A DNA stretch of 64,000 bases, from positions 5,584,501-5,648,500 of the forward strand of contig NZ_AP023243.1 in assembly GCF_016756495.1 (NCBI RefSeq), in the 5' to 3' direction. A program made the translations under genes and the position numbers. Positions 1 to 64,000 of this stretch are shown one piece after another (position 1 is the stretch's first letter; every line of letters begins with the position of its first letter). The notes below the pieces were generated by a model, which saw nothing but the letters and a program-made list of their open reading frames with translations, had not been told where the DNA came from and did not search any database. The DNA comes from Mesorhizobium sp. 113-3-3. GTDB taxonomy: Bacteria; Pseudomonadota; Alphaproteobacteria; Rhizobiales; Rhizobiaceae.

Positions 1-531
1 TTCAAGTTCATGTTCAACGACAATATCGGCCTGGTGAACAACGCCCTGCAGTCGCTAGGGCTCACGCAGGACGCCATCCCGTGGCTGATCGAGGGCCATC
101 TCGCCTTCATCGCCATCTCGATCGCCGAGATCTGGTCGTCGACCGCGATCTTCGCCATCCTGATCCTGGCCGGCCTGCTCGCCATGCCCAAGGAGCCTAT
201 CGAGGCGGCGCGCGTCGACGGCTGCACGCCCTGGCAGACGTTCCGTTATGTGACGTGGCCGTTCGTCATGCCGTTCGCCTACATCGCCATGACCATCCGC
301 TCGCTCGACGTCGCGCGCGCCTATGACATCGTCAAGATCATGACCGATGGCGGACCGGCGGGCCGCACCGAGCTGTTGTGGACGCTGGTGGCGCGCACCG
401 CCTACAGCGACGGGCGCATGGGCATGGCCAATGCCATGGCCTATTTCTCGATCCTGCTGTCGATCGCCTTCACCGTCTATTTCTTCAACAAGCTCGCCGC
501 GGCGCGCACGCAGATCGGTGCGGAGTGGTGA
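1..531 (+). CDS. Sugar ABC transporter permease (MalF/UgpA type), 5' end missing
   Basis: Inner-membrane subunit of a carbohydrate ABC importer. The reading frame is open from base 1, so the N-terminus lies outside the window and about 176 codons remain. The cytoplasmic-loop EAA motif that docks on the ATPase is visible (EPIEAARVDGCTPWQTF), flanked by hydrophobic segments, as in the MalF/UgpA half of binding-protein-dependent permeases. The stop TGA overlaps the next gene's ATG by one base, so the two permeases are translationally coupled. The binding protein is probably upstream of the window. Substrate is inferred from downstream enzymes to be an L-sugar or sugar acid. Confidence 0.9.
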   Translation, partial: FKFMFNDNIGLVNNALQSLGLTQDAIPWLIEGHLAFIAISIAEIWSSTAIFAILILAGLLAMPKEPIEAARVDGCTPWQTFRYVTWPFVMPFAYIAMTIRSLDVARAYDIVKIMTDGGPAGRTELLWTLVARTAYSDGRMGMANAMAYFSILLSIAFTVYFFNKLAAARTQIGAEW

Positions 532-1397
532 TGGACGAGAATTCTTCCGCCCGCCTCAAGCGCCGGCTGCTGAGCATCGTCCATCGCGTCGGCCTGTTCC
601 TGGCGATGCTGACCATCTGCCTGCCCGGCCTCTGGATCGTGCTGTCGTCGCTGCGGCCGACCGTGGAGATCATGGCCAAGCCGCCGGTGTGGATTCCTCA
701 GGAGATTTCCTTCGACGCTTATATCGCGATGTTCTCGGGCATCGGCAAAGGCGGCATCCCCGTCATCGAATATTTCCGCAACTCGCTGATCATCTCGGTC
801 ACCTCGACGGTCATCGCGGTGGCCATCGGCATGGCCGGCGGCTATGCCTTCGCGCGCTATCGCTTCCGTGGCAAATCGAGCGTCTTCCTCGGCCTGATGC
901 TGACGCGCACGGTGCCGGGCATCGCGCTGTCGCTGCCGCTGTTCTTCCTCTATGTGCGGCTTGGCATCATCGACACGCATTTCGGGCTGATCCTCGCCTA
1001 TGTCGCGCTCAACGTGCCGTTCACCATCTGGCTGATTGACGGCTTCTTCCGCCAGGTGCCGAAGGACCTCGCGGAGGCCGCGCAGATCGATGGCTGCACG
1101 CGCTGGCAGGCGTTCTGGCAGGTCGAGTTCCCCCTCGCCGGGCCTGGCATCGCATCCGCCGCCATCTTTGCCTTCCTGACCTGCTGGAACGAATTCGCGC
1201 TGGCTTCGCAGCTAACCCGCTCGGTCAGCGCCAAGACGTTGCCGGTCGGCCTGCTCGACTACACGGCCGAATTCACCATCGACTGGCGCGGCATGTGCGC
1301 GCTCGCCGTGGTGATGATCATCCCGGCGCTCACCCTCACCTACATCGTCCAGAAACACCTTGTCGGCGGCCTGACCTCCGGCGCGGTGAAAGGCTGA
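531..1397 (+). CDS. Sugar ABC transporter permease (MalG/UgpE type)
   Basis: Second inner-membrane permease of the sugar importer, 288 residues, the normal size for the MalG family. The protein begins MDENSSARLKRRLL with a hydrophobic first segment. The EAA loop reads DLAEAAQIDGCTRWQAFWQ near the C-terminal third. The ATG at 531 is chosen because it overlaps the upstream stop (TGATG); longer in-frame openings read back inside the first permease. It is followed four bases later by the MalK-type ATPase, so all three belong to one operon. Confidence 0.93.
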   Translation: MDENSSARLKRRLLSIVHRVGLFLAMLTICLPGLWIVLSSLRPTVEIMAKPPVWIPQEISFDAYIAMFSGIGKGGIPVIEYFRNSLIISVTSTVIAVAIGMAGGYAFARYRFRGKSSVFLGLMLTRTVPGIALSLPLFFLYVRLGIIDTHFGLILAYVALNVPFTIWLIDGFFRQVPKDLAEAAQIDGCTRWQAFWQVEFPLAGPGIASAAIFAFLTCWNEFALASQLTRSVSAKTLPVGLLDYTAEFTIDWRGMCALAVVMIIPALTLTYIVQKHLVGGLTSGAVKG

Positions 1398-1401
1398 TCC
1401 C

Positions 1402-2499
1402 ATGGCAACGGTTTCCCTCAAAAAGCTGACGAAGCGCTACGGCAATATCGGGATCGTGCACGGCATCGATCTCGACATCGCCGACCGCGAATTCATCGCG
1501 CTGGTCGGCCCGTCCGGCTGCGGCAAGTCGACGACTTTGCGCATGATCGCCGGGTTGGAGGAAATCAGCGCCGGCTCGATCGAGATCGGCGGGCGCGTCG
1601 TCAACGATCTGCCGCCGCGCTCGCGCAACATCTCGATGGTGTTCCAGTCCTATGCGCTCTACCCGCATATGACCGTGCGCGAGAATCTCGGCTTCTCCTT
1701 GAAGATCGCCGGAGCGGCCAAGGAAGAGATGGACCGCCGCGTCGCCGAGGCCTCGGCGATTCTGGGCCTCGACACGCTGCTCGACCGCCGCCCGTCGCAA
1801 CTGTCGGGCGGCCAGCGCCAGCGCGTCGCCATGGGCCGCGCCATCGTGCGCGATCCCGACGTGTTCCTGTTCGACGAGCCGCTCTCCAACCTCGACGCCA
1901 AGCTCAGAACGCAGATGCGCACCGAAATCAAGAAGCTCCATGCCAAGGTGCAGTCGACGGTGATCTACGTTACCCATGACCAGGTCGAGGCGATGACGCT
2001 GGCCGACCGTATCGTCATCATGCGCGATGGCCATATCGAACAGGTCGGCACGCCCGACGAGGTCTTCCGGCGCCCGGCGACGCGCTTCGTCGCCGGCTTC
2101 ATCGGCTCGCCGCCCATGAACCTGCACGAAGCGACGGTCGATGACGGCCAGCTGGTTTTTTCCAGCGGCGAGAAACTGCCTTTGCCCGCCCAGTTCAAGG
2201 CCAATGTCGCCGCCGGCGACAAAGTCGTGTTCGGTCTGCGGCCTGACGATATCTATCCGACCGGGCACGGCATCAGTTCCGGCAGCGCCGCCGACGTTCA
2301 CCAGATCGAGCTGCCGATCACCGTCACCGAGCCGCTCGGCAACGAGACACTGGTGTTCGTCGAGTTCAATGGCACCGACTGGGTGTCGCGCATGCTGAAC
2401 CCGAGGCCGCTGCGGTCGGGCGAGCGGGTGGCGATGAGCCTCGACCTGTCGCAGGCGCATCTGTTTGCCGCCGGGACCGGAAAGACATTGCGGAGCTGA
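1402..2499 (+). CDS. Sugar ABC transporter ATP-binding protein (MalK/UgpC type)
   Basis: Cytoplasmic ATPase that drives the sugar importer, 365 residues, typical for MalK-like proteins with a C-terminal regulatory OB-fold (TOBE) domain. Walker A is GPSGCGKST at residues 36-44, the signature is LSGGQRQR, and Walker B is VFLFDEP followed by SNLDAKL. The switch histidine is in VTHD. The C-terminal ~120 residues contain the GLRPDDI segment usual for this domain. It sits between the permeases and the sugar-acid enzymes with gaps of only a few bases. Confidence 0.95.
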   Translation: MATVSLKKLTKRYGNIGIVHGIDLDIADREFIALVGPSGCGKSTTLRMIAGLEEISAGSIEIGGRVVNDLPPRSRNISMVFQSYALYPHMTVRENLGFSLKIAGAAKEEMDRRVAEASAILGLDTLLDRRPSQLSGGQRQRVAMGRAIVRDPDVFLFDEPLSNLDAKLRTQMRTEIKKLHAKVQSTVIYVTHDQVEAMTLADRIVIMRDGHIEQVGTPDEVFRRPATRFVAGFIGSPPMNLHEATVDDGQLVFSSGEKLPLPAQFKANVAAGDKVVFGLRPDDIYPTGHGISSGSAADVHQIELPITVTEPLGNETLVFVEFNGTDWVSRMLNPRPLRSGERVAMSLDLSQAHLFAAGTGKTLRS

Positions 2500-2502
2500 C
2501 CG

Positions 2503-3615
2503 ATGGCCAGGATCGAGAAAATCGAACTGCGGATGGTGGACCTTGTGCCCAAGGTCAAGCGCACGGACGCCATCCAGAGTTTCGTCAGCCAGGAAACGCC
2601 TATCGTCACGATCACCGATTCCGACGGCGCGGTCGGCACCGGCTACAGCTACACGATCGGCACCGGCGGTTCGTCGGTGATGCGGCTCTTGTCCGACCAT
2701 CTGGCGCCGCGACTGATCGGCCGCGACCCCGACATGATCGAGGCGATCTGGCACGATCTCGAATTCGCAACGCATGCGACGACGATCGGCCCCATCACGG
2801 CAATCGCGATCGCTGCGATAGACACGGCGCTTTGGGATCTGAGGGCGAGGAAGCAGAAGCTGCCGCTGTGGAAGCTGGCCGGCGGCGCCAAGGACCGCTG
2901 CCCGCTCTACACCACCGAAGGCGGCTGGCTGCACATCGAGACGGCCGCACTTGTAGACGACGCACTGGCCGCCAAGGCCAAGGGATTTCGCGGCTCGAAG
3001 GTGAAGATCGGCAGGCCGCACGGGTCGGAGGATCTCGCCCGCCTGTCGGCGGTGCGCAAGGCGGTGGGCGACGGCTACGAGATCATGACCGACGCCAATC
3101 AGGGGTTTTCGGTCGACGAGGCGATCCGGCGCGCGGCGCGGCTGCGCGACCTCGACCTCGCCTGGATCGAGGAACCGCTGCCGGCCGACGACATTGACGG
3201 CCATGTCAGGTTGTCCCACTCGACGCCGACGCCGATCGCCATTGGCGAGTCGCTCTATTCGATGCGCCATTTCCGCGAATACATGCAGAAAGGCGCCTGC
3301 TCGATCGTCCAGGTCGATGTCGGCCGCATCGGCGGAATCACGCCATGGCTCAAGATCGCCCATGCGGCGGAGGCCTTCGACATTCCGGTCTGCCCGCATT
3401 TCCTGATGGAGCTGCATGTCAGCTTGACCTGCGCGGTTCAGAACGGCAGGTATGTCGAGTACATTCCGCAACTCGACCAGTTGACCGGCAAGCATATGCG
3501 CATCGAGGATGGGCATGCGCTGGCGCCCGACGAACATGGCATCGGCATCGACTGGGACTGGGATGCGGTCAAGGCCATGAGCATCGCCGAATTCACCACG
3601 GCGATCACCAAATAG
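2503..3615 (+). CDS. Mandelate racemase/muconate lactonizing enzyme family protein, probable sugar-acid dehydratase
   Basis: Enolase-superfamily enzyme of 370 residues that probably dehydrates an aldonate such as L-rhamnonate or L-fuconate. All catalytic landmarks of the mandelate racemase subgroup are present: the KVK base motif at K166/K168, metal ligands D197, E223 and E249, and the general-base dyad D272/H299. These lie about two residues from the mandelate racemase positions as I remember them. Having both the Lys base and the His-Asp dyad is what acid-sugar dehydratases of this subgroup use. The adjoining mutarotase supports a 6-deoxy-L-sugar acid. The exact substrate cannot be read from the sequence. 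Confidence 0.88.
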   Translation: MARIEKIELRMVDLVPKVKRTDAIQSFVSQETPIVTITDSDGAVGTGYSYTIGTGGSSVMRLLSDHLAPRLIGRDPDMIEAIWHDLEFATHATTIGPITAIAIAAIDTALWDLRARKQKLPLWKLAGGAKDRCPLYTTEGGWLHIETAALVDDALAAKAKGFRGSKVKIGRPHGSEDLARLSAVRKAVGDGYEIMTDANQGFSVDEAIRRAARLRDLDLAWIEEPLPADDIDGHVRLSHSTPTPIAIGESLYSMRHFREYMQKGACSIVQVDVGRIGGITPWLKIAHAAEAFDIPVCPHFLMELHVSLTCAVQNGRYVEYIPQLDQLTGKHMRIEDGHALAPDEHGIGIDWDWDAVKAMSIAEFTTAITK

Positions 3616-3624
3616 GAGTCGGAT

Positions 3625-3954
3625 ATGCAGCGAATGGGCATGGTGCTGGGGTTGAAGCCGGAAAAGGTCGAGGAGTATGTCCGCCTGCATGCCGCCGTCT
3701 GGCCCGACGTGCTGACCATGATCTCGGCCTGCAACATCAAGAATTATTCGATCTATCTGAAGCGGCCGGAGAACCTGCTGTTTTCCTATTTCGAATATCA
3801 CGGCACCGACTATGCGGCCGACATGGCCAAGATGGCCGCCGACCCGAAGACGCAGGAATGGTGGGCGGTCTGCATACCTTGTCAGGAGCCGCTCACGACC
3901 CGCAAGGAGGGCGAATGGTGGGCCAGCATGGACGAGGTCTTCCACTATGACTGA
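3625..3954 (+). CDS. L-rhamnose mutarotase family protein (RhaM-like)
   Basis: Small dimeric ferredoxin-like enzyme that interconverts the alpha and beta anomers of an L-sugar pyranose, 109 residues. Tyr18 and His22 (EEYVRLH) correspond to the catalytic positions known from E. coli RhaM, and the paired tryptophans near the C-terminus (EWWA, EWWASM) are family hallmarks. It lies between the enolase-superfamily enzyme and the oxidoreductase. Its presence points to L-rhamnose, L-fucose or a related 6-deoxyhexose as the imported sugar. A GGAG-type ribosome site (aggagtcgg) precedes the ATG. Confidence 0.9.
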   Translation: MQRMGMVLGLKPEKVEEYVRLHAAVWPDVLTMISACNIKNYSIYLKRPENLLFSYFEYHGTDYAADMAKMAADPKTQEWWAVCIPCQEPLTTRKEGEWWASMDEVFHYD

Positions 3955-5023
3955 GGGCGGTTTCGACCCCGCCTCACTCGTCCAGTCCTGGCCAAAACCT
4001 TCAAAACCCCGTCCGATCGTCACTTTCGGTGCCGGGTCGATCGTCGGCGACGCGCATTTTCCCGCCTACCGCAAAGCGGACTTTCCGATTGCCGGTCTTT
4101 ATGATCCGGACCAGGCCAAGGCGAAGATGCTGGCCGAGAAATGGGGCGTGACGGCGTTCCGCTCCATCGACGAAGCCACGGCGGTCAAGGATGCGATCTT
4201 CGACCTGGCAACGCCTCCGGGACGGCACGCCGAGATCCTGAAATCTCTGCCGGACGGTGCGGTCGCATTGATCCAGAAGCCGATGGGCAACTATCTCGGC
4301 GAGGCAACCGAAATCCTCGAAATCTGCCGCGCCAAGGAACTCAAGGCAGCAGTCAATTTCCAGTTGCGCTTCGCGCCGATGATGCTGGGGCTCAAGGATG
4401 CCATCGCCAAGGGCTGGCTCGGCGAGGTCGTCGATTTCGACGCCTGGCTGGCGCTGTCGACGCCGTGGGAATTGTGGGAGTTCCTGCTCAAGGCGCCGCG
4501 CGTCGAGATCGCCATGCACTCGATCCACTATCTCGACCTCATCAGGCAATTGCTCGGCGATCCCAAGGGCGTCCACGCCAAGACGCTCGGCCATCCCAAT
4601 CACAAGGTGGCGCAGACGCGCACCAGCGCCATTCTCGACTATGGCGACACCGTGCGCTGCGCGCTGTCGATTAACCACGACCACAAGTTCGGCCGCCGGC
4701 ACCAGGCCTGCGAGTTCCGCATCTGCGGCACGGAGGGGGCGGCCTATCTCAAGCTCGGCCTCAACCTCGACTATCCCCGGGGCGAACCGGACATATTGGA
4801 AATCCATCCGAAGGGCGGAACGGACTGGATTGCCGTACCGCTCGCCGGCGAGTGGTTCCCCGACGCTTTCGTCGGGCGCATGGCCAATGTACAGCGCTTC
4901 GCCACCGGCGAGGACGATGCGCTGGTCAGTTCGGTCGAGGACGCCTGGAACACCATGGCGCTGGTGGAAGCCGCCTATAGATCGAGCGCAGCGCCGGCGA
5001 CACCGATCGCGGAAAGACCCTGA
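3947..5023 (+). CDS. Gfo/Idh/MocA family NAD(P)-dependent oxidoreductase
   Basis: Probable sugar or inositol-type dehydrogenase of 358 residues. A Rossmann fingerprint GAGSIVG is at residues 28-34, and the family's EKP motif appears as QKP at 110-112, a conservative variant. The C-terminal half has the alpha/beta dimerisation domain of the family. The ATG at 3947 overlaps the end of the mutarotase gene by eight bases and gives an N-terminus that leads directly into the Rossmann strand; upstream in-frame codons would lie deep inside that gene. The substrate is likely the free sugar or a derivative made in this operon. Confidence 0.88.
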
Positions 5024-5469
5024 TGGAACAGATCACCTATTTCGAGGACTACGAGATCGGCTCTTCGCGGCTGACCAGCGGCCGCACCATCACCGAGACC
5101 GACTTCATCGTCCATGCCGGCCACACCGGCGATTTCTTCCCGCACCACATGGACGCCGAGTACATGAAGACGACGCCGTTCGGCCAGCGCATCGCGCATG
5201 GCACACTGGTGTTCTCGGTCGGGGTCGGCTTGACAGCGAGCATCATCAACCCTGTCGCCTTCTCCTATGGCTATGACCGGCTGCGCTTCGTCAAGCCGGT
5301 GTTCATCGGCGACACGATCCGCACACGCACCACCATCACGGCCAAGGAAGACGATCCCAAGCGGCCGGCTTCGGGACGCGTGATCGAGCGCTGCGAGGTG
5401 ATCAACCAGCGCGGCGAGGTCGTGCTCGCGGCCGACCACATCTACATCGTCGAACGCAAGCCGGCCTAA
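5023..5469 (+). CDS. MaoC-type (hot-dog fold) dehydratase
   Basis: 148-residue single hot-dog domain of the MaoC / R-specific enoyl hydratase family. The hydratase D-x4-H motif appears as D37-FFPH-H42, followed by an acidic DAEY segment. The start overlaps the oxidoreductase stop (TGATG), so it is translationally coupled as the last gene of the operon. A MaoC dehydratase is unusual beside sugar-acid enzymes, where thioester chemistry is not expected. It may act on a free hydroxy acid or on a CoA ester formed later. The next gene converges only 11 bp away. Confidence 0.85.
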
Positions 5470-5480
5470 CGAAGTCCGCG

Positions 5481-6278
5481 CTAAGCGCCGGTGGCGCGCT
5501 TGGTGATGCGCTCCAGTCCGAGCAGCAGGACCAGCGTCGCCGCCACCAGAATCATTGTGAGTGCGGCACCGGCAAAGATGTCGCCGCGATCGGTGAGGCT
5601 GAAGATCGACACCGGCAGCGTCACCCAGCCCGGCGGATAGACCATAACCGTGGCGCCAAGTTCGCCCATCGACAGCGCGAAGCTCAGGCCGAAGGCGGCG
5701 ACCAGATAGGGGGCGAGCAAGGGCAGCGTGACATGCCAGAGCCGGTAGGCCGGCCGCGCGCCGAGGCTCGACGCCACCTGATCGAAATCGGGCGATAGCC
5801 GCGCCAGACCTGCCGAGACATTGCCGAAGGTGAAGGCCGAAATCAGCACGAAATGCGCGATCATGACGATCGCGATCGTACCGTTGAGCAGCAGCGGCGG
5901 ATGGCTGAAGGCAACCAGCAGGCCAAGGCCGACGGACACGGACGGGACGGCACTGGGGATGAAGAAAAGCAGGCCTAGCAGGCGCTTCAAGGCAGGTCCT
6001 TGCAGGCGAAGGGACAGGGCCGCCCATGCGCCGCTGACCAGCGCCAGCGCGCTGGCCAGGAAGCCGGTGATGAGGCTCGCCTTGACCGAATTCCATGCAG
6101 CGCCGCGGATAACATCGGCGTAGTGCTCCGTCGTCAGGCCGTTCGGCAGCACGCCGTTCCACTGGTCGGCGAGGCTGGACAACAGGATGACCGCCAACGG
6201 CGCCAGGAACAAGACGCCGAAGATCAGCGCGAACATTACCCACAGCACGATGCGACCAGGGCGCGACCAGACCAGCAT
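5481..6278 (-). CDS. phnV: 2-Aminoethylphosphonate ABC transporter permease (PhnV-like)
   Basis: Inner-membrane permease of 265 residues with about six hydrophobic segments and the EAA-like loop (SSLGARPAYRLWHVTLPLL) of Fe3+/thiamine/AEP-type importers. It starts two bases after the stop of the other permease and ends the minus-strand operon. The assignment to 2-aminoethylphosphonate rests on linkage to phnS and to the phnWAY degradation genes upstream. Without that context it would be called only a putrescine/iron/phosphonate-class permease. Confidence 0.82.
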   Translation of the reverse strand: MLVWSRPGRIVLWVMFALIFGVLFLAPLAVILLSSLADQWNGVLPNGLTTEHYADVIRGAAWNSVKASLITGFLASALALVSGAWAALSLRLQGPALKRLLGLLFFIPSAVPSVSVGLGLLVAFSHPPLLLNGTIAIVMIAHFVLISAFTFGNVSAGLARLSPDFDQVASSLGARPAYRLWHVTLPLLAPYLVAAFGLSFALSMGELGATVMVYPPGWVTLPVSIFSLTDRGDIFAGAALTMILVAATLVLLLGLERITKRATGA

Positions 6279-6280
6279 GG

Positions 6281-7138
6281 CTAGACTCCCAGCCGGCCGG
6301 CGGCGAAGCGATAGAGGCCGAACAGGCCAAGCGACAGCGCGATGTTGACCACGGCGATGATGCAGGCGACCTGGTAGGCCGATTCCTGGATCGCCTTGCC
6401 GTAGATCAGCAGCGGCAGCGTGATGACGCCCTTGGCGCCGATGAACAGCACGATGCCGAATTCATTGACGGTCAACAGCAGGCAGAGGCTGCCACCGGCG
6501 ACGAGTGCGGGAATTGCCGCCGGCAGGATGACCTGGCGCACGATGCGGAAAGGCCGTGCGCCGAGCACGCTTGCCGCTTCGATCTGGCCACGGTCGACGA
6601 GCGAGAAGGCAGCAAGAAGCGGCCTCAGGATGAAGGGCGTGTAGACGGTGACTTCAGCCAGCACCACGCCCCATGTCGAATAGAGGAAATCGACGGGCGG
6701 CAGCGGCAGCGAGAAGGCCTCCATCAGCCCGGTGTTGAGCATGCCGGCGGAGCCGTAGAGGAAGGTGAAGGCAAGCGTCACCAGGAAGGTCGGCAGCGCG
6801 ATGAAGGTGTCGATCAGCCGGGCGATGAAACCGCTGCCGGGGAACGGCACGAAGGCGAGGATCAGCGCCAACACGAGGCCGACGATCAGACACCCGGCCG
6901 TTGCCGCCACCGAGATCGTCACCGTGTTGATCAGCGCGTTGAGGAAGAAGCGCGAATGCAGCACGCGAAAAATCTCGGCGGCATTGGCGACGCCACTATC
7001 ATCAAGGAAGGCCTGCCGGGCGATCAGCGCCAGGGGATAGAAGAACAGCAGCGCCAACAGGGCCGCAGGGGGCACGATCCAGAACTTGCCGGGTTCGCGC
7101 CTGACCGCCGGCGCGCGAAGGGCGACGGCCTCAGACAC
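6281..7138 (-). CDS. phnU: 2-Aminoethylphosphonate ABC transporter permease (PhnU-like)
   Basis: Second inner-membrane permease, 285 residues when started at the GTG at 7138-7136 (protein MSEAVALRAP...). That start overlaps the ATPase stop codon by eight bases; the longer open frame upstream would duplicate coding sequence of the ATPase and has no family resemblance. It has six predicted membrane segments and an EAA-like loop ASVLGARPFRIVRQVILP. It pairs with the downstream PhnV-like permease to form the membrane channel of the AEP importer. Confidence 0.82.
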   Translation of the reverse strand: MSEAVALRAPAVRREPGKFWIVPPAALLALLFFYPLALIARQAFLDDSGVANAAEIFRVLHSRFFLNALINTVTISVAATAGCLIVGLVLALILAFVPFPGSGFIARLIDTFIALPTFLVTLAFTFLYGSAGMLNTGLMEAFSLPLPPVDFLYSTWGVVLAEVTVYTPFILRPLLAAFSLVDRGQIEAASVLGARPFRIVRQVILPAAIPALVAGGSLCLLLTVNEFGIVLFIGAKGVITLPLLIYGKAIQESAYQVACIIAVVNIALSLGLFGLYRFAAGRLGV

Positions 7139-8276
7139 CGGAATCTTCCGGAAGCAGCGAGGTGTCGGCCGGCGCGAAGAACAGCGGAACCCTGGCGCCG
7201 GGTTCGGGCAAGGCGATCGGCAATTTCGTCGCCGAGACGCGCACCGGCGTGCCGTCGACATCGAGCACGAGGTGGGTGAGTTCGCCCTGCCAGTGCACTT
7301 CCTGCAACGTGCCGACGATGCGGTTGATGTGCTCGTTGTCGGCGGTCAGGCTCAGGTGCTGCGGCCTGATACAAAGCAGGCTTTTGTCGCCTTCCTTCTC
7401 GTCACGGCCGGCACCGGTGAGCACCGCGTCGCCATGCCTTGCCGTGGCAAAGCCTTTCGACCCGGCAGGCTCGGCGACCGTCACCGGCAGAAGATTGGCG
7501 CGGCCAAGGAATTCGGCGGTGAAGCGGTTCGGCGGGCGGCGGTAGAGTTCCGTCGTCGGCCCGTGCGAACAGACCCTGCCGTCACGCATGATGGCGATCT
7601 TGTCGGCGAGCGTCAGCGCCTCTGTCTGGTCGTGGGTGACGTAGAGGATCGTCAGGCCCGGCAGGCTGCGGTGCAAGCGGGCGATTTCCTCGACCATGTT
7701 GCGGCGGATCTGCGCGTCGAGCGCCGACAGCGGCTCGTCGAGCAGCAGCACGCGCGGCCGCACGGCAAGCGCGCGGGCAATCGCGACGCGCTGCTGCTGG
7801 CCGCCCGAAAGCTCTCTGGGATAACGCCGGGCAAAAGTCGCCATGCCGACGGTGCCGAGCGCATCCTTGACCCGCTCGGCGATCAGCGCCTTGTCGGCGC
7901 CCTGCGCACGCAGGCCGAAAGCCACGTTGTCTTCAACCCGCATGTGCGGAAACAGCGCGTAGTTCTGCACCACCATGCCTAGGCCTCGCTCGTAAGGCGG
8001 CAGATCGGTGACGTCGGTGGCGCCGATGCGGATGCGGCCGCTTGCCGGCCGCACGAAGCCGGCAACAGCCCGCAAGGCGGTGGTCTTGCCGGAGCCGGAG
8101 GGGCCAATCATCGCCAGGATTTCACCCGGCGCGATGTCCAGGGTCAGCGGATGCAGGACGACATGCGCGCCATAGGCGACGCTGACCTTGTCGAAGTGGA
8201 CATTGGAGCCGGCGCCGCGAATTTTCGCGGCGTCGATGTCCATGACACTGGTACCAGTAAAGGCGACGGCCGACAT
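7131..8276 (-). CDS. phnT: 2-Aminoethylphosphonate ABC transporter ATP-binding protein (PhnT-like)
   Basis: ATPase of 381 residues that energises AEP uptake. Walker A GPSGSGKT is at residues 58-65, the signature is LSGGQQQR, Walker B is VLLLDEP, and a C-terminal TOBE region is present (CIRPQHLSL). The start at 8276 is chosen because CGGAGGACCAAGCC places a strong ribosome site immediately upstream. The N-terminus extends about 25 residues before the first ABC strand. It is a POTA/FbpC-class protein; the AEP role is from its neighbours. Confidence 0.85.
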   Translation of the reverse strand: MSAVAFTGTSVMDIDAAKIRGAGSNVHFDKVSVAYGAHVVLHPLTLDIAPGEILAMIGPSGSGKTTALRAVAGFVRPASGRIRIGATDVTDLPPYERGLGMVVQNYALFPHMRVEDNVAFGLRAQGADKALIAERVKDALGTVGMATFARRYPRELSGGQQQRVAIARALAVRPRVLLLDEPLSALDAQIRRNMVEEIARLHRSLPGLTILYVTHDQTEALTLADKIAIMRDGRVCSHGPTTELYRRPPNRFTAEFLGRANLLPVTVAEPAGSKGFATARHGDAVLTGAGRDEKEGDKSLLCIRPQHLSLTADNEHINRIVGTLQEVHWQGELTHLVLDVDGTPVRVSATKLPIALPEPGARVPLFFAPADTSLLPEDSGV

Positions 8277-8308
8277 GGCTTGGTCCTCCGGATTTCTGCC
8301 CTCGGGTG

Positions 8309-9340
8309 TCAGCTTCCGGTCGCCTCGTTCCACTTCTTGACGTAGTCGGGAAGCTTGGTCAGCGCTTCGTCCCAATTCGGCGACCAGATGGTCAGGCCCT
8401 TCATCGCCTCCTGCAGCTTGGCGAAGTTGGCGTCGGACGGCGTCACGTCCTTGCGGGCGGGCACGCCGATGGCAATCGAGCTGACCGTCGACTGCGCTTC
8501 CTTGGACAACAGGAAATCGATGAGTTTCTTGCCGTTGTCGGCGTTGGGCGCGCCGGTGACCAGGCCGATTTCATAGGGCAGCGCGAAGGTGGAGCGCACG
8601 CCGTCAGGACCCGCCGGCCAGAACACCTTGATGTTGGGATTGCCGGCCATCTGCGACATGTTCATCTGCAGATCGCCGTTGGCGACGTGCAATTCGCCCT
8701 TGTTGACCAACGCGGTCAGCTTGCCGGTCGAGGCGGATGGGCCGACATTGTTGTCCTGCAGCTTCTTCATGAACTCGAAGCCGGCATCCTCGCCGCCGAA
8801 GGCATGGATGATCTGCAACATGACGGCAGTGCCGTCGCCAGCCTGGCCGGGCGTCGAATACTGGATCTTGCCCTTGAATTTGGGATCGAGCAGGTCGTTG
8901 TAGCTCTTCGGCGCTTCCGACAGCACGGCGCTGTTGTAGATGAAGTTCATGTAGTTGTTGACGACAGGCCGGTACTTGTCGGTGCCGCCGTCGATCTGGT
9001 CGGCGCCTTGCGGCTTGTAGTCCTGCAGCAGGCCGTCGGCGGCGGCGCGCTGGACGAAGGGCGGCAGCGTCACCAGCACGTCGGCCTGCGGGTTCGACTT
9101 TTCCTTGGCGACACGCTCGACGACACCGCCGGAGCCGGCCTCGATATACTGCACGGTGATGCCAGTGGCCTTGGTGAAGGCGGCGAATTCGGTCTCGTAC
9201 CAACTGCCGTTGCCGTCATGCAGGCCGTCGGCGGAATAGATGGTGACGACGCCGTCGGCGAAAGCTGGTGAGACGAGAGCCGACGACGCCAGGAGCGACG
9301 CAGCGAAGGCCATGGCGATGGTGAGATTGCGCGATTTCAT
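8309..9340 (-). CDS. phnS: 2-Aminoethylphosphonate ABC transporter periplasmic binding protein (PhnS-like)
   Basis: Periplasmic solute receptor, 343 residues. A cleavable signal peptide is visible: basic MKSRN, a hydrophobic stretch, then an AxA-type site at SPAFA before [10 protein letters not shown]. The mature domain opens with the VTIYSADG strand typical of the Fe3+/AEP class of type II binding proteins. It heads the minus-strand transport genes phnSTUV and has its own 250-bp upstream gap, so it may be transcribed separately from the catabolic genes. Confidence 0.85.
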
Positions 9341-9486
9341 GGATCAGTTCCCCTGTGATTGTTGGCACATTCTGCGATGCACTATGACCAACCGGCTTCG
9401 GTCTCTGGCGGACGTTGAGCCGACTGGATGTCGTCGTTGTGCCAACTCTGGGGACTGATGATCGATAAGTAAAATCTATTTATTTT

Positions 9487-9518
9487 ATGACAGGCAAATT
9501 TCTTCTGATGTTTGTCAT
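9487..9518. promoter_or_regulatory. AT-rich inverted repeat upstream of phnS
   Basis: The gap 9341-9594 between phnS and the hydroxyacid dehydrogenase gene is AT-rich around 9465-9520. It contains ATGACA (9487-9492) and its inverse TGTCAT (9513-9518). It lies about 150 bp upstream of phnS and is a reasonable regulatory or promoter region. No confident -35/-10 pair was found. Confidence 0.35.
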
Positions 9519-9594
9519 GGAACTGTCGCATAGATGTTGCGGGCGCGGCCGTTCCCTTGCGAAAGGCGTCTATCCAATTGAAAAATAGAGACTA

Positions 9595-10608
9595 TCAGGT
9601 GAAGGAAACGCCCGAGGTCTGCGCCCGCAAACGCGCATCATGCGAGCGAATGGTCACGAGCCGACCGTCAAGAATCTCGACGCAACGCGCGAGCGTGTCT
9701 TCCTCGAGCCGGCGCATCGCCTCATGCGTAAAGAAGGTGAGATGCGGAAACAGGATTACATCGTCACGGCCAAACAGCGCGCTCATCGGATGGCCTGATC
9801 TGGCCAGCGGTTCGACCGAATAGACGTCGAGCCCGGCGCCGCCGATCCGGCCTGCCACGATCGCCTCGACAACGGCCGCCTCGTCAATCAGCGCGCCGCG
9901 CGAGACATTGATAATGATCGCGGTGGGCTTCAGGCACGCGAGCTCGGCCTTGCCGATCAGGCCGCGAGTCTTGTCGTTGAGCACGCAATGGAGGGAAACG
10001 AAATCACAGGCGCGCAACATGGACCGGAGGTCGTCAACCTTCTCGATGCCGGCGGCATGCATGGTCGCGGCATCGACACCAGGATCGAAGCCGAGCACAC
10101 GTGCGTGAAACCCCTGGCCGGCCATGCGCGCCATGCTGCGGCCGATCTTGCCGCAGCCGACGAGCCCAAGCGTGGCGCCTGATATGTCGTGCCCCAGCCA
10201 GCGCTGCGCGGGCCAGACCCAGCCGTCCCGGGCCACCGCCGCGGTGATCGCCGGCAGCCGCCTGGCGAGTGCGATCATCAGGGCGAAGGCGCCTTCGGCG
10301 ACGGTTTCCTCCGCATATTCGGGCACATTGACGACGGGAATGCCGCGCCGCATCGCGGCCGGAATATCGATGGCATCGATGCCGACGCCGTATTTGACGA
10401 TGCCCTTCAATTTCGGCGCCGCGTCGATGACCCGTGCCGTGATCGGCGTGTAGCACATGAGAAGCAGATCGGCGTCGGCAACGGCGTGCATCAGATCCGC
10501 CTCGGCAATGCCATCGGGCAGCGTCACCAGTTCGACGCCCCTAGTCCGCAAGCCGGCATCGATGCCGGGGCATTCAAGCTCCTGGTCGGTACGAACGGCC
10601 TTCATCAT
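9595..10608 (-). CDS. D-2-hydroxyacid dehydrogenase family protein
   Basis: NAD-dependent dehydrogenase of 337 residues. The Rossmann fingerprint is GLVGCGKIGRSMA. The catalytic Arg lies in NVSRGALIDE, the Glu in DVYSVEP, and the His in LFPHLTF, giving the Arg/Glu/His triad of the family. The ATG at 10608 overlaps the stop of the upstream PLP enzyme gene (TGATGATG), showing operon membership; a second ATG follows directly. Its place inside the AEP operon suggests a phosphonate or 2-oxo/2-hydroxy acid intermediate such as phosphonopyruvate/phosphonolactate as substrate, but that is inference. Confidence 0.85.
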   Translation of the reverse strand: MMKAVRTDQELECPGIDAGLRTRGVELVTLPDGIAEADLMHAVADADLLLMCYTPITARVIDAAPKLKGIVKYGVGIDAIDIPAAMRRGIPVVNVPEYAEETVAEGAFALMIALARRLPAITAAVARDGWVWPAQRWLGHDISGATLGLVGCGKIGRSMARMAGQGFHARVLGFDPGVDAATMHAAGIEKVDDLRSMLRACDFVSLHCVLNDKTRGLIGKAELACLKPTAIIINVSRGALIDEAAVVEAIVAGRIGGAGLDVYSVEPLARSGHPMSALFGRDDVILFPHLTFFTHEAMRRLEEDTLARCVEILDGRLVTIRSHDARLRAQTSGVSFT

Positions 10609-11966
10609 CAGGCCGCGAGCACCGCAACCTCGACAATGTCGAGGGCGCGGTCGAGATCGGTCTTCGAAATGACCAGCGGCGGCGACAGCGTCAGCACATT
10701 GCCATGGCTGACCTTGAAGCTCAGGCCCTGCTCCAGGCACGCGTAAAAGACTCGCTCGGCAAGGTCCCGCGCGGGCTGGCGTGAAGCGCGATCCTCGACG
10801 AGTTCGACGCCGACCATCAGCCCCCTGCCCCTGACGTCGCCGACATGGGACGAGCGGTTCATCAGGTCCTGCATGCGTCCGAGCATGTGCCGGCCGAGTT
10901 CGGCCGCGCGCTCGACCAGCCCTTCCTCCAGGATGATGTCGATCGTCGTCAGGGCGGCGCGCGCCGTCACCGGGTTCTTTTCGTGGGTGTAGTGACCGAT
11001 GGCGAAGCCGCCTGTCACGTCGAGGTCGCGGCGGGCAATGACGGCGGCGATCGGCAGGATGCCACCGCCCAGCGATTTGCCGAGGACGACGATGTCGGGT
11101 GTCACGCCATCATGTTCGTGGGCGAAGAATTTGCCGGTCTTGCCAAGGCCGGTCGGAATCTCGTCGAAGATCAGCAGCGTGCCATGCCGGTCGCATGCTT
11201 CACGCACCCGCTTCCAGAAGCCGGGCGGCGGCGGATTGGGCGTCGCCCGCATCGGTTCGGCGACGACCGCCGCCACATCCTGCTCGCGGCCGAGCACATA
11301 GGCGATCATGTTGGCACAGGCGAGCCCGGACGCTTCCAGGGAATTGTGGCCGTAGGGGCAGCGATAGCCGTCCCAGGGCGCGACATGCTCGGTGCCCGTC
11401 ATCATCGGGCCAGCAATATGCGAGCGGAAGGTCGCTTCGCCGCCGACGCTTGCGGCACCAAATCCGGCGCCGTGAAACGCATCCCAGAACGACACCGTCT
11501 TGAAGCGGCCGGTCGCGGCGCGCGCGATCTTCAGCGCCACTTCGATGGCATCCGAGCCGCCTGTCGTGAACAGCACCTTGCCGAGATCGCCGGGCGCCAG
11601 TGCCGTCAGTTTCTCCGCCAGTTCCACGGCGGGTTCGCAAGTGAAGCGGCGTGGCGCAAAACAGAGGTCGTCGAGCTGCTTCTTGATCGCCGCCACCAAT
11701 CTGGGATGGCCATAGCCGAGGTGATGCACGCTGTTGCCGTGGAAATCCATGAAGCGGCGACCGGCGGTGTCCTCGATCCAAATGCCTTCAGCCTTGGCAA
11801 TCGTCGAAAGGCAAGGGCTGGACAGGCTCTGGTGCATGAAGGCGGCCGCGTCGCGGTCGAGCAGGCCGCGGATGCGGGGATCGTCCTGGCCGGCGTCCCA
11901 CCGTCCGCGGGCCGCCGTCGTGTTGGAATCGCCCTCGGTATGCACAAGTTCTTTGATCGCGGCCAT
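10608..11966 (-). CDS. Class III PLP enzyme, candidate (R)-1-hydroxy-2-aminoethylphosphonate ammonia-lyase (PbfA-like)
   Basis: 452-residue class III aminotransferase-fold protein. The Schiff-base lysine is K297 (VVLGKSLGGG) and the PLP-nitrogen aspartate is D268 (IFDEIPTGLG). It is not needed as the AEP transaminase because phnW is present in the same operon. Class III enzymes beside phnW/phnY/phnA are known to include PbfA, which eliminates ammonia from hydroxylated AEP to give phosphonoacetaldehyde. I therefore favour that role over a true transaminase. ATG 11966 is preferred; a GTG sits one codon earlier. Confidence 0.7.
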   Translation of the reverse strand: MAAIKELVHTEGDSNTTAARGRWDAGQDDPRIRGLLDRDAAAFMHQSLSSPCLSTIAKAEGIWIEDTAGRRFMDFHGNSVHHLGYGHPRLVAAIKKQLDDLCFAPRRFTCEPAVELAEKLTALAPGDLGKVLFTTGGSDAIEVALKIARAATGRFKTVSFWDAFHGAGFGAASVGGEATFRSHIAGPMMTGTEHVAPWDGYRCPYGHNSLEASGLACANMIAYVLGREQDVAAVVAEPMRATPNPPPPGFWKRVREACDRHGTLLIFDEIPTGLGKTGKFFAHEHDGVTPDIVVLGKSLGGGILPIAAVIARRDLDVTGGFAIGHYTHEKNPVTARAALTTIDIILEEGLVERAAELGRHMLGRMQDLMNRSSHVGDVRGRGLMVGVELVEDRASRQPARDLAERVFYACLEQGLSFKVSHGNVLTLSPPLVISKTDLDRALDIVEVAVLAA

Positions 11967-12037
11967 CACCGTCTCCGAAACGCGAATGAGGGAGCGTCGG
12001 CCGCTCCCTCGTAATCCTGCCAGTCATTGCTGCCCGA

Positions 12038-13495
12038 TCACGACCAGGGCAGCGAGAAGGTCTTCACATTGGTGTAGCTCTTCATCGCCTCGATGACGCC
12101 TTCCTTGTAGCCATTGCCCGAATCCTTGATGCCGCCGAAGGGCGACATCTCGATGCGGTAGCCCGGCACTTCCCAGATGTTGACCGTGCCGACCTGGAGG
12201 CCGGCGATGTATTTCTGCATGCGGGGAAAGGAGTTGGTGCAGACGCCCGACGACAGGCCGAAGGCGGTCGAGTTGGACAGTGCGATCAGCGCGTCGTCGT
12301 CATCCGGCGCACGCACGATCGGGATGATCGGCCCGAAGGTCTCTTCCATCACCAGTTCGGATGTGTGCGGCACGCGATCGACGACGATCGGCGGCAGAAG
12401 GGCGCCCTTACGGCCCGGATTGTAGAGGATTTCGGCGCCTTGCTCGCCGGCCATGTGAACACGGGCCTCGAACAGGGCCGCCGCCTTCTCGTGCACGACG
12501 GTGCCGAGGTCGGTAGAGCGATCCATCGGGTCGCCGAAGCGGATCTTTTTCGCTCGTTCCAACACCAGCGGGACGAAGCGGTCTGCGACACTTTCCTGAA
12601 CGAGGATGCGCTTGACCGCGGTGCAGCGCTGGCCGGAGTTTTTCGTCGCTCCGGCCACTGCCAGGTCCGCCGCCTTTGCCAGATCCTCGTCCGACAAATC
12701 GTTGAGGATGATCAGCGGATCGTTGCCGCCGAGTTCCAGCACCTGACGCTTATAGCCGGCGGTGCGGGCGATCATCTTGCCAACCGGCACGCCGCCGGTG
12801 AAGGTGATCAGGTCGATGTTCTCGTTGGTGATCATCTCGTTGCCGATATCGGCCGGCCAGCCGGTCACCACCGACAGCATTTCGGGCGGCAGGCCGGCTT
12901 CGTAGAGAATGTCGGCCAGAAGCAGCGCCGTCATCGGCGTCAGTTCGGTCGGCTTGACCACCACACAATTGTTGGTGGCGATCGCCGGCGCCACCTTGTG
13001 CGAGACCATGTTGAGCGGGTGGTTGAACGGCGTGATCGCCGAGATCGCCTTCAGCGGCTCGCGGGTGGTGAAGATCTTGCGCGCCTTGCCGTGCGGGGTG
13101 AGATCGCAGGAGAATATCTGGCCGTCATCCTGGATGCACATCTGCGCCGACAGCGTGAACACGTCATAGGCGCGGCCGACCTCATAGAGCGAATCGGCCT
13201 TGGAGATGCCAAGTTCGAGCGTGATGAGGTCGGAGATCTCTTCCCGGCGCGACGCCAATGCCTCGGCGGTGCGAAACAGGATCTGCTGGCGCTCATAGCG
13301 CGTCAGCTTCGATTTGTAGCCGGCGGCGATCTCGAAGGCCTGTCGCGCATGCTCGGCGCGGCCTGCCGGCACGGTGCCGATAACGGTGTCGTTCCAGGGA
13401 TAACGCACCTCGACGACGCCATCGGCATCGATCTTCTTGCCGGCGATACGCATCGGCTCGTGGCGAACTTTGATGGCAGGGTCAAGCTTGGTCAT
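12038..13495 (-). CDS. phnY: Phosphonoacetaldehyde dehydrogenase
   Basis: NAD-dependent aldehyde dehydrogenase of 485 residues that oxidises phosphonoacetaldehyde to phosphonoacetate. The catalytic Cys is C291 (SGQRCTAV) and the general-base Glu is E254 (LELGGND). Cys291 corresponds to the position described for S. meliloti PhnY. It lies between the phosphonoacetate hydrolase gene and the PbfA-like gene, as expected for the phnW-phnY-phnA pathway. A 234-bp gap holding a palindromic repeat separates it from phnA. Confidence 0.9.
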
Positions 13496-13541
13496 GGTCT
13501 CTGCTCCAGCAGACTCTGGGATACGTCGCGGCGGAGGATCG

Positions 13542-13710
13542 CCCCCACTCCGGCCCTTCGGGCCACCTCTCCCCAGATCGACGGGGGAGAGGAAATCAGG
13601 CGAGGTCGGCGCTCCAATGTTGACGGGCTAAGCCCCGGCTGGATCTGGCGCCTTTCCTCTCCCCCGTCGATCGGGGGAGAGGTGCCGAGCGAAGCTCGGC
13701 GGAGTGGGGG
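13542..13710. repeat. Palindromic intergenic repeat (rhizobial mosaic type)
   Basis: A large imperfect inverted repeat fills the phnA-phnY gap. The outer arms are CCCCCACTCCG at the left end and CGGAGTGGGGG at the right. Inner arms are CTCTCCCC/GGGGAGAGG around GATCGACGGGGG and its inverse. Nested hairpins such as GCCCTTCGGGC and GCCGAGCGAAGCTCGGC are also present. No coding sequence is likely. It resembles RIME/REP-like elements scattered between genes in rhizobia and could affect messenger stability between the two genes. Confidence 0.8.
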
Positions 13711-13729
13711 TCGACAATCACGCTCGACA

Positions 13730-14986
13730 TCACGCCAGCGCCGCCGCCATCGTGGCGTAGTAGAAGGCGTCGAAATTGCGCAGTGTCGGCTCGTTCGGCA
13801 GATCGGGCAGCACGCGGTTGACGATGAACGGCACCTCCTGCTCGGTGAGCCCGCCATGCGAGCGCAGTGGCTCGTTGAGGGCGGCCAGATCATGGCGATG
13901 CTCCGAGGTGCCGATCGTCTTGTTTTCGGTCGAGATCAGCACGATGTCGCCGATACGGTCGGCAGGAAGCTCGAAACGCTCGCAAGCCGTCGGGCTGTCG
14001 ACGACCAGCATGATGCCGTCGACCTTCGCCAGCCGCGCCATGATGCCAGCCTGGTCGGCACCATCAGGCAGATAGGCGGTGGCGAAAGAGCCGAGCGCGC
14101 CGTGATGCACGACATAGGGGTCGGTGATCGGCAGGATGACGCGCGCGGCGTCCTTGCCCAGCCACTCGTCGAGCAGGTCCTGGACATAGACGACGTCGGG
14201 CGAACCATCCGCCTTGTGCTTGGGCTTCATGCCATGGTCGGCGGTAACGACGATGGCCGCGCCCAGCGCGTCGAGTTCGGTCAGATACTTGTCGAACATT
14301 TCGTAGAAAGCGTTGGCCTGTGGCACGCCCGGCGCATATTTGTGCTGCACATAGTCGGTGGTCGTCAGATACATGATGTCGGGGCGGAACTCCTTGAGCA
14401 GTTGCACGCCGGCCGCGAAGACAAATTCCGACAGCTCCGCCGAATAGACCTCCGGCACCGGCAGCCCAAAGTGCTTCGACGCATTGTCGATGCCATGCTC
14501 GGCCCTGGTTGTGGTGTCGGATTTTTCCGCCGAGAAGCACAGCGCACGGCCTTCGTCGAAGGCAAGACCCTTGCCAAGCAGCGCCCGCAGCTTGTCCTTG
14601 GCGGTGACCACGGCCACCTTGGCGCCGGCATCGTAGAAGGCCTGGAAAATGGTCGGCGCGCGCAGGAAACGCGGGTCGTTCATCATCACTTCCTTGCCGG
14701 TCTCGCGCTCGTAGAGGTAGTTGCCGCAAATGCCGTGCACCGACGGCGGACGACCAGTGGCGATCGACAGATTGTTGGGATTGGTGAAGCTTGGAATGAC
14801 CGAGTGCGCAAAACGCACCGTGCCCTTCTGCTTGATCCTGGCCAAAGCCGGCATCAGCCCGGCATGAATAGCCTCGTCGAGATAGGCCGGCTCGCAGCCG
14901 TCAAGGCAGATGGCGATGGCCGGCACGCGCGGCCAGGCGTAGGTGCGGCCGTTGACGGCGACGTTGATGGGAGACATCTGGTTCAT
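13730..14986 (-). CDS. phnA: Phosphonoacetate hydrolase
   Basis: Alkaline-phosphatase-superfamily zinc enzyme, 418 residues, that splits phosphonoacetate into acetate and phosphate. All metal and nucleophile positions described for S. meliloti PhnA are at the same residue numbers: D29, nucleophile T68 (SFTNPNN), D211 and H215 (DYVQH), D250 and H251 (ADHG), and H377 (RSHGG). This makes the assignment strong. It is a cytoplasmic enzyme without a signal peptide and is the last step of the phnW-phnY-phnA route. Confidence 0.95.
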   Translation of the reverse strand: MNQMSPINVAVNGRTYAWPRVPAIAICLDGCEPAYLDEAIHAGLMPALARIKQKGTVRFAHSVIPSFTNPNNLSIATGRPPSVHGICGNYLYERETGKEVMMNDPRFLRAPTIFQAFYDAGAKVAVVTAKDKLRALLGKGLAFDEGRALCFSAEKSDTTTRAEHGIDNASKHFGLPVPEVYSAELSEFVFAAGVQLLKEFRPDIMYLTTTDYVQHKYAPGVPQANAFYEMFDKYLTELDALGAAIVVTADHGMKPKHKADGSPDVVYVQDLLDEWLGKDAARVILPITDPYVVHHGALGSFATAYLPDGADQAGIMARLAKVDGIMLVVDSPTACERFELPADRIGDIVLISTENKTIGTSEHRHDLAALNEPLRSHGGLTEQEVPFIVNRVLPDLPNEPTLRNFDAFYYATMAAALA

Positions 14987-15012
14987 CGGAATTCCTTCGA
15001 AATGGTGCCGCT

Positions 15013-16212
15013 TCAGGCGGCGAGTTTGGCGCGTTCGGCGATTGCCGCGGCTGGCGGAGCGGCGGTATCGACGCCCATCTCTTGCAGCGAGGAAGCCGCC
15101 GCCTCGACGACGCGGCGCATGACATGTTCGTCCATCTGGCCGATGCAGCCGACGCGGAAGGAATCCACGACCGTCAGCTTGCCGGGATAGATGATGAAAC
15201 CCTTGTCCTTCATCAGCTCGTAGAAGCGGTCGAAGGCGAAATTGGCATGGGCCGGGTTGAAGAAGGTGACGATGATCGGCGACAGCCAGCGATCCCTAAG
15301 CAGCGTTTCAAAGCCGAGGTCGCGCATGCCGGCTACCATGACGTCGCGGTTCCTGGTGTAGCGGGCGCCACGGCCGGCGACGCCGCCTTCGGCCTCGTGC
15401 TGGCGCAGTGCCTCGAGAAAGGCGGCGACGACATGGGTCGGCGGCGTGTAGCGCCACTGGCCGGTCTTGTTCATATGCGCCCACTGGGCATGGACATCGA
15501 GCGACAGCGAATGGCTGCGGCCCTTGGCAGCTTCCAGTTCGCTCTTGCGGGCGATGATGAAGCCGAAGCCCGGCACGCCCTCGATGCATTTGTTGGCCGA
15601 GGAAACCATTGCCTCGTAGCGGATCTCGTTGACGTCGAGCGCGATGGCGCCGAAGGCACTCATGGAATCGACCAGCAGCTTGCGGCCCTTGGCATGGACG
15701 GCTTCGGCAATCTCGGCGACCGGGTTGAGGATGCCGGAGCTGGTCTCGCAATGGATGGCGATCGCATGCGTGATGGCCGGGTCGGCCTCGAGAGCGGCCG
15801 CCACCTCGTCACCGCGCGGCGGCAGATAATCACCCTTGTCGATCAGCGTATAGGCGCGACCGAGATACTGCATGGTCTGCGCGGCGCGCAGACCATAGGC
15901 GCCGTTGGCCAGCACCAGCACCTTGCCGTCCCTGGGCACGAACGAACCCAGCATCGCCTCGACGCAGAAGGAGCCGCTGCCCTGCATCGGCACGCAGTCG
16001 AACTCGTCCTTCGCGTCCCCGGTCAGCGCCAGCAGGCGGCGGCGCATGTCTGATGTCATGGCACGGAAATCGCCGTCCCACGATCCCCAGTCGCGCAGCA
16101 TGGCCTGCTTGACCTGATAGGCCGTGGTGAGCGGACCCGGCGTCAGCAGATAGGGCTCGCCCAGCGCCGGACTGGCCAGCGGCTCCGCGGCAAACTTCGT
16201 CTCGGCGCGCAT
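15013..16212 (-). CDS. phnW: 2-Aminoethylphosphonate-pyruvate transaminase
   Basis: Class V PLP aminotransferase of 399 residues converting AEP plus pyruvate to phosphonoacetaldehyde plus alanine. The PLP lysine is K208 (SSANKCIEG), the ring-nitrogen aspartate is D182, and the family sequence YLLTPGPLTT is near the N-terminus. ATG 16212 is chosen because GGAGG lies seven bases upstream; the longer frame begins in the promoter region. It is the first gene of the minus-strand catabolic operon and diverges from the LysR gene. Confidence 0.93.
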   Translation of the reverse strand: MRAETKFAAEPLASPALGEPYLLTPGPLTTAYQVKQAMLRDWGSWDGDFRAMTSDMRRRLLALTGDAKDEFDCVPMQGSGSFCVEAMLGSFVPRDGKVLVLANGAYGLRAAQTMQYLGRAYTLIDKGDYLPPRGDEVAAALEADPAITHAIAIHCETSSGILNPVAEIAEAVHAKGRKLLVDSMSAFGAIALDVNEIRYEAMVSSANKCIEGVPGFGFIIARKSELEAAKGRSHSLSLDVHAQWAHMNKTGQWRYTPPTHVVAAFLEALRQHEAEGGVAGRGARYTRNRDVMVAGMRDLGFETLLRDRWLSPIIVTFFNPAHANFAFDRFYELMKDKGFIIYPGKLTVVDSFRVGCIGQMDEHVMRRVVEAAASSLQEMGVDTAAPPAAAIAERAKLAA

Positions 16213-16386
16213 GGTGTCCTCCGACAGATCGCTGCTTTGATGTGGCTTTATTCTTGGCCGGAACGACATATTTGTAAAATCGTTATTTTGTATCGAAGTA
16301 TCGATTTCTGCGATGGTAGAGTGAACCACCCGGCGCAAATTGCATCTCGGTCATGACACGGTTGTGAAGCCGGATAAGTTCACCTG

Positions 16387-16402
16387 TTTAGCATAAGCTA
16401 AA
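16387..16402. promoter_or_regulatory. Candidate LysR operator in the phnW / LysR divergent promoter
   Basis: The 267-bp gap 16213-16479 carries a perfect short inverted repeat TTTAGC-ATAA-GCTAAA, 78 bp before the LysR start. A second AT-rich dyad (AAATCG ... CGATTT) lies near 16275-16310, nearer phnW. Divergent LysR genes usually bind such interrupted dyads. No biochemical support exists here. Confidence 0.45.
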
Positions 16403-16479
16403 TCGTTCGTTTCCACCTTCAGGAAATCTGGCCTTATGATAACTTGCCTCACCATTCCGCGTCTCGAAGGTGAAAAAGA

Positions 16480-17349
16480 ATGCGCTACGTTCAGCTGCGG
16501 GCCTTTCATCAGGTGGCAATCTCAGGCGGTTTTTCGCGGGCCGCCGAAGCGCTGTTCCTGACCCAGCCGGCCATATCGGACCAGGTGCGCAAGCTGGAGG
16601 AAGAGTATGATGTGCTGCTGTTCAACCGCAACAAGAAGCAGGTCACGCTCACCCATTCGGGCCAGAAGCTGCTCGAGATAACCCACCGTATGTTCGACAC
16701 CGAGCAGCAGGCGCTCGAGCTTCTGACCGAGTCACGCGCGCTGCGCTCCGGCACGCTGCGCATCGTTGCGGATGCCGCGCATCATCTGCTGCATATCCTC
16801 GGCAGCTTCCGTGCCCGCTACCCAGGCGTGCAGGTTTCGGTGCGCGCCGGCAACACCGAGACGGTGATCAGCAGCCTGTACAGTTACGACGCCGATATCG
16901 GCGTGCTGGGCGAGGTGCCGGCCGGGCGCGACTTCGAGGTGCTGAAACTGAACTCGACGCCGATCATCGCCTTCGCTTCCATCGACCATCCGCTGTCGGG
17001 CAAGAAATCGCTGACGCTGAAGCAGCTCGCGCAGGAATCGCTGGTCATGCGGGAACGCGGCTCGAAGACGCGTCAGAAACTCGAAGACCTGGCTGCGGCG
17101 TCGAAAGTCGAATTGAGGCCAGTGATCGAAGCCGAAGGCCGCGAGGCCGTGCGAGAAATCGTCGCCTCGGGCGCCGGCATCGGCTTTGTGTCGGCGGCCG
17201 AATTCGGCCAGGATTCGCGTCTGGTGCCGATCGCCATCGATGCACCCGAGACGCTGATGGACGAGGCGCTGATCTGCCTGCGCGAACGCAGCGGCGGCAA
17301 GCTGGTGCGCGCCTTTCTCGACATGGCACGGTCGATGTCGACGGATTGA
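16480..17349 (+). CDS. LysR family transcriptional regulator, probable AEP-operon activator
   Basis: 289 residues with an N-terminal winged helix-turn-helix (about residues 3-60; GGFSRAAEALFLTQPAISDQV is the recognition region) and a C-terminal LysR effector domain of two alpha/beta lobes. It is divergent from phnW and so probably controls phnWAY and perhaps phnSTUV in response to AEP or an intermediate. It converges with the FAD enzyme gene six bases downstream. The effector is unknown. Confidence 0.88.
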   Translation: MRYVQLRAFHQVAISGGFSRAAEALFLTQPAISDQVRKLEEEYDVLLFNRNKKQVTLTHSGQKLLEITHRMFDTEQQALELLTESRALRSGTLRIVADAAHHLLHILGSFRARYPGVQVSVRAGNTETVISSLYSYDADIGVLGEVPAGRDFEVLKLNSTPIIAFASIDHPLSGKKSLTLKQLAQESLVMRERGSKTRQKLEDLAAASKVELRPVIEAEGREAVREIVASGAGIGFVSAAEFGQDSRLVPIAIDAPETLMDEALICLRERSGGKLVRAFLDMARSMSTD

Positions 17350-17355
17350 GCGTCT

Positions 17356-19830
17356 CTACGCAGCCGCCCTCACCACGACCGCGTCGGCCTTCACGCGCTC
17401 CGACTTCGGATCATAGGGGCTGCGCAAATGCGCCGTCGCGGCATGGCGAAGGCCGGCGAGGTCGATCTCGAAGCGGCCGCCGGTGAGGAACGCGGCATCG
17501 ACGCCGACTTCATTCCCGATCAGCCCGAGCGCCACCGAGCGTCCCAACGTGTGACCATAGGCTGCCGAGCGGACTTCGCCGACCGGTTTGCCGTCGCGCA
17601 GGATCAGTTCGCCGCCCCAAAGCATCGGTTCGGCATCGTCGAGCGTGAGCAGCACGATGCGCTTGGTCGGCGCTGACGACTTTGCCGCGACCAGCGCGTC
17701 ACGGCCGATGAAGCCGCCCGGCTTGTCCATGGCGACAGCGAAGCCAAGCCCGGCCTGCCAGGGGTTGATATCCGGCGTCAATTCCCGGCCCCAGGCGCGA
17801 AAACCCTTTTCGATGCGCAAGGCGTCGAGCGCGTAATAGCCGGCGTCCAGGAGACCGAACTCACGACCCGCCTCGTGCAGCGCCTCGTAGACGCCGACGG
17901 CGAATTCGGTCGGCACGATCAGCTCCCAGCCAAGCTCGCCGACATAGGTCATGCGGTTGGCATAGGCGGTGGCGTAGCCGATATCGATCTCGCGAATGGT
18001 GCCGAAGGGGAAGCCGGCATTGGAGAGATCCGCCGAGGTCAATTTGCCGAGCAGATCGCGCGAGCGCGGCCCCATCACAGCCAGCACCGCATAAGAGGAA
18101 GTGACGTCGGTCAGGACGGCATGGGCCTCGGTCGGGATGTTCTTGACGATCCAGTCAGCGTCGTGGACCGCCTGCGCGGACCCGGTGACGATGAGGAATT
18201 TTTCCGCGCCGATTCGCATCACGGTGAGATCGCTTTCATGGCCGCCGCGCGCATTGAGAACGCCCGTATACACCGACGTGCCGACCGGCACATCGACATT
18301 GCCGGCGCAGATGCGGTTGAGCACGGCGCAGGCGTCGCGGCCCTGGACGAGGAGCTTGGCGAAGGAGGTCTGGTCGAAGATGGCGACGGCTTCGCGCGTC
18401 GCCCTCATCTCGCGCCGCACCGCCTCGTGCCAGTTCTGGCGGCCGAAGGCATAGTCGTTCTCGGCTTTCTCTCCTGCGGCCGCGAACCAGTTGGCGCGTT
18501 CCCAGCCCATTTTCGAACCGAAACAGGCGCCCTTGGCGGCGAGCCGATCATAGAGCGGCGAGCGGCGGAATGGCCGTGCGGTGTCGAGTTCGCGGTTCGG
18601 CCATGGCATGGCGTAGTGCAGGCCGAGCGTCTCCTTGACCCGGTCATGCAGCCAGCGCGGATTGTTGTTGAAGGCGGCGAAGCGCCTGATGTCGACCGGC
18701 CACAAATCCATGGTCGGCGCGCCATTGACGATCCATTCGGCCAGCGCCCTGCCCGCGCCGCCGGCGCTGGCGATGCCCATCGAGTTGAAGCCGGCGCCGA
18801 CATAGAAATTCTTCAGCTCCGGCGCCTCGCCGAGGATGAAATTGTTGTCAGGCGTGAAGCTCTCGGGGCCGTTGTAGAATTTCTTGACCTCGGCCTCAGC
18901 CAATTGCGGCACGCGGACAAGGGCGTTTTCCATCAGGATCTCGAACTGGTCCCAATCGTCGGGCAGCAGCGCGAACTCGAAGTTTTCCGGAATGCCATTC
19001 ATGCCCCATGGCTTGGCATGCGGCTCGAAGCCACCCATGACCAGGCCGCCGACCTCTTCCTTGAAGTAGATGAAACCGTCAGGGTCGCGCATCACCGGCA
19101 GATCCGGGTGCACGCCATCGATCCGGCCGGTGACGATGTACATGTGCTCGGCCGAATGCAGTGGCACCGACACGCCGCACATCAAACCGACCTTGCGCGC
19201 CCATTGGCCGGCGCAGTTGACGACAATCTCGGCGGCGACGTTGCCGCGATCAGTCTCGACGCCGCAGGCGACGCCATTTTTCACCGTGATGCCGGTAACC
19301 TTCACTCGTTCGAAAATCTTCGCACCGCGGTTGCGCGCGCCCTTTGCCAGCGATTGCGTGAGGTCTGTCGGGTTGGCTTTGCCGTCTCCCGGCAGCCAAA
19401 CGGCACCGACCAGATCGTTCGTTGCCATCACGGGCCAGAGATCGCCGGCCTCCCTGGGCGAGATGACGTCGATCTCGACGCCTTGAGCGCGCGCCGATGC
19501 AGCCGTGCGCTTCAGCACCGTCATGCGGTCGGCCGTGCGCGCCACCGACAGCGAGCCGCAATTCTTCCAGCCGGTGGCGAGCCCGGTCTCGGCCTCCAGC
19601 TCGCCATAGAGCTGCGTCGAATATCGGATCAGGCTGGTCATGTTGGCATGGCTGCGCAGCTGCCCGACAAGGCCGGCAGCGTGCCAGGTGGTGCCGCCAC
19701 TGAGTTGTCCCTGTTCGAGCAGCACGACATCGGTCCAGCCGAGCTTGGTCAGATGATAGGCGACAGAGCAGCCGATGATGCCGCCGCCGACAATGACGAC
19801 GCGTGCCTGGGTGGGAAATTCATGTGCCAT
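17356..19830 (-). CDS. FAD-dependent dimethylglycine/sarcosine dehydrogenase-like protein with GcvT domain
   Basis: 824-residue two-part enzyme. The N-terminal DAO-type flavin domain begins with GGGIIG (residues 15-20) and contains TTWHAAGL, where the His is the covalent FAD attachment site in the dimethylglycine dehydrogenase group. The second half is a GcvT-like tetrahydrofolate domain with GELGWELIVP and GYYALDALRIEKG. It should oxidatively demethylate an N-methyl amine and hand the one-carbon unit to folate. The ATG at 19830 (MAHEFPTQ) leads straight into the Rossmann strand. Being next to the AEP genes it might act on N-methylated AEP, or simply on glycine betaine products. Confidence 0.85.
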   Translation of the reverse strand: MAHEFPTQARVVIVGGGIIGCSVAYHLTKLGWTDVVLLEQGQLSGGTTWHAAGLVGQLRSHANMTSLIRYSTQLYGELEAETGLATGWKNCGSLSVARTADRMTVLKRTAASARAQGVEIDVISPREAGDLWPVMATNDLVGAVWLPGDGKANPTDLTQSLAKGARNRGAKIFERVKVTGITVKNGVACGVETDRGNVAAEIVVNCAGQWARKVGLMCGVSVPLHSAEHMYIVTGRIDGVHPDLPVMRDPDGFIYFKEEVGGLVMGGFEPHAKPWGMNGIPENFEFALLPDDWDQFEILMENALVRVPQLAEAEVKKFYNGPESFTPDNNFILGEAPELKNFYVGAGFNSMGIASAGGAGRALAEWIVNGAPTMDLWPVDIRRFAAFNNNPRWLHDRVKETLGLHYAMPWPNRELDTARPFRRSPLYDRLAAKGACFGSKMGWERANWFAAAGEKAENDYAFGRQNWHEAVRREMRATREAVAIFDQTSFAKLLVQGRDACAVLNRICAGNVDVPVGTSVYTGVLNARGGHESDLTVMRIGAEKFLIVTGSAQAVHDADWIVKNIPTEAHAVLTDVTSSYAVLAVMGPRSRDLLGKLTSADLSNAGFPFGTIREIDIGYATAYANRMTYVGELGWELIVPTEFAVGVYEALHEAGREFGLLDAGYYALDALRIEKGFRAWGRELTPDINPWQAGLGFAVAMDKPGGFIGRDALVAAKSSAPTKRIVLLTLDDAEPMLWGGELILRDGKPVGEVRSAAYGHTLGRSVALGLIGNEVGVDAAFLTGGRFEIDLAGLRHAATAHLRSPYDPKSERVKADAVVVRAAA

Positions 19831-19911
19831 GAGTGTTCCGCCATTTGAAGGGATGGCGGACACTAACACAGGAAAACCAAATATCAACTCAAAAAGTCAC
19901 AAAATATCACA

Positions 19912-20700
19912 TCAAGTCGCAACGATGAGTTCAGGACCTTTCCGCAGAAGCGCCTCGACAAGGGCGGGTTCAGGACTGGCGTCGACGATCACCCCGGTGG
20001 CCCGTTCGAAATTCGGAATCCTGAGCGGCGTCAGCTTGCCGAACTTGCTGCTGTCGAGCACGAAATAGGCCTTGCCGGCGAGCGCGATCATGCGGCCGCG
20101 CTGCTCGGCCCCGGCGCGGGTGAAGTCCGTGACCTCGCCATCGGGCGACAGGGCGCCGCCGCCGAGAAAGGCGATGTCGACGCGAAAGCGGGCCATCGCA
20201 TCCAGCGTGTCGATGCCGGAAGCCGCCTCCTCGCCTGGATCGATCTCGCCGCCCAGCATATGCACGCGCATGCCGGGGACATGGCACAGATGCAGCGCGA
20301 TCTTCAGGCTGGCGGTGCAGATGGTGAGATCGCGCAGGTCCGTCATCGCCTGCGCGACGGCCATTGTGGTGGTGCCGGAATCGAGAAAGACCACCATCCC
20401 ATCCCTCACCAGATCAACGGCAGCCCTGCCGATCGCCGCCTTGCCACCGGCGTTTTCCTGGCTGCGCAGGCTCATCGCCGGTTCGCTCGGCTCGAACCGG
20501 GCAGCACCGCCATGCACGATGCCGAGCCTGCCCTGGTCCGAAAGCAGCTTCAGGTCACGACGGATGGTTTCGCGCGAGACATCGAAGAACTCGGCCAGTT
20601 CGGCGACGCTGACCGAACCCTGGGCGCTCAGCCGCCTGAAAATTTCATCGTGGCGACGCGGAGCAAGGGCGCGTGCCGGCAGGCGGCTGACGGGAGACAT
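19912..20700 (-). CDS. DeoR family transcriptional regulator
   Basis: 262 residues with an N-terminal DeoR helix-turn-helix (SVAELAEFFDVSRETIRRDL, about residues 30-49) followed by the sugar-phosphate-isomerase-like effector domain (FLDSGTTTMAVA; FLGGGALSPDGEVTDF). A ribosome site AGGAA precedes the ATG at 20700. It lies just upstream of the FAD dehydrogenase on the same strand and may control it. The ligand is probably a phosphorylated sugar or related metabolite, as in other DeoR proteins. Confidence 0.87.
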   Translation of the reverse strand: MSPVSRLPARALAPRRHDEIFRRLSAQGSVSVAELAEFFDVSRETIRRDLKLLSDQGRLGIVHGGAARFEPSEPAMSLRSQENAGGKAAIGRAAVDLVRDGMVVFLDSGTTTMAVAQAMTDLRDLTICTASLKIALHLCHVPGMRVHMLGGEIDPGEEAASGIDTLDAMARFRVDIAFLGGGALSPDGEVTDFTRAGAEQRGRMIALAGKAYFVLDSSKFGKLTPLRIPNFERATGVIVDASPEPALVEALLRKGPELIVAT

Positions 20701-20768
20701 GGCGATTCCTCATGCCGAGAATTGATGTTGCAATATGTGGCAGTGAACCTACGTACAAGCAACCGGAC

Positions 20769-21890
20769 CTAGGCTGCCGTGGCCGGCCTATCCTTGAACA
20801 GGATCGGATCAGCAGCAGCCGGCTCCGCATATCGTATACGCAAGCGCAAGAATGGCGCTTCGATGCAGGTGTAGCTGAGATAGCCGATCGGGATGGTCGC
20901 CAGAAAGCACAGCAAGGACCAGAGGCAGGCAATGTAGAGATTGCTTATGTCCATGACGTTCGTGTTGATGAACGCCGCCAACTGCATGACGAAGAACAGG
21001 TGCAGGAGGTAGATCGAATAGCTGTAAGCCCCCGCCTTCTCCAGCATCTTGAAGGGCAGGCCTGCTCGCTGCCTCGGGAAGCTGGTGTCGTAATAAGCGA
21101 TCCCAAACGAATAGGCCGCCGCCTCCACCGTTGGCAGGATGATCCATATCCAATGCGGCGAGGGATAGCGCTCAAGTTGGTAAAATCCTCCCGCAGCATC
21201 CAACCACCAGAAGAATCCCGAAAAGGCCAGCAGAACGGCCAGCGCGAGCCAGTGCCGGCCCTTCGCATGGGCGCGGAGATGGAAGGCAAGGATGCCGGCG
21301 AGGAATTGATCGGCATGGCCAATAATGGTCCAGGCCGCCACGGACTGCACCTCGCCGAGCTGCACGTAAAGCGCCCACCTCAGCAGAATGGCTGCCGTGA
21401 TGAACAGCAAGGGTGCGAACAGGAAGCGTGCGGACGCCATCAGCAGGAACGGCAGCAAGATGTAGAAGTGGGCTTCCACGGTTATCGACCAACCGCCATT
21501 CGGGAGGGTGGGAAAGATCAGCCCCTTCCCGACGTCGGTGAGATACGCACCCAGGGGCTGGCCCGCCGCATATCTGCGGCCAGCCTCGATGGCTATCACG
21601 GCCAGCAGGAGCGGAAGCAGCCTCAGCGCCCGGTTGGCGAAAAAGGGCAGATAGCTGACCCGTTTCCCATCAAGAAGCTTGGCGAACAGGTAGCCGGAGA
21701 GCGTCATGAACAATGCAACGCCGGTGTACCCTTCATCCAGAAGGCTGAAGATGGGCAGAGCCGGCACGAAATCGTAAGGCACCGGCCCCTGCGGAGACTG
21801 GTGGAGGAAATGCCAGGTGAAGACCAGGAAAGCCGCAAGGCCACGAACATGGTCCAGCGCCGGATAGTGTTCTCCAGTCGAAGATCTCAT
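20769..21890 (-). CDS. Acyltransferase 3 (OafA/YrhL-like) integral membrane protein
   Basis: 373 residues with about ten hydrophobic segments and the family's N-terminal active-site region (LDHVRGLAAFLVFTWHFLHQ, with the R and H of the R-x10-H motif). It probably O-acetylates or O-acylates a cell-surface carbohydrate from the inner membrane. It stands alone between the DeoR regulator and the ectoine genes, with no polysaccharide genes near, so the acceptor cannot be named. The 211-bp gap 21891-22101 on its upstream side has only an AT-rich patch near 22005-22020. Confidence 0.82.
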   Translation of the reverse strand: MRSSTGEHYPALDHVRGLAAFLVFTWHFLHQSPQGPVPYDFVPALPIFSLLDEGYTGVALFMTLSGYLFAKLLDGKRVSYLPFFANRALRLLPLLLAVIAIEAGRRYAAGQPLGAYLTDVGKGLIFPTLPNGGWSITVEAHFYILLPFLLMASARFLFAPLLFITAAILLRWALYVQLGEVQSVAAWTIIGHADQFLAGILAFHLRAHAKGRHWLALAVLLAFSGFFWWLDAAGGFYQLERYPSPHWIWIILPTVEAAAYSFGIAYYDTSFPRQRAGLPFKMLEKAGAYSYSIYLLHLFFVMQLAAFINTNVMDISNLYIACLWSLLCFLATIPIGYLSYTCIEAPFLRLRIRYAEPAAADPILFKDRPATAA

Positions 21891-22101
21891 GATTCAGACC
21901 AGGCGCCCGGCGTTCAACGATCATCGCCATGTCGCGCAGTCCAATGCCCGCAACGATGGCAGCAGAGCGAGGGTCCGCTTGCCGAGCCTAGTTTGTCTGC
22001 CTCTCGTTAATTTAAACTTCCATCCGATGCAGAAAATCCGGCGCGGCCAGCCGCAACTGCCAGAGACCGCGCCGCATATGCCTGGACGCAGCCGCCTTCG
22101 A

Positions 22102-23103
22102 TCAATCGACCTCCACGGCCACCACCGCCGCGCAGTCCCCAGCCTTGACCAGGCCAGGAAAATGCCGCGCCGCCAGCATGCCCGACATTTTTGCCCGGAT
22201 CTCTTGCGGGGCAATGCCGGTGCGGCCGGTGGAATGGATGCGCGCCAGCACCACGCCCGTTTCGACTGGCTCGCCGAGATCGACCATGGTTTCGATCATG
22301 CCGTCCTCCTCGGCGAAGGAAAAGCAGTCGCCTGACGGCATGTCCAGCCATTGCGTTCTGCCCTTCTCGACCGCGCCGGCAACGATGCCTGCATGACGAA
22401 GCACGTTGAGAATGCCGCGCCGTGCTATCCGCACCGTTTGCGCGCGCGAGGTGCCGCCGCCGCCAAGCTCGGTGCTGACGAAGACCTTGCCCATTTCCTC
22501 GGCCGCCGTGTCGTACATGCCAACGGAATCGATCTCGATCATGCGCATCGAGAACGGTGCGGAGAATGCCGCGACAGCATCGAAGGCTTTCTGCTCCAGC
22601 GCCTTGTCAGGCAGAGTGTGGGCAGCACAGAACGGGACGAAATCCAGCGTCTTTCCCCCGGAGTGGAAGTCGAAGACGATGTCGGCGCGAGGCAGCAATT
22701 CGCGCTGGAAATAGTCGGCGATCTTTTCCGTCACCGTGCCATCCGGCCGGCCGGGAAAGCTGCGGTTCATGTTGCCCTTGTCGATCGGCGAGGTGCGGGT
22801 ACCGGCGCGGAAGGCGGGATAGTTCATCGCCGGCACGATGATCACCGTGCCGTTGACGTCCTTCGGATCGAGCGTGCGGGCAATGTCGTAGAGCGCCAGC
22901 GGCCCTTCATATTCGTCGCCATGATTGCCGCCGGAAAGCAGCGCGGTTGGGCCCTTGCCGTTGCGGATGACACAGATCGGGATCATCACCGACCCCCAGG
23001 CCGAGTCATCGCGGCTGTAAGGCAAGCGCAGGAAACCATGCTGGACGCCGTCACGATCGAAATCGACGGTCGGCGCGATCGGCGACGGGCGGAGGCTGGA
23101 CAT
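22102..23103 (-). CDS. doeB: N-alpha-acetyl-L-2,4-diaminobutyrate deacetylase (DoeB/EutE)
   Basis: Zinc-dependent aspartoacylase/succinylglutamate-desuccinylase-family enzyme, 333 residues. It removes acetate from the N-alpha-acetyl-diaminobutyrate formed by ectoine hydrolase. Zinc ligands H61 and E64 (GGNHGDEYEG) and H147 (FDFHSGG) are in place. The ATG at 23103 follows the ectoine hydrolase stop by five bases. Being last in the ehu-eut operon fits the S. meliloti order, where this gene is called eutE. Confidence 0.92.
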   Translation of the reverse strand: MSSLRPSPIAPTVDFDRDGVQHGFLRLPYSRDDSAWGSVMIPICVIRNGKGPTALLSGGNHGDEYEGPLALYDIARTLDPKDVNGTVIIVPAMNYPAFRAGTRTSPIDKGNMNRSFPGRPDGTVTEKIADYFQRELLPRADIVFDFHSGGKTLDFVPFCAAHTLPDKALEQKAFDAVAAFSAPFSMRMIEIDSVGMYDTAAEEMGKVFVSTELGGGGTSRAQTVRIARRGILNVLRHAGIVAGAVEKGRTQWLDMPSGDCFSFAEEDGMIETMVDLGEPVETGVVLARIHSTGRTGIAPQEIRAKMSGMLAARHFPGLVKAGDCAAVVAVEVD

Positions 23104-23108
23104 CGGGC

Positions 23109-24287
23109 TCAATTCTTCACCACCAGTTTGCGCGGTACATTGGCCAGGCACTCTACACCGGTTTCGGTGATCAGGATGGACTCGGTGATCTCCAGCCCCA
23201 TCGTCTCCAGCCACAGGCCGGTCATGAAGTGGAAGGTCATTCCGGGCTTGAGTTCTGTGCGGTCGCCGGGGCGCAGGCTCATCGTGCGCTCGCCCCAGTC
23301 CGGCGGATAGGACAGCCCGATCGAGTAGCCGGTGCGGTTGTCCTTGACGATGCCGTATTTCTTCAAGACGGCAAAGAAGGCATTGGCGATGTCCTCGCAG
23401 GCGTTGCCGGGCTTTGCAGCGGCAAGCCCCGCCTCCATGCCTTCCAGTGTCGCCTTCTCGGCATCGAGGAATTCCTGCGTCGGCTTGCCGAGAAAGACGG
23501 TGCGCGACAGCGGGCAGTGGTAGCGGTTGTAGCAGCCGGCGATCTCGAAGAAGGTGCCCTCGCCCCGCTTCATCGGCTGGTCGTCCCAGGTCAGATGCGG
23601 CGCCGAGGCATCAGCGCCGGACGGCAGCAGCGGCACGATCGCCGGATAGTCGCCGCCAATGCCGTCGACGCCGCGCGTGCCGGCATCATAGATCTCGGCG
23701 ACGAGATCGCATTTGCGCATGCCGACCTCTATTCTGTCGACGATGCGCTGGTGCATGGCTTCGACGATGCGGGCGGCCTTGCGCATATAGTCGATCTCGG
23801 TCGGGCTCTTCACCGCGCGCTGCCAGTTGACCAGGGCGGTGGCATCGACGAAGCGGGCGTTGGGCAGATGCTTCTGCAGCGACGCGAACGCAGCGGCCGA
23901 GAACCAGTAATTGTCCATCTCGACGCCGATGGTGAGCTTGCCCCAGCCGCGATCGATGAGCACGCTGGACAGGAAATCCATCGGATGGCGCTCGGTCGAC
24001 TGCACGTAATGATCGGCGTAGCCGACGATGTTGTCATGCGCGAGATAGGCGGTACGCTTGGCGCCGTTGGCGTCCTGGCCGCGGCCGTACCAGACGGGCT
24101 CGCCCGATGGCGGCACGATGACCGCCTGGTGCACATAGAAGGACCAGCCATCATAACCGGTGAGCCAGGCCATGTTGGAGGGGTCGCTGATCACAAGGAG
24201 ATCGACGCCCTTGGCCTCCATCGCCTGCCGCGTCTTGGCGAGGCGATCCGCAAATTCGCCGCGCGAGAATTTCAGGTTTGGTTGCAT
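23109..24287 (-). CDS. doeA: Ectoine hydrolase (DoeA/EutD)
   Basis: M24 creatinase/prolidase-fold enzyme of 392 residues that opens the ectoine ring to N-acetyl-2,4-diaminobutyrate. The N-terminal creatinase-like domain and the C-terminal pita-bread domain (GRGQDANG early, then SYPPDWGE near the C-terminus) match ectoine hydrolases rather than metal-dependent prolidases. It is flanked by eutC and doeB. The 88-bp upstream gap contains a dispersed repeat. Confidence 0.92.
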   Translation of the reverse strand: MQPNLKFSRGEFADRLAKTRQAMEAKGVDLLVISDPSNMAWLTGYDGWSFYVHQAVIVPPSGEPVWYGRGQDANGAKRTAYLAHDNIVGYADHYVQSTERHPMDFLSSVLIDRGWGKLTIGVEMDNYWFSAAAFASLQKHLPNARFVDATALVNWQRAVKSPTEIDYMRKAARIVEAMHQRIVDRIEVGMRKCDLVAEIYDAGTRGVDGIGGDYPAIVPLLPSGADASAPHLTWDDQPMKRGEGTFFEIAGCYNRYHCPLSRTVFLGKPTQEFLDAEKATLEGMEAGLAAAKPGNACEDIANAFFAVLKKYGIVKDNRTGYSIGLSYPPDWGERTMSLRPGDRTELKPGMTFHFMTGLWLETMGLEITESILITETGVECLANVPRKLVVKN

Positions 24288-24316
24288 TGTTCTTGGTCCT
24301 CGTTTGTTGGGCCTTG

Positions 24317-24364
24317 GAGCATGATCTGGTCGGAAAACCGGTTACCCCTTTCCGGATCATGCTT
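24317..24364. repeat. Dispersed rhizobial palindromic unit
   Basis: A 48-bp near-palindrome beginning GAGCATGATCTGGTC, centred on AAAACCGGTT, and ending TCCGGATCATGCTT lies between doeA and eutC. The GAGCATGATC...GATCATGCT form is a well-known repeat found many times between genes in Rhizobiales genomes. It sits within the operon and may act as a messenger-stability or attenuation element. Confidence 0.75.
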
Positions 24365-24375
24365 TGCGGCCAGCA

Positions 24376-25368
24376 TCAGCTTTCAAAAATGGTTCCGGCA
24401 TTGGTTGCCCGTGCGCGATCGCGCGCGAGCGTGGCAATCGCGGTGTCCTGCACACCCGTACCGGTGAGGTCGGCGATGGTGATGTCGCTGGCCGAGCGTC
24501 GGCCGTGTTTTGTGCCGGCGATGATCTGGCCGAGCTCGGTCACCTCGGCATCGGCCGCCATTACGCCGGCCGCGATGGCATGATGCAGTTCGCCCAGGCG
24601 CCGCGTCTGGCGCGCGCTGTCGGCGACATAGAGGTCGGCCATGCGCAGGATGGCGGGGGCAATCTCGTTCTTGTGTTCGGCGTCCGAGCCCATGGCGGTT
24701 ATGTGCTGGCCGGCGGCGACGAAGCCTGCCTTGATCAGTGGCTCGATCGAAGGCGTGGTGGTGACGATGATGTCGGCGCCGGCGACGGCATTCGCCGCGT
24801 CTGATACGGCGCGCACGACAATGCCCAGTTCTTCGCGCAAGCGGGCAGCGGTGGCTTCGGCCTTGGCGGCGTCGCGCGCCCAGATGCGTGCTTCCGCGAT
24901 CGGCCTGACAAGACGCAGTGCTTCCAATTGCAGACCTGCCTGCAAACCGGCGCCGAAGATCGCGGCCACGGTGGAGTCCTCGCGCGACAGATGCTTCGCC
25001 GCGACCGCGCCAGCCGCGGCGGTGCGGACATCGGTGAGGTAGCCATTGTCGAGCAGCAGCGCCTCGACCACACCGGTCCTTGCCGAAAGCAGCACCATCA
25101 TGCCGCCACCGCTTGGCAGGCCGAGCTTGGGATTGTCGAAGAAGCCGGAGCTGATCTTCACGGCGAAGCCGTCAATACCAGGCACATAAGCGGATTTCAC
25201 GTCGACCTCGCCGCGATGCTCGGGAATATCGAGGCGCAGGATCGGCGGCATCGCCACCGGCAGCGTTGCCAGCGCGCGGAACGCGTTCTCGGCGCAAGCG
25301 ACGGCATCGAGATCGAGCTTCACGATCTTGCGTAGCTCGGCCTCGGTGAGGATCGTCATACGGCTCAT
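24376..25368 (-). CDS. eutC: Ornithine cyclodeaminase/mu-crystallin family protein (EutC)
   Basis: 330-residue NAD(P)-binding protein of the ornithine cyclodeaminase family, required for 5-hydroxyectoine use in rhizobia. The dinucleotide motif is IFGAGLQAG and the PAFDVKSAYVPG-type segment appears as VDVKSAYVPG. ATG 25368 overlaps the eutB stop (ATGA), which fixes the start. With EutA and EutB it is thought to convert hydroxyectoine or its breakdown product to the ectoine route; the exact reaction is not settled from sequence. Confidence 0.9.
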   Translation of the reverse strand: MSRMTILTEAELRKIVKLDLDAVACAENAFRALATLPVAMPPILRLDIPEHRGEVDVKSAYVPGIDGFAVKISSGFFDNPKLGLPSGGGMMVLLSARTGVVEALLLDNGYLTDVRTAAAGAVAAKHLSREDSTVAAIFGAGLQAGLQLEALRLVRPIAEARIWARDAAKAEATAARLREELGIVVRAVSDAANAVAGADIIVTTTPSIEPLIKAGFVAAGQHITAMGSDAEHKNEIAPAILRMADLYVADSARQTRRLGELHHAIAAGVMAADAEVTELGQIIAGTKHGRRSASDITIADLTGTGVQDTAIATLARDRARATNAGTIFES

Positions 25369-26357
25369 GCGGCGCGCTCCCCGATTGCCTCGCCGCAGAC
25401 GATCCCGCGGTGCGCATTCATGTCGATGTTGCGGCCGGAGAGCAGTACAACCACCGGCCCGTTCGTCCTGACCTTGCCGGCGAGCAGTGCCCCGATGCCG
25501 ACCGCGCCGGCGCCCTCGACGATCTCGCGCTCCTGCGCATAGGCGTGGCGGATGCCGGCGGCGATCTCGTCCTCGCTGAGCAGGATGACGTCGTCGAGCA
25601 GGTCGCGGCACATGGCGAAGGTCAGCCTGTTGTCGAGCCCGATGCCGCCGCCGAGCGAATCCGCCAGCGTCGGCAGTTCCTCCACGGCGACAGGCCTGCC
25701 GGCGTCGAGGCTTGCTTTCATCGCAGCGCCACGCGCCATCGAAACGCCGATGACTTTTGTCCTGGGGTTGATCCCTTTGACGGCCGCGGCCACGCCGGAG
25801 GCCAGGCCGCCGCCGGAAAGCTGCACCAGGGCGAGACCGGCATGCGGGACCTGCTCGATCATCTCCAGCCCGAGCGTGCCTTGCCCGGCGATGATGGCGG
25901 GATGGTCGAAGGGCGGCAGCATCACCAGGCCCTCATCAGCCACCAGCCGCTCGGCCTCCTGCTGGGCGTCGTCCTGGCTGTTGCCGACAATGCGAACCTC
26001 AGCGCCGAGCCGGCGGATTTCGTCCAGCTTGTTCTGGGGGACCAGCCGCGACATGCAGATCACCGCGCGCATACCTTCGAGCTTCGCCGCATGCGCCAGT
26101 GCCCGGCCGTGATTGCCGGTCGAGGCCGCGACGACCCCGCGCGCTTTTTCTTCCGGGCTGAGCGAAGCGACGGCGTTCGAGGCGCCACGCAGCTTGAAGC
26201 TACCGGTGGTCTGGCGCTGCTCGAGCTTGAGGTGAACGGGAACACCGAGACGCTCGGAAAGGCTCGGAGACAAAACGGCCGGCGTGCGCTCGACCTTGCC
26301 GGCAATGCGGTCGCGAGCTGTGCGGATATCGCCAAGGGAGACGGTTGCCATGGTCAT
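25365..26357 (-). CDS. eutB: Hydroxyectoine utilization dehydratase (EutB)
   Basis: Threonine/serine-dehydratase-like PLP enzyme of 330 residues. The PLP lysine is in TTGSFKLRG, the phosphate-binding loop is SGGGLASG, and the asparagine loop is STGNHGRA. It presumably dehydrates a hydroxylated intermediate of 5-hydroxyectoine. ATG 26357 overlaps the eutA stop by one base; another ATG six bases on (MATVSLGD) is possible. Its stop overlaps eutC. Confidence 0.9.
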   Translation of the reverse strand: MTMATVSLGDIRTARDRIAGKVERTPAVLSPSLSERLGVPVHLKLEQRQTTGSFKLRGASNAVASLSPEEKARGVVAASTGNHGRALAHAAKLEGMRAVICMSRLVPQNKLDEIRRLGAEVRIVGNSQDDAQQEAERLVADEGLVMLPPFDHPAIIAGQGTLGLEMIEQVPHAGLALVQLSGGGLASGVAAAVKGINPRTKVIGVSMARGAAMKASLDAGRPVAVEELPTLADSLGGGIGLDNRLTFAMCRDLLDDVILLSEDEIAAGIRHAYAQEREIVEGAGAVGIGALLAGKVRTNGPVVVLLSGRNIDMNAHRGIVCGEAIGERAA

Positions 26358-27136
26358 CAATCGCGCGGCAGCGACAGTGTCATCAGACGGCCGAATTCGG
26401 GACGCGGCGTCTCATCGCCACACAGCCGCAGGCAGTTCCAGGCGCTGGCCTGGTTGCTGGTCACGACGGGGCGGCCGATTGCCTGTTCCATCCCTGTGAC
26501 GGCAAGCGCTCCGCGCAGCGCCGTACAGGACACGAACAGGGCGTCGGCCTGTGGGTGGGTCGTCTGGCGCGCGAGATCGACAAGGGTTGCCGGGGGGATT
26601 CGCGCCATCTCGCGGTCGTCCTCGAAGGCGAGACAGGTGAAGCTGGCGATCTCAAAACCACGCGCGGCGAAGTAGGCCGCCATCGGCCTGGACGTTTCGA
26701 CCGTGTAAGGGGTGAGGATGCTGATCCGGCGCACGCCGAAAGCGTTCAGCCCGCGCACGCCGGCCATTGGCGGCGTGACCACGGGCACGCCTGGCTTGGT
26801 GGCCTGGACCGCCACCTCGATCTCGGCATCGCCGATCACCACCGAGGCCGAGGTGCAGGAGTAACAGATCGCATCGAGTTTCTCGTCGGGCAGGATGAGC
26901 GCCGCGCCCGCCGTCAGCGCCGGCTGCATCTTGCGCAGGTTTTCCGGCGTCGTCGGATTGGCATAGGGAATGCGCGCGACATAGACACCGATGCTTTCGC
27001 TCGCCACCATGCGGCGAAAGTCGGGCTCGCTGGTGTGATCCGTGGCCAGGATGATCAGACCGACGCGCTTGTCGAGCGGACGATCATCGAGCGATGGGCG
27101 CTTCGGATGGACCTTGATTTCGGGCAAGGGTTTCAT
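26357..27136 (-). CDS. eutA: Hydroxyectoine utilization protein, Asp/Glu racemase-maleate isomerase superfamily (EutA)
   Basis: 259 residues of the arylmalonate decarboxylase/maleate isomerase fold. Two catalytic-type cysteines are seen in CYSCTSAS and VSCTAL, one in each half, as in cofactor-independent racemases. It starts four bases after ehuD stops. Family knowledge places EutA in hydroxyectoine conversion, possibly as an isomerase or racemase of the 5-hydroxy compound. Confidence 0.9.
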   Translation of the reverse strand: MKPLPEIKVHPKRPSLDDRPLDKRVGLIILATDHTSEPDFRRMVASESIGVYVARIPYANPTTPENLRKMQPALTAGAALILPDEKLDAICYSCTSASVVIGDAEIEVAVQATKPGVPVVTPPMAGVRGLNAFGVRRISILTPYTVETSRPMAAYFAARGFEIASFTCLAFEDDREMARIPPATLVDLARQTTHPQADALFVSCTALRGALAVTGMEQAIGRPVVTSNQASAWNCLRLCGDETPRPEFGRLMTLSLPRD

Positions 27137-27139
27137 CGG

Positions 27140-27799
27140 CTATCTCTCGATCTTGCCGTAACGGCGTTCCAGCCAGCGCAGCAGCACGACCGAACAAAGG
27201 CTGATGGCGAGGAAGAAGGCGCCGACCAGTGTGATCGGCTCGATGTAGCGATAGTAGGTGTTGGCGACGCTCTTCGCCTGGTTCATCAGCTCCAGCACGG
27301 TGATCGCCGAGAGCAGCGGCGTCTCCTTGAACATGGCGATGAAATAGTTGGCCAGCGCCGGGATCATCGGCGGAATCGCCTGCGGGATGATGATGTGCGT
27401 CCAGGTCTGCCGGGCAGAGAGATTGCAAGCCTTGGCGGCCTCCCACTGGCCACGCGGCACATTGTCGATGCCGGCGCGGTAGACTTCCGCCGTGTAGGTG
27501 CCGTAGTGCAGCCCAAGTCCGATGACGCCGGCGACGAGCGGCGGAAGCAGGATGCCGATGTCGGGCAGCACATAGAAGATGAAATAGAGCTGCACCAGAA
27601 GCGGTGTGCCCCGAATGAATTCGGCGCCCCAGCCGACGGTGCGCGACAGCGCCTTGTTGGGCGAGCGGCGCGCCAGTGCAATGCCGAGCCCGACAATTGC
27701 CGCCAGCACCGAGCCGAGCAGCGTCGCCAGGATGGTGATCTTCACCCCCTGGATCAGCGTCGGCAGGATCTGCCGGACAAAATCCCAATCCCATTCCAT
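27140..27799 (-). CDS. ehuD: Ectoine/hydroxyectoine ABC transporter permease EhuD
   Basis: Inner-membrane permease of 219 residues of the polar-amino-acid (HisM/GlnP) class. The ATG at 27799 (MEWDWDFV) is chosen because it overlaps the ehuC stop by one base; the longer frame reads back into ehuC. The EAA loop is EAAKACNLSARQTWTHIIIPQA. Together with EhuC it forms the channel of the ectoine importer. Confidence 0.92.
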   Translation of the reverse strand: MEWDWDFVRQILPTLIQGVKITILATLLGSVLAAIVGLGIALARRSPNKALSRTVGWGAEFIRGTPLLVQLYFIFYVLPDIGILLPPLVAGVIGLGLHYGTYTAEVYRAGIDNVPRGQWEAAKACNLSARQTWTHIIIPQAIPPMIPALANYFIAMFKETPLLSAITVLELMNQAKSVANTYYRYIEPITLVGAFFLAISLCSVVLLRWLERRYGKIER

Positions 27800-28458
27800 C
27801 AGGCGCGCACCCCGTCCAGGCCGCGCGCCATGCGGCGCTCCAGCGAGCGCACACCCCATGAAATGAGCAGCGCCAGGATGAAATAGATGACCAGGATGGT
27901 GGTGAACGGCACCATGGTGTTGCCGGTCTGGGCGCGCACCACCTGCGCCTGGAAGGTCAGGTCGGCAAGCGAGATCAGCGAGACCACCGAGGTCGCCTTG
28001 AGCAGTTCGATGGCGTTGTTGCCGAAGGTCGGCAGCATCACCAGAAAGGCCTGCGGCAGGATGACGTGGCGCAGGCCCTGCCAGCGGCCGAGATTGAGGG
28101 CGATGCAGGCCTCATGCTGTTCGCGGCCGATCGACTGCACGGCGCCGCGCACCACTTCGGCGGCATAGGCGCCGACATTCAGGCCCAGCGCCAGCACGCC
28201 GGCCTGCAGCGGGGTCAGTTCGAGGCCGATCAGCGGCAGCACGAAATAGGCGAAGAACAGCTGCACGAAGATCGAGGTGCCGCGGAAGAATTCGATATAG
28301 GCTGTGGCGAGCGCCCGCAGCAGAAAGAAGCGTGACAGCCGCCCCATGCCGGCCAGAAAAGCCATGATCAGGGCAAGCACCGACCCCATCAGCGTCAGCT
28401 CGATGGTGACAAGCGCTCCCTGCAATATCAGGCCTAGATAGCCGGACCACTGGGTCAT
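27799..28458 (-). CDS. ehuC: Ectoine/hydroxyectoine ABC transporter permease EhuC
   Basis: 219-residue HisQ-type permease with about five membrane segments and an EAA loop (HEACIALNLGRWQGLRHVILPQA). It is preceded by a 213-bp gap carrying mosaic hairpins that separates it from ehuB. It is coupled to ehuD by a one-base stop/start overlap. Confidence 0.92.
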   Translation of the reverse strand: MTQWSGYLGLILQGALVTIELTLMGSVLALIMAFLAGMGRLSRFFLLRALATAYIEFFRGTSIFVQLFFAYFVLPLIGLELTPLQAGVLALGLNVGAYAAEVVRGAVQSIGREQHEACIALNLGRWQGLRHVILPQAFLVMLPTFGNNAIELLKATSVVSLISLADLTFQAQVVRAQTGNTMVPFTTILVIYFILALLISWGVRSLERRMARGLDGVRA

Positions 28459-28488
28459 GTAGATTCCAACGTTTGATCTTGGTCCCTT

Positions 28489-28665
28489 CTCCCCGTTTCA
28501 CGGGGAGTTGAGGAGCGGTCCGCGTAGCGGGCGAAAAGCCAATTGCTTGGCTTTTCGAGCGACGAAAGCCGGCAGGCAGATGAGGGGCAGCGAGAACTTA
28601 TGAAGGTATGCGCCGCCCCTCATCCGCCCCTTCGGGGCACCTTCTCCCCGTGAACGGGGAGAAGG
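28489..28665. repeat. Mosaic of inverted repeats between ehuC and ehuB
   Basis: Several perfect stems lie in tandem: CTCCCCG/CGGGGAG (28489-28507), CGAAAAGCCAA/TTGGCTTTTCG with a TTGC loop (28532-28557), GATGAGGGGC/GCCCCTCATC (28579-28624), GCCCCTTCGGGGC, and CCTTCTCCCCG/CGGGGAGAAGG with a TGAA loop (28640-28665). The last begins seven bases beyond the ehuB stop. It resembles rhizobial intergenic mosaic elements and may stabilise the ehuAB messenger or attenuate transcription into ehuC. Confidence 0.8.
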
Positions 28666-28671
28666 CAAAAG

Positions 28672-29523
28672 TCATTTCGCCGAGCAGAGCTTGTCGCGTG
28701 TCGTCGACATGGCGGCGGCGGCCGAGAAACCGTATGGCTCGATGATCTTGGCAAATTCGCCCGACTTCTTCATCTTGGCGAGCTCGACGTCGAAGGCGTC
28801 GCGCAGCGCTTCGTCGCCCTTCTTGAAGGCGGCGCCGTCGCAATAGACCGGGGCGCCCTGCACCGGTGCGATGACTTCGAGGTTCGGGTCATTGGCCTTC
28901 TTCATCAGATCGTTGATCGACAGGACAGGCAGCGAATAGGCGTCGATGCGGCCGTCCTGCACCATCTTCAGGCCGCTCTGGCCGTCCGGCACGACGATGA
29001 CGCGTTCGCGCGGCACGCCGGCGTTGAGCGCCAGCTTCTCCTCGGTGCCGCCGCCGGGCGCGCCGATGGTGGCCGACGTGTCCTTGGCGACGTCCTCGTA
29101 GCTCTTGAAACCCTTCGGATTGCCCTTCTTAACCAGCATCGCCTCGGCGTCGCAAAGCACCGGTTCGGAATAGGCGACAGCCGCGCAACGCTCGGGCTTC
29201 ATGAACAGGCCGGCGGTGACGACGTCGAAGCGGCCGGCCTTCAAGCCGGGGATCATGGCGCCATATTCCGAGATCGAGGCGACGATGTCGCCGACGCCGA
29301 GCCGCTTGAAGATCTCGCGCGCCACATCGGGCGCCGCGCCCGAAACCTTGCCGTCGGCGGCGACCGCCGTGTAGGGCGGCTCATTGGCGATGGCGACACG
29401 GGCGAAGCCTTGCGACTTCAGCTGCTCGAGCTTGCTGTCCTCGGCCGAGCCCGGGATCGAGGCGGCCAGAACCGTCGTCAGTGCCACGCCGGCGACGCCG
29501 GCCAGAATGCCAAGTTTCTTCAT
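28672..29523 (-). CDS. ehuB: Ectoine/hydroxyectoine-binding periplasmic protein EhuB
   Basis: 283-residue periplasmic receptor for ectoine and 5-hydroxyectoine. A signal peptide (MKKLGILAGVAGVALTTVLA... to about residue 25) is followed by an amino-acid-class type II binding fold. Likely ligand-cage residues are visible in ANEPPYTAV, SEYGAM and AGLFMKPER, equivalent to the aromatic/Glu/Arg cage described for EhuB. The ATG at 29523 is chosen with GGAGTT nine bases upstream; a TTG three codons earlier is less likely. Confidence 0.92.
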   Translation of the reverse strand: MKKLGILAGVAGVALTTVLAASIPGSAEDSKLEQLKSQGFARVAIANEPPYTAVAADGKVSGAAPDVAREIFKRLGVGDIVASISEYGAMIPGLKAGRFDVVTAGLFMKPERCAAVAYSEPVLCDAEAMLVKKGNPKGFKSYEDVAKDTSATIGAPGGGTEEKLALNAGVPRERVIVVPDGQSGLKMVQDGRIDAYSLPVLSINDLMKKANDPNLEVIAPVQGAPVYCDGAAFKKGDEALRDAFDVELAKMKKSGEFAKIIEPYGFSAAAAMSTTRDKLCSAK

Positions 29524-29587
29524 TGTTCCCAACTCCTTGTTTCTTGTCTTGGTTTGTCTGGGGCGTTCTTCCGCCCCCGCAAAGCGG

Positions 29588-30373
29588 TCAGACGCGATGT
29601 CCGGCCGCGATGATCTTCTTCAGGAAGCCTTGCGTGCGCTCCTGCTTGGGATTGCGGAAAATCTCGTCGGGTTTGCCTTCCTCGACGATCTTGCCGCGAT
29701 CGAAGAACAGCACCCGGTCGGCAAAGTCGTGGGCAAACCCCATCTCGTGGGTGACCAGAAGCATGGTCATGTCGGTCTCGGCGCAAAGCCGCCACAGGAC
29801 GTTGAGCACCTCCTCGACCAGTTCCGGATCGAGCGCCGACGTCACCTCGTCGAACAGCATGATTTTCGGCTGCAGAGCGAGTGCGCGGGCGATCGCCACG
29901 CGCTGCTTCTGGCCGCCGGACAGTTGCGCCGGCATCGCCTTGGCCTTGTCGGCCATGCCGACCATGTCGAGCAGTTCCATCGCCCGCTTTTCGGCGGCGG
30001 CGCGCGGCGTGCCCTTGGTCAGCATCGGCGCCAGCGTCACATTGTCGATGACGCTCTTGTGCGGAAACAGGTTGAACAGCTGAAAGACCATGCCGATTTT
30101 CTGGCGCATCCGCGCCAGATGCCGCTCGTCGGCGGGCAACAGCTGGCCGTTGCGCTCCATATGGTAGAGGTGCTCGCCCTCGATCTGGATGTGGCCGCCG
30201 TCGATGCGCTCCAACGTCATCAGGATGCGCAGGATCGTCGTCTTGCCCGAGCCGGACGGACCGATCAGCGCCAGCTTCTCGCGCGGCATGACTTGCATCG
30301 ACAGGCCGTCGAGCACTTTGAACGAGCCAAAGCTCTTCGAGATGGCATCGACCTTGATGATGGGTGCGGACAA
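29588..30373 (-). CDS. ehuA: Ectoine/hydroxyectoine ABC transporter ATP-binding protein EhuA
   Basis: 261-residue GlnQ/HisP-type ATPase. Walker A is GPSGSGKTT, the signature LSGGQKQRVAIARAL and Walker B IMLFDEVTSALD. The only sensible start is a TTG (30373-30371, protein MSAPIIKVD) with GGGGAAA just upstream; the next ATG falls after the first ABC strand. It is the first gene of the ehu-eut operon, downstream of a promoter region with clear dyads. Confidence 0.92.
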   Translation of the reverse strand: MSAPIIKVDAISKSFGSFKVLDGLSMQVMPREKLALIGPSGSGKTTILRILMTLERIDGGHIQIEGEHLYHMERNGQLLPADERHLARMRQKIGMVFQLFNLFPHKSVIDNVTLAPMLTKGTPRAAAEKRAMELLDMVGMADKAKAMPAQLSGGQKQRVAIARALALQPKIMLFDEVTSALDPELVEEVLNVLWRLCAETDMTMLLVTHEMGFAHDFADRVLFFDRGKIVEEGKPDEIFRNPKQERTQGFLKKIIAAGHRV

Positions 30374-30409
30374 ATGAATTTCCCCGTGCTGGAGAAGCCT
30401 GTGCCCTTA

Positions 30410-30470
30410 ACGATGCGGAACGCGCCAAATCATGTCAATTGGGAAAATAATATCATGACAATATTTCCCA
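30410..30470 (-). promoter_or_regulatory. Promoter and candidate EnuR operator of the ehu-eut operon
   Basis: On the minus strand a perfect -35 hexamer TTGACA lies at 30438-30433; the -10 at 17-bp spacing (30415-30410, CATCGT) is poor. Just upstream are an inverted repeat TGGGAAA (30440-30446) / TTTCCCA (30464-30470) and direct repeats CATGTCAAT (30431) / CATGACAAT (30454). EnuR-type MocR regulators bind direct and inverted repeats next to the -35, so this is the expected control site for ectoine induction. Confidence 0.55.
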
Positions 30471-30512
30471 TTCCGCACAATTGTTGAGCAATCGGGGCCA
30501 AGGAGTGCGCCG

Positions 30513-31898
30513 CTAGATGGCAAGCAGCAGATGCTCGGGATCGCCAAGCAAGAGCTTGGTGACAACGCCGAGGCCGGCGCGCAGTTCCCCTTCGGTGGTC
30601 GAGCCCAGCGAGATGCGCACCGCCGGATGCCAGGGCGCATCCGAAATGCGGAAGGATGTGCCGGGTGCAATCGCCACGCCCTGCAGCCGGGCCTGCGCGA
30701 CAAAGCCCTCCTCGGCGCGGTCGTCGGGCAGTTGCAGCCAGACATGCAGCCCGTCGCGCCGGGCGCGGTAGTCGATCCCTGCAAGCACTTGCGCCGCGAT
30801 GTCCTGCCGCCGCCGAAGAGCGGTGCGCTGCCAGCGCACCAGGTCCATCGCGGTACCGTCGGTCACCCATTTGGTGGCGATCTCGGCCACCAGCGGCGTC
30901 GCCATCCAGTTGGAAACCAGGTGCCGGTTGGCGACAGCGGCGACATAGCGGTCGGGCGCGGCGAGGTAGCCGATGCGCAGGCCGGGCACGGTGATCTTGG
31001 TGAAAGAGGTGACGTAGAGCGTGCGTTCCGGCGCGAAAGCCGAGACCGGCGGCGGCCGGTCCTCGACCAACGGCCCCAGCACATCGTTCTCGATGATGGC
31101 GATGTCGTGCTTGCGTGCAACCGCGGCGATCTCCTCGCGCCGCCGTGCATCCATCAGCGTCGCCGTCGGGTTGATCACCGAGGGCTGCACGAACACCGCG
31201 CGGATGTCGGAAAGCCGGCAGGCCTCGTCCAGCGCCTCCGGGATCAGGCCATTGTCATCGATCGGCAGGCCTTGGAGGTTGAAGCCCAGATAGCGCGCCA
31301 GCGGCACCAGCGTGTGGTGGCCGATCGCCTCGGTGGCGACGGTCGATCCCGGCGGCGCCACGCTCATCAGCGCTACCGTCATGCCGGCGGTGGCGCCATT
31401 GGTCAGGCTGATGTTCTGCGCGGAAGCATCGAGCCCGCACAGTTTCAGCCATTCGACCGCCACGGCGCGATGGCGGGGAAACACCATGTTGGGCCGGAAG
31501 GACAGGGCCGAACTCGACGGCAGGTTTTCTGCCAGCCAGCCCAGCGCCTGCTTCAGCCGCTCTAGATGCATCGGCTCGCAGACCGGCTTCAGGATGGAGA
31601 GGTCGATGACCTCGCCAAGACGCTCCGGCAGATAGGGCGGTTCCGGCTCGCGGCGCTGCGTCTGGACGAAGCTGCCGCGGCCGATCTCACCCGAAATCAG
31701 GCCGCGCCGGATCAATTCCTCATAGGCGCGGCTGACCGTCTGCACCGATAGCTTGAGGTCGTCGGCCAGCCGTCGATGCGTTGGCAGCCGCGCGCCATTG
31801 GCCAAACGCCCGTCATGGATGGCGCGCGCGAACTGGTCGGCCAGCGATTGATAGGCCGGCCGCCTTATGAGCGCGGGATCGGGTTGCCACAATGTCAT
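30513..31898 (-). CDS. enuR: MocR/GntR-type regulator of ectoine catabolism (EnuR)
   Basis: 461-residue fusion of a GntR winged helix-turn-helix (about residues 15-78, RLADDLKLSVQTVSRAY) and a fold-type-I aminotransferase domain. The PLP lysine is K301 (SFTKITVPGLRIGY). In Ruegeria pomeroyi EnuR the equivalent lysine-bound PLP reacts with the inducers N-alpha-acetyl-diaminobutyrate and diaminobutyrate and relieves repression. Position upstream of ehuA on the same strand and next to asnC is the usual layout. Confidence 0.92.
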   Translation of the reverse strand: MTLWQPDPALIRRPAYQSLADQFARAIHDGRLANGARLPTHRRLADDLKLSVQTVSRAYEELIRRGLISGEIGRGSFVQTQRREPEPPYLPERLGEVIDLSILKPVCEPMHLERLKQALGWLAENLPSSSALSFRPNMVFPRHRAVAVEWLKLCGLDASAQNISLTNGATAGMTVALMSVAPPGSTVATEAIGHHTLVPLARYLGFNLQGLPIDDNGLIPEALDEACRLSDIRAVFVQPSVINPTATLMDARRREEIAAVARKHDIAIIENDVLGPLVEDRPPPVSAFAPERTLYVTSFTKITVPGLRIGYLAAPDRYVAAVANRHLVSNWMATPLVAEIATKWVTDGTAMDLVRWQRTALRRRQDIAAQVLAGIDYRARRDGLHVWLQLPDDRAEEGFVAQARLQGVAIAPGTSFRISDAPWHPAVRISLGSTTEGELRAGLGVVTKLLLGDPEHLLLAI

Positions 31899-31981
31899 GA
31901 CTTATTAGAGATCGAAATCAGTGCAATTGACAATCGAAATAATGCGCCATCATGGTACTGTTGACGAAAAAGTGGGCCCTG

Positions 31982-32473
31982 ATGACTGCTGCGAAACTCG
32001 ACGCCATCGACCTCAAAATCCTCGACGCCATCCAGCGCGACGGGCGCATCACCAAGCTGGCGCTGGCCGAACAGGTCGGGCTGTCGCCGACGCCGTGCTG
32101 GATGCGGCTGCGCAAGCTGGAGAAGGCCGGCATCGTTTCGGGCTATCACGCAAGGATCGCCATGCGCGTCGTGGCGCCGGTTGCCACCGTGCTGATGGAG
32201 GTGACGCTGGCCAGCCACCGCCAGGCCGATTTCGACCGCTTCGAGCGCGTCATCCGCGACATTCCCGAGATCGTCGCCTGCTGGTCGGTGGGCGGCGGCG
32301 TCGATTATGTGCTCAAAGTGATGGCGCGCGACATCGATGCCTATCAGCGGCTGGTCGACAGCCTGCTCGAGCGCGAGATCGGCATCGACCGCTACTTCAC
32401 CTACATCGTGACCAAGACGGTGAAGGAAGAGATCGCGCTTCCCATCTCCGAGTTGCTGCCGGCGTCGCCGTAA
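31982..32473 (+). CDS. asnC: AsnC/Lrp family regulator of ectoine catabolism
   Basis: 163 residues. An N-terminal helix-turn-helix (DGRITKLALAEQVGLSPTPCWMRLRKLEKAG) is followed by an Lrp-type RAM ligand-binding domain. The start ATG at 31982 gives MTAAKLDAIDLKIL, the usual AsnC N-terminus, so the ATG at 31952 was not used. It is divergent from enuR. In ectoine degraders this gene (asnC/doeX) activates the catabolic genes and binds diaminobutyrate-type ligands. Confidence 0.9.
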   Translation: MTAAKLDAIDLKILDAIQRDGRITKLALAEQVGLSPTPCWMRLRKLEKAGIVSGYHARIAMRVVAPVATVLMEVTLASHRQADFDRFERVIRDIPEIVACWSVGGGVDYVLKVMARDIDAYQRLVDSLLEREIGIDRYFTYIVTKTVKEEIALPISELLPASP

Positions 32474-32602
32474 TGCCGGAGAGATCGTCTGCCGAGACGG
32501 CACAATAGAGAGAATCTCTCTCCTTCAGGGCACCCAAACAGCCTCTCTGTCCGCGCATGGCGGATACTCTCCGGCATCAGACCAAACCGGGAGGCTTCGA
32601 CC

Positions 32603-34096
32603 ATGTCCGCGCATTTCGCCCGCTCGCATCGCCATGAGGCGCTCGACCGCCTCGCCGACCGCCGGCTGCTGCGCGAACTCGCCTATGTCGACGGCCACTG
32701 GACGGCCAGCGAGGCGGCCGAAAGTTTTGAGGTCACCGATCCGGCGACGGGAAGCACGGTCGCCTTCATTGCCGCGCTGGACGCGCGGCAAACGACAAAA
32801 GCGATCGATGCCGCCGCCCGCGCCTTCCCGACCTGGCGATCGCTGCTGCCTCAAGAGCGCTCGAAAATTCTGCGAAAATGGTTCGAGCTGATCATCGCCG
32901 CGAAAGACGACCTCGCTTTGCTGATGACGCTGGAACAGGGCAAGCCGCTGCCGGAATCGCTGGGCGAAATCGATTATGCCGCCTCCTTCGTCGAATGGTA
33001 CGCGGAGGAAGCCAAACGCCTGAACGCCGAGAGCGTCACCAGCCATCTGCCCAACGCTGAAATGATGGTGCGGCGCGAGCCGCTCGGCGTCGTCGGCATC
33101 GTCACGCCGTGGAATTTTCCGTCGGCCATGTTGACCCGAAAGGCGGCCGCCGCCCTTGCCGCCGGCTGCTCCATCGTCGCGCACCCGTCCTCGGAAACGC
33201 CGCTGTCGGCGCTGGCACTGGCCGAGCTTGGCGAGCGCGCCGGCTTGCCGCCCGGCGTCTTCAACATCGTCACCGGCAAGGCCGCGACGATCGTCGGGCG
33301 CATGTGCGAGGACCCACGCGTCCGCGCGATGAGCTTTACCGGCTCGACGGAGATCGGCCGGCTGATCGCCGCGCAGAGTGCCCCGACGATGAAGCGCTTG
33401 GTCATGGAGCTTGGCGGCCACGCCCCGCTGATCGTGTTTGCCGATGCGGATCTCTACAAAGCGGTCAGTATCGCCATAGACGCCAAATTCGCGACATCAG
33501 GCCAGGATTGCCTCGCCGCCAACCGCATCTACGTCCAGCGGCCGATCTACGACCGCTTCTGCGCCGCCTTTGCCAAGCGCATCGAGGCATTGCGGACCGG
33601 CAACGGCCTTGACGACAAGACTGACATCGGGCCGCTGATGCATGAGCGCGCCGTCCAGAAAGTCGAGGAGCAGGTCGCCGATGCCATAGCCCAAGGCGCG
33701 CGATGCCTTGTCGGCGGCAAGCGGCACCCGACCGGGCCGCTGTTCTACCAGCCGACGCTGCTGGCCGACGTTTCCGACGCGGCGCTGATCATGCGCGAGG
33801 AGACTTTTGGACCGGTCGCCGCGGTGACGCCGTTCGACGGCGAGGACGAGGTGATCGCCCGCGCCAACGCCACCGAATATGGCCTGATCGCCTATGTCGT
33901 GACCGAAAACGGCGCCCGCCAGCAGCGCCTGGGCCGCGCGCTCGACTATGGAATGATCGCCATCAACCGGGTGAAGATCACCGGCGCGCCGATCCCGTTC
34001 GGCGGCGTCAAGCAGTCCGGCATCGGCCGCGAGGGCTCGCGCCATGGGCTCGAAGCGTTCACCGATCTCAAGTATCTCTGCCTGGACGTCGCATAA
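32603..34096 (+). CDS. doeC: NAD(P)-dependent aldehyde dehydrogenase (DoeC-like, aspartate-semialdehyde oxidation)
   Basis: 497-residue succinate-semialdehyde-dehydrogenase-like protein. The catalytic Cys is in SGQDCLAANRI, the Glu in MELGGHAPL, and PFGGVKQSGIGREG closes the C-terminus. In ectoine breakdown it oxidises aspartate beta-semialdehyde to aspartate. GGGAGG lies upstream of ATG 32603. Placement between asnC and the diaminobutyrate transaminase supports DoeC rather than GabD. Confidence 0.85.
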   Translation: MSAHFARSHRHEALDRLADRRLLRELAYVDGHWTASEAAESFEVTDPATGSTVAFIAALDARQTTKAIDAAARAFPTWRSLLPQERSKILRKWFELIIAAKDDLALLMTLEQGKPLPESLGEIDYAASFVEWYAEEAKRLNAESVTSHLPNAEMMVRREPLGVVGIVTPWNFPSAMLTRKAAAALAAGCSIVAHPSSETPLSALALAELGERAGLPPGVFNIVTGKAATIVGRMCEDPRVRAMSFTGSTEIGRLIAAQSAPTMKRLVMELGGHAPLIVFADADLYKAVSIAIDAKFATSGQDCLAANRIYVQRPIYDRFCAAFAKRIEALRTGNGLDDKTDIGPLMHERAVQKVEEQVADAIAQGARCLVGGKRHPTGPLFYQPTLLADVSDAALIMREETFGPVAAVTPFDGEDEVIARANATEYGLIAYVVTENGARQQRLGRALDYGMIAINRVKITGAPIPFGGVKQSGIGREGSRHGLEAFTDLKYLCLDVA

Positions 34097-34129
34097 GCTC
34101 GCCCCGGCCACATCTCAAGGAGTAGAAAA

Positions 34130-35509
34130 ATGCTCGACCAGTCCAACGAACTCGCCGCCTGGGATCGCGACCACTTCTTCCATCCCTCGACGCATATGGG
34201 CACGCACGCGCGGGGTGAATCCCCGACCCGCATCATGGCCGGCGGTGAAGGCGTCACCGTCTGGGACAACAATGGCAGGAAGAGCATCGATGCCTTTGCC
34301 GGCCTCTATTGCGTCAATGTCGGCTATGGCCGCCAGAAGATCGCTGATGCCATCGCCACCCAGGCGAAGAACCTTGCCTACTATCACGCCTATGTCGGCC
34401 ACGGCACCGAGGCTTCGATCACGTTGGCCAAGATGATCATCGACCGCGCGCCCAAGGGCATGTCGAGGGTCTATTTCGGCCTCTCCGGCTCGGACGCCAA
34501 CGAGACCAACATCAAGCTGATCTGGTACTACAACAATGTGCTGGGCCGGCCGGAGAAGAAGAAGATCATCTCGCGCTGGCGCGGCTACCACGGCTCGGGC
34601 GTGATGACCGGATCGCTGACCGGGCTCGACCTCTTCCACAACGCCTTCGACCTGCCGCGCGAGCCGATTCTGCATACCGAGGCGCCCTACTATTTCCGCC
34701 GCGCAGACCGCTCAATGAGCGAGGAGCAGTTCTCGCAACACTGCGCCGAGAAGCTTGAGGAGATGATCCTGGCCGAAGGCCCCGAAACCGTCGCCGCCTT
34801 CATCGGCGAGCCGATCCTCGGCACGGGCGGCATCGTGCCGCCGCCCGCCGGCTATTGGGAGAAGATCCAGGCGGTGCTGAACAAGTATGACGTGCTGCTG
34901 GTCGCCGACGAGGTGGTGACGGGCTTTGGCCGGCTGGGCACCATGTTCGGCTCCGACCATTACGGCATCAAGCCGGACCTGATCACCATCGCCAAGGGCC
35001 TTACCTCGGCCTATGCGCCGCTGTCGGGTGTCATCGTCGCCGACAAGGTCTGGCAGGTGCTGGTGCAGGGATCCGACAAGCTCGGCTCGCTCGGCCATGG
35101 CTGGACCTATTCGGCGCATCCGATTTGCGTTGCCGCCGGCGTCGCCAATCTCGAACTGATCGACGAGATGGATCTGGTGACCAATGCCCGTGAGACCGGC
35201 GCCTATTTCCGTGCTGAGCTCGCCACGGCCGTCGGCAGCCACAAGAACGTCGGCGACGTGCGCGGCGACGGCATGCTGGCGGCGGTCGAGTTCGTCGCCG
35301 ACAAGGACGACCGGGTGTTCTTCGACGCTTCGCAGAAGATCGGGCCGCAAGTGGCGACAGCGCTGGCCGCCAGCGGCGTCATCGGCCGCGCCATGCCGCA
35401 GGGCGACATTCTGGGATTCGCGCCGCCGCTCTGCCTGACCCGCGAGGAAGCCGACATCGTTGTTTCGAAGACGGCGGATGCGGTGAAAAGCGTGTTCGCC
35501 AATCTTTGA
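34130..35509 (+). CDS. doeD: L-2,4-diaminobutyrate transaminase (DoeD-like)
   Basis: Class III PLP aminotransferase of 459 residues. The PLP lysine is in ITIAKGLTSAYAPLSG and the aspartate in VADEVVTGFGRLG. It converts the diaminobutyrate released by DoeB to aspartate semialdehyde. A strong AAGGAG site precedes ATG 34130. The gene is 33 bp after doeC, so the two catabolic steps are co-expressed. Confidence 0.88.
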   Translation: MLDQSNELAAWDRDHFFHPSTHMGTHARGESPTRIMAGGEGVTVWDNNGRKSIDAFAGLYCVNVGYGRQKIADAIATQAKNLAYYHAYVGHGTEASITLAKMIIDRAPKGMSRVYFGLSGSDANETNIKLIWYYNNVLGRPEKKKIISRWRGYHGSGVMTGSLTGLDLFHNAFDLPREPILHTEAPYYFRRADRSMSEEQFSQHCAEKLEEMILAEGPETVAAFIGEPILGTGGIVPPPAGYWEKIQAVLNKYDVLLVADEVVTGFGRLGTMFGSDHYGIKPDLITIAKGLTSAYAPLSGVIVADKVWQVLVQGSDKLGSLGHGWTYSAHPICVAAGVANLELIDEMDLVTNARETGAYFRAELATAVGSHKNVGDVRGDGMLAAVEFVADKDDRVFFDASQKIGPQVATALAASGVIGRAMPQGDILGFAPPLCLTREEADIVVSKTADAVKSVFANL

Positions 35510-35517
35510 GATCGACG

Positions 35518-36621
35518 ATGAATGCCATGACCAGAACCGTCCCCGCCACCATGGCCGCCGTGCTGCTTACCGGGCACGGCGGACCGGAAAAGCTCGTCTA
35601 CCGCACCGATGTGAAAGTGCCTTCGCCCGCACCTGGTGAAGTGCTGGTCAAGGTCAGCGCTTGCGGCATGAACAACACCGATGTCTGGGTGCGCCAGGGC
35701 GCCTATGGCACGGAAGAGGATGCGGCCGCCGTGTCGACCTGGCGGCGGCAGGGAAACACGCTTGTTTTCCCACGCATCCAGGGCACCGACACGGTTGGCC
35801 ACATCGTTGCCGTCGGTGACGGCGTTTCGCCGGACCGAATCAGCGAACGGGTGATGGTCGATTTCTCCATCTACAACCGAGACGACGATTCACTCGCCGA
35901 CATCGACTATATGGGCCATGGCCGCGACGGCGGTTATGCCGAGTACCAGACCGTGCCGGCTGAGAATGCGCATGTCGTCGACACGGATATGAGCGACGTC
36001 GAGCTCGCCACCTTCTGCTGCGCCTATCTGACCGGCGAACAGATGCTGGAACGCGCTGGCTTGAAGGCTGGCGAGCGCGTGCTGGTCACCGGCGCCTCGG
36101 GCGGCGTCGGCTCCGGCATCGTGCAACTGGCGCGGGCGCGCGGCGCCATTCCCTATGCCGTGGTCGGCAAGGGCAAGGAACAGGCGGTGCTCGACATCGG
36201 CGCCGAGGCCGTCATCACCCGTGGCGTCGCCGACCTGCCGCAGGCGGTGATCGAAGCGACCAACGGCCAGCCGATCGACGTGGTGGCCGACCTCGTCGGC
36301 GGCGCGATCTTCAACGACCTGCTGCGTATTCTCAGGCCCGAAGGCCGCTACACCACCGCCGGCGCGATCGCCGGTCCGGTCGTCCAGCTCGATCTCAGAA
36401 CCATGTATCTCAAGCAACTGCAACTGCATGGCTCGAGCCAGGGCACGCGCGCGGATTTCCGCCGCATCGTCGGCTACATCGAGGCGAAGAAGATCCGGCC
36501 GCTGGTCGGCGGCGTCTACAAGCTCTCCGATTTTCATCGCGCGCAAGCGGACTTCGTCGCCAAGGATTTTGTCGGCAAGCTGGTTGTGGTGCCCGACGCC
36601 ATCGCCGAGCGGCCGGCATAG
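35518..36621 (+). CDS. Zinc-binding alcohol dehydrogenase / quinone oxidoreductase family protein
   Basis: 367-residue MDR protein with GroES-like N-terminal and Rossmann C-terminal domains. The nucleotide motif is TGASGGVGSGIVQLA. CGMNNTDVWVRQGAYG carries the catalytic-site region of the quinone-reductase branch; the usual structural-zinc cysteine cluster is not seen. The start is ATG 35518 (MNAMTRTVP), eight bases after doeD; a further ATG at 35527 is possible. Its role with the ectoine genes is unknown. Confidence 0.82.
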   Translation: MNAMTRTVPATMAAVLLTGHGGPEKLVYRTDVKVPSPAPGEVLVKVSACGMNNTDVWVRQGAYGTEEDAAAVSTWRRQGNTLVFPRIQGTDTVGHIVAVGDGVSPDRISERVMVDFSIYNRDDDSLADIDYMGHGRDGGYAEYQTVPAENAHVVDTDMSDVELATFCCAYLTGEQMLERAGLKAGERVLVTGASGGVGSGIVQLARARGAIPYAVVGKGKEQAVLDIGAEAVITRGVADLPQAVIEATNGQPIDVVADLVGGAIFNDLLRILRPEGRYTTAGAIAGPVVQLDLRTMYLKQLQLHGSSQGTRADFRRIVGYIEAKKIRPLVGGVYKLSDFHRAQADFVAKDFVGKLVVVPDAIAERPA

Positions 36622-36760
36622 TTTCCTGACCCTCGCTCTGGCCGCCGTCTCGCCTCTGCCCCAATGGGAATGGCTTGCAGTCGCGTCTGCGAGCCGTCAC
36701 AAACGGCGACGCCCGTTGTAATGCTGGTCCGGGCATCTGGTCACAGGATACAGGCGAGAC

Positions 36761-38257
36761 ATGACAGCCCGGATAGTATTGCTCGATGCCAAGCCGCTCG
36801 GCGTGGCTGACGTCGCCGAGATCGCACGGCGCAATGCCCGGCTGATGCTGGGCGAGGAGGCAATGCGCCGCATCCGGGCAAGCCGCGCCCTGATCGAGCA
36901 TCTCACCGGACTTGGCAGACCGATGTACGGCGTCACCACGGGCCTCGGCGCCTGTGTCGACACGCCGCTCGCGCAGGCCGACCTGATCGCCTTCCAGCAC
37001 AGCGTGCCGCTCAGCCACAGCATGGGCATCGGACCGGCGCTGCCTACAGAGGCGGTGCGGGCACTGATGACCGCGCGCATCTCGGGCATGGCCGCCGGCG
37101 GCACCGGCACCTCCGAACGCGTGGTCCTGGGCCTCGTCGCGGCGCTCAATGCCGGTGTGCATCCGGTGATCCCGACCTGGGGTTCGATCGGCGCGGCCGA
37201 CCTTGCCCATCTCGGCCATATGGCGCGGTCGCTGCGCGGCGATGGCGAAGCGGAGTTCCAGGGCAGGATCATGCCCTCCGTCGAAGCGCTTGCTCTCGCC
37301 GGGCTCGAGCCGCTCGACCTGCGCGAAAAGGACGGCCATGCCATCATCGTCGCCAACAGCCTGTCGACTGGAACGGCATGCCTGTGCCTCGAGGACGTCG
37401 CCCATCTCATCGACTGGGCGCTAGCTGCCGTGGCGCTCAACTACGAGGCGTTTCGCTCTTCCCTCACCGCAATCGACGAGGATGCGCTGGCTGCGCGGCC
37501 GGCCTTCGGCCAGCGCGAGATCGGAGCCCGGCTGCGCGCCGAGTTGGCGGGCAGCGGTCTGTGGCAGGACAAGGCGGCGCGTCGTCTGCAGGATCCGCTC
37601 AGCTATCGCTGCGTGCCGCAGGTCTGGGGCGGCCTGCTCAATGCGTTCGAACGGGCGCGGCTGGCGACAGAGATCGAACTGACCCATTCCGGCGACAATC
37701 CCGTCATCCTGGCGGAAGGCGAACGGGTGATTTCCAACGGCAATTTCGACCTGACGGCAATGACGCTGGCCTGGGAGCAGCTCGGCCAGGCGCTGGCGCA
37801 TTGCGCGGTCGGAACGGCCAACCGCTGCATGAAGCTGATGTCGCCGATAACAGCGGAACTGCCGCGTTTCCTGTCGGCGAGAGGCGGCAGCCGCCAAGGC
37901 TATGCGGAACTGCAGAAACCATTGTCGGCGCTGGAAGCCGAGATCCGGCACCTGGCCAATCCGATGTCGCTCAGCCCGCTCGCCGTTTCAGACGGTATCG
38001 AGGACCAGTCGTCGATGGCGCCACGCGTGGTGGCCAAGACCGCCGAGATCATCGAGCGCATGCGCTATCTCGTGGCGATGGAGCTGATCTTCGCCGCCAC
38101 CGGCGTGGAGTTGCGCGGCGTCGTCGACAGCATGGGCGAAGGGCCGCAGCGCACCTTCGCCGCCGTGCGCGCGCTGGTCAGCCCGCTCGACGACGACCGC
38201 GAGATGAGCACCGACATGACGCGGATGGCGCGAATCGTGGCCGGCCCCCGGTGCTGA
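36761..38257 (+). CDS. HAL/PAL-family protein without the MIO-forming Ala-Ser-Gly triad
   Basis: 498 residues, full length for histidine/aromatic ammonia-lyases. Family blocks are present: MYGVTTGLGA (about 55-64), ANSLSTGTA, SYRCVPQVWGG, THSGDNPVI, NGNFDLTAM and EDQSSMAPRV. However, where lyases have GASGDLAPL, this protein has GAADLAHL (residues 144-151): the Ser-Gly pair is replaced with one fewer residue, so the MIO electrophile cannot form in the usual way. It may be a diverged lyase with another chemistry or a non-enzymatic homologue. The 139-bp upstream gap shows nothing distinctive. Confidence 0.8.
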   Translation: MTARIVLLDAKPLGVADVAEIARRNARLMLGEEAMRRIRASRALIEHLTGLGRPMYGVTTGLGACVDTPLAQADLIAFQHSVPLSHSMGIGPALPTEAVRALMTARISGMAAGGTGTSERVVLGLVAALNAGVHPVIPTWGSIGAADLAHLGHMARSLRGDGEAEFQGRIMPSVEALALAGLEPLDLREKDGHAIIVANSLSTGTACLCLEDVAHLIDWALAAVALNYEAFRSSLTAIDEDALAARPAFGQREIGARLRAELAGSGLWQDKAARRLQDPLSYRCVPQVWGGLLNAFERARLATEIELTHSGDNPVILAEGERVISNGNFDLTAMTLAWEQLGQALAHCAVGTANRCMKLMSPITAELPRFLSARGGSRQGYAELQKPLSALEAEIRHLANPMSLSPLAVSDGIEDQSSMAPRVVAKTAEIIERMRYLVAMELIFAATGVELRGVVDSMGEGPQRTFAAVRALVSPLDDDREMSTDMTRMARIVAGPRC

Positions 38258-38296
38258 GCCAGCGCCCCCTCCGCCTGCTCCAGCGCCAGGTCGAGC

Positions 38297-39736
38297 CTAT
38301 TGGTAAGGACCTCTGAGGTTCAGGCCCTCCGCCAGAAGGCAGAAGCGGTCGATCAGCCGGACGAGTTCTTGGCCCTGTTCGGCTACGACCTTGCCGCGTT
38401 CTGCTGGCGGCGTGTCCGCCAAAGCCTTCCACAACCGGCTTTGCCGATCGCAGAGATCCGCCAGTTCGGAGCATTCGCTGGCGGTCAATTTAAGAAGGTG
38501 ATCCGCCGTCACCGGCCCGATGCCTGGGGGCGTCGTCGCCCCCAGGGAAAGATAATCCGCAGGCACGGTGCCCTTGGCATTGCTCACCGATTTGCGGCAG
38601 ATGACGTCGAACAGCTGGTCGACTGCCTGTTTGGCGCCGGCGACACGTGAGGGATGGTCCGTATCGGCAGCGGCGTGCGGCAGAAGTTCGAGTTTGTCGC
38701 CATGCTTTTCGACGAGGTCGAGATAGGGCAGCATCGGGCCTGAAAGAGCGCCGGTCGAGACATTCCTGAACAGATCGGCGTCGATAGCGGCGTGGCGCAC
38801 CTGCCCGGCATCGAGGGCGTCGCCGAGCGCCGCAACGTCGACAAGCTCGCCGCGATCGTAGTTGACCAGCACCGCGCCCTTGTTCATGCGAGACAGGACA
38901 TGCTTGCCGATGAGCCCGGCATTGGCGTAGCGGCCGGTCTGCGCATCCTGCTTGCCGAGGCCGACATGGACGCTGAGCACATCGGCGCCTTCTGCCGCAT
39001 CGATAAGGTCTGGCGCGAAGGCAAAGCCCTCCGCTTCGATCCAGTCGCGGTGCCGTGGCCTTGCATGGATCACCACGCGCATGCCGAAGGCACGGGCGAG
39101 CTTGGCCACCTCCCTGCCGATATTGCCGTAGCCGATGATCGCGATCGTCTTGCCTTCGAGTTTCTCGGTCGGGAAATCACGCAATTCCCTGCCGGTGTCG
39201 AAAGCGCCGCGCGCCACCCGGTCGTGAAGCAAGCCGACCGGGAGATCCGGCAGCACTTTCAGGATCGCCTTCATCACCATCTGCGCCGTCGCGCGGCTGT
39301 TGATGCCCGGCGTGTTCATCAGCACAGCGGTGCCGCCCTCGCCGCTGCCGCCGCCCCAGGAACGAGAACCCATATTGCCGGTGCCGGCGCCGATCCGCAC
39401 ACCGGCCAGCGCAAAGGCCGTCTCGGCGGGCAGGAAGGTCGCGGCCGCGATGACGGCGTCATAGCGCCCGTCGCCAGCGGCTTGGATCAGCTCGTCGCTT
39501 GTGCTGAGATCCGGCTGGTAGAAGAAATGCACCCGGCCACGTTCGAGGCCTGTTTTGTCGCCAAGTGCGGACAGGTGGAAGCGGCCGCCCTTGGCCTCGA
39601 TATGCGCGCGCACCTCGCTCGGGTCAGGTTTGCCGTCGGGTCCGAAGCGCAGGCCGACCAGATCGCAGATCAGCACGGCGTAGACGCTTTGCGGGTCGAT
39701 CGGCTCCAAGGCCTGTGCGCTGGTGTTTGCGGTCAC
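38297..39736 (-). CDS. D-2-hydroxyacid dehydrogenase family protein with C-terminal extension
   Basis: About 479 residues, longer than the usual 320-400. The Rossmann fingerprint is IIGYGNIGREVAKLA. A catalytic Arg appears in NYDRGELVDV, an acid in AIDADLF, and a His in LLPHAAAD. The last ~110 residues form an extra, helix-rich region with no recognised motif. GTG 39736 is preferred because GGGGGAAA lies just upstream; TTG or GTG codons near 39772 are alternatives. It converges with the lyase homologue and its substrate is unknown. Confidence 0.78.
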   Translation of the reverse strand: MTANTSAQALEPIDPQSVYAVLICDLVGLRFGPDGKPDPSEVRAHIEAKGGRFHLSALGDKTGLERGRVHFFYQPDLSTSDELIQAAGDGRYDAVIAAATFLPAETAFALAGVRIGAGTGNMGSRSWGGGSGEGGTAVLMNTPGINSRATAQMVMKAILKVLPDLPVGLLHDRVARGAFDTGRELRDFPTEKLEGKTIAIIGYGNIGREVAKLARAFGMRVVIHARPRHRDWIEAEGFAFAPDLIDAAEGADVLSVHVGLGKQDAQTGRYANAGLIGKHVLSRMNKGAVLVNYDRGELVDVAALGDALDAGQVRHAAIDADLFRNVSTGALSGPMLPYLDLVEKHGDKLELLPHAAADTDHPSRVAGAKQAVDQLFDVICRKSVSNAKGTVPADYLSLGATTPPGIGPVTADHLLKLTASECSELADLCDRQSRLWKALADTPPAERGKVVAEQGQELVRLIDRFCLLAEGLNLRGPYQ

Positions 39737-39789
39737 GTCGTTTCCCCCATGCAAGGCCTGCTGCGACACCAAGGAGGTGTCCTGAACAA

Positions 39790-39951
39790 TCAGAACCTAT
39801 CCGCCCGGAAGGGCGTCAGATCGATCACAGGCGGCAAACCGGCGGCAAGTTGCGACACGATCTTGCCGGTGACGGCGTCGCCAATGAGGCCCTGATGGCC
39901 ATGGCCGAAAGCATAGATGATGTTTTGGCCCGTGACGCCGGACAGCCCGAT
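39790..39951 (-). pseudogene. C-terminal remnant of a D-amino-acid dehydrogenase-like FAD oxidoreductase
   Basis: Translating the minus strand gives about 53 codons ending at TGA 39792-39790 that read like the C-terminus of a DadA-type oxidase: YAFGHGHQGLIGDAVTGK followed by LPPVIDLTPFRADRF. The frame begins with an in-frame TAG at 39954-39952, the stop of the adjacent intact oxidase, and has no start. It is evidence for a former tandem or recombined gene, of which only the tail survives. Confidence 0.75.
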
Positions 39952-41271
39952 CTAGAGGCTGGGTCCCAGCTTGATCAGGCTGCCGTCGCTGAAGCGGGAT
40001 TGACGGAACCTGCGAAGATCATGTCCGATCTCGTTTCCCTGGACGAGGTCGGACACGACGCGGCCCATGCCGGGCCCGATGCCGAAGCCGTGGCCGCTCA
40101 TCCCGGTGGCGATAACGAGCCCCGGAATTTCGGCGGCACGATCAACGACCGGCACTACATCCGGCATCGCATCGATCATGCCCGCCCAGCTTGCCTTGAT
40201 CGGCACCGTCTTGAACTGCGGGAACAGCGCGGTGAATTCGCGGTCGATATCGCGCAGCGCCGAGGCTTTGGGGGCGGGATTGAGGATGCGCATCCGTTCG
40301 AACGGGCTCTCCTCGTCCGCGTGCCATTTGCGTGGCGTTGACCAGCCGTCCGGAAACCCTCGCGGTGCCGCTGGCAGATAGTGGGTGCCAAAAGGATTGG
40401 CCATCAGAGCGGGAACATATTTGCGCGCGTGGCGAAAAGCGTCAGGCCCGATATACAGCTGATTGGAGCCTCCGGATGCCAGCGTGTAGCCGCCATCCTG
40501 CCTGCGCCGGAACGCAATATGGTCGTCGGCGACGGCACCCGCATGGATATCGGGCATGGGTCCGGTCGCGGCGACGGTCGCCCTGACGCTGAGCTGCGGA
40601 ATGGAAACGCCGTGCGCGCGCAGGAACAGCGACGTCCAGGCACCACTTGCCACGACAGCGTTCGAGGTGGCGATACGGCCCTGCTCGGTCCAGACCCCGC
40701 TGATGCGTCCGGCCGATAAGTCGAGCATGCGCGCCGCACAATTCTCGATAATCGTGACGCCCTCACGGGCGGCCAGGCGGGCAAGTGCCGGCACCGCGAC
40801 CCAGGGCTCGGCGCGCATGTCCGATGGGGTGGTCATTGCGCCCTTGAAAGAGCGCGACATGGCCGGGATAAACTTGGCTGTCTCTGCCTGGTCGAGCAGA
40901 CGCGTGTCGACGCCGTGGCTCTTGGCTACTTCCAAGAACTTGGCGAAGCCGGCCATCTCCTTGTCCGTTCGCGCAAGATAGGTAACGCCGGTCTGCTTCA
41001 GTCCGATGTCCTCGCCGCACTCCTCGGCCAGTTGCCGCCAGAGGCGTTGCGCTTCGATGACAACCGGCAGTTCATCGGCATCGCGACCCTGCTGCCGGAT
41101 CCACCCCCAGTTCCGCGACGACTGCTCGCCGGCGATGCGGCCCTTCTCCAGCAATGTCACCGAAATGTTGCGCCGCGCCAGGAACAGGGCCGTGGTGACG
41201 CCGATGACGCCGCCGCCGATGACCACAACCTCGCAAGCCTTCGGCAGCGGCGCCTGAAACTGGATCGGCAT
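39952..41271 (-). CDS. FAD-dependent oxidoreductase (DAO/DadA family)
   Basis: About 439 residues. The dinucleotide motif GGGVIGVTTALFLARR starts near residue 16, and the C-terminal flavin loop TGMSGHGFGIGPGMG is present. It should oxidise an amino acid or N-substituted amino acid. ATG 41271 (MPIQFQAPLPK) leads into the Rossmann strand; a TTG at 41298 is an alternative, while the longer open frame has no family-like sequence. A fragment of a related gene lies just beyond its stop. Confidence 0.82.
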   Translation of the reverse strand: MPIQFQAPLPKACEVVVIGGGVIGVTTALFLARRNISVTLLEKGRIAGEQSSRNWGWIRQQGRDADELPVVIEAQRLWRQLAEECGEDIGLKQTGVTYLARTDKEMAGFAKFLEVAKSHGVDTRLLDQAETAKFIPAMSRSFKGAMTTPSDMRAEPWVAVPALARLAAREGVTIIENCAARMLDLSAGRISGVWTEQGRIATSNAVVASGAWTSLFLRAHGVSIPQLSVRATVAATGPMPDIHAGAVADDHIAFRRRQDGGYTLASGGSNQLYIGPDAFRHARKYVPALMANPFGTHYLPAAPRGFPDGWSTPRKWHADEESPFERMRILNPAPKASALRDIDREFTALFPQFKTVPIKASWAGMIDAMPDVVPVVDRAAEIPGLVIATGMSGHGFGIGPGMGRVVSDLVQGNEIGHDLRRFRQSRFSDGSLIKLGPSL

Positions 41272-41617
41272 GGCCTCGGTGAAGGGAAAACTTGTCAAGG
41301 AAGACTGACCTCTTGCTAAAGCCGCGCCAGCCCGCGCTGCCTGACCGGCGCTTGCGTGGACTGTCGGCGCTGCGTGACAGAACTGATAGTCCGTCGAGGC
41401 TGGGTCTCGCTGGAGAATCTGCGCGTCAAAGCCACAAAATTGTTTAGGCCAGTGGATGTCGCATCGGCGCCATGACATGAATTTGAGGGCAAGGCGGCGA
41501 ACGCCGGCATCGCCCGTCAGGCACAGTGCGATGGCGCCATTGGCCCCTTGAAGGGCCAAGCCGGACACGCGTAACATCACGCGATCAGAACTGAGTCTGC
41601 TTCATTCGTCCGGGCTA

Positions 41618-43501
41618 ATGTCCGGATTGGACTGGATATTTTCCTTGCCTACGGATGCAACCAGCAGCGCGGCGAAGCGCGGCAAATCGTTTGCCCATGT
41701 GGCGGAAGCCTCCTGGGGCAAGGGCCTCAGCACCTTGCTGCGTATCGTGCGCATGACGCTGCGCCATCCCTGGCAGGTCGCCATCACCCTGATCTCGACC
41801 TTCATCGCCGCGACGCTGCAGCTTTTCATCCCACGCCTGCTGGGACGCGCCATCGACCAGGCGCAAGGCGTGATGGCTGCCAATGGAGGCACTGTCGCGG
41901 AACAGGCACTATGGCACACGGCGCTGACGCTGCTGGTCGTCAGCGTCCTGCGCGGTCTCTTCACCATGGCGCAAAATTACTATGGCGAGGCCGTCGGCCA
42001 CCGGACCGGCTATGAATTGCGGCTGGCCTTCTACGAAAAGATCCAGCGCCTGAGTTTTTCCTACCACGACAAGGTCCATACCGGCGATCTGATCACGCTC
42101 GGGCTGCTCGATCTCGATGGCGTGCGCATGTTCTTTTCCACCGGCATATTGCGCGTGGTGCTGCTCGGCGTGCTGATCGGCGTCGGCGCCTATCTGTTGA
42201 TCAGCACTGATCTCGTGCTCGGGCTGCTCAGCCTGAGCTTCGTGCCATTCGTCGCCTGGCGCTCCTCGGTGACCCAGCTCAGGCTGCGCAGCACCTGGCT
42301 GACGCTGCAGGAGCGGCTGTCCGTGCTGAGCCGGGTGATGGACGAAAATCTCGGCGGCATCCGCGTCGTGCGCGCCTTCGCGGCGCAGCGGCATGAGCTC
42401 AAAAAATTCGACCGCGCCAAGCAGGCTGCGCTGGAGCTGGCCAATGAGCGCGTCGACATCCGCGTCTCCAACACCAGCGCCATGAATTTTTCCTTCCTGG
42501 CGGCGATGGGGCTGGTGCTGTGGTTCGGCGGCCAGAAGGTGATCGCGGGCCAGATCAGTGTCGGTACATTGGCGCAGTTCCTCACCTTCATGACCATCCT
42601 GCAGATGCCGGTGCGCCAGCTCGGCCTGATGGTCAACTCGTTCGCGCGCGCCTCGACCTGCGGCACGCGGCTGTTCGAACTGCTCGACGCTGAACTCGAC
42701 ATCGAGGACGCACCCGATGCCAGGGATCTCGTCATCACCGAGGGCGTGCTGCGCTTCGACAATGTCGGCTTCCGCTATGAAGGCGCGGGCGGCCGCCCGA
42801 CCCTGTCCGGCATCTCCTTCGAGGCGAGGCCCGGCGAGACGATCGGCATTGTCGGCCCGCCCGGCAGCGGCAAGTCGACCATCGCGCATCTGATCCCGCG
42901 CTTCTACGATGTCACCTCCGGCGCGATCACCATCGACGGCCAGGACATACGCAAGGTCACGCTGCAATCGCTGCGCAAGGTGGTGGGCGTGGTGCAACAG
43001 GACGCGTTTCTGTTCACCACCTCGATCGAGAACAACATCGCCTATGGCAATCCCTGGGCGCGCGAGACCCGCATCGGCCAGGCCGCCGAGTATGCGCAGC
43101 TGCACAACTACATTATCGGGCTTCCGGCCGGTTACACCACGGTCGTCGGCGAGCGCGGCGCGTCGCTTTCCGGTGGGCAGCGGCAGCGCCTGACCATCGC
43201 GCGCAGCCTGATGCTGCGGCCATCGGTTCTGGTCTTCGACGATTCCACCGCGGCCATCGATGCCGGCACCGAACAGCGCATCCGTGCGGCGATGAAGCGC
43301 TTCGCCAAGGATCGCGTCACGCTGATCATCTCGCACCGGCTGAGTTCGCTGATGCATGCCGACCAGATCCTGTTCGTCGAGGGCGGCCGCATCGTCGAGC
43401 GCGGCACGCATGAGGAACTGCTGGCGCTGGGTGGGCGCTACCGTGCGCTCTACGACCTGCAGGTGCGGCCGGATGATGACCGACTCGAGGGAGCCGCGTG
43501 A
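41618..43501 (+). CDS. Heterodimeric ABC exporter subunit, NBD with degenerate catalytic site
   Basis: 627-residue half-transporter: an N-terminal six-helix membrane domain and a C-terminal ATPase. Walker A is GPPGSGKST and the signature is GASLSGGQRQR. Walker B reads VLVFDDSTAAID, with Asp542 where the catalytic Glu normally sits. That replacement is typical of one partner in TM287/288- or BmrCD-like heterodimers. The gene overlaps its partner by one base (TGATG). The exported substrate is unknown (lipid or drug-like). Confidence 0.9.
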   Translation: MSGLDWIFSLPTDATSSAAKRGKSFAHVAEASWGKGLSTLLRIVRMTLRHPWQVAITLISTFIAATLQLFIPRLLGRAIDQAQGVMAANGGTVAEQALWHTALTLLVVSVLRGLFTMAQNYYGEAVGHRTGYELRLAFYEKIQRLSFSYHDKVHTGDLITLGLLDLDGVRMFFSTGILRVVLLGVLIGVGAYLLISTDLVLGLLSLSFVPFVAWRSSVTQLRLRSTWLTLQERLSVLSRVMDENLGGIRVVRAFAAQRHELKKFDRAKQAALELANERVDIRVSNTSAMNFSFLAAMGLVLWFGGQKVIAGQISVGTLAQFLTFMTILQMPVRQLGLMVNSFARASTCGTRLFELLDAELDIEDAPDARDLVITEGVLRFDNVGFRYEGAGGRPTLSGISFEARPGETIGIVGPPGSGKSTIAHLIPRFYDVTSGAITIDGQDIRKVTLQSLRKVVGVVQQDAFLFTTSIENNIAYGNPWARETRIGQAAEYAQLHNYIIGLPAGYTTVVGERGASLSGGQRQRLTIARSLMLRPSVLVFDDSTAAIDAGTEQRIRAAMKRFAKDRVTLIISHRLSSLMHADQILFVEGGRIVERGTHEELLALGGRYRALYDLQVRPDDDRLEGAA

Positions 43502-45393
43502 TGTCGACGCCGGACGACGACGAGAAGGACGACAAGAGCGGGCGGCCGACCAAGGCGGTCGTCGGCTCGCACCGCGACGAGGAAGAGGTTTTCGGCAAGG
43601 TCTACGATCCGCGCATCGTCAGGCGCATCTGGAGCTTCGTCAGGCCCTATCAGGGCCGGATCTTCATTTCGGTGGCGGCGGTGCTGGTGTTCACGCTGAC
43701 GCAGCTGGCGATCCCGCTGGTCATCCGCTACGCCATCGACCACGGCATGGCACCTGGCAGGCTCGACCGCTCGGTGATGATCTCCGCGATCGTCACCTTC
43801 ACCGTGATCATCCTCATCAACTACGCCGCCAGCCATGTGCAGGAAAGCGTCGTCGGCAAGGTGGCGGAGAACGTGCTCTCCGACCTGCGCCGCGCCATGT
43901 TCAGCCATCTGCAGCGCGTGTCGCTCAGCTTCATGGACAAGACCGAGGTCGGCCGGCTGATGTCGCGCCTGCAGGGCGACGTCAATTCGATGCAGGAATT
44001 TCTCGAGACATCGGTGATGTCGGTGGGCGATATCGTGCTTCTGTTCGGCATCGTCACAGTGCTGCTTTGGCTCGATTTCCGGCTCGGGCTGCTGACGTTG
44101 TCGACCATGCCGATGCTGTTCATCGTGCGGCTGTTCTGGCTGCCGCGCGCCAAGGTCGCCTTCATGGCCGCGCACGAGACCAACTCCATCGCCAACGGGG
44201 CGCTCGCTGAGGGCATCCATGGCGTGCGCACGGTGCAGAGCCTGGAGCGCCAGCACGTCAATTTCGACCTCTATGACGAGAAGGTGCTGGCCAACCTCAA
44301 CGCCCATCTGCGGTCGGCGAAATATGCGCAGGTGATGGTGCCGATCGTCGACACGCTGACCGGCATCGCCATGGCGACGGTCATCGTCGTCGGCGGCTCG
44401 ATGGTGCTGTCGCACAGCCTCGACGTCGGCGTCATGGTGGCGTTCCTGTTCTACATCCAGCGCTTCTTCGACCCGATCCGCTCGCTCACCATGCAGTACA
44501 GCGTCATGCAGCGCGCCATGGCGTCAGGCCAGCGGATCTCCGAAGTGCTCGACGTGCCGGTGGATGTCAGCGGCAAGGACAATGCGGTGACGCTGTCGCG
44601 CGACACGGACGGCTCGGTCGAGTTCAGGAACGTGACCTTCGGCTACCGGCCGAACCAGCCGGTGCTGAAGAACATCTCCTTTCGCGTCAATCCGGGCGAG
44701 ACCGTCGCCCTTGTCGGCCCGACCGGGTCGGGCAAGTCGAGCTCGATGGCGCTGGTGCACCGCTTCTACGATGTCTGGTCGGGCGAGGTCCTGGTCGGCG
44801 GGCACGACGTGCGCGACCTGACGCAGGATTCGCTCGGCGACCAGGTGGCCATGGTGCTGCAGGAGCCGTTCCTGTTCTCCGGCACGGTGCTGGAAAACAT
44901 CCGCTACCACAAGACAGCAGCCAGCCGCAAAGAAGTGGTGCGCGCGGCACAGGCCGTCGGCGCGCACGACTTCATCGAGCAGCTACCCGATGGCTACGAC
45001 ACCGAACTCGAGCAGCGCGGCGGCAACCTTTCGCTCGGCCAGCGCCAGCTGATCAGTTTTGCGCGGGCGCTGGTGGCCGACGCCAAGATCCTTGTGCTCG
45101 ACGAGGCCACGGCCAGCATCGATTCCTACACCGAGATGCTGATCCAGAAGGCGCTGATCACCTTGCTGGAGGGCCGCACCGGCCTGGTCATCGCCCACCG
45201 GCTCGCCACCATTCGCGGCGCCGACCGCATCATCGTGCTGCAGAATGGCGAGATCGTCGAAAGCGGCAACCACGAACAGCTTATGCAGAGGAAAGGCCTC
45301 TACGCGCGCCTCTACAACATGAACTACGCTTCGTTCGACGACATTTCCGAGGAAGAGATGGGACTGGACGCGGCGGTCGGCAAAGCGACGTGA
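43501..45393 (+). CDS. Heterodimeric ABC exporter subunit, NBD with canonical Walker B
   Basis: 630-residue partner of the preceding half-transporter. The N-terminal cytoplasmic stretch is charged (MSTPDDDEKDDKSG), followed by six membrane helices and an ATPase domain with GPTGSGKSS and ILVLDEATASID, the catalytic Glu being E535. Its signature is LSLGQRQ instead of LSGGQ. This degenerate signature pairs across the dimer with the Asp-bearing Walker B of the first subunit, the arrangement expected for one inactive ATP site. Confidence 0.9.
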   Translation: MSTPDDDEKDDKSGRPTKAVVGSHRDEEEVFGKVYDPRIVRRIWSFVRPYQGRIFISVAAVLVFTLTQLAIPLVIRYAIDHGMAPGRLDRSVMISAIVTFTVIILINYAASHVQESVVGKVAENVLSDLRRAMFSHLQRVSLSFMDKTEVGRLMSRLQGDVNSMQEFLETSVMSVGDIVLLFGIVTVLLWLDFRLGLLTLSTMPMLFIVRLFWLPRAKVAFMAAHETNSIANGALAEGIHGVRTVQSLERQHVNFDLYDEKVLANLNAHLRSAKYAQVMVPIVDTLTGIAMATVIVVGGSMVLSHSLDVGVMVAFLFYIQRFFDPIRSLTMQYSVMQRAMASGQRISEVLDVPVDVSGKDNAVTLSRDTDGSVEFRNVTFGYRPNQPVLKNISFRVNPGETVALVGPTGSGKSSSMALVHRFYDVWSGEVLVGGHDVRDLTQDSLGDQVAMVLQEPFLFSGTVLENIRYHKTAASRKEVVRAAQAVGAHDFIEQLPDGYDTELEQRGGNLSLGQRQLISFARALVADAKILVLDEATASIDSYTEMLIQKALITLLEGRTGLVIAHRLATIRGADRIIVLQNGEIVESGNHEQLMQRKGLYARLYNMNYASFDDISEEEMGLDAAVGKAT

Positions 45394-45580
45394 GGGGTGC
45401 CGGTAGGGGTTCGAACCGCCCCTGCCCTCCCGAGAAGACTTTTGCGAGATCCCTTGGCGCGGCCGCTGACCAGCACGCTGTCCTCGGCACGCAGATACAG
45501 AAATCCGGGAATCGAGATCAGCGGGATGATCGCGGTCAGCATGGCTCCCACTGGGTCAGCAACAGTTGAGTGCCCCGGGG
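45394..45580. other. Intergenic region with a short unexplained open frame
   Basis: The gap after the exporter holds a minus-strand frame from about 45542 reading MLTAIIPLISIPGFLYLRA and then low-complexity Arg/Ser-rich sequence that enters the exporter gene. The hydrophobic start might be a remnant of a lost membrane protein gene. There is no ribosome site or family match I recognise, so it is not called as a gene. Confidence 0.3.
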
Positions 45581-46363
45581 CTACGCCATTTCGGGACGTC
45601 TTGACGCTTCGCGGATCGCCTTGTGCACGCCGCGCTGCAGATCCATGAAGGCCGGGGTTTCCATCACCTCTTCCCGGCGCGGCCGCTCGATGTCGACATT
45701 GAAGGTCTGCATGATGCGCCCCGGGCCTATCCCCATGACGACGATGCGGTCCGACAGGTAGACCGCCTCCTCCACATCATGCGTGACGAACAGGACGGTC
45801 AGCCGGTGTTCCTCCCAGATCTGGGTCAGCAGTTCCTGCATCTGGTGCCGGGTCAAGGCATCGAGCGCGCCGAAGGGCTCGTCCATCAGCAGCATCTTGG
45901 GCCGATAGGACAGGGCACGCGCAATGGCGACGCGCTGTTTCATGCCGCCCGACAGTTCGGACGGATAGCGATCGGCGCTTTGCGAAAGCTTGACGAGGTC
46001 GAGGTGCTCGAGCGCGATCTCGCGGCAGGCCGTGCGATCGTAACCGGCGGCCTTGAGGGCGAACTCGATGTTCTGCCGCGCCGTCAGCCAGGGAAGCAAC
46101 GTGTAGGACTGGAAGACGACGCCACGATCGAGACCCGGCTGCAGGATCGGCGCGCCATCGATGCTGAGATCGCCGGCATCGAAATCCTGCAGTCCGGCGA
46201 CGATCGACAAGAGCGTGCTCTTCCCGCAGCCCGACGTGCCGACAAGGGAGACGAATTCGTTGTCGGCAAGATCGAGGTTGATGTCGCGCAGCACCTGCGT
46301 GCGCCGCTCGCCCGTGCCGAAACTCTTGTCGAGACCGGCGATGCGCAATTTGGGAACGGTCAT
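45581..46363 (-). CDS. Sulfonate/nitrate/taurine-type ABC transporter ATP-binding protein (SsuB/TauB family)
   Basis: 260-residue ATPase. Walker A is GTSGCGKST, the signature is LSGGMKQRVAIARAL, and Walker B is MLLMDEPFGALDALTR, the SsuB/TauB hallmark. The ATG at 46363 (MTVPKLRIAG) has AGGAA upstream and overlaps no essential sequence; an ATG at 46390 lies inside the permease gene. It is the last gene of a long minus-strand cluster controlled by the GntR protein. Confidence 0.9.
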   Translation of the reverse strand: MTVPKLRIAGLDKSFGTGERRTQVLRDINLDLADNEFVSLVGTSGCGKSTLLSIVAGLQDFDAGDLSIDGAPILQPGLDRGVVFQSYTLLPWLTARQNIEFALKAAGYDRTACREIALEHLDLVKLSQSADRYPSELSGGMKQRVAIARALSYRPKMLLMDEPFGALDALTRHQMQELLTQIWEEHRLTVLFVTHDVEEAVYLSDRIVVMGIGPGRIMQTFNVDIERPRREEVMETPAFMDLQRGVHKAIREASRRPEMA

Positions 46364-46373
46364 CGGCGGTTCC

Positions 46374-47249
46374 TCATTGCGAATGGCCATCCTGCCGGAA
46401 CAGCACCTTTTCCAGAGCCTTCATGACCTGGTCGGTGATGAGGCCGAGCACGCCGAGCAGCAGGATGTAGCCGATGATGGTGTTGGTCTGGAAATAGCGC
46501 TGCGACACGGTGATGCGATAGCCCAGGCCGGATGTCGCCGCGACAAGTTCGGCCAGCACCAGCCAGGTCCAGGCCCAGCCGAGGCTGATGCGCAGCGTAT
46601 CCCAGATGCCGGGCAAGGCGCTGGGTACGACGATGCGCGTCAGGATCTTGCGGTCCGGCAGGCCGAGCGTGCGGCCAAGGCCGATGAAATCGGCGGGAAC
46701 CCGTTTCACATTGTCCATGATCATCAGCACCTGCTGGAAGAAGGTGCCGATGAAGATGATCAGGAATTTCTGCGTGTCACCGGTGCCGGCCCACAGGATG
46801 GAAAGCGGCACGAAAGCGACGACCGGCATGTAGCGGATAAAATCGACCAGCGGCTCGATGGCCGCCTCCCAGGAGCGGAAGCTGCCGATCAGCACGCCGA
46901 TCGGGATCGACAGGGCCGAGGCGATGAGGAAGCCGACGGAAATGCGGTACGCCGAGGCAGTCAGGTCCACCCACAGCGTGCCGTCCGCAGCGAGCTTGGC
47001 GATCTGGGTCGCGACGCTGCCCGGCGACGGCAGGAAGATGGGCTTCACCCATTCGAGCCCGGTCGCCGCCCACCAGGCAAGGCCAAGCCCGACAAAGACG
47101 GCCACAGCGATCATCAGGAAGCGCGACCTGGCTATGGGCACGCCGATCCCCGAGGATCGGCGGCGCGTTGCCTGTTTCGTGGCCGCCTTTGGCGCGGGAT
47201 GACCCAAGCCGGTTTTCGCGGGAGGCTCCGCGGGCATCTGCGTTACCAC
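46374..47249 (-). CDS. Sulfonate/nitrate/taurine-type ABC transporter permease (SsuC/TauC family)
   Basis: 291 residues. A proline/arginine-rich N-terminal tail of about 45 residues precedes six membrane segments. The EAA-like loop is GLGRTLGLPDRKILTRIVVPSALP. GTG 47249 follows the binding-protein gene by 16 bases with AAAGG upstream; ATG 47237 is also possible. It works with the neighbouring SsuB-like ATPase. Confidence 0.88.
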   Translation of the reverse strand: MVTQMPAEPPAKTGLGHPAPKAATKQATRRRSSGIGVPIARSRFLMIAVAVFVGLGLAWWAATGLEWVKPIFLPSPGSVATQIAKLAADGTLWVDLTASAYRISVGFLIASALSIPIGVLIGSFRSWEAAIEPLVDFIRYMPVVAFVPLSILWAGTGDTQKFLIIFIGTFFQQVLMIMDNVKRVPADFIGLGRTLGLPDRKILTRIVVPSALPGIWDTLRISLGWAWTWLVLAELVAATSGLGYRITVSQRYFQTNTIIGYILLLGVLGLITDQVMKALEKVLFRQDGHSQ

Positions 47250-47265
47250 CGCGATCCGGCCTTTG

Positions 47266-48276
47266 TCATTGCGCCGCCTTGACGAAGGATGGGTCGATCA
47301 TCTGCTCCGGCGTCACGTCCGCCTGCAGCAGCTTGGCGTTTTTGGCGGCCGCCTCGACATCGGCGAAAGTCTTGGTGGTAAAATCGCCGGTGAGCGCTGT
47401 CTTGTTTTCGGCGAGCGAGTAGTAACGCACGCCGTCGAAAGCGGTGTTGAGGTCCTTGACGTCGGAGCCGACCGCCTTGGCGATGATGGCGCGGCCCCCG
47501 GGCGTATCTGATTTGTAATCCTTGAGCGCTGCGTCCCAGCTCTTGATCATCGCCAGCACTTGGCCCGGCCGCGACTTGATCACCTCGTCACGCACCACCA
47601 GCACGTCGCTGATCAGGCCGGGATCCTCGCCGGCGGAAAACAGCAGCTTGACGTCCTTGTTCTGCGCCATGGCGACGGTGAGGTATGGTTCGTAGGTGAC
47701 CGCGACCGGCACCTGACCCGCGATCAGCGCGCCGCCGGCGTCGGACGCCGGCATCGGAACGGCTTTCACATCGTCGATCGACATGCCGTTCTTGGCGAGC
47801 GCGTATTTGAGCAGGATGTCGCTCGTCGTGCCTTCCTCGAAAGCAACCTGCTTGCCCTTGAGGTCGGCGATGGAGGTGACGTCCTTGCCGGCGATGATGG
47901 CGTCAGCCGTCATCGAGACATCGAGCAGCAGCACGATCTTCACCGGCAGGCCGGCCGCCACCATGCCCATCGCCGTGTGGGTCGCGATGTTGGCGGCATC
48001 GAGCTGGCCGCTTGCGAGCGCCGCGTTGATGTCCTTGTCCTCGGCGAAATTCACGATCTGGACGTCCGGCAAGCCGTTTGCCTTGAACAGGCCCTTGGCA
48101 TCGGCGACGTGCCACTGGCCGTAGCCAAGCCAGGGTTCGATGCCGATCTTGAACGGTCCGGCCTCGGGCGTGGTGGGAATGGCCGCGTCGGCCGCGCGGG
48201 CCGCGGGCGCGGCAGCGAGCCCAATGGCGGCGGCCATCATGAGCGCACGAAATTGTCCTGCTAGGTTACGCATCAT
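47266..48276 (-). CDS. Sulfonate/nitrate/taurine-type ABC transporter substrate-binding protein
   Basis: 336-residue NMT1/TauA-class periplasmic receptor with a signal peptide (to about AARA-AD at residue 29). The mature start FKIGIEPWLGYGQWHVADAKGLF is typical of the family. AAGGGGAAC precedes paired ATGs at 48276. A promoter region with a GntR-type site lies 165 bp upstream. The ligand may be a sulfonate, judged from the dehydrogenase set in this cluster. Confidence 0.88.
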   Translation of the reverse strand: MMRNLAGQFRALMMAAAIGLAAAPAARAADAAIPTTPEAGPFKIGIEPWLGYGQWHVADAKGLFKANGLPDVQIVNFAEDKDINAALASGQLDAANIATHTAMGMVAAGLPVKIVLLLDVSMTADAIIAGKDVTSIADLKGKQVAFEEGTTSDILLKYALAKNGMSIDDVKAVPMPASDAGGALIAGQVPVAVTYEPYLTVAMAQNKDVKLLFSAGEDPGLISDVLVVRDEVIKSRPGQVLAMIKSWDAALKDYKSDTPGGRAIIAKAVGSDVKDLNTAFDGVRYYSLAENKTALTGDFTTKTFADVEAAAKNAKLLQADVTPEQMIDPSFVKAAQ

Positions 48277-48440
48277 CTAGTTCCCCTTGATGATCAGACC
48301 GCTTTTTTACCCAGGCATCCGGTCTGGTGAGACTGCGGGTTTCCGCTCTTGCGGCACTGTGCCTCGGCGTCTTGCCCACCACTTCATGGTTGAAGTGCAG
48401 GGATATTTCAGCGTCAGCGGAAGCGGATGTCAAGGCTAAA

Positions 48441-48461
48441 ATACATACATGCATATACAAG
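48441..48461. promoter_or_regulatory. Candidate GntR (HutC-type) operator, transporter operon
   Basis: ATACATACATGCATATACAA followed by G, in the 211-bp gap between the kinase gene and the substrate-binding protein gene. The segment CATATACAAG (48452-48461) recurs exactly at 53936-53945, and ATACATG/ATATACA elements recur at 49839-49854. HutC-family regulators bind TATA-type palindromes around GTATATAC, so control by the GntR protein at 49896 is likely. Confidence 0.6.
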
Positions 48462-48487
48462 TTGGCATGACTCCGTTTCCCCTGAGA

Positions 48488-49786
48488 TCAGGCGCGTCCG
48501 GCCGCCCTTTCAGGATCGATGAAGTCGAGGAAATCCGTCACCCGATCGGCCCCCGCATCGGGTTCGCTGCCGACCATGACGGCGACTGAAAAGGCGATGA
48601 GAGAAGAGACCGGCGTGTGGCTGCGCGCGCCGGCCCGCAGATTCATGACCAGGGTCGGCGACAGGAAAAGCCCCGAGCGCAGAACCGCCCGCCAGTCTGC
48701 CGGCAGCATGCCGCGTCGGTTCAGTTCGCGCAGCAAGGGCTGCCACAAAGCGCTCGCCTTGACCTGCAGCAGGTCGCGACGGACCGCGCTCAAATCCCAG
48801 TCCGTGTCGACATGGAGCATATTTCCTTCCAGCCGCGCCTGCGCGCGAAAACTCTCCGTCGCGCTGGCCGGATCGTAGAGCCAGAATGGGTGGGCGAAGA
48901 TGTTGTGGAAGGTCGCCTTCACCTCGGCCAGCAGCGTCGGGATGTGCGAGCCGGCAAAGGCCGGATCGAAGAAGGAGAGTTCCGCCTTCCCTGCCTTTTC
49001 GGTGTACCAGACATTGGCATTGTGGGCGTCGCCATGGGCGACCACGCCGCCAGCATCGGCAAGCCGATCCGGCCGCAAGCGCGCGGCCGCGGCGTCGAAA
49101 AGCTCGCCGATGCTGCTGGCGTAAGGCCGGCCGTTGATGACGAATTTCAGCCGGGAGAACCGATCCCAGTCGAGTTCCACGCCGGGAAAGATAAACGGCT
49201 TGCCGATATAGAAATCGGCCAGCCTGCCGCCCGGCGACAAACGCGTATCGGCGTCGATCAGCCGTTCATGGAACAGCCGGTGGATCGGCTCAGCCGAGAC
49301 CTCCGCGACGGTCACCGGATGCAGCGTCCCGAGATAGACCTCGAGCAGCCTGGCGGACAGGTCGCGCTCGGCAAGAACCGCCTCGCGCCGCTTGCCGGCA
49401 TTGTCCTCGCAATCCAGCGCGAACAGCACATCCGAAAATCGCGGATCGGTGCGGCGGCGATAGACAAGGATCTGCTCGCCGGGCTGGGCCGACATATGGA
49501 CGGGCTGGTCGACCGGCAGGCCGGCAAGCGACAGGATCTCGGCTCGATAATACTCGCCGGTCATGCCCTCTTCGCGTTCCTCCTGATGGAACTTGAAGAA
49601 GTAGGCCTGGCCGTCGCTGTCGAAGAAACCATTCAGCGAATTCAGGCTGTATTTGTCGACATTGATGCGGACGTTATTGGCGGTCATGCCGAACAGATCG
49701 CCCAGCAAGGCCGCCAGCGCACGCTGCGCCTCGGCGACATCGTGCTGCGCCAGAGCGCGAATCCCAGCCGTGCGGCTCTGTGTCAT
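48488..49786 (-). CDS. Aminoglycoside phosphotransferase (APH)-fold small-molecule kinase
   Basis: 432 residues. The catalytic loop HGDAHNANVWY is at residues 251-261 (Brenner motif, D253 base, N258 metal ligand) and the DFG-equivalent metal aspartate is D274 (FFDPAFAG). A lysine in AYFFKF (K65) suits ATP binding. Such kinases phosphorylate amino alcohols or sugars, not necessarily antibiotics. ATG 49786 has AAAGGGG upstream. The long N-terminal frame beyond it crosses the operator and is rejected. Its substrate probably is an intermediate of the GntR cluster. Confidence 0.8.
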   Translation of the reverse strand: MTQSRTAGIRALAQHDVAEAQRALAALLGDLFGMTANNVRINVDKYSLNSLNGFFDSDGQAYFFKFHQEEREEGMTGEYYRAEILSLAGLPVDQPVHMSAQPGEQILVYRRRTDPRFSDVLFALDCEDNAGKRREAVLAERDLSARLLEVYLGTLHPVTVAEVSAEPIHRLFHERLIDADTRLSPGGRLADFYIGKPFIFPGVELDWDRFSRLKFVINGRPYASSIGELFDAAAARLRPDRLADAGGVVAHGDAHNANVWYTEKAGKAELSFFDPAFAGSHIPTLLAEVKATFHNIFAHPFWLYDPASATESFRAQARLEGNMLHVDTDWDLSAVRRDLLQVKASALWQPLLRELNRRGMLPADWRAVLRSGLFLSPTLVMNLRAGARSHTPVSSLIAFSVAVMVGSEPDAGADRVTDFLDFIDPERAAGRA

Positions 49787-49838
49787 CGGTCGCCCCTTTC
49801 GACCAATCCGTTCATCAAGGGTGAAAGCGCCTTTATCA

Positions 49839-49854
49839 ATACATGTATATACAT
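49839..49854. promoter_or_regulatory. Candidate GntR operator upstream of the kinase gene
   Basis: ATACATGTATATACAT lies between the GntR stop (49896) and the kinase start (49786), 53 bp ahead of the latter. It has a palindromic ATACATGTAT half and a GTATATAC centre. It matches the other two sites in its ATACA units. Confidence 0.6.
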
Positions 49855-49895
49855 CTGTAGGAAAACCTCTGCGAGTTACCGTCGCCCTGTTGGCA

Positions 49896-50627
49896 TCAGT
49901 TGGTCTTCGTGGGGGAATACCGGCTGCCGAGCGAATAGCGGCTGCCGGCATAGGTCAGCTTGCTGATGGTGGCGACGACCGCGCCAGTCCATGTGCGGCG
50001 GTGCAGAAACAGGCAGCAGCTGCCGAGATCGATGTTGAGATGCCGCGCCGTCTCGGCGTCGGCCGGGATGGCGGAAATGATGTGCTCGACCTCGGTCACC
50101 GGGGTCTTCTGCATGAGGTAGTCGTAAGTCGCCGTCTTCGAAAAATCCTGCTTGTCATAGTCGGGGATCAGGCTCGGATTGACGAAGCGCTCTTCCAATT
50201 GCACCGGCAGATCGTTCTCGAAATTGACGACGACCGAGTGATAGATCGAGACGCGCTTCGGGAACTCGAAGGACAAAGCGAGCTCCTTGGTCGGCATGAT
50301 CGTTTCCAGCACGAGGACTTCGGAGCGATGCCTGTTGCCGCGCTCAATAATCTCGGCGGCGATGTTGTTGATCTCGATCAGGGTCGATTGCGGCCGAGGC
50401 GGCGCGATGAACGTGCCGACACCTTGCAGCCGGATCAGGAACCCCGCCGCGGTCAGTTCCCGCAAGGCCCGGTGGACCGTCATGCGCGAGACACCCAGCG
50501 AAACCACCAGCTCGTTCTCGGACGGCAGCTTGCGATCCTTGCCCCACCGGCCCGTTCCGATGTTGGTCAGGATGTAGTCCTTCACCTTCTCGTAAAGGGG
50601 GCTCGCCGTGTCGGGCAAATCGATCAT
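49896..50627 (-). CDS. GntR family regulator, HutC subfamily (UTRA domain)
   Basis: 243 residues. The winged helix-turn-helix (LPSENELVVSLGVSRMTVHRALRELTAAG, about residues 34-62) is followed by a UTRA effector domain with the PVQLEERFVNP motif seen in HutC relatives. It lies in the middle of the cluster it probably controls. ATATACA-type sites are found upstream of the transporter genes, the kinase gene and the SDR/aminotransferase divergent promoter. The inducer is unknown. Confidence 0.9.
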   Translation of the reverse strand: MIDLPDTASPLYEKVKDYILTNIGTGRWGKDRKLPSENELVVSLGVSRMTVHRALRELTAAGFLIRLQGVGTFIAPPRPQSTLIEINNIAAEIIERGNRHRSEVLVLETIMPTKELALSFEFPKRVSIYHSVVVNFENDLPVQLEERFVNPSLIPDYDKQDFSKTATYDYLMQKTPVTEVEHIISAIPADAETARHLNIDLGSCCLFLHRRTWTGAVVATISKLTYAGSRYSLGSRYSPTKTN

Positions 50628-50658
50628 GTCAAAATCCTTTCCGGCAATTTAGCGAAAA

Positions 50659-51684
50659 TCACGCCGGCTCAACAGGTTGCCGCATGCGGATGATTGTTTT
50701 CAAGCCATCGCTTTGCCCCGCCAACAGCCGCTCATAGGCGGCCGGAATGTCGTCGAGATTGATCTCGCGATCGATCAGGGCCAGCAGCGGTTCGCTCAAT
50801 TCACCCAGCATCCGCACCGCGTCAGGCAGTTCGTCGGCGAAGGCATGGCACCCCAGCAGCGCGATCTCGCGTTCGACCAGAAGGTTGGGGTCGATGTCGA
50901 GACGGCCATGGAAGATGCCGACCATCGCCACCGCGCTGCCGGAATCGAGAACGCCGAGCAACTGGGTGAATGCAGCAATGCTACCGGTCGCCTCGACGGC
51001 CGCCAGCAGTTGGGCATTGTCGGTCGCAGCGGCAATCGCAGCGCGGTCGAGGTCGACGCTTGTTGCGCCAGTCACCCGCGCCACGCGGGCAGAGCGCGCC
51101 TCGTTGCGGTCGGTGACAAGCACCGTGCCAGGGAAAGTCCGGGAGAGCAGCAGCGCGGCGAGACCACCGATCGGCCCGCAGCCGACGACAAGCACCGAAC
51201 CTGCCGTCTTCGGTAGACGCCGCACCGCGTGCAGTGCCACCGCGAGCGGCTCGGCCATCGCCGCGACCCGCTCGTCAAGTGCTGCATCGACGACATGCAG
51301 CAGACGCGCGGGCAACACCGCCTGTTCAGCAAAGCCGCCGTCGCAGACTTCGCCGACGAAGCCCAGCGAAGCGCAGAGATGGCGCCTGCCGGCACGGCAT
51401 TGCGCGCACTCGCCACACCAGAAACGGGAATCGGCGACCACCCTGTCGCCGACGGCGATGGTCCCGACGCCCTCGCCCACCGCGATCACCGTCCCGGTCA
51501 GCTCGTGGCCGGCCGTCGAGGGCGACCGGCTTATCCATTGGCCGGTGCGGAAATTGTGCAGGTCCGAACCGCAAATGCCGGCGGCGTCGACCCTGAGCTT
51601 CACCCAGCCGGCATCCGGAATGCCTGGCGGGGCAACGTCCTCCACCCGCAGATCGCCGGGTCCATAAAGCCGTGCCGCCTTCAT
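50659..51684 (-). CDS. Zinc-dependent alcohol dehydrogenase (MDR family)
   Basis: 341 residues. The catalytic-zinc Cys is in AGICGSDLHNF, the GHE motif appears as AGHELTGTV, and the structural-zinc cysteines lie in FWCGECAQCRAGRRHLC. The nucleotide motif is VVGCGPIGGLA. This is a sorbitol/threonine-dehydrogenase-like enzyme for secondary alcohols. ATG 51684 (MKAARLYG) has GGAG nine bases upstream; ATG 51690 is six bases earlier. It lies directly after the HisD-like gene, and may oxidise one enantiomer of the same polyol or hydroxysulfonate. Confidence 0.88.
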   Translation of the reverse strand: MKAARLYGPGDLRVEDVAPPGIPDAGWVKLRVDAAGICGSDLHNFRTGQWISRSPSTAGHELTGTVIAVGEGVGTIAVGDRVVADSRFWCGECAQCRAGRRHLCASLGFVGEVCDGGFAEQAVLPARLLHVVDAALDERVAAMAEPLAVALHAVRRLPKTAGSVLVVGCGPIGGLAALLLSRTFPGTVLVTDRNEARSARVARVTGATSVDLDRAAIAAATDNAQLLAAVEATGSIAAFTQLLGVLDSGSAVAMVGIFHGRLDIDPNLLVEREIALLGCHAFADELPDAVRMLGELSEPLLALIDREINLDDIPAAYERLLAGQSDGLKTIIRMRQPVEPA

Positions 51685-51699
51685 CGCCATCGTCTCCGT

Positions 51700-53022
51700 T
51701 CAACCGGCGAGATAGCGGTCGCGGATTTCCGAGACCGCATTTTCGTGCGAGCTGAAGCCCTCGTAACGGGCGAGCCTGCGGGCATGTTTCGCCAGTTCCG
51801 GATAGGCGGCCGAGGTGACATAGCCGACCGACGAGCGCTTGACGAAATCCGTCACCGAAAGCGGCCCATAGGTCCGCGCCCAGCGGCTGGTCGGCAGCAC
51901 GGCATTGGGCCCAAGGACGAAGTTGGCAAGCGTCACCGGCGTGTGCGGTCCCATCAGGATCTCGGCCGCCTCGGTGATGTGTCCAAGATGCGCGAACGGC
52001 TCCTTCGACAGGATTTCCAGATGTTCGGGCGCATAGTCGTTGATAAAGCGGTAGCTGTCTTCCAGCGACGCGGTCAGCACGATGCCGCCGCGCTTTCCGG
52101 TCAGCACCGCGCGCGAAAATTCCACGCGCTGTTCGGTCATCCGTGACCAGTGTTGCGGGAGTGCGGCGAGTGCTGCCTCGGCGACCTTGCGGCTGTGTGT
52201 CACCAGATAGGCCGAGGAATCCGGTCCGTGCTCGGCCTCGATCAAAAGATCAAGCGCGGCAAGGCCACCATCGACACTGTCATCGGCAAAGATGATGGCT
52301 TCCGACGGACCGGCCGGGAGACCGGTGTTGATGATCGAGGACAGCACACTTTTGGCCGCAACCACCCATGGGCTGCCGGGGCCGACGATCTTGAGCGCCG
52401 GCTTCACCGTTTCGGTGCCGTAGGCGACGGCGGCGACGGCCTGGGCGCCGCCGCATTTGTAGACAGTGTGCACGCCGGCGAGGCGCGCGGCGACCAGCGT
52501 CGCCGCATCCACCGAACCGTCCGATGTCGGCGGCGTCACGATCGCGATCTGCGGCACGCCGGCAATGACGGCCGGAACCGAGGTCATCATCGTCACCGAC
52601 GGAAAGGCGCCCTTGCCGCGCGGCACGTAGAGCGCGACCGAGGCGATCGGCGTGTATCGGTCGCCGGCATAGGCGCCCGGCCGGACTTCCTTGAGCCACA
52701 TCGTTTCGGGCTTCTGCTCCTCATGGAAGCGCCGGATGTTGTCGATGCCGAAGCCGATGCTTTCCACGACATCCTTCTCGACCCTGTCGAAGGCCGCCTC
52801 GAACTCGGCTTCCGAGACTTTCAGCCCGCCTTCGGCGACATTGGCCTTGTCGAGTTCCCTGGCAAAGCGGACCAGCGCGGCGTCGCCCTCATCCTTCACG
52901 GCCTGGATGATCGGGCGGACCTTTTCGACGAAATCCGACAGATCGCCCTCGGCGCGTTTCAGCAAGCCGGCTCGCTGGTTGGCGTCGAGCGATGACAGAT
53001 CGTGGAAGCTGATGTCGGACAT
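51700..53022 (-). CDS. HisD-family dehydrogenase, probable catabolic paralogue (HpsN-like)
   Basis: 440-residue four-electron alcohol dehydrogenase of the histidinol dehydrogenase family. The catalytic pair is E333-H334 (APEHLE). Zinc ligands differ from biosynthetic HisD: the usual Gln (SQAEH) is E262 (IEAEHG), and the usual Asp (GDY) is N367 (LANFVLGPN), while H265 and H426 are kept. This ANF-LGPN pattern is known from HisD paralogues such as sulfopropanediol 3-dehydrogenase HpsN. ATG 53022 has GAGGAA upstream. I favour oxidation of a C3 sulfonate or other amino/polyol, not histidine synthesis. Confidence 0.8.
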   Translation of the reverse strand: MSDISFHDLSSLDANQRAGLLKRAEGDLSDFVEKVRPIIQAVKDEGDAALVRFARELDKANVAEGGLKVSEAEFEAAFDRVEKDVVESIGFGIDNIRRFHEEQKPETMWLKEVRPGAYAGDRYTPIASVALYVPRGKGAFPSVTMMTSVPAVIAGVPQIAIVTPPTSDGSVDAATLVAARLAGVHTVYKCGGAQAVAAVAYGTETVKPALKIVGPGSPWVVAAKSVLSSIINTGLPAGPSEAIIFADDSVDGGLAALDLLIEAEHGPDSSAYLVTHSRKVAEAALAALPQHWSRMTEQRVEFSRAVLTGKRGGIVLTASLEDSYRFINDYAPEHLEILSKEPFAHLGHITEAAEILMGPHTPVTLANFVLGPNAVLPTSRWARTYGPLSVTDFVKRSSVGYVTSAAYPELAKHARRLARYEGFSSHENAVSEIRDRYLAG

Positions 53023-53101
53023 GGATATTCCTCTTTGTTGGAACGTAATGTGCCGGCCGGTCACATTGCGGAAGACTTTGATTTCGAGCCTGTGGCGAGC
53101 C

Positions 53102-53875
53102 TCAAATCGATGCCAGGAACCCGCCATCCACCGGAATGGACTGGCCGGTGATGTAAGCCGCCGCATCCGAGGCAAGGAAGACGGCGACGCCGTGCAGGTC
53201 ACCGAGATCGCCGAAACGGTGCTGCGGGATCTTGGCGAGCATGGACTGCTGCCATGCCTCGTCGCTGTAGAACACATCGGTCATCGCCGTCCTGAAGTAA
53301 CCCGGGGCGATGGCGTTGACCCTGATGCCAAGCCCCGCCCACTCCGCCGCCAGCGCCCGTGTCATGCCGAGCAGGCCAGACTTCGACGAGCCGTAGGGCA
53401 CAGCGGTGGGAATGCCGACTTCCGACGTCAGCGAGCAGAGATTGATGATGGCGCCGCCACGCCCCGCGTCGCGCATCTGGCTTGCCGCGGCCTGGGCGCA
53501 GAAGAACGCCCCCTTGAGATTGGTGTCGACGATCCGGTCCCACAGCGCCTCGTCGACGTCGAGCGAGGGCCTGACCTCTTCCATTCCGGCATTGTTGACG
53601 AGGATGTCGAGACCGCCAAGCAGGCCGGCTGCCTCGGCGGTGGCTGTCCGGCAGCGGCCGACATCGGTGACGTCGAGGGCAATCGCATGCGCAACACCGC
53701 CGGCGGCACGGATCGCCGCTGTCGTCTCCTCCAGCGACGCCAGGCTACGCGCGGTGATCGCGACGTCGGCGCCGGCCGCGCTTAGCGCCTCGGCGATGCT
53801 GCGGCCGATGCCGCGGCTGGCGCCGGTGACAAGCGCCTTCCTGCCGGCAAGATCGAACAGAGAAGCATTGCGCAT
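53102..53875 (-). CDS. Short-chain dehydrogenase/reductase
   Basis: 257-residue classical SDR. The cofactor motif is TGASRGIG, followed by NNAG, the catalytic Tyr-Lys is YGSSKSG, and PG at the C-terminal side (IAPGYFRT). AAGGAGG gives a strong ribosome site at ATG 53875. It heads the minus-strand run SDR, HisD-like, MDR, GntR. With the MDR protein it could interconvert or racemise the secondary alcohol that the HisD-like enzyme oxidises. Confidence 0.88.
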   Translation of the reverse strand: MRNASLFDLAGRKALVTGASRGIGRSIAEALSAAGADVAITARSLASLEETTAAIRAAGGVAHAIALDVTDVGRCRTATAEAAGLLGGLDILVNNAGMEEVRPSLDVDEALWDRIVDTNLKGAFFCAQAAASQMRDAGRGGAIINLCSLTSEVGIPTAVPYGSSKSGLLGMTRALAAEWAGLGIRVNAIAPGYFRTAMTDVFYSDEAWQQSMLAKIPQHRFGDLGDLHGVAVFLASDAAAYITGQSIPVDGGFLASI

Positions 53876-53932
53876 GTGATCCTCCTTGCCGGTGCCGAGC
53901 TTCCTCTTCCACGGCGAGACTATCAGATCAAG

Positions 53933-53954
53933 TTACATATACAAGCATATACAA
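53933..53954. promoter_or_regulatory. Candidate GntR operator, SDR / aminotransferase divergent promoter
   Basis: TTACATATACAAGC then ATATACAA: the 8-mer ATATACAA appears twice (53937-53944 and 53947-53954) in tandem with a GC spacer. CATATACAAG here is identical to the one at 48452-48461. The gap 53876-54102 separates the SDR operon from the plus-strand aminotransferase, so one site could control both directions. Confidence 0.62.
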
Positions 53955-54102
53955 ACCGTTTCGGCTACGCTACTCCTCAACAAAATTCGCGGCACCGGCG
54001 TGCCTGTCGGTGACCTGGCGCGCCCGTGGACGATGCAGCGAAACCCGGTGTTTGAGAACCCGGTCGATGACGGGAGTCGACCGGCAGCAGAGGAGCCCGC
54101 CC

Positions 54103-55206
54103 GTGTCGAAAGCCGCAAATATAGTCCGAACCGAAGTCATGCGCCTGTCGCCTTACAATTCCGGGCTGACCATCGCCGAGGTCATGCAGCGATATGCTCC
54201 AGCCAGGATCGCCAAGCTGGGCTCGAATGAAAACCCGCTTGGTCCGAGCCCGACGCTCGCCACGATGATGCAGGCCGGCGCCGAGATGTTCCGGCTCTAT
54301 CCAGACCCCGCCGGACGCGCACTGCGCCAGGCGATCGCCGCCAAATATGAATTCAGCGAGGATCAAATCATCCTCGGCAATGGGTCGGAGGACCTTCTTT
54401 CCGTTATCAGCCGTGCCGTGTTGCGGCCTGGCGATACAGTCGCCACGCTCTATCCGTCGTTTCCGTTGCACGAGGACTACGCGACGCTGATGGGCGCGAG
54501 CATCAACCGTGTCGCCGTCAATGACGATCTTACCATCAATGTCGACGCCCTGATCGAGGCGGTGCACGAGCGCCCGCGCATGCTGCTGTTCTCCAACCCG
54601 ACGAACCCGGTCGGCAGTTGGCTGTCCGCCGGCGATTTATCGAGGGTTCTGGACGCGGTTAGCGACGAGACGCTGATTGTCGTCGACGAAGCCTATGCCG
54701 AATATGCCGAGGGCGACGACTATGCCTCGGCGTTGCCTGACCTCGGCAAACGCGACCAGCCCTGGATCGTGCTGCGGACATTTTCCAAGGCGTTCGGACT
54801 TGCCGGATTGCGGATCGGCTTCGGCATCGTCGGTGACCCGGAATTGCGCGGGCTGCTCGACAGGGTGCGCACGCCCTTCAACGCCAATGGCATGGCGCAG
54901 GCGGCCGCGCTGGCGGCGCTGGCCGACGAGGAACACCTTGCAAGGGTCGTCGCGCTGGCCAAGGCGGAAAGAACAAGTGTCGAGAATTTCCTCAGGAGCA
55001 AGGGCGTCGAAGTTGCCGCTTCGCGAGGCAATTTCCTGTTCTTCAACTGCCGGCAAAATGCCAGCACGTTCGCCGAGGGCCTGTTGCGCGAAGGCGTCAT
55101 CGTAAAACCCTGGAAGCAGGACGGTTTTGACAGCTACGTGCGCGTCAGCATCGGCTCGCCTGCGGAGAACGACCACTTCATGGCGGCGCTGTCGCAGCAG
55201 TTGTGA
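54103..55206 (+). CDS. HisC-like class I/II PLP aminotransferase
   Basis: 367 residues. The PLP lysine is K229 (TFSKAFGLAG), with N168 in SNPTNP, D195 and Y198 in VDEAYAEY, and SNENPLGPSP at the N-terminal side as in histidinol-phosphate aminotransferases. GTG 54103 is chosen because GAGGAG lies nine bases upstream; the earlier in-frame ATG has no ribosome site. Linked to a HisD paralogue and an APH-like kinase, it is more likely catabolic than the housekeeping hisC. Confidence 0.82.
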   Translation: MSKAANIVRTEVMRLSPYNSGLTIAEVMQRYAPARIAKLGSNENPLGPSPTLATMMQAGAEMFRLYPDPAGRALRQAIAAKYEFSEDQIILGNGSEDLLSVISRAVLRPGDTVATLYPSFPLHEDYATLMGASINRVAVNDDLTINVDALIEAVHERPRMLLFSNPTNPVGSWLSAGDLSRVLDAVSDETLIVVDEAYAEYAEGDDYASALPDLGKRDQPWIVLRTFSKAFGLAGLRIGFGIVGDPELRGLLDRVRTPFNANGMAQAAALAALADEEHLARVVALAKAERTSVENFLRSKGVEVAASRGNFLFFNCRQNASTFAEGLLREGVIVKPWKQDGFDSYVRVSIGSPAENDHFMAALSQQL

Positions 55207-55360
55207 TTTCCCGAAAGCCATGCTGAATTGACTGGTGCGCCCGGCACGATATTCGAGGGTCTGCCGTTCCCTCTTGAGTTTCTCGCAGGTGGTACATCGC
55301 CTTTCGTCCAATGCTTCCACCCAGCCTCTCTGACCTGCGTCCCTATCGGTCACTTTGACG

Positions 55361-56653
55361 ATGTCCAATATGCTCGAAAGCAGCCCACCCCGGAGCCTCT
55401 ACCGCGAAACGGCCGGGGGCACCGGCAAATACCCCGCCCTTGCCGGCGCGCAGCGGGCAAGGGTCGCCATTGTCGGCGGCGGCTTCACCGGCCTTTCCAC
55501 CGCTCTGCACCTGGCGGAAGCCGGCGACGACGTTGCCGTGCTCGAAGCCCAACAGCCGGGTTGGGGCGCTTCGGGCAGGAATGGCGGCCAGGTCAATCCC
55601 GGCCTCAAATACGATCCCGACACGATCGAAGCGATGTACGGCCCTGAGCTCGGGCCGCGGATGATCGATTTCTCCTATGGCGCGCCGGATTTCACCTATG
55701 GCTTGATCAAGCGCCTGTCGATCGCCTGCGATGCGCGGCAGAACGGCACCATACGCGCGGCGATCCGGCCGAAGCCGGAAGCCGCGGTGCGGGCCACGGC
55801 CGCGCAATGCGAGCGGAGGGGAATGCCGGTCAGCGTGCTGGACGCGCAGGCGATGGCGGCGCGTACCGGAACGGACAGATACATAGCCGGCCTGTTCGAC
55901 GCCCGTGGCGGTGACCTCCACCCCCTGAAATACAGCCTTGGCCTGGCAGAAGCCGCGCGGAGCGCCGGCGCGCGGATATTCGGCGGCAGCGAAGTCGTCG
56001 CGCTGAAGCGGGAGGCTGGCCGATGGGTCCTCAAAACCGCGAACGGCTCTGTCAGCGCCGAGAAGGTGCTTGTCGCGACCAACGGTTACACCGGCTCCCT
56101 GTGGCCAGGCCTGGAGCGGTCGCTGGTTCCGGTGTTCAGCGCGATCGCGGCGACCGAGCCGCTTCCGCCGGCGGCCGCGGGCCAAATTCTCCCCGACAGG
56201 CCCGTCCTCTACGAAGCCGGCAACATCACGGTGTACTACCGTGTCGACGCCGAGAGGCGTCTTCTCATGGGCGGCCGGGGACCGATGAAGCCCATCGGCG
56301 ACGCGTCCGCCATCCGCTACCTCACCGACTATGCGCTGCGGCTGTGGCCGGCGCTCGAGGGAATACGCTGGACGCATGGCTGGAACGGCCGGGTTGCGAT
56401 CACCAAGGACCATCTTCTGCACATCCACGAGCCGGAAGACGGCGTGCTGATCTGCCTTGGCTACAATGGCCGTGGCATCGCCATGGCCTCGGCGATGGGC
56501 GCTGCCCTGGCGCAACGCCTGCGCGGCGACGAGACGTCGCCGTTCCCCATGCCGATATCGCCGCTCAAGCCAATCCGGTTTCACCGCTTCTGGCCTATCG
56601 GGGTGAAAGCGGCGATCCTTTCGGGGCGGCTGAAGGACCGTTTCGGCCTCTGA
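55361..56653 (+). CDS. FAD-dependent oxidoreductase (PuuB / gamma-glutamylputrescine oxidase-like)
   Basis: 430 residues of the DAO family. GGGFTGLS is at residues 39-46, GWGASGRNGGQVNPG holds the flavin-contact region of PuuB-like oxidases, and GYNGRGIAMASAMG is the C-terminal flavin loop. It should deaminate a primary or secondary amine. The start is ATG 55361; a TTG two codons earlier and an ATG three codons later are possible, and no strong ribosome site decides. It follows the aminotransferase by 154 bp and converges on the next SDR gene. Confidence 0.83.
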   Translation: MSNMLESSPPRSLYRETAGGTGKYPALAGAQRARVAIVGGGFTGLSTALHLAEAGDDVAVLEAQQPGWGASGRNGGQVNPGLKYDPDTIEAMYGPELGPRMIDFSYGAPDFTYGLIKRLSIACDARQNGTIRAAIRPKPEAAVRATAAQCERRGMPVSVLDAQAMAARTGTDRYIAGLFDARGGDLHPLKYSLGLAEAARSAGARIFGGSEVVALKREAGRWVLKTANGSVSAEKVLVATNGYTGSLWPGLERSLVPVFSAIAATEPLPPAAAGQILPDRPVLYEAGNITVYYRVDAERRLLMGGRGPMKPIGDASAIRYLTDYALRLWPALEGIRWTHGWNGRVAITKDHLLHIHEPEDGVLICLGYNGRGIAMASAMGAALAQRLRGDETSPFPMPISPLKPIRFHRFWPIGVKAAILSGRLKDRFGL

Positions 56654-56680
56654 CGCGAAGGGCTCGCCCGGCCTGTTCTC

Positions 56681-57487
56681 TTATCGATATTTCGGAAACG
56701 TGTTGCCGGCCGGCGCGTTGGCCCAGCTCTGCAAGGTCTGGCCGCCGTCGATCAGCCAGTCGACGCCGGTGACGTGCCTTGCCTCATCCGAGGCGAGGAA
56801 GGCCACGGCGGCCGCGACATCGTCCGGCTGGCCGACGCGGCGCAGCGGGATGCGGTCGGCGAAATGCTGGACGCTGCTCTTGAAATCGCCGTCGCCGGAG
56901 GCCGGCACGCCGAGCGTCGTCTCGATCACACCGGGGCAGATGGCATTGACGCGGATGCCATAGGGCGCGGCATCGAGTGCGGCGACCCGCGTCAGCCCGA
57001 CCACGCCATGCTTCGAGGCGACATAGCCGGCACCGCCGGTAAGCACATCCCAGCCCGCCATGGACGATCCCATATTGACGATCGAGCCGCCAGTCCCGGC
57101 CTTGATCATCGCTTGGAGCGACGCCTGCAGGACGAGGAAGATGCCGCGCAGATTGATGCGAATGATGGTGTCCCAATCCTCGACAGGCAATTCGTGCACG
57201 GGAGCAACGACGCCGGAAATGCCGGCATTGTTGAAGACCACATCGAGCCCGCCCAATGTCTCGACTGTGGTTTCGACGGCGCCGCGCACATCCGTCTCGT
57301 TGGTGACGTCGGCTTCGATGGCGATGGTGTTGTCGCCGAGAGAGCCAGCGAGTTCCCGGGCGGCAGCCCCGTTGCGATCGACGATGGCGACCCGCGCGCC
57401 CTCATCGAGGAAGCGCCGGACCGCGGCGCTGCCGATGGCGCCGGCGCCGCCGGTGACAAGAATCCTCTTCTGGTCGAACCGCTTCAT
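56681..57487 (-). CDS. Short-chain dehydrogenase/reductase
   Basis: 268-residue classical SDR. TGGAGAIG is the cofactor motif, with NNAGISG, active-site YVASKHG, and CPGVIETT. ATG 57487 overlaps the epimerase stop (ATGA), so the two are coupled. The extra upstream frame runs inside the epimerase gene and is ignored. It is the second gene of the minus-strand pair that begins at the shared 19-base element, and is expected to oxidise a sugar-like or cyclic alcohol. Confidence 0.87.
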   Translation of the reverse strand: MKRFDQKRILVTGGAGAIGSAAVRRFLDEGARVAIVDRNGAAARELAGSLGDNTIAIEADVTNETDVRGAVETTVETLGGLDVVFNNAGISGVVAPVHELPVEDWDTIIRINLRGIFLVLQASLQAMIKAGTGGSIVNMGSSMAGWDVLTGGAGYVASKHGVVGLTRVAALDAAPYGIRVNAICPGVIETTLGVPASGDGDFKSSVQHFADRIPLRRVGQPDDVAAAVAFLASDEARHVTGVDWLIDGGQTLQSWANAPAGNTFPKYR

Positions 57488-58338
57488 CCCTCGGTCTCCG
57501 GCTTTGGGTAGGAACGCCATGAATGCTCCGGCGCGAAGCCGAGCGTCTGGCGCGCATGGACCGTGTCCAGCACGGAGCTGAAGCCAGCGATCGGCCGGGA
57601 CAGTGCGACGCCTGGATAGGCGCGGCGCACCAGCGCCTCGGTCTCCTCCTCTATGAAGGTGTCGGCGGCGCTGAGCAGGACGCGCAGATGACCGTCGCCT
57701 TGCCATTCCATTGCCCGCAGGAAACCCTGCCCGGCGTCGCGCGCGTCGAGATAGGCCCACAGGTCGCGGGCGCTGTCGGCGGTGGCGCGGCGCGGGCCGA
57801 CGCCGGCGAAGAAGGATTGCGGGGTCTGTATCCAGGGCATGCGGATGCTGACCGCCGAGAAGGCGCCGCGGCGCACCGCCGCGTCGACGATTTCCTCACC
57901 CAGCCATTTCGACAGGCCGTACGGATCCTGCGCGCCGACCGGGTGGTTCATGTCGACCGGCAGGTAGGGCGGAATGACCGTCTTCTCGAAGAAAGGATAG
58001 CCGAAGACGCTGAAGGACGAGGCATAGACGAAGCGCCCGATACCGGCCATGGCAGCAGCCTCGACGACATTGTAGGCGGTCGCGACATTGGTGTTGAACA
58101 CCTCGCCGCCGGCACGCCCGGTCGGCCGCGGAATGGCCGCGACATGCACGACGGCATCGCAATCGCGCACCAACTGCAGGGTCGACCCAAGATCCGTCAG
58201 GTCGGCGGTGGCGTGCCGCCATGCACCCCCGGGCGGCGCCACGGTATCGATGCCCAGCACATCATAGCCGGCGGCAAGCAGAGCCTCCGCCACATGACGG
58301 CCAAGCAGGCCACTGGCGCCGGTGACGATCGTCTTCAT
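57484..58338 (-). CDS. NAD-dependent epimerase/dehydratase (extended SDR)
   Basis: 284 residues. The extended-SDR motif GASGLLGRHV is at the N-terminus, and the catalytic YGLSK follows HPVGAQDP. Size and motif set resemble uronate dehydrogenases and small sugar-nucleotide epimerases. It starts 36 bp from the shared regulatory element, and a TTGACA lies further upstream on the minus strand. It is probably part of the same regulon as the amidohydrolase and DUF1185 genes. Confidence 0.85.
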   Translation of the reverse strand: MKTIVTGASGLLGRHVAEALLAAGYDVLGIDTVAPPGGAWRHATADLTDLGSTLQLVRDCDAVVHVAAIPRPTGRAGGEVFNTNVATAYNVVEAAAMAGIGRFVYASSFSVFGYPFFEKTVIPPYLPVDMNHPVGAQDPYGLSKWLGEEIVDAAVRRGAFSAVSIRMPWIQTPQSFFAGVGPRRATADSARDLWAYLDARDAGQGFLRAMEWQGDGHLRVLLSAADTFIEEETEALVRRAYPGVALSRPIAGFSSVLDTVHARQTLGFAPEHSWRSYPKPETEG

Positions 58339-58373
58339 ATCACGGCCCTCGGCTCGGTAAGTTCAACGGCTCG

Positions 58374-58392
58374 AATATCATTGATGGTCATA
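58374..58392 (-). promoter_or_regulatory. Shared regulon element, copy A
   Basis: Read on the minus strand this is TATGACCATCAATGATATT, 17/19 identical to copy B at 62389-62407. It contains the small dyad TGA-N3-TCA. A -35-like TTGACA is 27 bases upstream (58425-58420, minus strand), and the epimerase ATG is 35 bases downstream. It is a probable operator for the MarR protein encoded nearby. Confidence 0.7.
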
Positions 58393-58539
58393 CAAATCGA
58401 GCACATGGTTGCCACCCCTTGTCAAGGCCATATCGCGCCGGACAAATAGCGCATACGCTTCTCGCAGCGGCGTGCGCAAGCCCGCTGACTACTGCTTAGC
58501 GCCGGACGGGATTGACTTGGCACCCGCCAGGGTTTTTTG

Positions 58540-58558
58540 TATGAGCATCAACGATCGA
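58540..58558 (+). promoter_or_regulatory. Shared regulon element, copy C
   Basis: TATGAGCATCAACGATCGA matches the first 15 bases of copy B at 14 positions and keeps TGA-N3-TCA. It is 15 bases before the isochorismatase-like gene start, downstream of a TTGACT hexamer (58512-58517). An ATG inside the element (58541) is in frame with the gene but lacks a ribosome site. This would give autoregulation of the MarR gene, which is in the same operon. Confidence 0.6.
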
Positions 58559-58573
58559 CCAAAGGAGTCCGCC

Positions 58574-59218
58574 ATGGCCGTGGACGTTTTTTCCTCACAT
58601 CGGCACGATGACGCGATGCGCCTTGATCCGAAGCGTGCAGCCATTGTCGTCATCGACATGGTCAACGAATTCTGCAAACCGGGCGGGGCCATGGTGCTGC
58701 CTGGATATGAGACGCTGGTCGGGCCGCAACTGGCCGTCATCGAGGCGGCGCGCGCAGGCGGCGTGCCGGTGATCTGGGTTCACGACGCGCACCGGCCGGG
58801 CATGCGCCGCGAGCGCGAATGGGTGAAGCGTACGCCACACTGCCTGGAAGGCAGCTGGGGACCGGAGATCATCGAAGATCTTGGCGCCCGCGATGACGAG
58901 ATCCACGTCATCAAGCGGCGCTATTCGGCCTTCTTCCAGACCGACCTCGACCTGACACTGAAGGACATGCAGATCGACCAGTTGGTCATCTTCGGCGTGG
59001 TCACCAACATCTGCGTGCGATCGACTGTCCACGACGCGTTTTTCCAGGGCTATGAAGTGGTGGTGCCGAGCGATTGCTGCGCGGCGACCGGACCGCGCGA
59101 ACAGGAAAGCTCGCTCTACGATATAGCGACGCATTTCGGCGTGGTCAGCGATTCGGCTGATGTCGTCGCGGCGCTTCGCGATGGGGCGTCGCTGCAACCG
59201 ATCGAAGTCGCGGCTTGA
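58574..59218 (+). CDS. Isochorismatase-like cysteine hydrolase
   Basis: 214 residues. The amidohydrolase triad is complete: D28 (VVIDMVNEF), K114 (VIKRRYSAF) and C147 (VTNICVRST), with the cis-peptide region VVTN. Such enzymes hydrolyse amides like maleamate, N-carbamoylsarcosine or ureido compounds. AAAGGAG stands before ATG 58574. It starts the plus-strand operon with the MarR and enamidase-like genes and would suit a late ring-opening amide intermediate. The substrate is not fixed by sequence. Confidence 0.88.
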   Translation: MAVDVFSSHRHDDAMRLDPKRAAIVVIDMVNEFCKPGGAMVLPGYETLVGPQLAVIEAARAGGVPVIWVHDAHRPGMRREREWVKRTPHCLEGSWGPEIIEDLGARDDEIHVIKRRYSAFFQTDLDLTLKDMQIDQLVIFGVVTNICVRSTVHDAFFQGYEVVVPSDCCAATGPREQESSLYDIATHFGVVSDSADVVAALRDGASLQPIEVAA

Positions 59219-59262
59219 ACCATTCAGGGCCCGGCGTGCGACACAGGCAACAGGAGTCCGGT

Positions 59263-59811
59263 TTGACGACCGAAAAGAAATCCAAGAAAAGCGCGACGGC
59301 GAAGCAGCCGGACGGCAATGCGGAACCATTGAGCCGCGAGCAGGTGCTGGAGCGCTACGCCGAGACCGGATACGCGTTGGACCTGCACCCGGCGCATATC
59401 ATCCGCAAGGCACATCAGCGCGCGACGCTGCGTTTCCAGCAGGTCATGGCCGGCGAGGACCTGTCGCCGACCCAGTTCGCGGCCCTTGCCACGATCCTCA
59501 AGCATGGCGAGGTCTCGCAGAACCATCTCGGCCGGCTGACGGCGATGGATCCGTCGACCATCAGCATCGTCATGCGCAAGCTGCTCAAGCACGGGCTGAT
59601 CACGCGCAGCGCTTCCGACACCGACCAGCGCCTGTCGATGATCGCGCTGACCGAAAAAGGCACCGAATACACGCTCGAGCGGCTCGCGCGCAGCGTGGAG
59701 GTCGGACGCCGCTTTCTGTCGCCGCTGTCACCCGCCGAGCAGACGACGCTGCTGCGCCTGCTCAAGCGCATCAATGACGACGATCCATCGAATGGCGACG
59801 GCGGCAAGTAA
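59263..59811 (+). CDS. MarR family transcriptional regulator
   Basis: 182 residues with a winged helix-turn-helix (TQFAALATILKHGEVSQNHLGR, then DPSTISIVMRKLLKHGLITR). A lysine-rich N-terminal tail precedes it. The likely start is TTG 59263, with CAGGAG six bases upstream, giving MTTEKKSKK; the TTG at 59215 has no ribosome site. It is probably the repressor acting on the TATGACCATCAA element found at each promoter of this region. Confidence 0.85.
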   Translation: MTTEKKSKKSATAKQPDGNAEPLSREQVLERYAETGYALDLHPAHIIRKAHQRATLRFQQVMAGEDLSPTQFAALATILKHGEVSQNHLGRLTAMDPSTISIVMRKLLKHGLITRSASDTDQRLSMIALTEKGTEYTLERLARSVEVGRRFLSPLSPAEQTTLLRLLKRINDDDPSNGDGGK

Positions 59812-59851
59812 GCCGCGCCAAGACCTTCCAGATCAGCAGAAATGAGAACCA

Positions 59852-61045
59852 ATGCCCTCCGACCCCAAGTCGTCTGCCAACACGCTCGTCATCCGCAATA
59901 TCGGACTGCTGCTGAGCGGTGACCTCGGCCAGCCGATCCTGGATGCCGATACCATCGCCGTGGCGGAGGGACGCATTACGGGCATTGGCAAGGCAGGCGA
60001 CGTCGACGGCGGCGATGCGGCGACGATCATCGATGCGATGGGCTGCGCTGTGGCGCCGGGGCTCATCGACAACCATGTCCATCCGGTAGCCGGCGACTGG
60101 ACGCCGCGGCAGAACCAGATCGGCTGGATGGATTCGACCGTGCATGGCGGCGTCACGTCGATCATTTCGGCGGGTGAGGTCCACACGCCGGGCCGGCCGC
60201 GCGACCTGGTCGGGCTGAAGGCGTTGGCGATCGCGGCGCAGCGGACTTTTTCCAACTTCCGGCCCAACGGCATGAAGATCCTGGCCGGCGCCCCCATCCT
60301 GGAACACGGCCTGGTCGAGGATGACTTCCGGTACCTCGCCGAAGCCGGCGTGACACTCATCGGCGAGGTCGGACTTGGCGGCGTCAAGGATGGTCCGACC
60401 GGCCGGCAGATGATCGCCTGGGCGCGCAAATACGGCATGACCTCGATGACCCATACGGGCGGCCCTTCCCTGCCCGGCTCCGGCCGCATCGGCGCCGATG
60501 TGGTGCTGGAGGTCGACGCCGACATCGTCGCCCACGTCAATGGCGGACCGACGGCACTTCCCGAAGCCGAGATCCGGCAGATCTGCGAAAACGGCTCGCG
60601 TGCGCTGGAAATCGTCCATAACGGCAATCTGCGCACCGGCTTGTTCGTGCTCGACCTGGCCAGGCAGCGCGGCGAGCTTTCACGCGTCATCCTCGGCACC
60701 GACAGCCCGGCCGGGTCCGGCGTGCAGCCGCTCGGCATCCTGAGGACGCTGACCATGCTGGCGTCGCTGGGCGGCATTGCGCCGGAAGTGGCGTTCTGTC
60801 TCGCCAGCGGCAACACGGCGCGCGTGCGCGGCCTGACCGACCGTGGCATCATCGACGTCGGCCGCGCCGCCGACCTGATCTTCATCGATCAGGCGATCGG
60901 CGGCGCCGGTGACGGACTGCTTGACAGTGTCTCGCTTGGCAATCTGCCGGGCATCGGCATGGTCGTCATCGACGGCGAGGTGCGGACCGGCCGCAGCCGC
61001 AACACCCCGCCGGCCATGCGCGTGCCGGAGGTCAGGGCCGCGTAG
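59852..61045 (+). CDS. Amidohydrolase, enamidase-like
   Basis: 397-residue member of the amidohydrolase superfamily. H75 and H77 (DNHVHP) begin the metal site, with E172 (GEVGLGG), H201 (THTGG), H228 (AHVNGG) and D284 (GTDSPAG). The Glu bridge in place of a carboxylated lysine and these motifs are as in enamidase of nicotinate fermentation, which opens 6-oxo-tetrahydronicotinate. Together with the isochorismatase-like enzyme it implies hydrolytic opening of a cyclic amide. It converges with the DUF1185 genes 15 bp away. Confidence 0.82.
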   Translation: MPSDPKSSANTLVIRNIGLLLSGDLGQPILDADTIAVAEGRITGIGKAGDVDGGDAATIIDAMGCAVAPGLIDNHVHPVAGDWTPRQNQIGWMDSTVHGGVTSIISAGEVHTPGRPRDLVGLKALAIAAQRTFSNFRPNGMKILAGAPILEHGLVEDDFRYLAEAGVTLIGEVGLGGVKDGPTGRQMIAWARKYGMTSMTHTGGPSLPGSGRIGADVVLEVDADIVAHVNGGPTALPEAEIRQICENGSRALEIVHNGNLRTGLFVLDLARQRGELSRVILGTDSPAGSGVQPLGILRTLTMLASLGGIAPEVAFCLASGNTARVRGLTDRGIIDVGRAADLIFIDQAIGGAGDGLLDSVSLGNLPGIGMVVIDGEVRTGRSRNTPPAMRVPEVRAA

Positions 61046-61060
61046 CGGCCTTCGCTGGCA

Positions 61061-61645
61061 TCAGCTCACACCGTCGACCCCGACGATACTTTCCTTGGTC
61101 AACCCGCCGACGCGCGCGTGCGGCCTGCCGGAATCGGTGACGGCGATGGCGACGACGATCTCGTCGGCGCGCGGCGCATCGGGGACACGGACCTCCATGC
61201 CGTCGAAATGGCTGCGCACCTTCGCCGCATCCTTGTGGCCGAGCGGAATGTCGAGCGGCACGCCGAGGCCGCCGCGCTTCTTCGACGAGGGAATGAGCGC
61301 GGCGCCCTTGCCCAGCACATCGCGGAACGGCGCGCCGAGCTTTGGATGAAGGATGGCGGCGGCATGTTCGAGTTCGCCGTCGGCGCCGACCGCGGCGGCC
61401 TTGCCGAAGCTCTCGACCTGATCGCCGGCAATGCCAAGCGCCGCCACCGCCCGCCTGGGCAGGATGTCGCCCAGGGCTTCGCCGATATCGACCAGCACCG
61501 ACAGATTCTCGGCAAACACGCCGGCATAAGGGTTGCGGATCACCGCGATGGCCGCGGCACGCCGAGTCGGCGGGTCGACGGGGCGGCCGCCTTCGATCCG
61601 GGTTTCCTCGACGATGTTGATGATGCGGCGGATTTCCGCGCTCAT
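61061..61645 (-). CDS. Amino acid synthesis (DUF1185) family protein, second of a tandem pair
   Basis: 194 residues. The sequence shows a regular alpha/beta pattern with conserved NPYAG, GAALIPSSKK (Lys-rich loop), PDAPRADEIVV and RPHARVGGL. The family (AA_synth, Pfam PF06684) has structures but no established reaction. The ATG overlaps the stop of its paralogue (ATGA). The two copies share length and all motif blocks, suggesting an ancient duplication and perhaps a heteromer. A catabolic role beside an enamidase is inferred from context. Confidence 0.85.
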   Translation of the reverse strand: MSAEIRRIINIVEETRIEGGRPVDPPTRRAAAIAVIRNPYAGVFAENLSVLVDIGEALGDILPRRAVAALGIAGDQVESFGKAAAVGADGELEHAAAILHPKLGAPFRDVLGKGAALIPSSKKRGGLGVPLDIPLGHKDAAKVRSHFDGMEVRVPDAPRADEIVVAIAVTDSGRPHARVGGLTKESIVGVDGVS

Positions 61646-62226
61646 CGCAATCCGTCCTCGCCCTTGATGTCGGCCGCCGCCAGGCCGCCGACCCGCGCAT
61701 GGATGCGCGGGCCGGTCGTCATCGCCAGGATGACCGCCATCTCGTCGCTGCGCGGCGCATCGCCAACGCCGATCTCGATCGCGTCGAAATGGCTGCGCAC
61801 ATAGGAAGCGTTGATGTGGGTGATCGGAATGTCGATGCGCGTTCCAGGAGCCCCGACCTTCTTGGTCGAGGGTACGATAGCCCTGGCGTTGCCGAGCAGC
61901 TCGCGCATCGCATAGCCACCCGGATTGTGCCAGAGCGCGCCATGTTCAAGCTCGCCGGCGGCACCGACGATGGCTCCCTTGCCATAGCCTTCGACAGCGG
62001 CGACGCCACCGCCCATGGCATCGATCAAGCGCCGCGCCATTTCCAGGCCGAGCGGCTTCAGATCTTCCATGAAGCCAGTGATCTCCTCGACGTAACGTCC
62101 GGCAAAGGGATTGGCGATGACGGCGACGATCGCGCCCCGCTTGAGCGGATGTGCCGCGGGCGGCCCGCCTTCATGGAAGACCTCTTCGACCTGGACCAGA
62201 AATTTCCTGACCACCACAGCTGGCAT
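61642..62226 (-). CDS. Amino acid synthesis (DUF1185) family protein, first of a tandem pair
   Basis: 194 residues when started at ATG 62226 (MPAVVVRKF), exactly matching its paralogue; the ATG at 62250 has no ribosome site, whereas AAGGAT lies ahead of 62226. Motifs parallel the partner: NPFAGRYV, RAIVPSTKKVGAPG, DAPRSDEMAV, RIHARVGGL. It is transcribed divergently from the BMP-type binding protein gene, with a weaker copy of the shared element in its promoter region. Function unknown. Confidence 0.85.
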   Translation of the reverse strand: MPAVVVRKFLVQVEEVFHEGGPPAAHPLKRGAIVAVIANPFAGRYVEEITGFMEDLKPLGLEMARRLIDAMGGGVAAVEGYGKGAIVGAAGELEHGALWHNPGGYAMRELLGNARAIVPSTKKVGAPGTRIDIPITHINASYVRSHFDAIEIGVGDAPRSDEMAVILAMTTGPRIHARVGGLAAADIKGEDGLR

Positions 62227-62279
62227 TGCGCGTATCCTTCGTCCCGTCATTCATGAAAACTCGTTAGAGTATCAACAAT

Positions 62280-62296
62280 TATGCATCACCGATATT
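62280..62296 (+). promoter_or_regulatory. Possible shared regulon element, weak copy D
   Basis: TATGCATCACCGATATT is related to copies A and B if two bases are removed from their centre: CATCACCGATATT agrees with CATCAATGATATT at 11/13. It lies 54 bp upstream of the first DUF1185 gene, next to a minus-strand TTGACA (62302-62297). The two-base deletion breaks the TGA-N3-TCA dyad, so this copy is uncertain. Confidence 0.35.
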
Positions 62297-62357
62297 TGTC
62301 AAGCACCGCGGTAAGAGGATGCCAATGACAGGCCCGGAAAACTGCATCGGATGACGA

Positions 62358-62386
62358 TTGACAGCCTGTCGGGCCGCTCCTAAACT
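62358..62386 (+). promoter_or_regulatory. Sigma-70-type promoter of the BMP-type transporter genes
   Basis: TTGACA (62358-62363) and TAAACT (62381-62386) are separated by 17 bases, close to consensus. Copy B of the shared element starts three bases after the -10 and would cover the transcription start, a classic repressor position. The binding-protein ATG is about 95 bp downstream. Confidence 0.65.
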
Positions 62387-62388
62387 CA

Positions 62389-62407
62389 TATGACCATCAA
62401 CGAAATT
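62389..62407 (+). promoter_or_regulatory. Shared regulon element, copy B
   Basis: TATGACCATCAACGAAATT, 17/19 identical to copy A on the other strand at 58374-58392. It contains TGA-CCA-TCA. It overlaps the expected transcription start of the promoter at 62358-62386, so binding should block initiation. Confidence 0.7.
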
Positions 62408-62481
62408 GCCAGCATTCCGGCGGTGTGTGAGGATGGTCAAGGCGTGGCTTCAAAAGCTGAAAAAAGCTGAAGGGGAATGAC

Positions 62482-63486
62482 ATGAAAAGGGCGCTCAAGA
62501 GTTTATTTCTGGCCGGCACGATGCTGGCCGTTTCGTTGGGGTCGGCCGCCGCACAGGCCAAGGTTTCGGTGGCCGCCATCTCAGGATATTTCGCACAGGG
62601 CTTTGGCGTTTCGATCGTCAACGGCCTCAACAAGGCCAAGGCCGATTTCGGCATCGACCTCAAGCTGGTCGACACCGGCAATCGCGCCTTGGACTATGAG
62701 GAGCAGTTCGAGAACCTCGCCAAGGGCAAGCAATACGACCTCATCTTCGTCATGGGCTGGGAGCTGGTGGATTCGCTGCAGAAGGTCAGCAAGAAATATC
62801 CCGACCAGCGCTTCGTCTTCATCGATGGCGTGCTCGACAATCCCAAAATGATCTATGCCAACTTCGCCGAGGAACAGGGCTCCTTCGTCGCCGGCGCGCT
62901 CGCCAGCATGATCGAGGCCAAGGGCAGTGAATTTCCCAAGATCGGCGACGGCAAGGCAATCGGCTTCGTCGGCGGCCGCGACATCCCGGTGATCCGCAAT
63001 TTCCTTGGCGGCTATGAGCAGGGCGCCAAATACGCCGCGCCCGATGTGAAGGTGAACTCCGTCTTCGCCGGCACCTTCGATGACCCGGCCAAGGGCAGCG
63101 AGCTCGCCCAGGCGCTGTACGGCCAGGGCTCCGACATTGTCTACAACGTCGCCGGCCCGACCGGTGAAGGCGTGATGCAGGCCAGTGCGGCCGCCGACAA
63201 ATATTCGATCGGCGTCGATATCGACATGTGCGGCACGGCTCCCGGAAATGTGCTCGGCAGCATGCTGAAGCGCGGCGACATCGCCGTCTATACGCTGATC
63301 AAGGATGAGGTCGGGGGAAACAAGGTCACAGCCGGCACCCGCACCTTCGACCTTGCATCGGGCGGCGTCGAGTTCAAGGTCTGCGACGACATCGCGCCGA
63401 AGATCCCGGCCGACGTGACCACCAAGCTCGACGAGATCAAGAAGGGCATCCTCGACGGCAAGATCGTGATCGCCAAGGCGAAATAG
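62482..63486 (+). CDS. BMP-family ABC transporter substrate-binding protein
   Basis: 334-residue periplasmic receptor of the basic membrane protein (PnrA/Med) family, whose known ligands are purine nucleosides and related compounds. Signal peptide to about residue 26 (LGSAAAQA-KV), with no lipobox cysteine. Conserved patches are GYFAQGFG, VMGWELVDS, NFAEEQGSFVAGALA and VGGRDIPVIRNFLGGYEQG. AAGGGGAA precedes the ATG. It is followed by an ABC ATPase of the matching type, so this is a nucleoside-class importer, here tied to the enamidase/DUF1185 genes. Confidence 0.9.
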   Translation: MKRALKSLFLAGTMLAVSLGSAAAQAKVSVAAISGYFAQGFGVSIVNGLNKAKADFGIDLKLVDTGNRALDYEEQFENLAKGKQYDLIFVMGWELVDSLQKVSKKYPDQRFVFIDGVLDNPKMIYANFAEEQGSFVAGALASMIEAKGSEFPKIGDGKAIGFVGGRDIPVIRNFLGGYEQGAKYAAPDVKVNSVFAGTFDDPAKGSELAQALYGQGSDIVYNVAGPTGEGVMQASAAADKYSIGVDIDMCGTAPGNVLGSMLKRGDIAVYTLIKDEVGGNKVTAGTRTFDLASGGVEFKVCDDIAPKIPADVTTKLDEIKKGILDGKIVIAKAK

Positions 63487-63520
63487 GCAACCGCGCATCC
63501 CTCCCAAGAAAGCGCTACGC

Positions 63521-63550
63521 TGATCCGCCGCGGCCTGCCGCGGTGGATCA
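63521..63550 (+). terminator. Hairpin between binding-protein and ATPase genes
   Basis: TGATCCGCCGCGG-CCTG-CCGCGGTGGATCA forms a 13-bp stem with one G-T wobble. No T-run follows, so it is more likely a partial terminator or 3' stabiliser that keeps binding-protein messenger more abundant than the downstream transporter genes. Confidence 0.55.
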
Positions 63551-63580
63551 GCGTCCAGTCTGCCAATCTGCGAGAGCATC

Positions 63581-64000
63581 GTGTCGAACGCGCCGGGGTC
63601 CCCGACCCTCCACAGCACAGTAGCGATGGCCGTCGAATTGACAGGCATCACCAAGCGCTTTGGCGCCTTCATCGCCAATGACGGCATCGATCTTGCCGTG
63701 CGCCGGGGTGAGATCCACGCCATCATCGGCGAGAACGGCGCCGGCAAGACGACGCTAATGAACATCCTTTTCGGCCTGCTGCAGCCGGACGAAGGCTCGA
63801 TCCGACTGAATGGCGAGGCGACGGTGGTCGCCGACCCGGCCGCCGCCATCAAGGCTGGGCTTGGCATGGTGCACCAGCATTTCAAGCTGGTGCCTTCGCT
63901 GTCGGTCGCCGACAATGTCTTTCTCGGCATGGAAATCCGGCGTCATGGATTGATCGACCACGCCGCGCAGATCGCACGCACGCAGGAACTGTCGAAGCGT
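63581..64000 (+). CDS. Nucleoside-type ABC transporter ATP-binding protein, 3' end missing
   Basis: The frame is open to the window end, about 140 codons. Walker A is GENGAGKTT, followed by MNILFGLLQPDEGSI, the Q-loop is GMVHQHFKLVPSLSV. This is the first ATPase domain of the two-domain YufO/RbsA-like proteins that work with BMP binding proteins. GTG 63581 is in frame with a GAGAG site upstream; ATG 63626 (MAVELTGITKRFG) is an equally possible start by homology but has no ribosome site. Confidence 0.88.
   Translation, partial: MSNAPGSPTLHSTVAMAVELTGITKRFGAFIANDGIDLAVRRGEIHAIIGENGAGKTTLMNILFGLLQPDEGSIRLNGEATVVADPAAAIKAGLGMVHQHFKLVPSLSVADNVFLGMEIRRHGLIDHAAQIARTQELSKR

Follow-up and report, generated by a model that had tools for sequence, protein, structure and literature searches.

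The window analysed here, a stretch of 64,000 nucleotides from Mesorhizobium sp. 113-3-3, contains a gene cluster organized in four transcription units (Table 1). The unit headed by the BMP/PnrA-type binding protein runs past the window and continues as an ABC component, two permeases and two nucleoside hydrolases. The marR product contains a MarR winged-helix domain that scores above the Pfam cut-offs (PF01047, E 2.9e-12; PF12802, E 5.8e-12) and is matched by solved MarR proteins, PcaV (4fht) included, and marR was the sole gene encoding a DNA-binding domain among ten window genes scanned. Sixteen named NCBIfam MarR families matched the protein and none reached its cut-off (HpaR, 37 of 121 bits), and because the scores are so far below the cut-offs, none of those names applies. 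An inverted repeat, TTGTW-N8-AACRA, is present at the −10/start region of all four units, marR's own included.

Table 1. Genes, candidate operators and −35-like boxes of the cluster (positions are those of the window)
Feature	Position	Strand	Sequence or match	Remarks
Short-chain dehydrogenase (SDR)	56681..57487	-		Overlaps epimerase gene
NAD-dependent epimerase	57484..58338	-	PF01370	First gene of epimerase-SDR unit
Isochorismatase-fold cysteine hydrolase	58574..59218	+	Best solved match RutB ureidoacrylate amidohydrolase
MarR-family regulator	59263..59811	+	PF01047, PF12802	Putative repressor; start codon picked by eye
Enamidase homologue	59852..61045	+	PDB 2VUN, E 4.9e-109	Residues 12-393 of 397
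AA_synth protein 2	61061..61645	-	PF06684
AA_synth protein 1	61642..62229	-	PF06684	First gene of its unit
BMP/PnrA-type substrate-binding protein	62482..63486	+		First gene of its unit
Operator 1 (candidate)	58378..58395	-	TTGTATGACCATCAATGA	Epimerase-SDR promoter
Operator 2 (candidate)	58537..58554	+	TTGTATGAGCATCAACGA	Isochorismatase-marR-enamidase promoter; autoregulatory position
Operator 3 (candidate)	62261..62278	.	TCGTTAGAGTATCAACAA (as read on +)	AA_synth pair promoter
Operator 4 (candidate)	62386..62403	+	TCATATGACCATCAACGA	Covers expected start of BMP transporter promoter
-35-like box, epimerase	58420..58425	-	TTGACA	24 nt from operator 1; conserved in alignment
-35-like box, isochorismatase	58512..58517	+	TTGACT	19 nt from operator 2; invariant in alignment
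-35-like box, AA_synth	62297..62302	-	TTGACA	18 nt from operator 3; conserved in alignment
-35-like box, BMP	62358..62363	+	TTGACA

The initial annotation had described a repeated 19-mer in three good copies and a shorter relative, and had assigned four transcription units to one regulator. The three good copies are present at the positions and with the letters given, and their agreements of 17/19 and 14/15 hold. Two copies of the 19-mer within three mismatches occur in the window, compared with none in 100 dinucleotide-preserving shuffles. The 15-mer that it contains occurs in three perfect copies, all at the places cited, and in six more with three mismatches; these nine copies compare with 2.9 expected, and none of 100 shuffles reached nine. 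The repeat is real, and it ranks as a strong operator candidate. The frame had to be amended: the conserved unit is an 18-bp imperfect palindrome, TTGTW-N8-AACRA, that starts three bases upstream of the 19-mer. The symmetry first proposed, TGA-N3-TCA, was rejected, since AGA-N3-TCA or a close variant stands at the AA_synth sites, and Bosea and Kaistia have TTGTTAGACCATCAACAA. The inner eight bases of the unit are conserved and lack symmetry, which a simple dimer model leaves unexplained, and the left arm of operator 4 is weak (TCATA). The supposed shorter relative at 62280-62296 bears only a gapped likeness to the others and was rejected as a fourth copy: the 21 loci show 20 different versions of it, several of them shortened by a deletion, and its mean major-base frequency, 0.80, does not exceed that of the other intergenic columns, 0.82. 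The fourth site is operator 3, which lies alongside.

The BMP promoter is near consensus, with its TTGACA box separated by a 17-nt spacer from TAAACT (62381-62386), and the copy at 62389 does, as had been claimed, lie over the expected start. A good −10 box was seen at this promoter only; those of the other three are poor by eye. Across 14 loci, TTGACA or TTGACT is found upstream of 34 of 34 sites, facing the cluster gene, at a distance of 17-24 nt in 33 and of 13 nt in one; the distance for operator 2 was read directly. In the opposite direction, the best box matches no more than four of six letters at 33 of the 34 sites and five of six at the remaining one. The shuffle control of this box-to-site geometry used a consensus drawn from those same sites. 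A box upstream and a site over the −10/start is, as far as sequence can indicate, the geometry of a repressor, and MarR repressors usually use a short inverted repeat in just that position.

Every one of the 20 named relatives with loci spanning both intergenic regions keeps all four sites within one mismatch, so that the element is found at the orthologous promoters. Mean major-base frequency in the operator columns is 0.967 and 0.978, compared with 0.840 and 0.817 in the other intergenic columns, with the operator windows ranking 22 and 9 of 219 and 14 and 7 of 236, and thus not as the most conserved of their regions. One locus (L042), omitted from the first alignment because of its longer intergenic region, has about 245 extra bases between sites 1 and 2 and retains both intact. 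Another (L045) stops before the BMP side, so that two of the four sites could be seen, and three loci lacking the epimerase (L051-L053) have one site each, before aas1, in fetched stretches that end short of the transporter promoter. No site was seen in a Treponema locus (L055; a partial match at 35% identity), which was excluded from the cluster-bearing loci. At L047, one additional one-mismatch match (10414) adjoins the bmp site.

In other families the operator tracks the genes through altered gene order, being found at sbp/bmp, icm/sbp, bmp/aas1 and icm/epi promoters. Bosea, Kaistia and Mesorhizobium sp. BR1-1-16 have a perfect AGATTGTT-N8-AACAATCT as the site before aas1; one copy in Bosea and Kaistia thereby forms an inverted repeat of 24 bp without a mismatch. 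A separate enamidase-AA_synth unit in one genome (G403, L163) has no site within two mismatches.

The sites are also rare. In the 7.73-Mb genome of the organism itself there are four matches within one mismatch of the family pattern, all at this cluster, so the element is not scattered at random. A first, stricter pattern gave 17 matches at three mismatches. Its two 2-mismatch matches (L106 and L107) were considered as additional targets. The first falls in the gap separating two open frames, the second inside a mechanically called open frame, towards its 5' end; neither could be connected with the cluster, and neither is within one mismatch of the family pattern. Within the genus, sites occur in six of six genomes with the MarR orthologue and in none of 31 without it. 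Across the order, where a close orthologue was defined by E 1e-45 or better, an exact site is found in 16 of 18 genomes with the orthologue versus 12 of 379 others (Fisher p 3e-19), counts that in part repeat the presence of the cluster, since marR and sites are linked. The two orthologue-bearing genomes without an exact match (G122 and G293) have sites within two mismatches of the consensus. In two of the 12 other genomes the exact match lies inside a RelA/SpoT-like gene (named by eye), and in G042 (L105) it falls between open frames, unconnected with the cluster; site surroundings were examined in three of the 12.

These data bear on what the element is and what binds it. That another regulator, encoded elsewhere, acts on the same cluster through this operator is unlikely. 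Linkage to marR is no proof that MarR is the binder, and co-occurrence alone proves no binding because marR and the sites share one cluster; moreover, most of the compared loci were found via marR and contain it by construction, and a LysR-like gene (named by eye) lies about 10 kb beyond (L101:10070-11014). However, when genomes were searched by site alone, nine of nine with at least three exact sites carried the MarR orthologue, and no other DNA-binding protein gene was seen among the ten scanned in the window. The recognition helix DPSTIS[IL]V.R.L is common to the 12 cluster loci compared and is altered in seven homologues of 36-50% identity, whose genomes lack the exact site. A coding origin of the likeness is highly improbable: the three good window copies hold ATG-ACC/AGC-ATC-AAY-GAW, each opening a short upstream frame (MTIND.., MSIND.., MTINE..) that might encode a leader peptide, the first of them overlapping the epimerase start, yet the AA_synth copy has no such frame, the epimerase copy in two Aminobacter loci and L049 reads TTTGACC, with a better palindrome and no ATG, and downstream of the copies the frames are broken by indels. 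The leader-peptide reading was rejected on this alignment of relatives. That the copies are functionless, arising by chance or recent duplication, is hardly credible, for although chance sites do arise, as the 12 genomes attest, these persist at equivalent promoters in different genera and families amid diverging flanks, and the genome itself holds only four.

Because the site is on all four promoters and recurs at their counterparts in relatives that carry the cluster, MarR control of the cluster is probable. The element is very likely the operator of the MarR protein encoded here, which would repress the four promoters until released by a pathway compound; we infer MarR as the binder, repression as the mode and the pathway compound as the inducer. 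The proposal of one regulator for four units is supported, with sites that follow marR across families, and with frame, symmetry and fourth site revised. Neither genome-wide scatter of the element nor its absence from the promoters of relatives, two findings that would have spoken against the proposal, was observed. A MarR dimer would bind the 18-bp (up to 24-bp) inverted repeat and block RNA polymerase at each promoter, its own included. A substrate or intermediate imported by the BMP transporter would then release MarR, turning on uptake and breakdown together, and the switch probably controls both for a nucleoside-like compound.

In kind, this resembles local MarR repressors of catabolic clusters such as HpaR and PcaV, both among the matches: the winged-helix regulator is encoded within an operon that it presumably controls, an inverted-repeat site lies over the core promoter and the targets are catabolic; the target set differs. 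NicR is another such repressor. The amidohydrolase of the operon can be aligned almost end to end with the solved enamidase (2VUN). Enamidase, which hydrolyses 6-oxo-1,4,5,6-tetrahydronicotinate, acts in nicotinate breakdown, for which Azorhizobium has a pathway to glutarate. The cluster genes inspected included no apparent nicotinate hydroxylase or 6-hydroxynicotinate reductase; present instead are a BMP importer and a pair of nucleoside hydrolases, for which nicotinate itself would have no need. PF06684 proteins occur in ring-breakdown clusters for trigonelline (Tgn) and 7-hydroxycoumarin (Hcd); according to PMC7913881, HcdD is likened to TgnF, and no effect of HcdD could be demonstrated. 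The present cluster differs in its tandem PF06684 genes, nucleoside hydrolases and enamidase homologue. Searches of open-licence papers, judged by title and opening lines, turned up no account of the operator or the regulon, an absence that is weak evidence; passages of PMC5343134 mention neither isochorismatase nor Mesorhizobium.

The operator unites the BMP importer, the nucleoside hydrolases and the enamidase homologue. Two of the genomes read also have it ahead of a glutaryl-CoA-dehydrogenase-like gene and a succinate-glutarate CoA-transferase-like gene (families scanned in G257 only). Possibly, though we hold this as doubtful, the regulon is an undescribed route of pyridine-type nucleoside breakdown under one intermediate-sensing MarR. 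A substrate such as nicotinate or nicotinamide riboside would be imported by BMP, the two nucleoside hydrolases would perform N-ribosyl hydrolysis, the isochorismatase-fold enzyme would hydrolyse the amide, and the enamidase and the two PF06684 proteins would open the ring, with glutarate passing to glutaryl-CoA. In relatives, a co-regulated sugar transporter/IolE/Gfo-Idh set would take the freed sugar, and one MarR protein would sense an intermediate and govern the whole route.

The regulation is ordinary in kind, and the likely pathway is the point of interest. The analysis proposes a precise operator and a regulon for a MarR protein that had not been characterised, and it assigns two PF06684 proteins, hitherto without a known role, to a pathway. 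By marking nearly every unit, the operator identifies the genes that form one set, among them a glutarate-CoA-type locus that in some genomes lies far from marR. The genes so marked narrow the substrate to something imported like a nucleoside, with a five-carbon diacid as a possible end product.

An 18-bp imperfect palindrome, TTGTW-N8-AACRA, forms the conserved unit of a putative operator present four times in a gene cluster of this 7.73-Mb genome, whose nearest named relatives among those found are Mesorhizobium. The initial annotation had described a 19-base element in three good copies (58374-58392, minus strand; 58540-58558; 62389-62407), for which both positions and letters were confirmed, and a shorter relative at 62280-62296. 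That finding holds, but the frame and the fourth site needed correction. Intergenic alignments of 22 loci for the first region and 21 for the second (window included) place the start of the unit 3 bases upstream of the earlier frame; the second alignment omits loci L002 and L045, neither of which reaches the gene for the BMP/PnrA-type binding protein (bmp), and includes the Mesorhizobium MAG locus L042, excluded from the first. The shorter relative, with 20 variants in 21 loci and a mean major-base frequency of 0.80, is not above background.

Candidate operators and transcription units of the cluster (window positions)
Feature	Position	Strand	Sequence
Operator 1	58378-58395	minus	TTGTATGACCATCAATGA
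Operator 2	58537-58554		TTGTATGAGCATCAACGA
Operator 3	62261-62278		TCGTTAGAGTATCAACAA
Operator 4	62386-62403		TCATATGACCATCAACGA
Conserved stretch directly before bmp	62429-62481		GATGGTCAARGCG..AAGCTGAAAAAAGCTGAAGGGG
Epimerase-SDR unit		minus	
Isochorismatase-marR-enamidase unit		plus	
AA_synth (PF06684) gene pair		minus	
BMP transporter unit		plus	

Mean major-base frequency was 0.967 and 0.978 for operator columns in the two intergenic regions and 0.840 and 0.817 for the remaining columns, and by conservation the operator windows ranked 22nd and 9th among 219 windows in the first region and 14th and 7th among 236 in the second; -35 boxes and a stretch before bmp, among others, are also conserved. 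Conservation upstream of orthologues, which had been proposed as a check on the element, was borne out: all 20 named relatives holding both regions have four sites within one mismatch of TYRTWWGASYAYCAAYRA, and a mismatch is present in 2 of the 80 sites. The operator arms shift toward TTGTT..AACAA in Aminobacter and locus L049, and a perfect AGATTGTT-N8-AACAATCT is found at the site before the first AA_synth gene (aas1) in Bosea, Kaistia, and Mesorhizobium sp. BR1-1-16. Locus L042 carries ~245 extra bases between the two divergent operators, both intact (L042:4866-5288), and M. ciceri WSM1271 has ~1 kb of extra DNA between the enamidase and AA_synth genes (L041:7776-8858). The ~50 bases before bmp are strongly conserved in Mesorhizobium loci and not in L049 or the two Aminobacter loci. 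A 15-residue reading frame, MVKAWLQKLKKAEGE, may be encoded there; it has frame-breaking indels in two relatives and lacks its stop in one.

The element is not scattered: allowing one mismatch, TYRTWWGASYAYCAAYRA matches the host genome at exactly four places, all within the cluster, and the backwards control at one. An earlier, stricter pattern, allowing as many as three mismatches, matched 22 places versus 2 for its control. Among 37 genomes of the genus, a MarR orthologue is encoded by six (E 5e-98 or better; next best 6e-22), each with four or five exact sites, and no exact site was detected in the 31 others. Across 397 genomes of the order, with site and MarR searches assumed to cover an identical draw, an exact site occurs in 16/18 genomes with a MarR match at E 1e-45 or better versus 12/379 others (Fisher p 3e-19), or 16/21 versus 12/376 at E 1e-30. 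All nine genomes with at least three exact sites encode the orthologue. Six of the 12 site-bearing genomes without a close orthologue belong to one family of small genomes, and in the two of these that were read the matching sequence falls within a RelA/SpoT-like gene. Since these counts are tied to cluster presence, they are alone no proof of binding.

All 12 cluster loci compared have the recognition-helix stretch DPSTIS[IL]V.R.L, which is altered in seven MarR homologues (36-50% identity) whose genomes contain no exact site. Two distant homologues (L161, L162; 47-48% identity) have a PF06684 gene within ~1 kb, yet no operator site within two mismatches. A sister regulator with a different operator may therefore accompany PF06684 genes elsewhere.

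Within 14 loci (211 kb) we detected 34 sites within two mismatches of TTGTWNGANNATCAACRA and none in ten shuffles, with the caveat that the consensus was built from those same sites. Upstream of each site lies a TTGACA or TTGACT box oriented toward a cluster gene, 17-24 nt away in 33 cases and 13 nt in one (for window site 2, the distance to TTGACT was read directly from the sequence); in the opposite direction, which served as control, at most four of six letters matched at 33 sites and five at one. This geometry places the operator over the predicted -10 box and start, where a repressor would sit. At the bmp promoter, TTGACA-N17-TAAACT, the operator starts on the final base of the -10 box; by eye, -10 boxes are poor at the remaining three promoters of the window, making +1 less sure there. 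An operator before the marR-containing operon implies that MarR would be autoregulated. We infer that MarR binds the operators and that a compound of the pathway releases it.

The operator moves with its genes: unit order is altered in other families, and operators stand at new promoters. They lie at sbp (a sugar-type ABC transporter gene)/bmp in genomes G257, G379, G366, and G339, at isochorismatase/sbp and bmp/aas1 in G122, and at isochorismatase/epimerase and aas1 in G293. G403 has a single one, at isochorismatase/sbp; in Kaistia and Bosea an operator precedes aas1 and stands behind a monooxygenase-like gene. An exact match is missing from G122 and G293, whose sites fit only a looser consensus, and the enamidase-AA_synth unit of G403 has no site within two mismatches. 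A sugar-type ABC transporter/IolE-like/Gfo-Idh unit carries the operator in G031, G033, and G014, and the sbp of such a unit does in G257, G379, G366, G339, G122, and G403. Four genomes (G134, G164, G257, G310) carry an additional exact site at least 60 kb from marR or on another contig, and the two read, G257 and G164, have the same locus there. In G257 the genes following the site encode an acyl-CoA dehydrogenase, for which a glutaryl-CoA-dehydrogenase family is one of the best matches (210 of 470 bits), and a succinate-glutarate CoA-transferase-like protein (604 bits versus a cut-off of 750). Desaturase-like, Rieske-like (both by eye), and ferredoxin-reductase-like genes adjoin these (L155:2008-7198 in G257; L156 in G164).

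The amidohydrolase of the cluster is homologous to enamidase (2VUN, E 4.9e-109, residues 12-393 aligned), and the closest match of the cysteine hydrolase is RutB. Past the window edge (own-genome stretch L101, without an exact operator match), the transporter unit continues with the remaining part of the ATPase gene and with genes for two permeases and two nucleoside hydrolases. The first hydrolase best matches a cytidine/uridine-specific hydrolase; the second matches RihA and RihC, below the cut-off of each. Adjoining the regulon on the minus strand are S-formylglutathione hydrolase-like and trimethylamine-dehydrogenase-like genes, named by eye (L101:5647-8669). A nicotinate-to-glutarate pathway exists in Azorhizobium. 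None of the cluster genes examined looked like a ring hydroxylase or reductase. One paper places a PF06684 protein in another ring-breakdown cluster (PMC7913881); a PF06684 structure paper instead suggests amino-acid metabolism (PMC2954203). Open-licence literature searched by title and opening lines gave no description of this regulon. In kind, the system appears to be an ordinary local MarR repressor with its operators. Given that in two genomes this operator precedes genes of glutarate-CoA type, the most economical guess at its substrate is a nucleoside whose base would be opened by the enamidase and end as glutarate.
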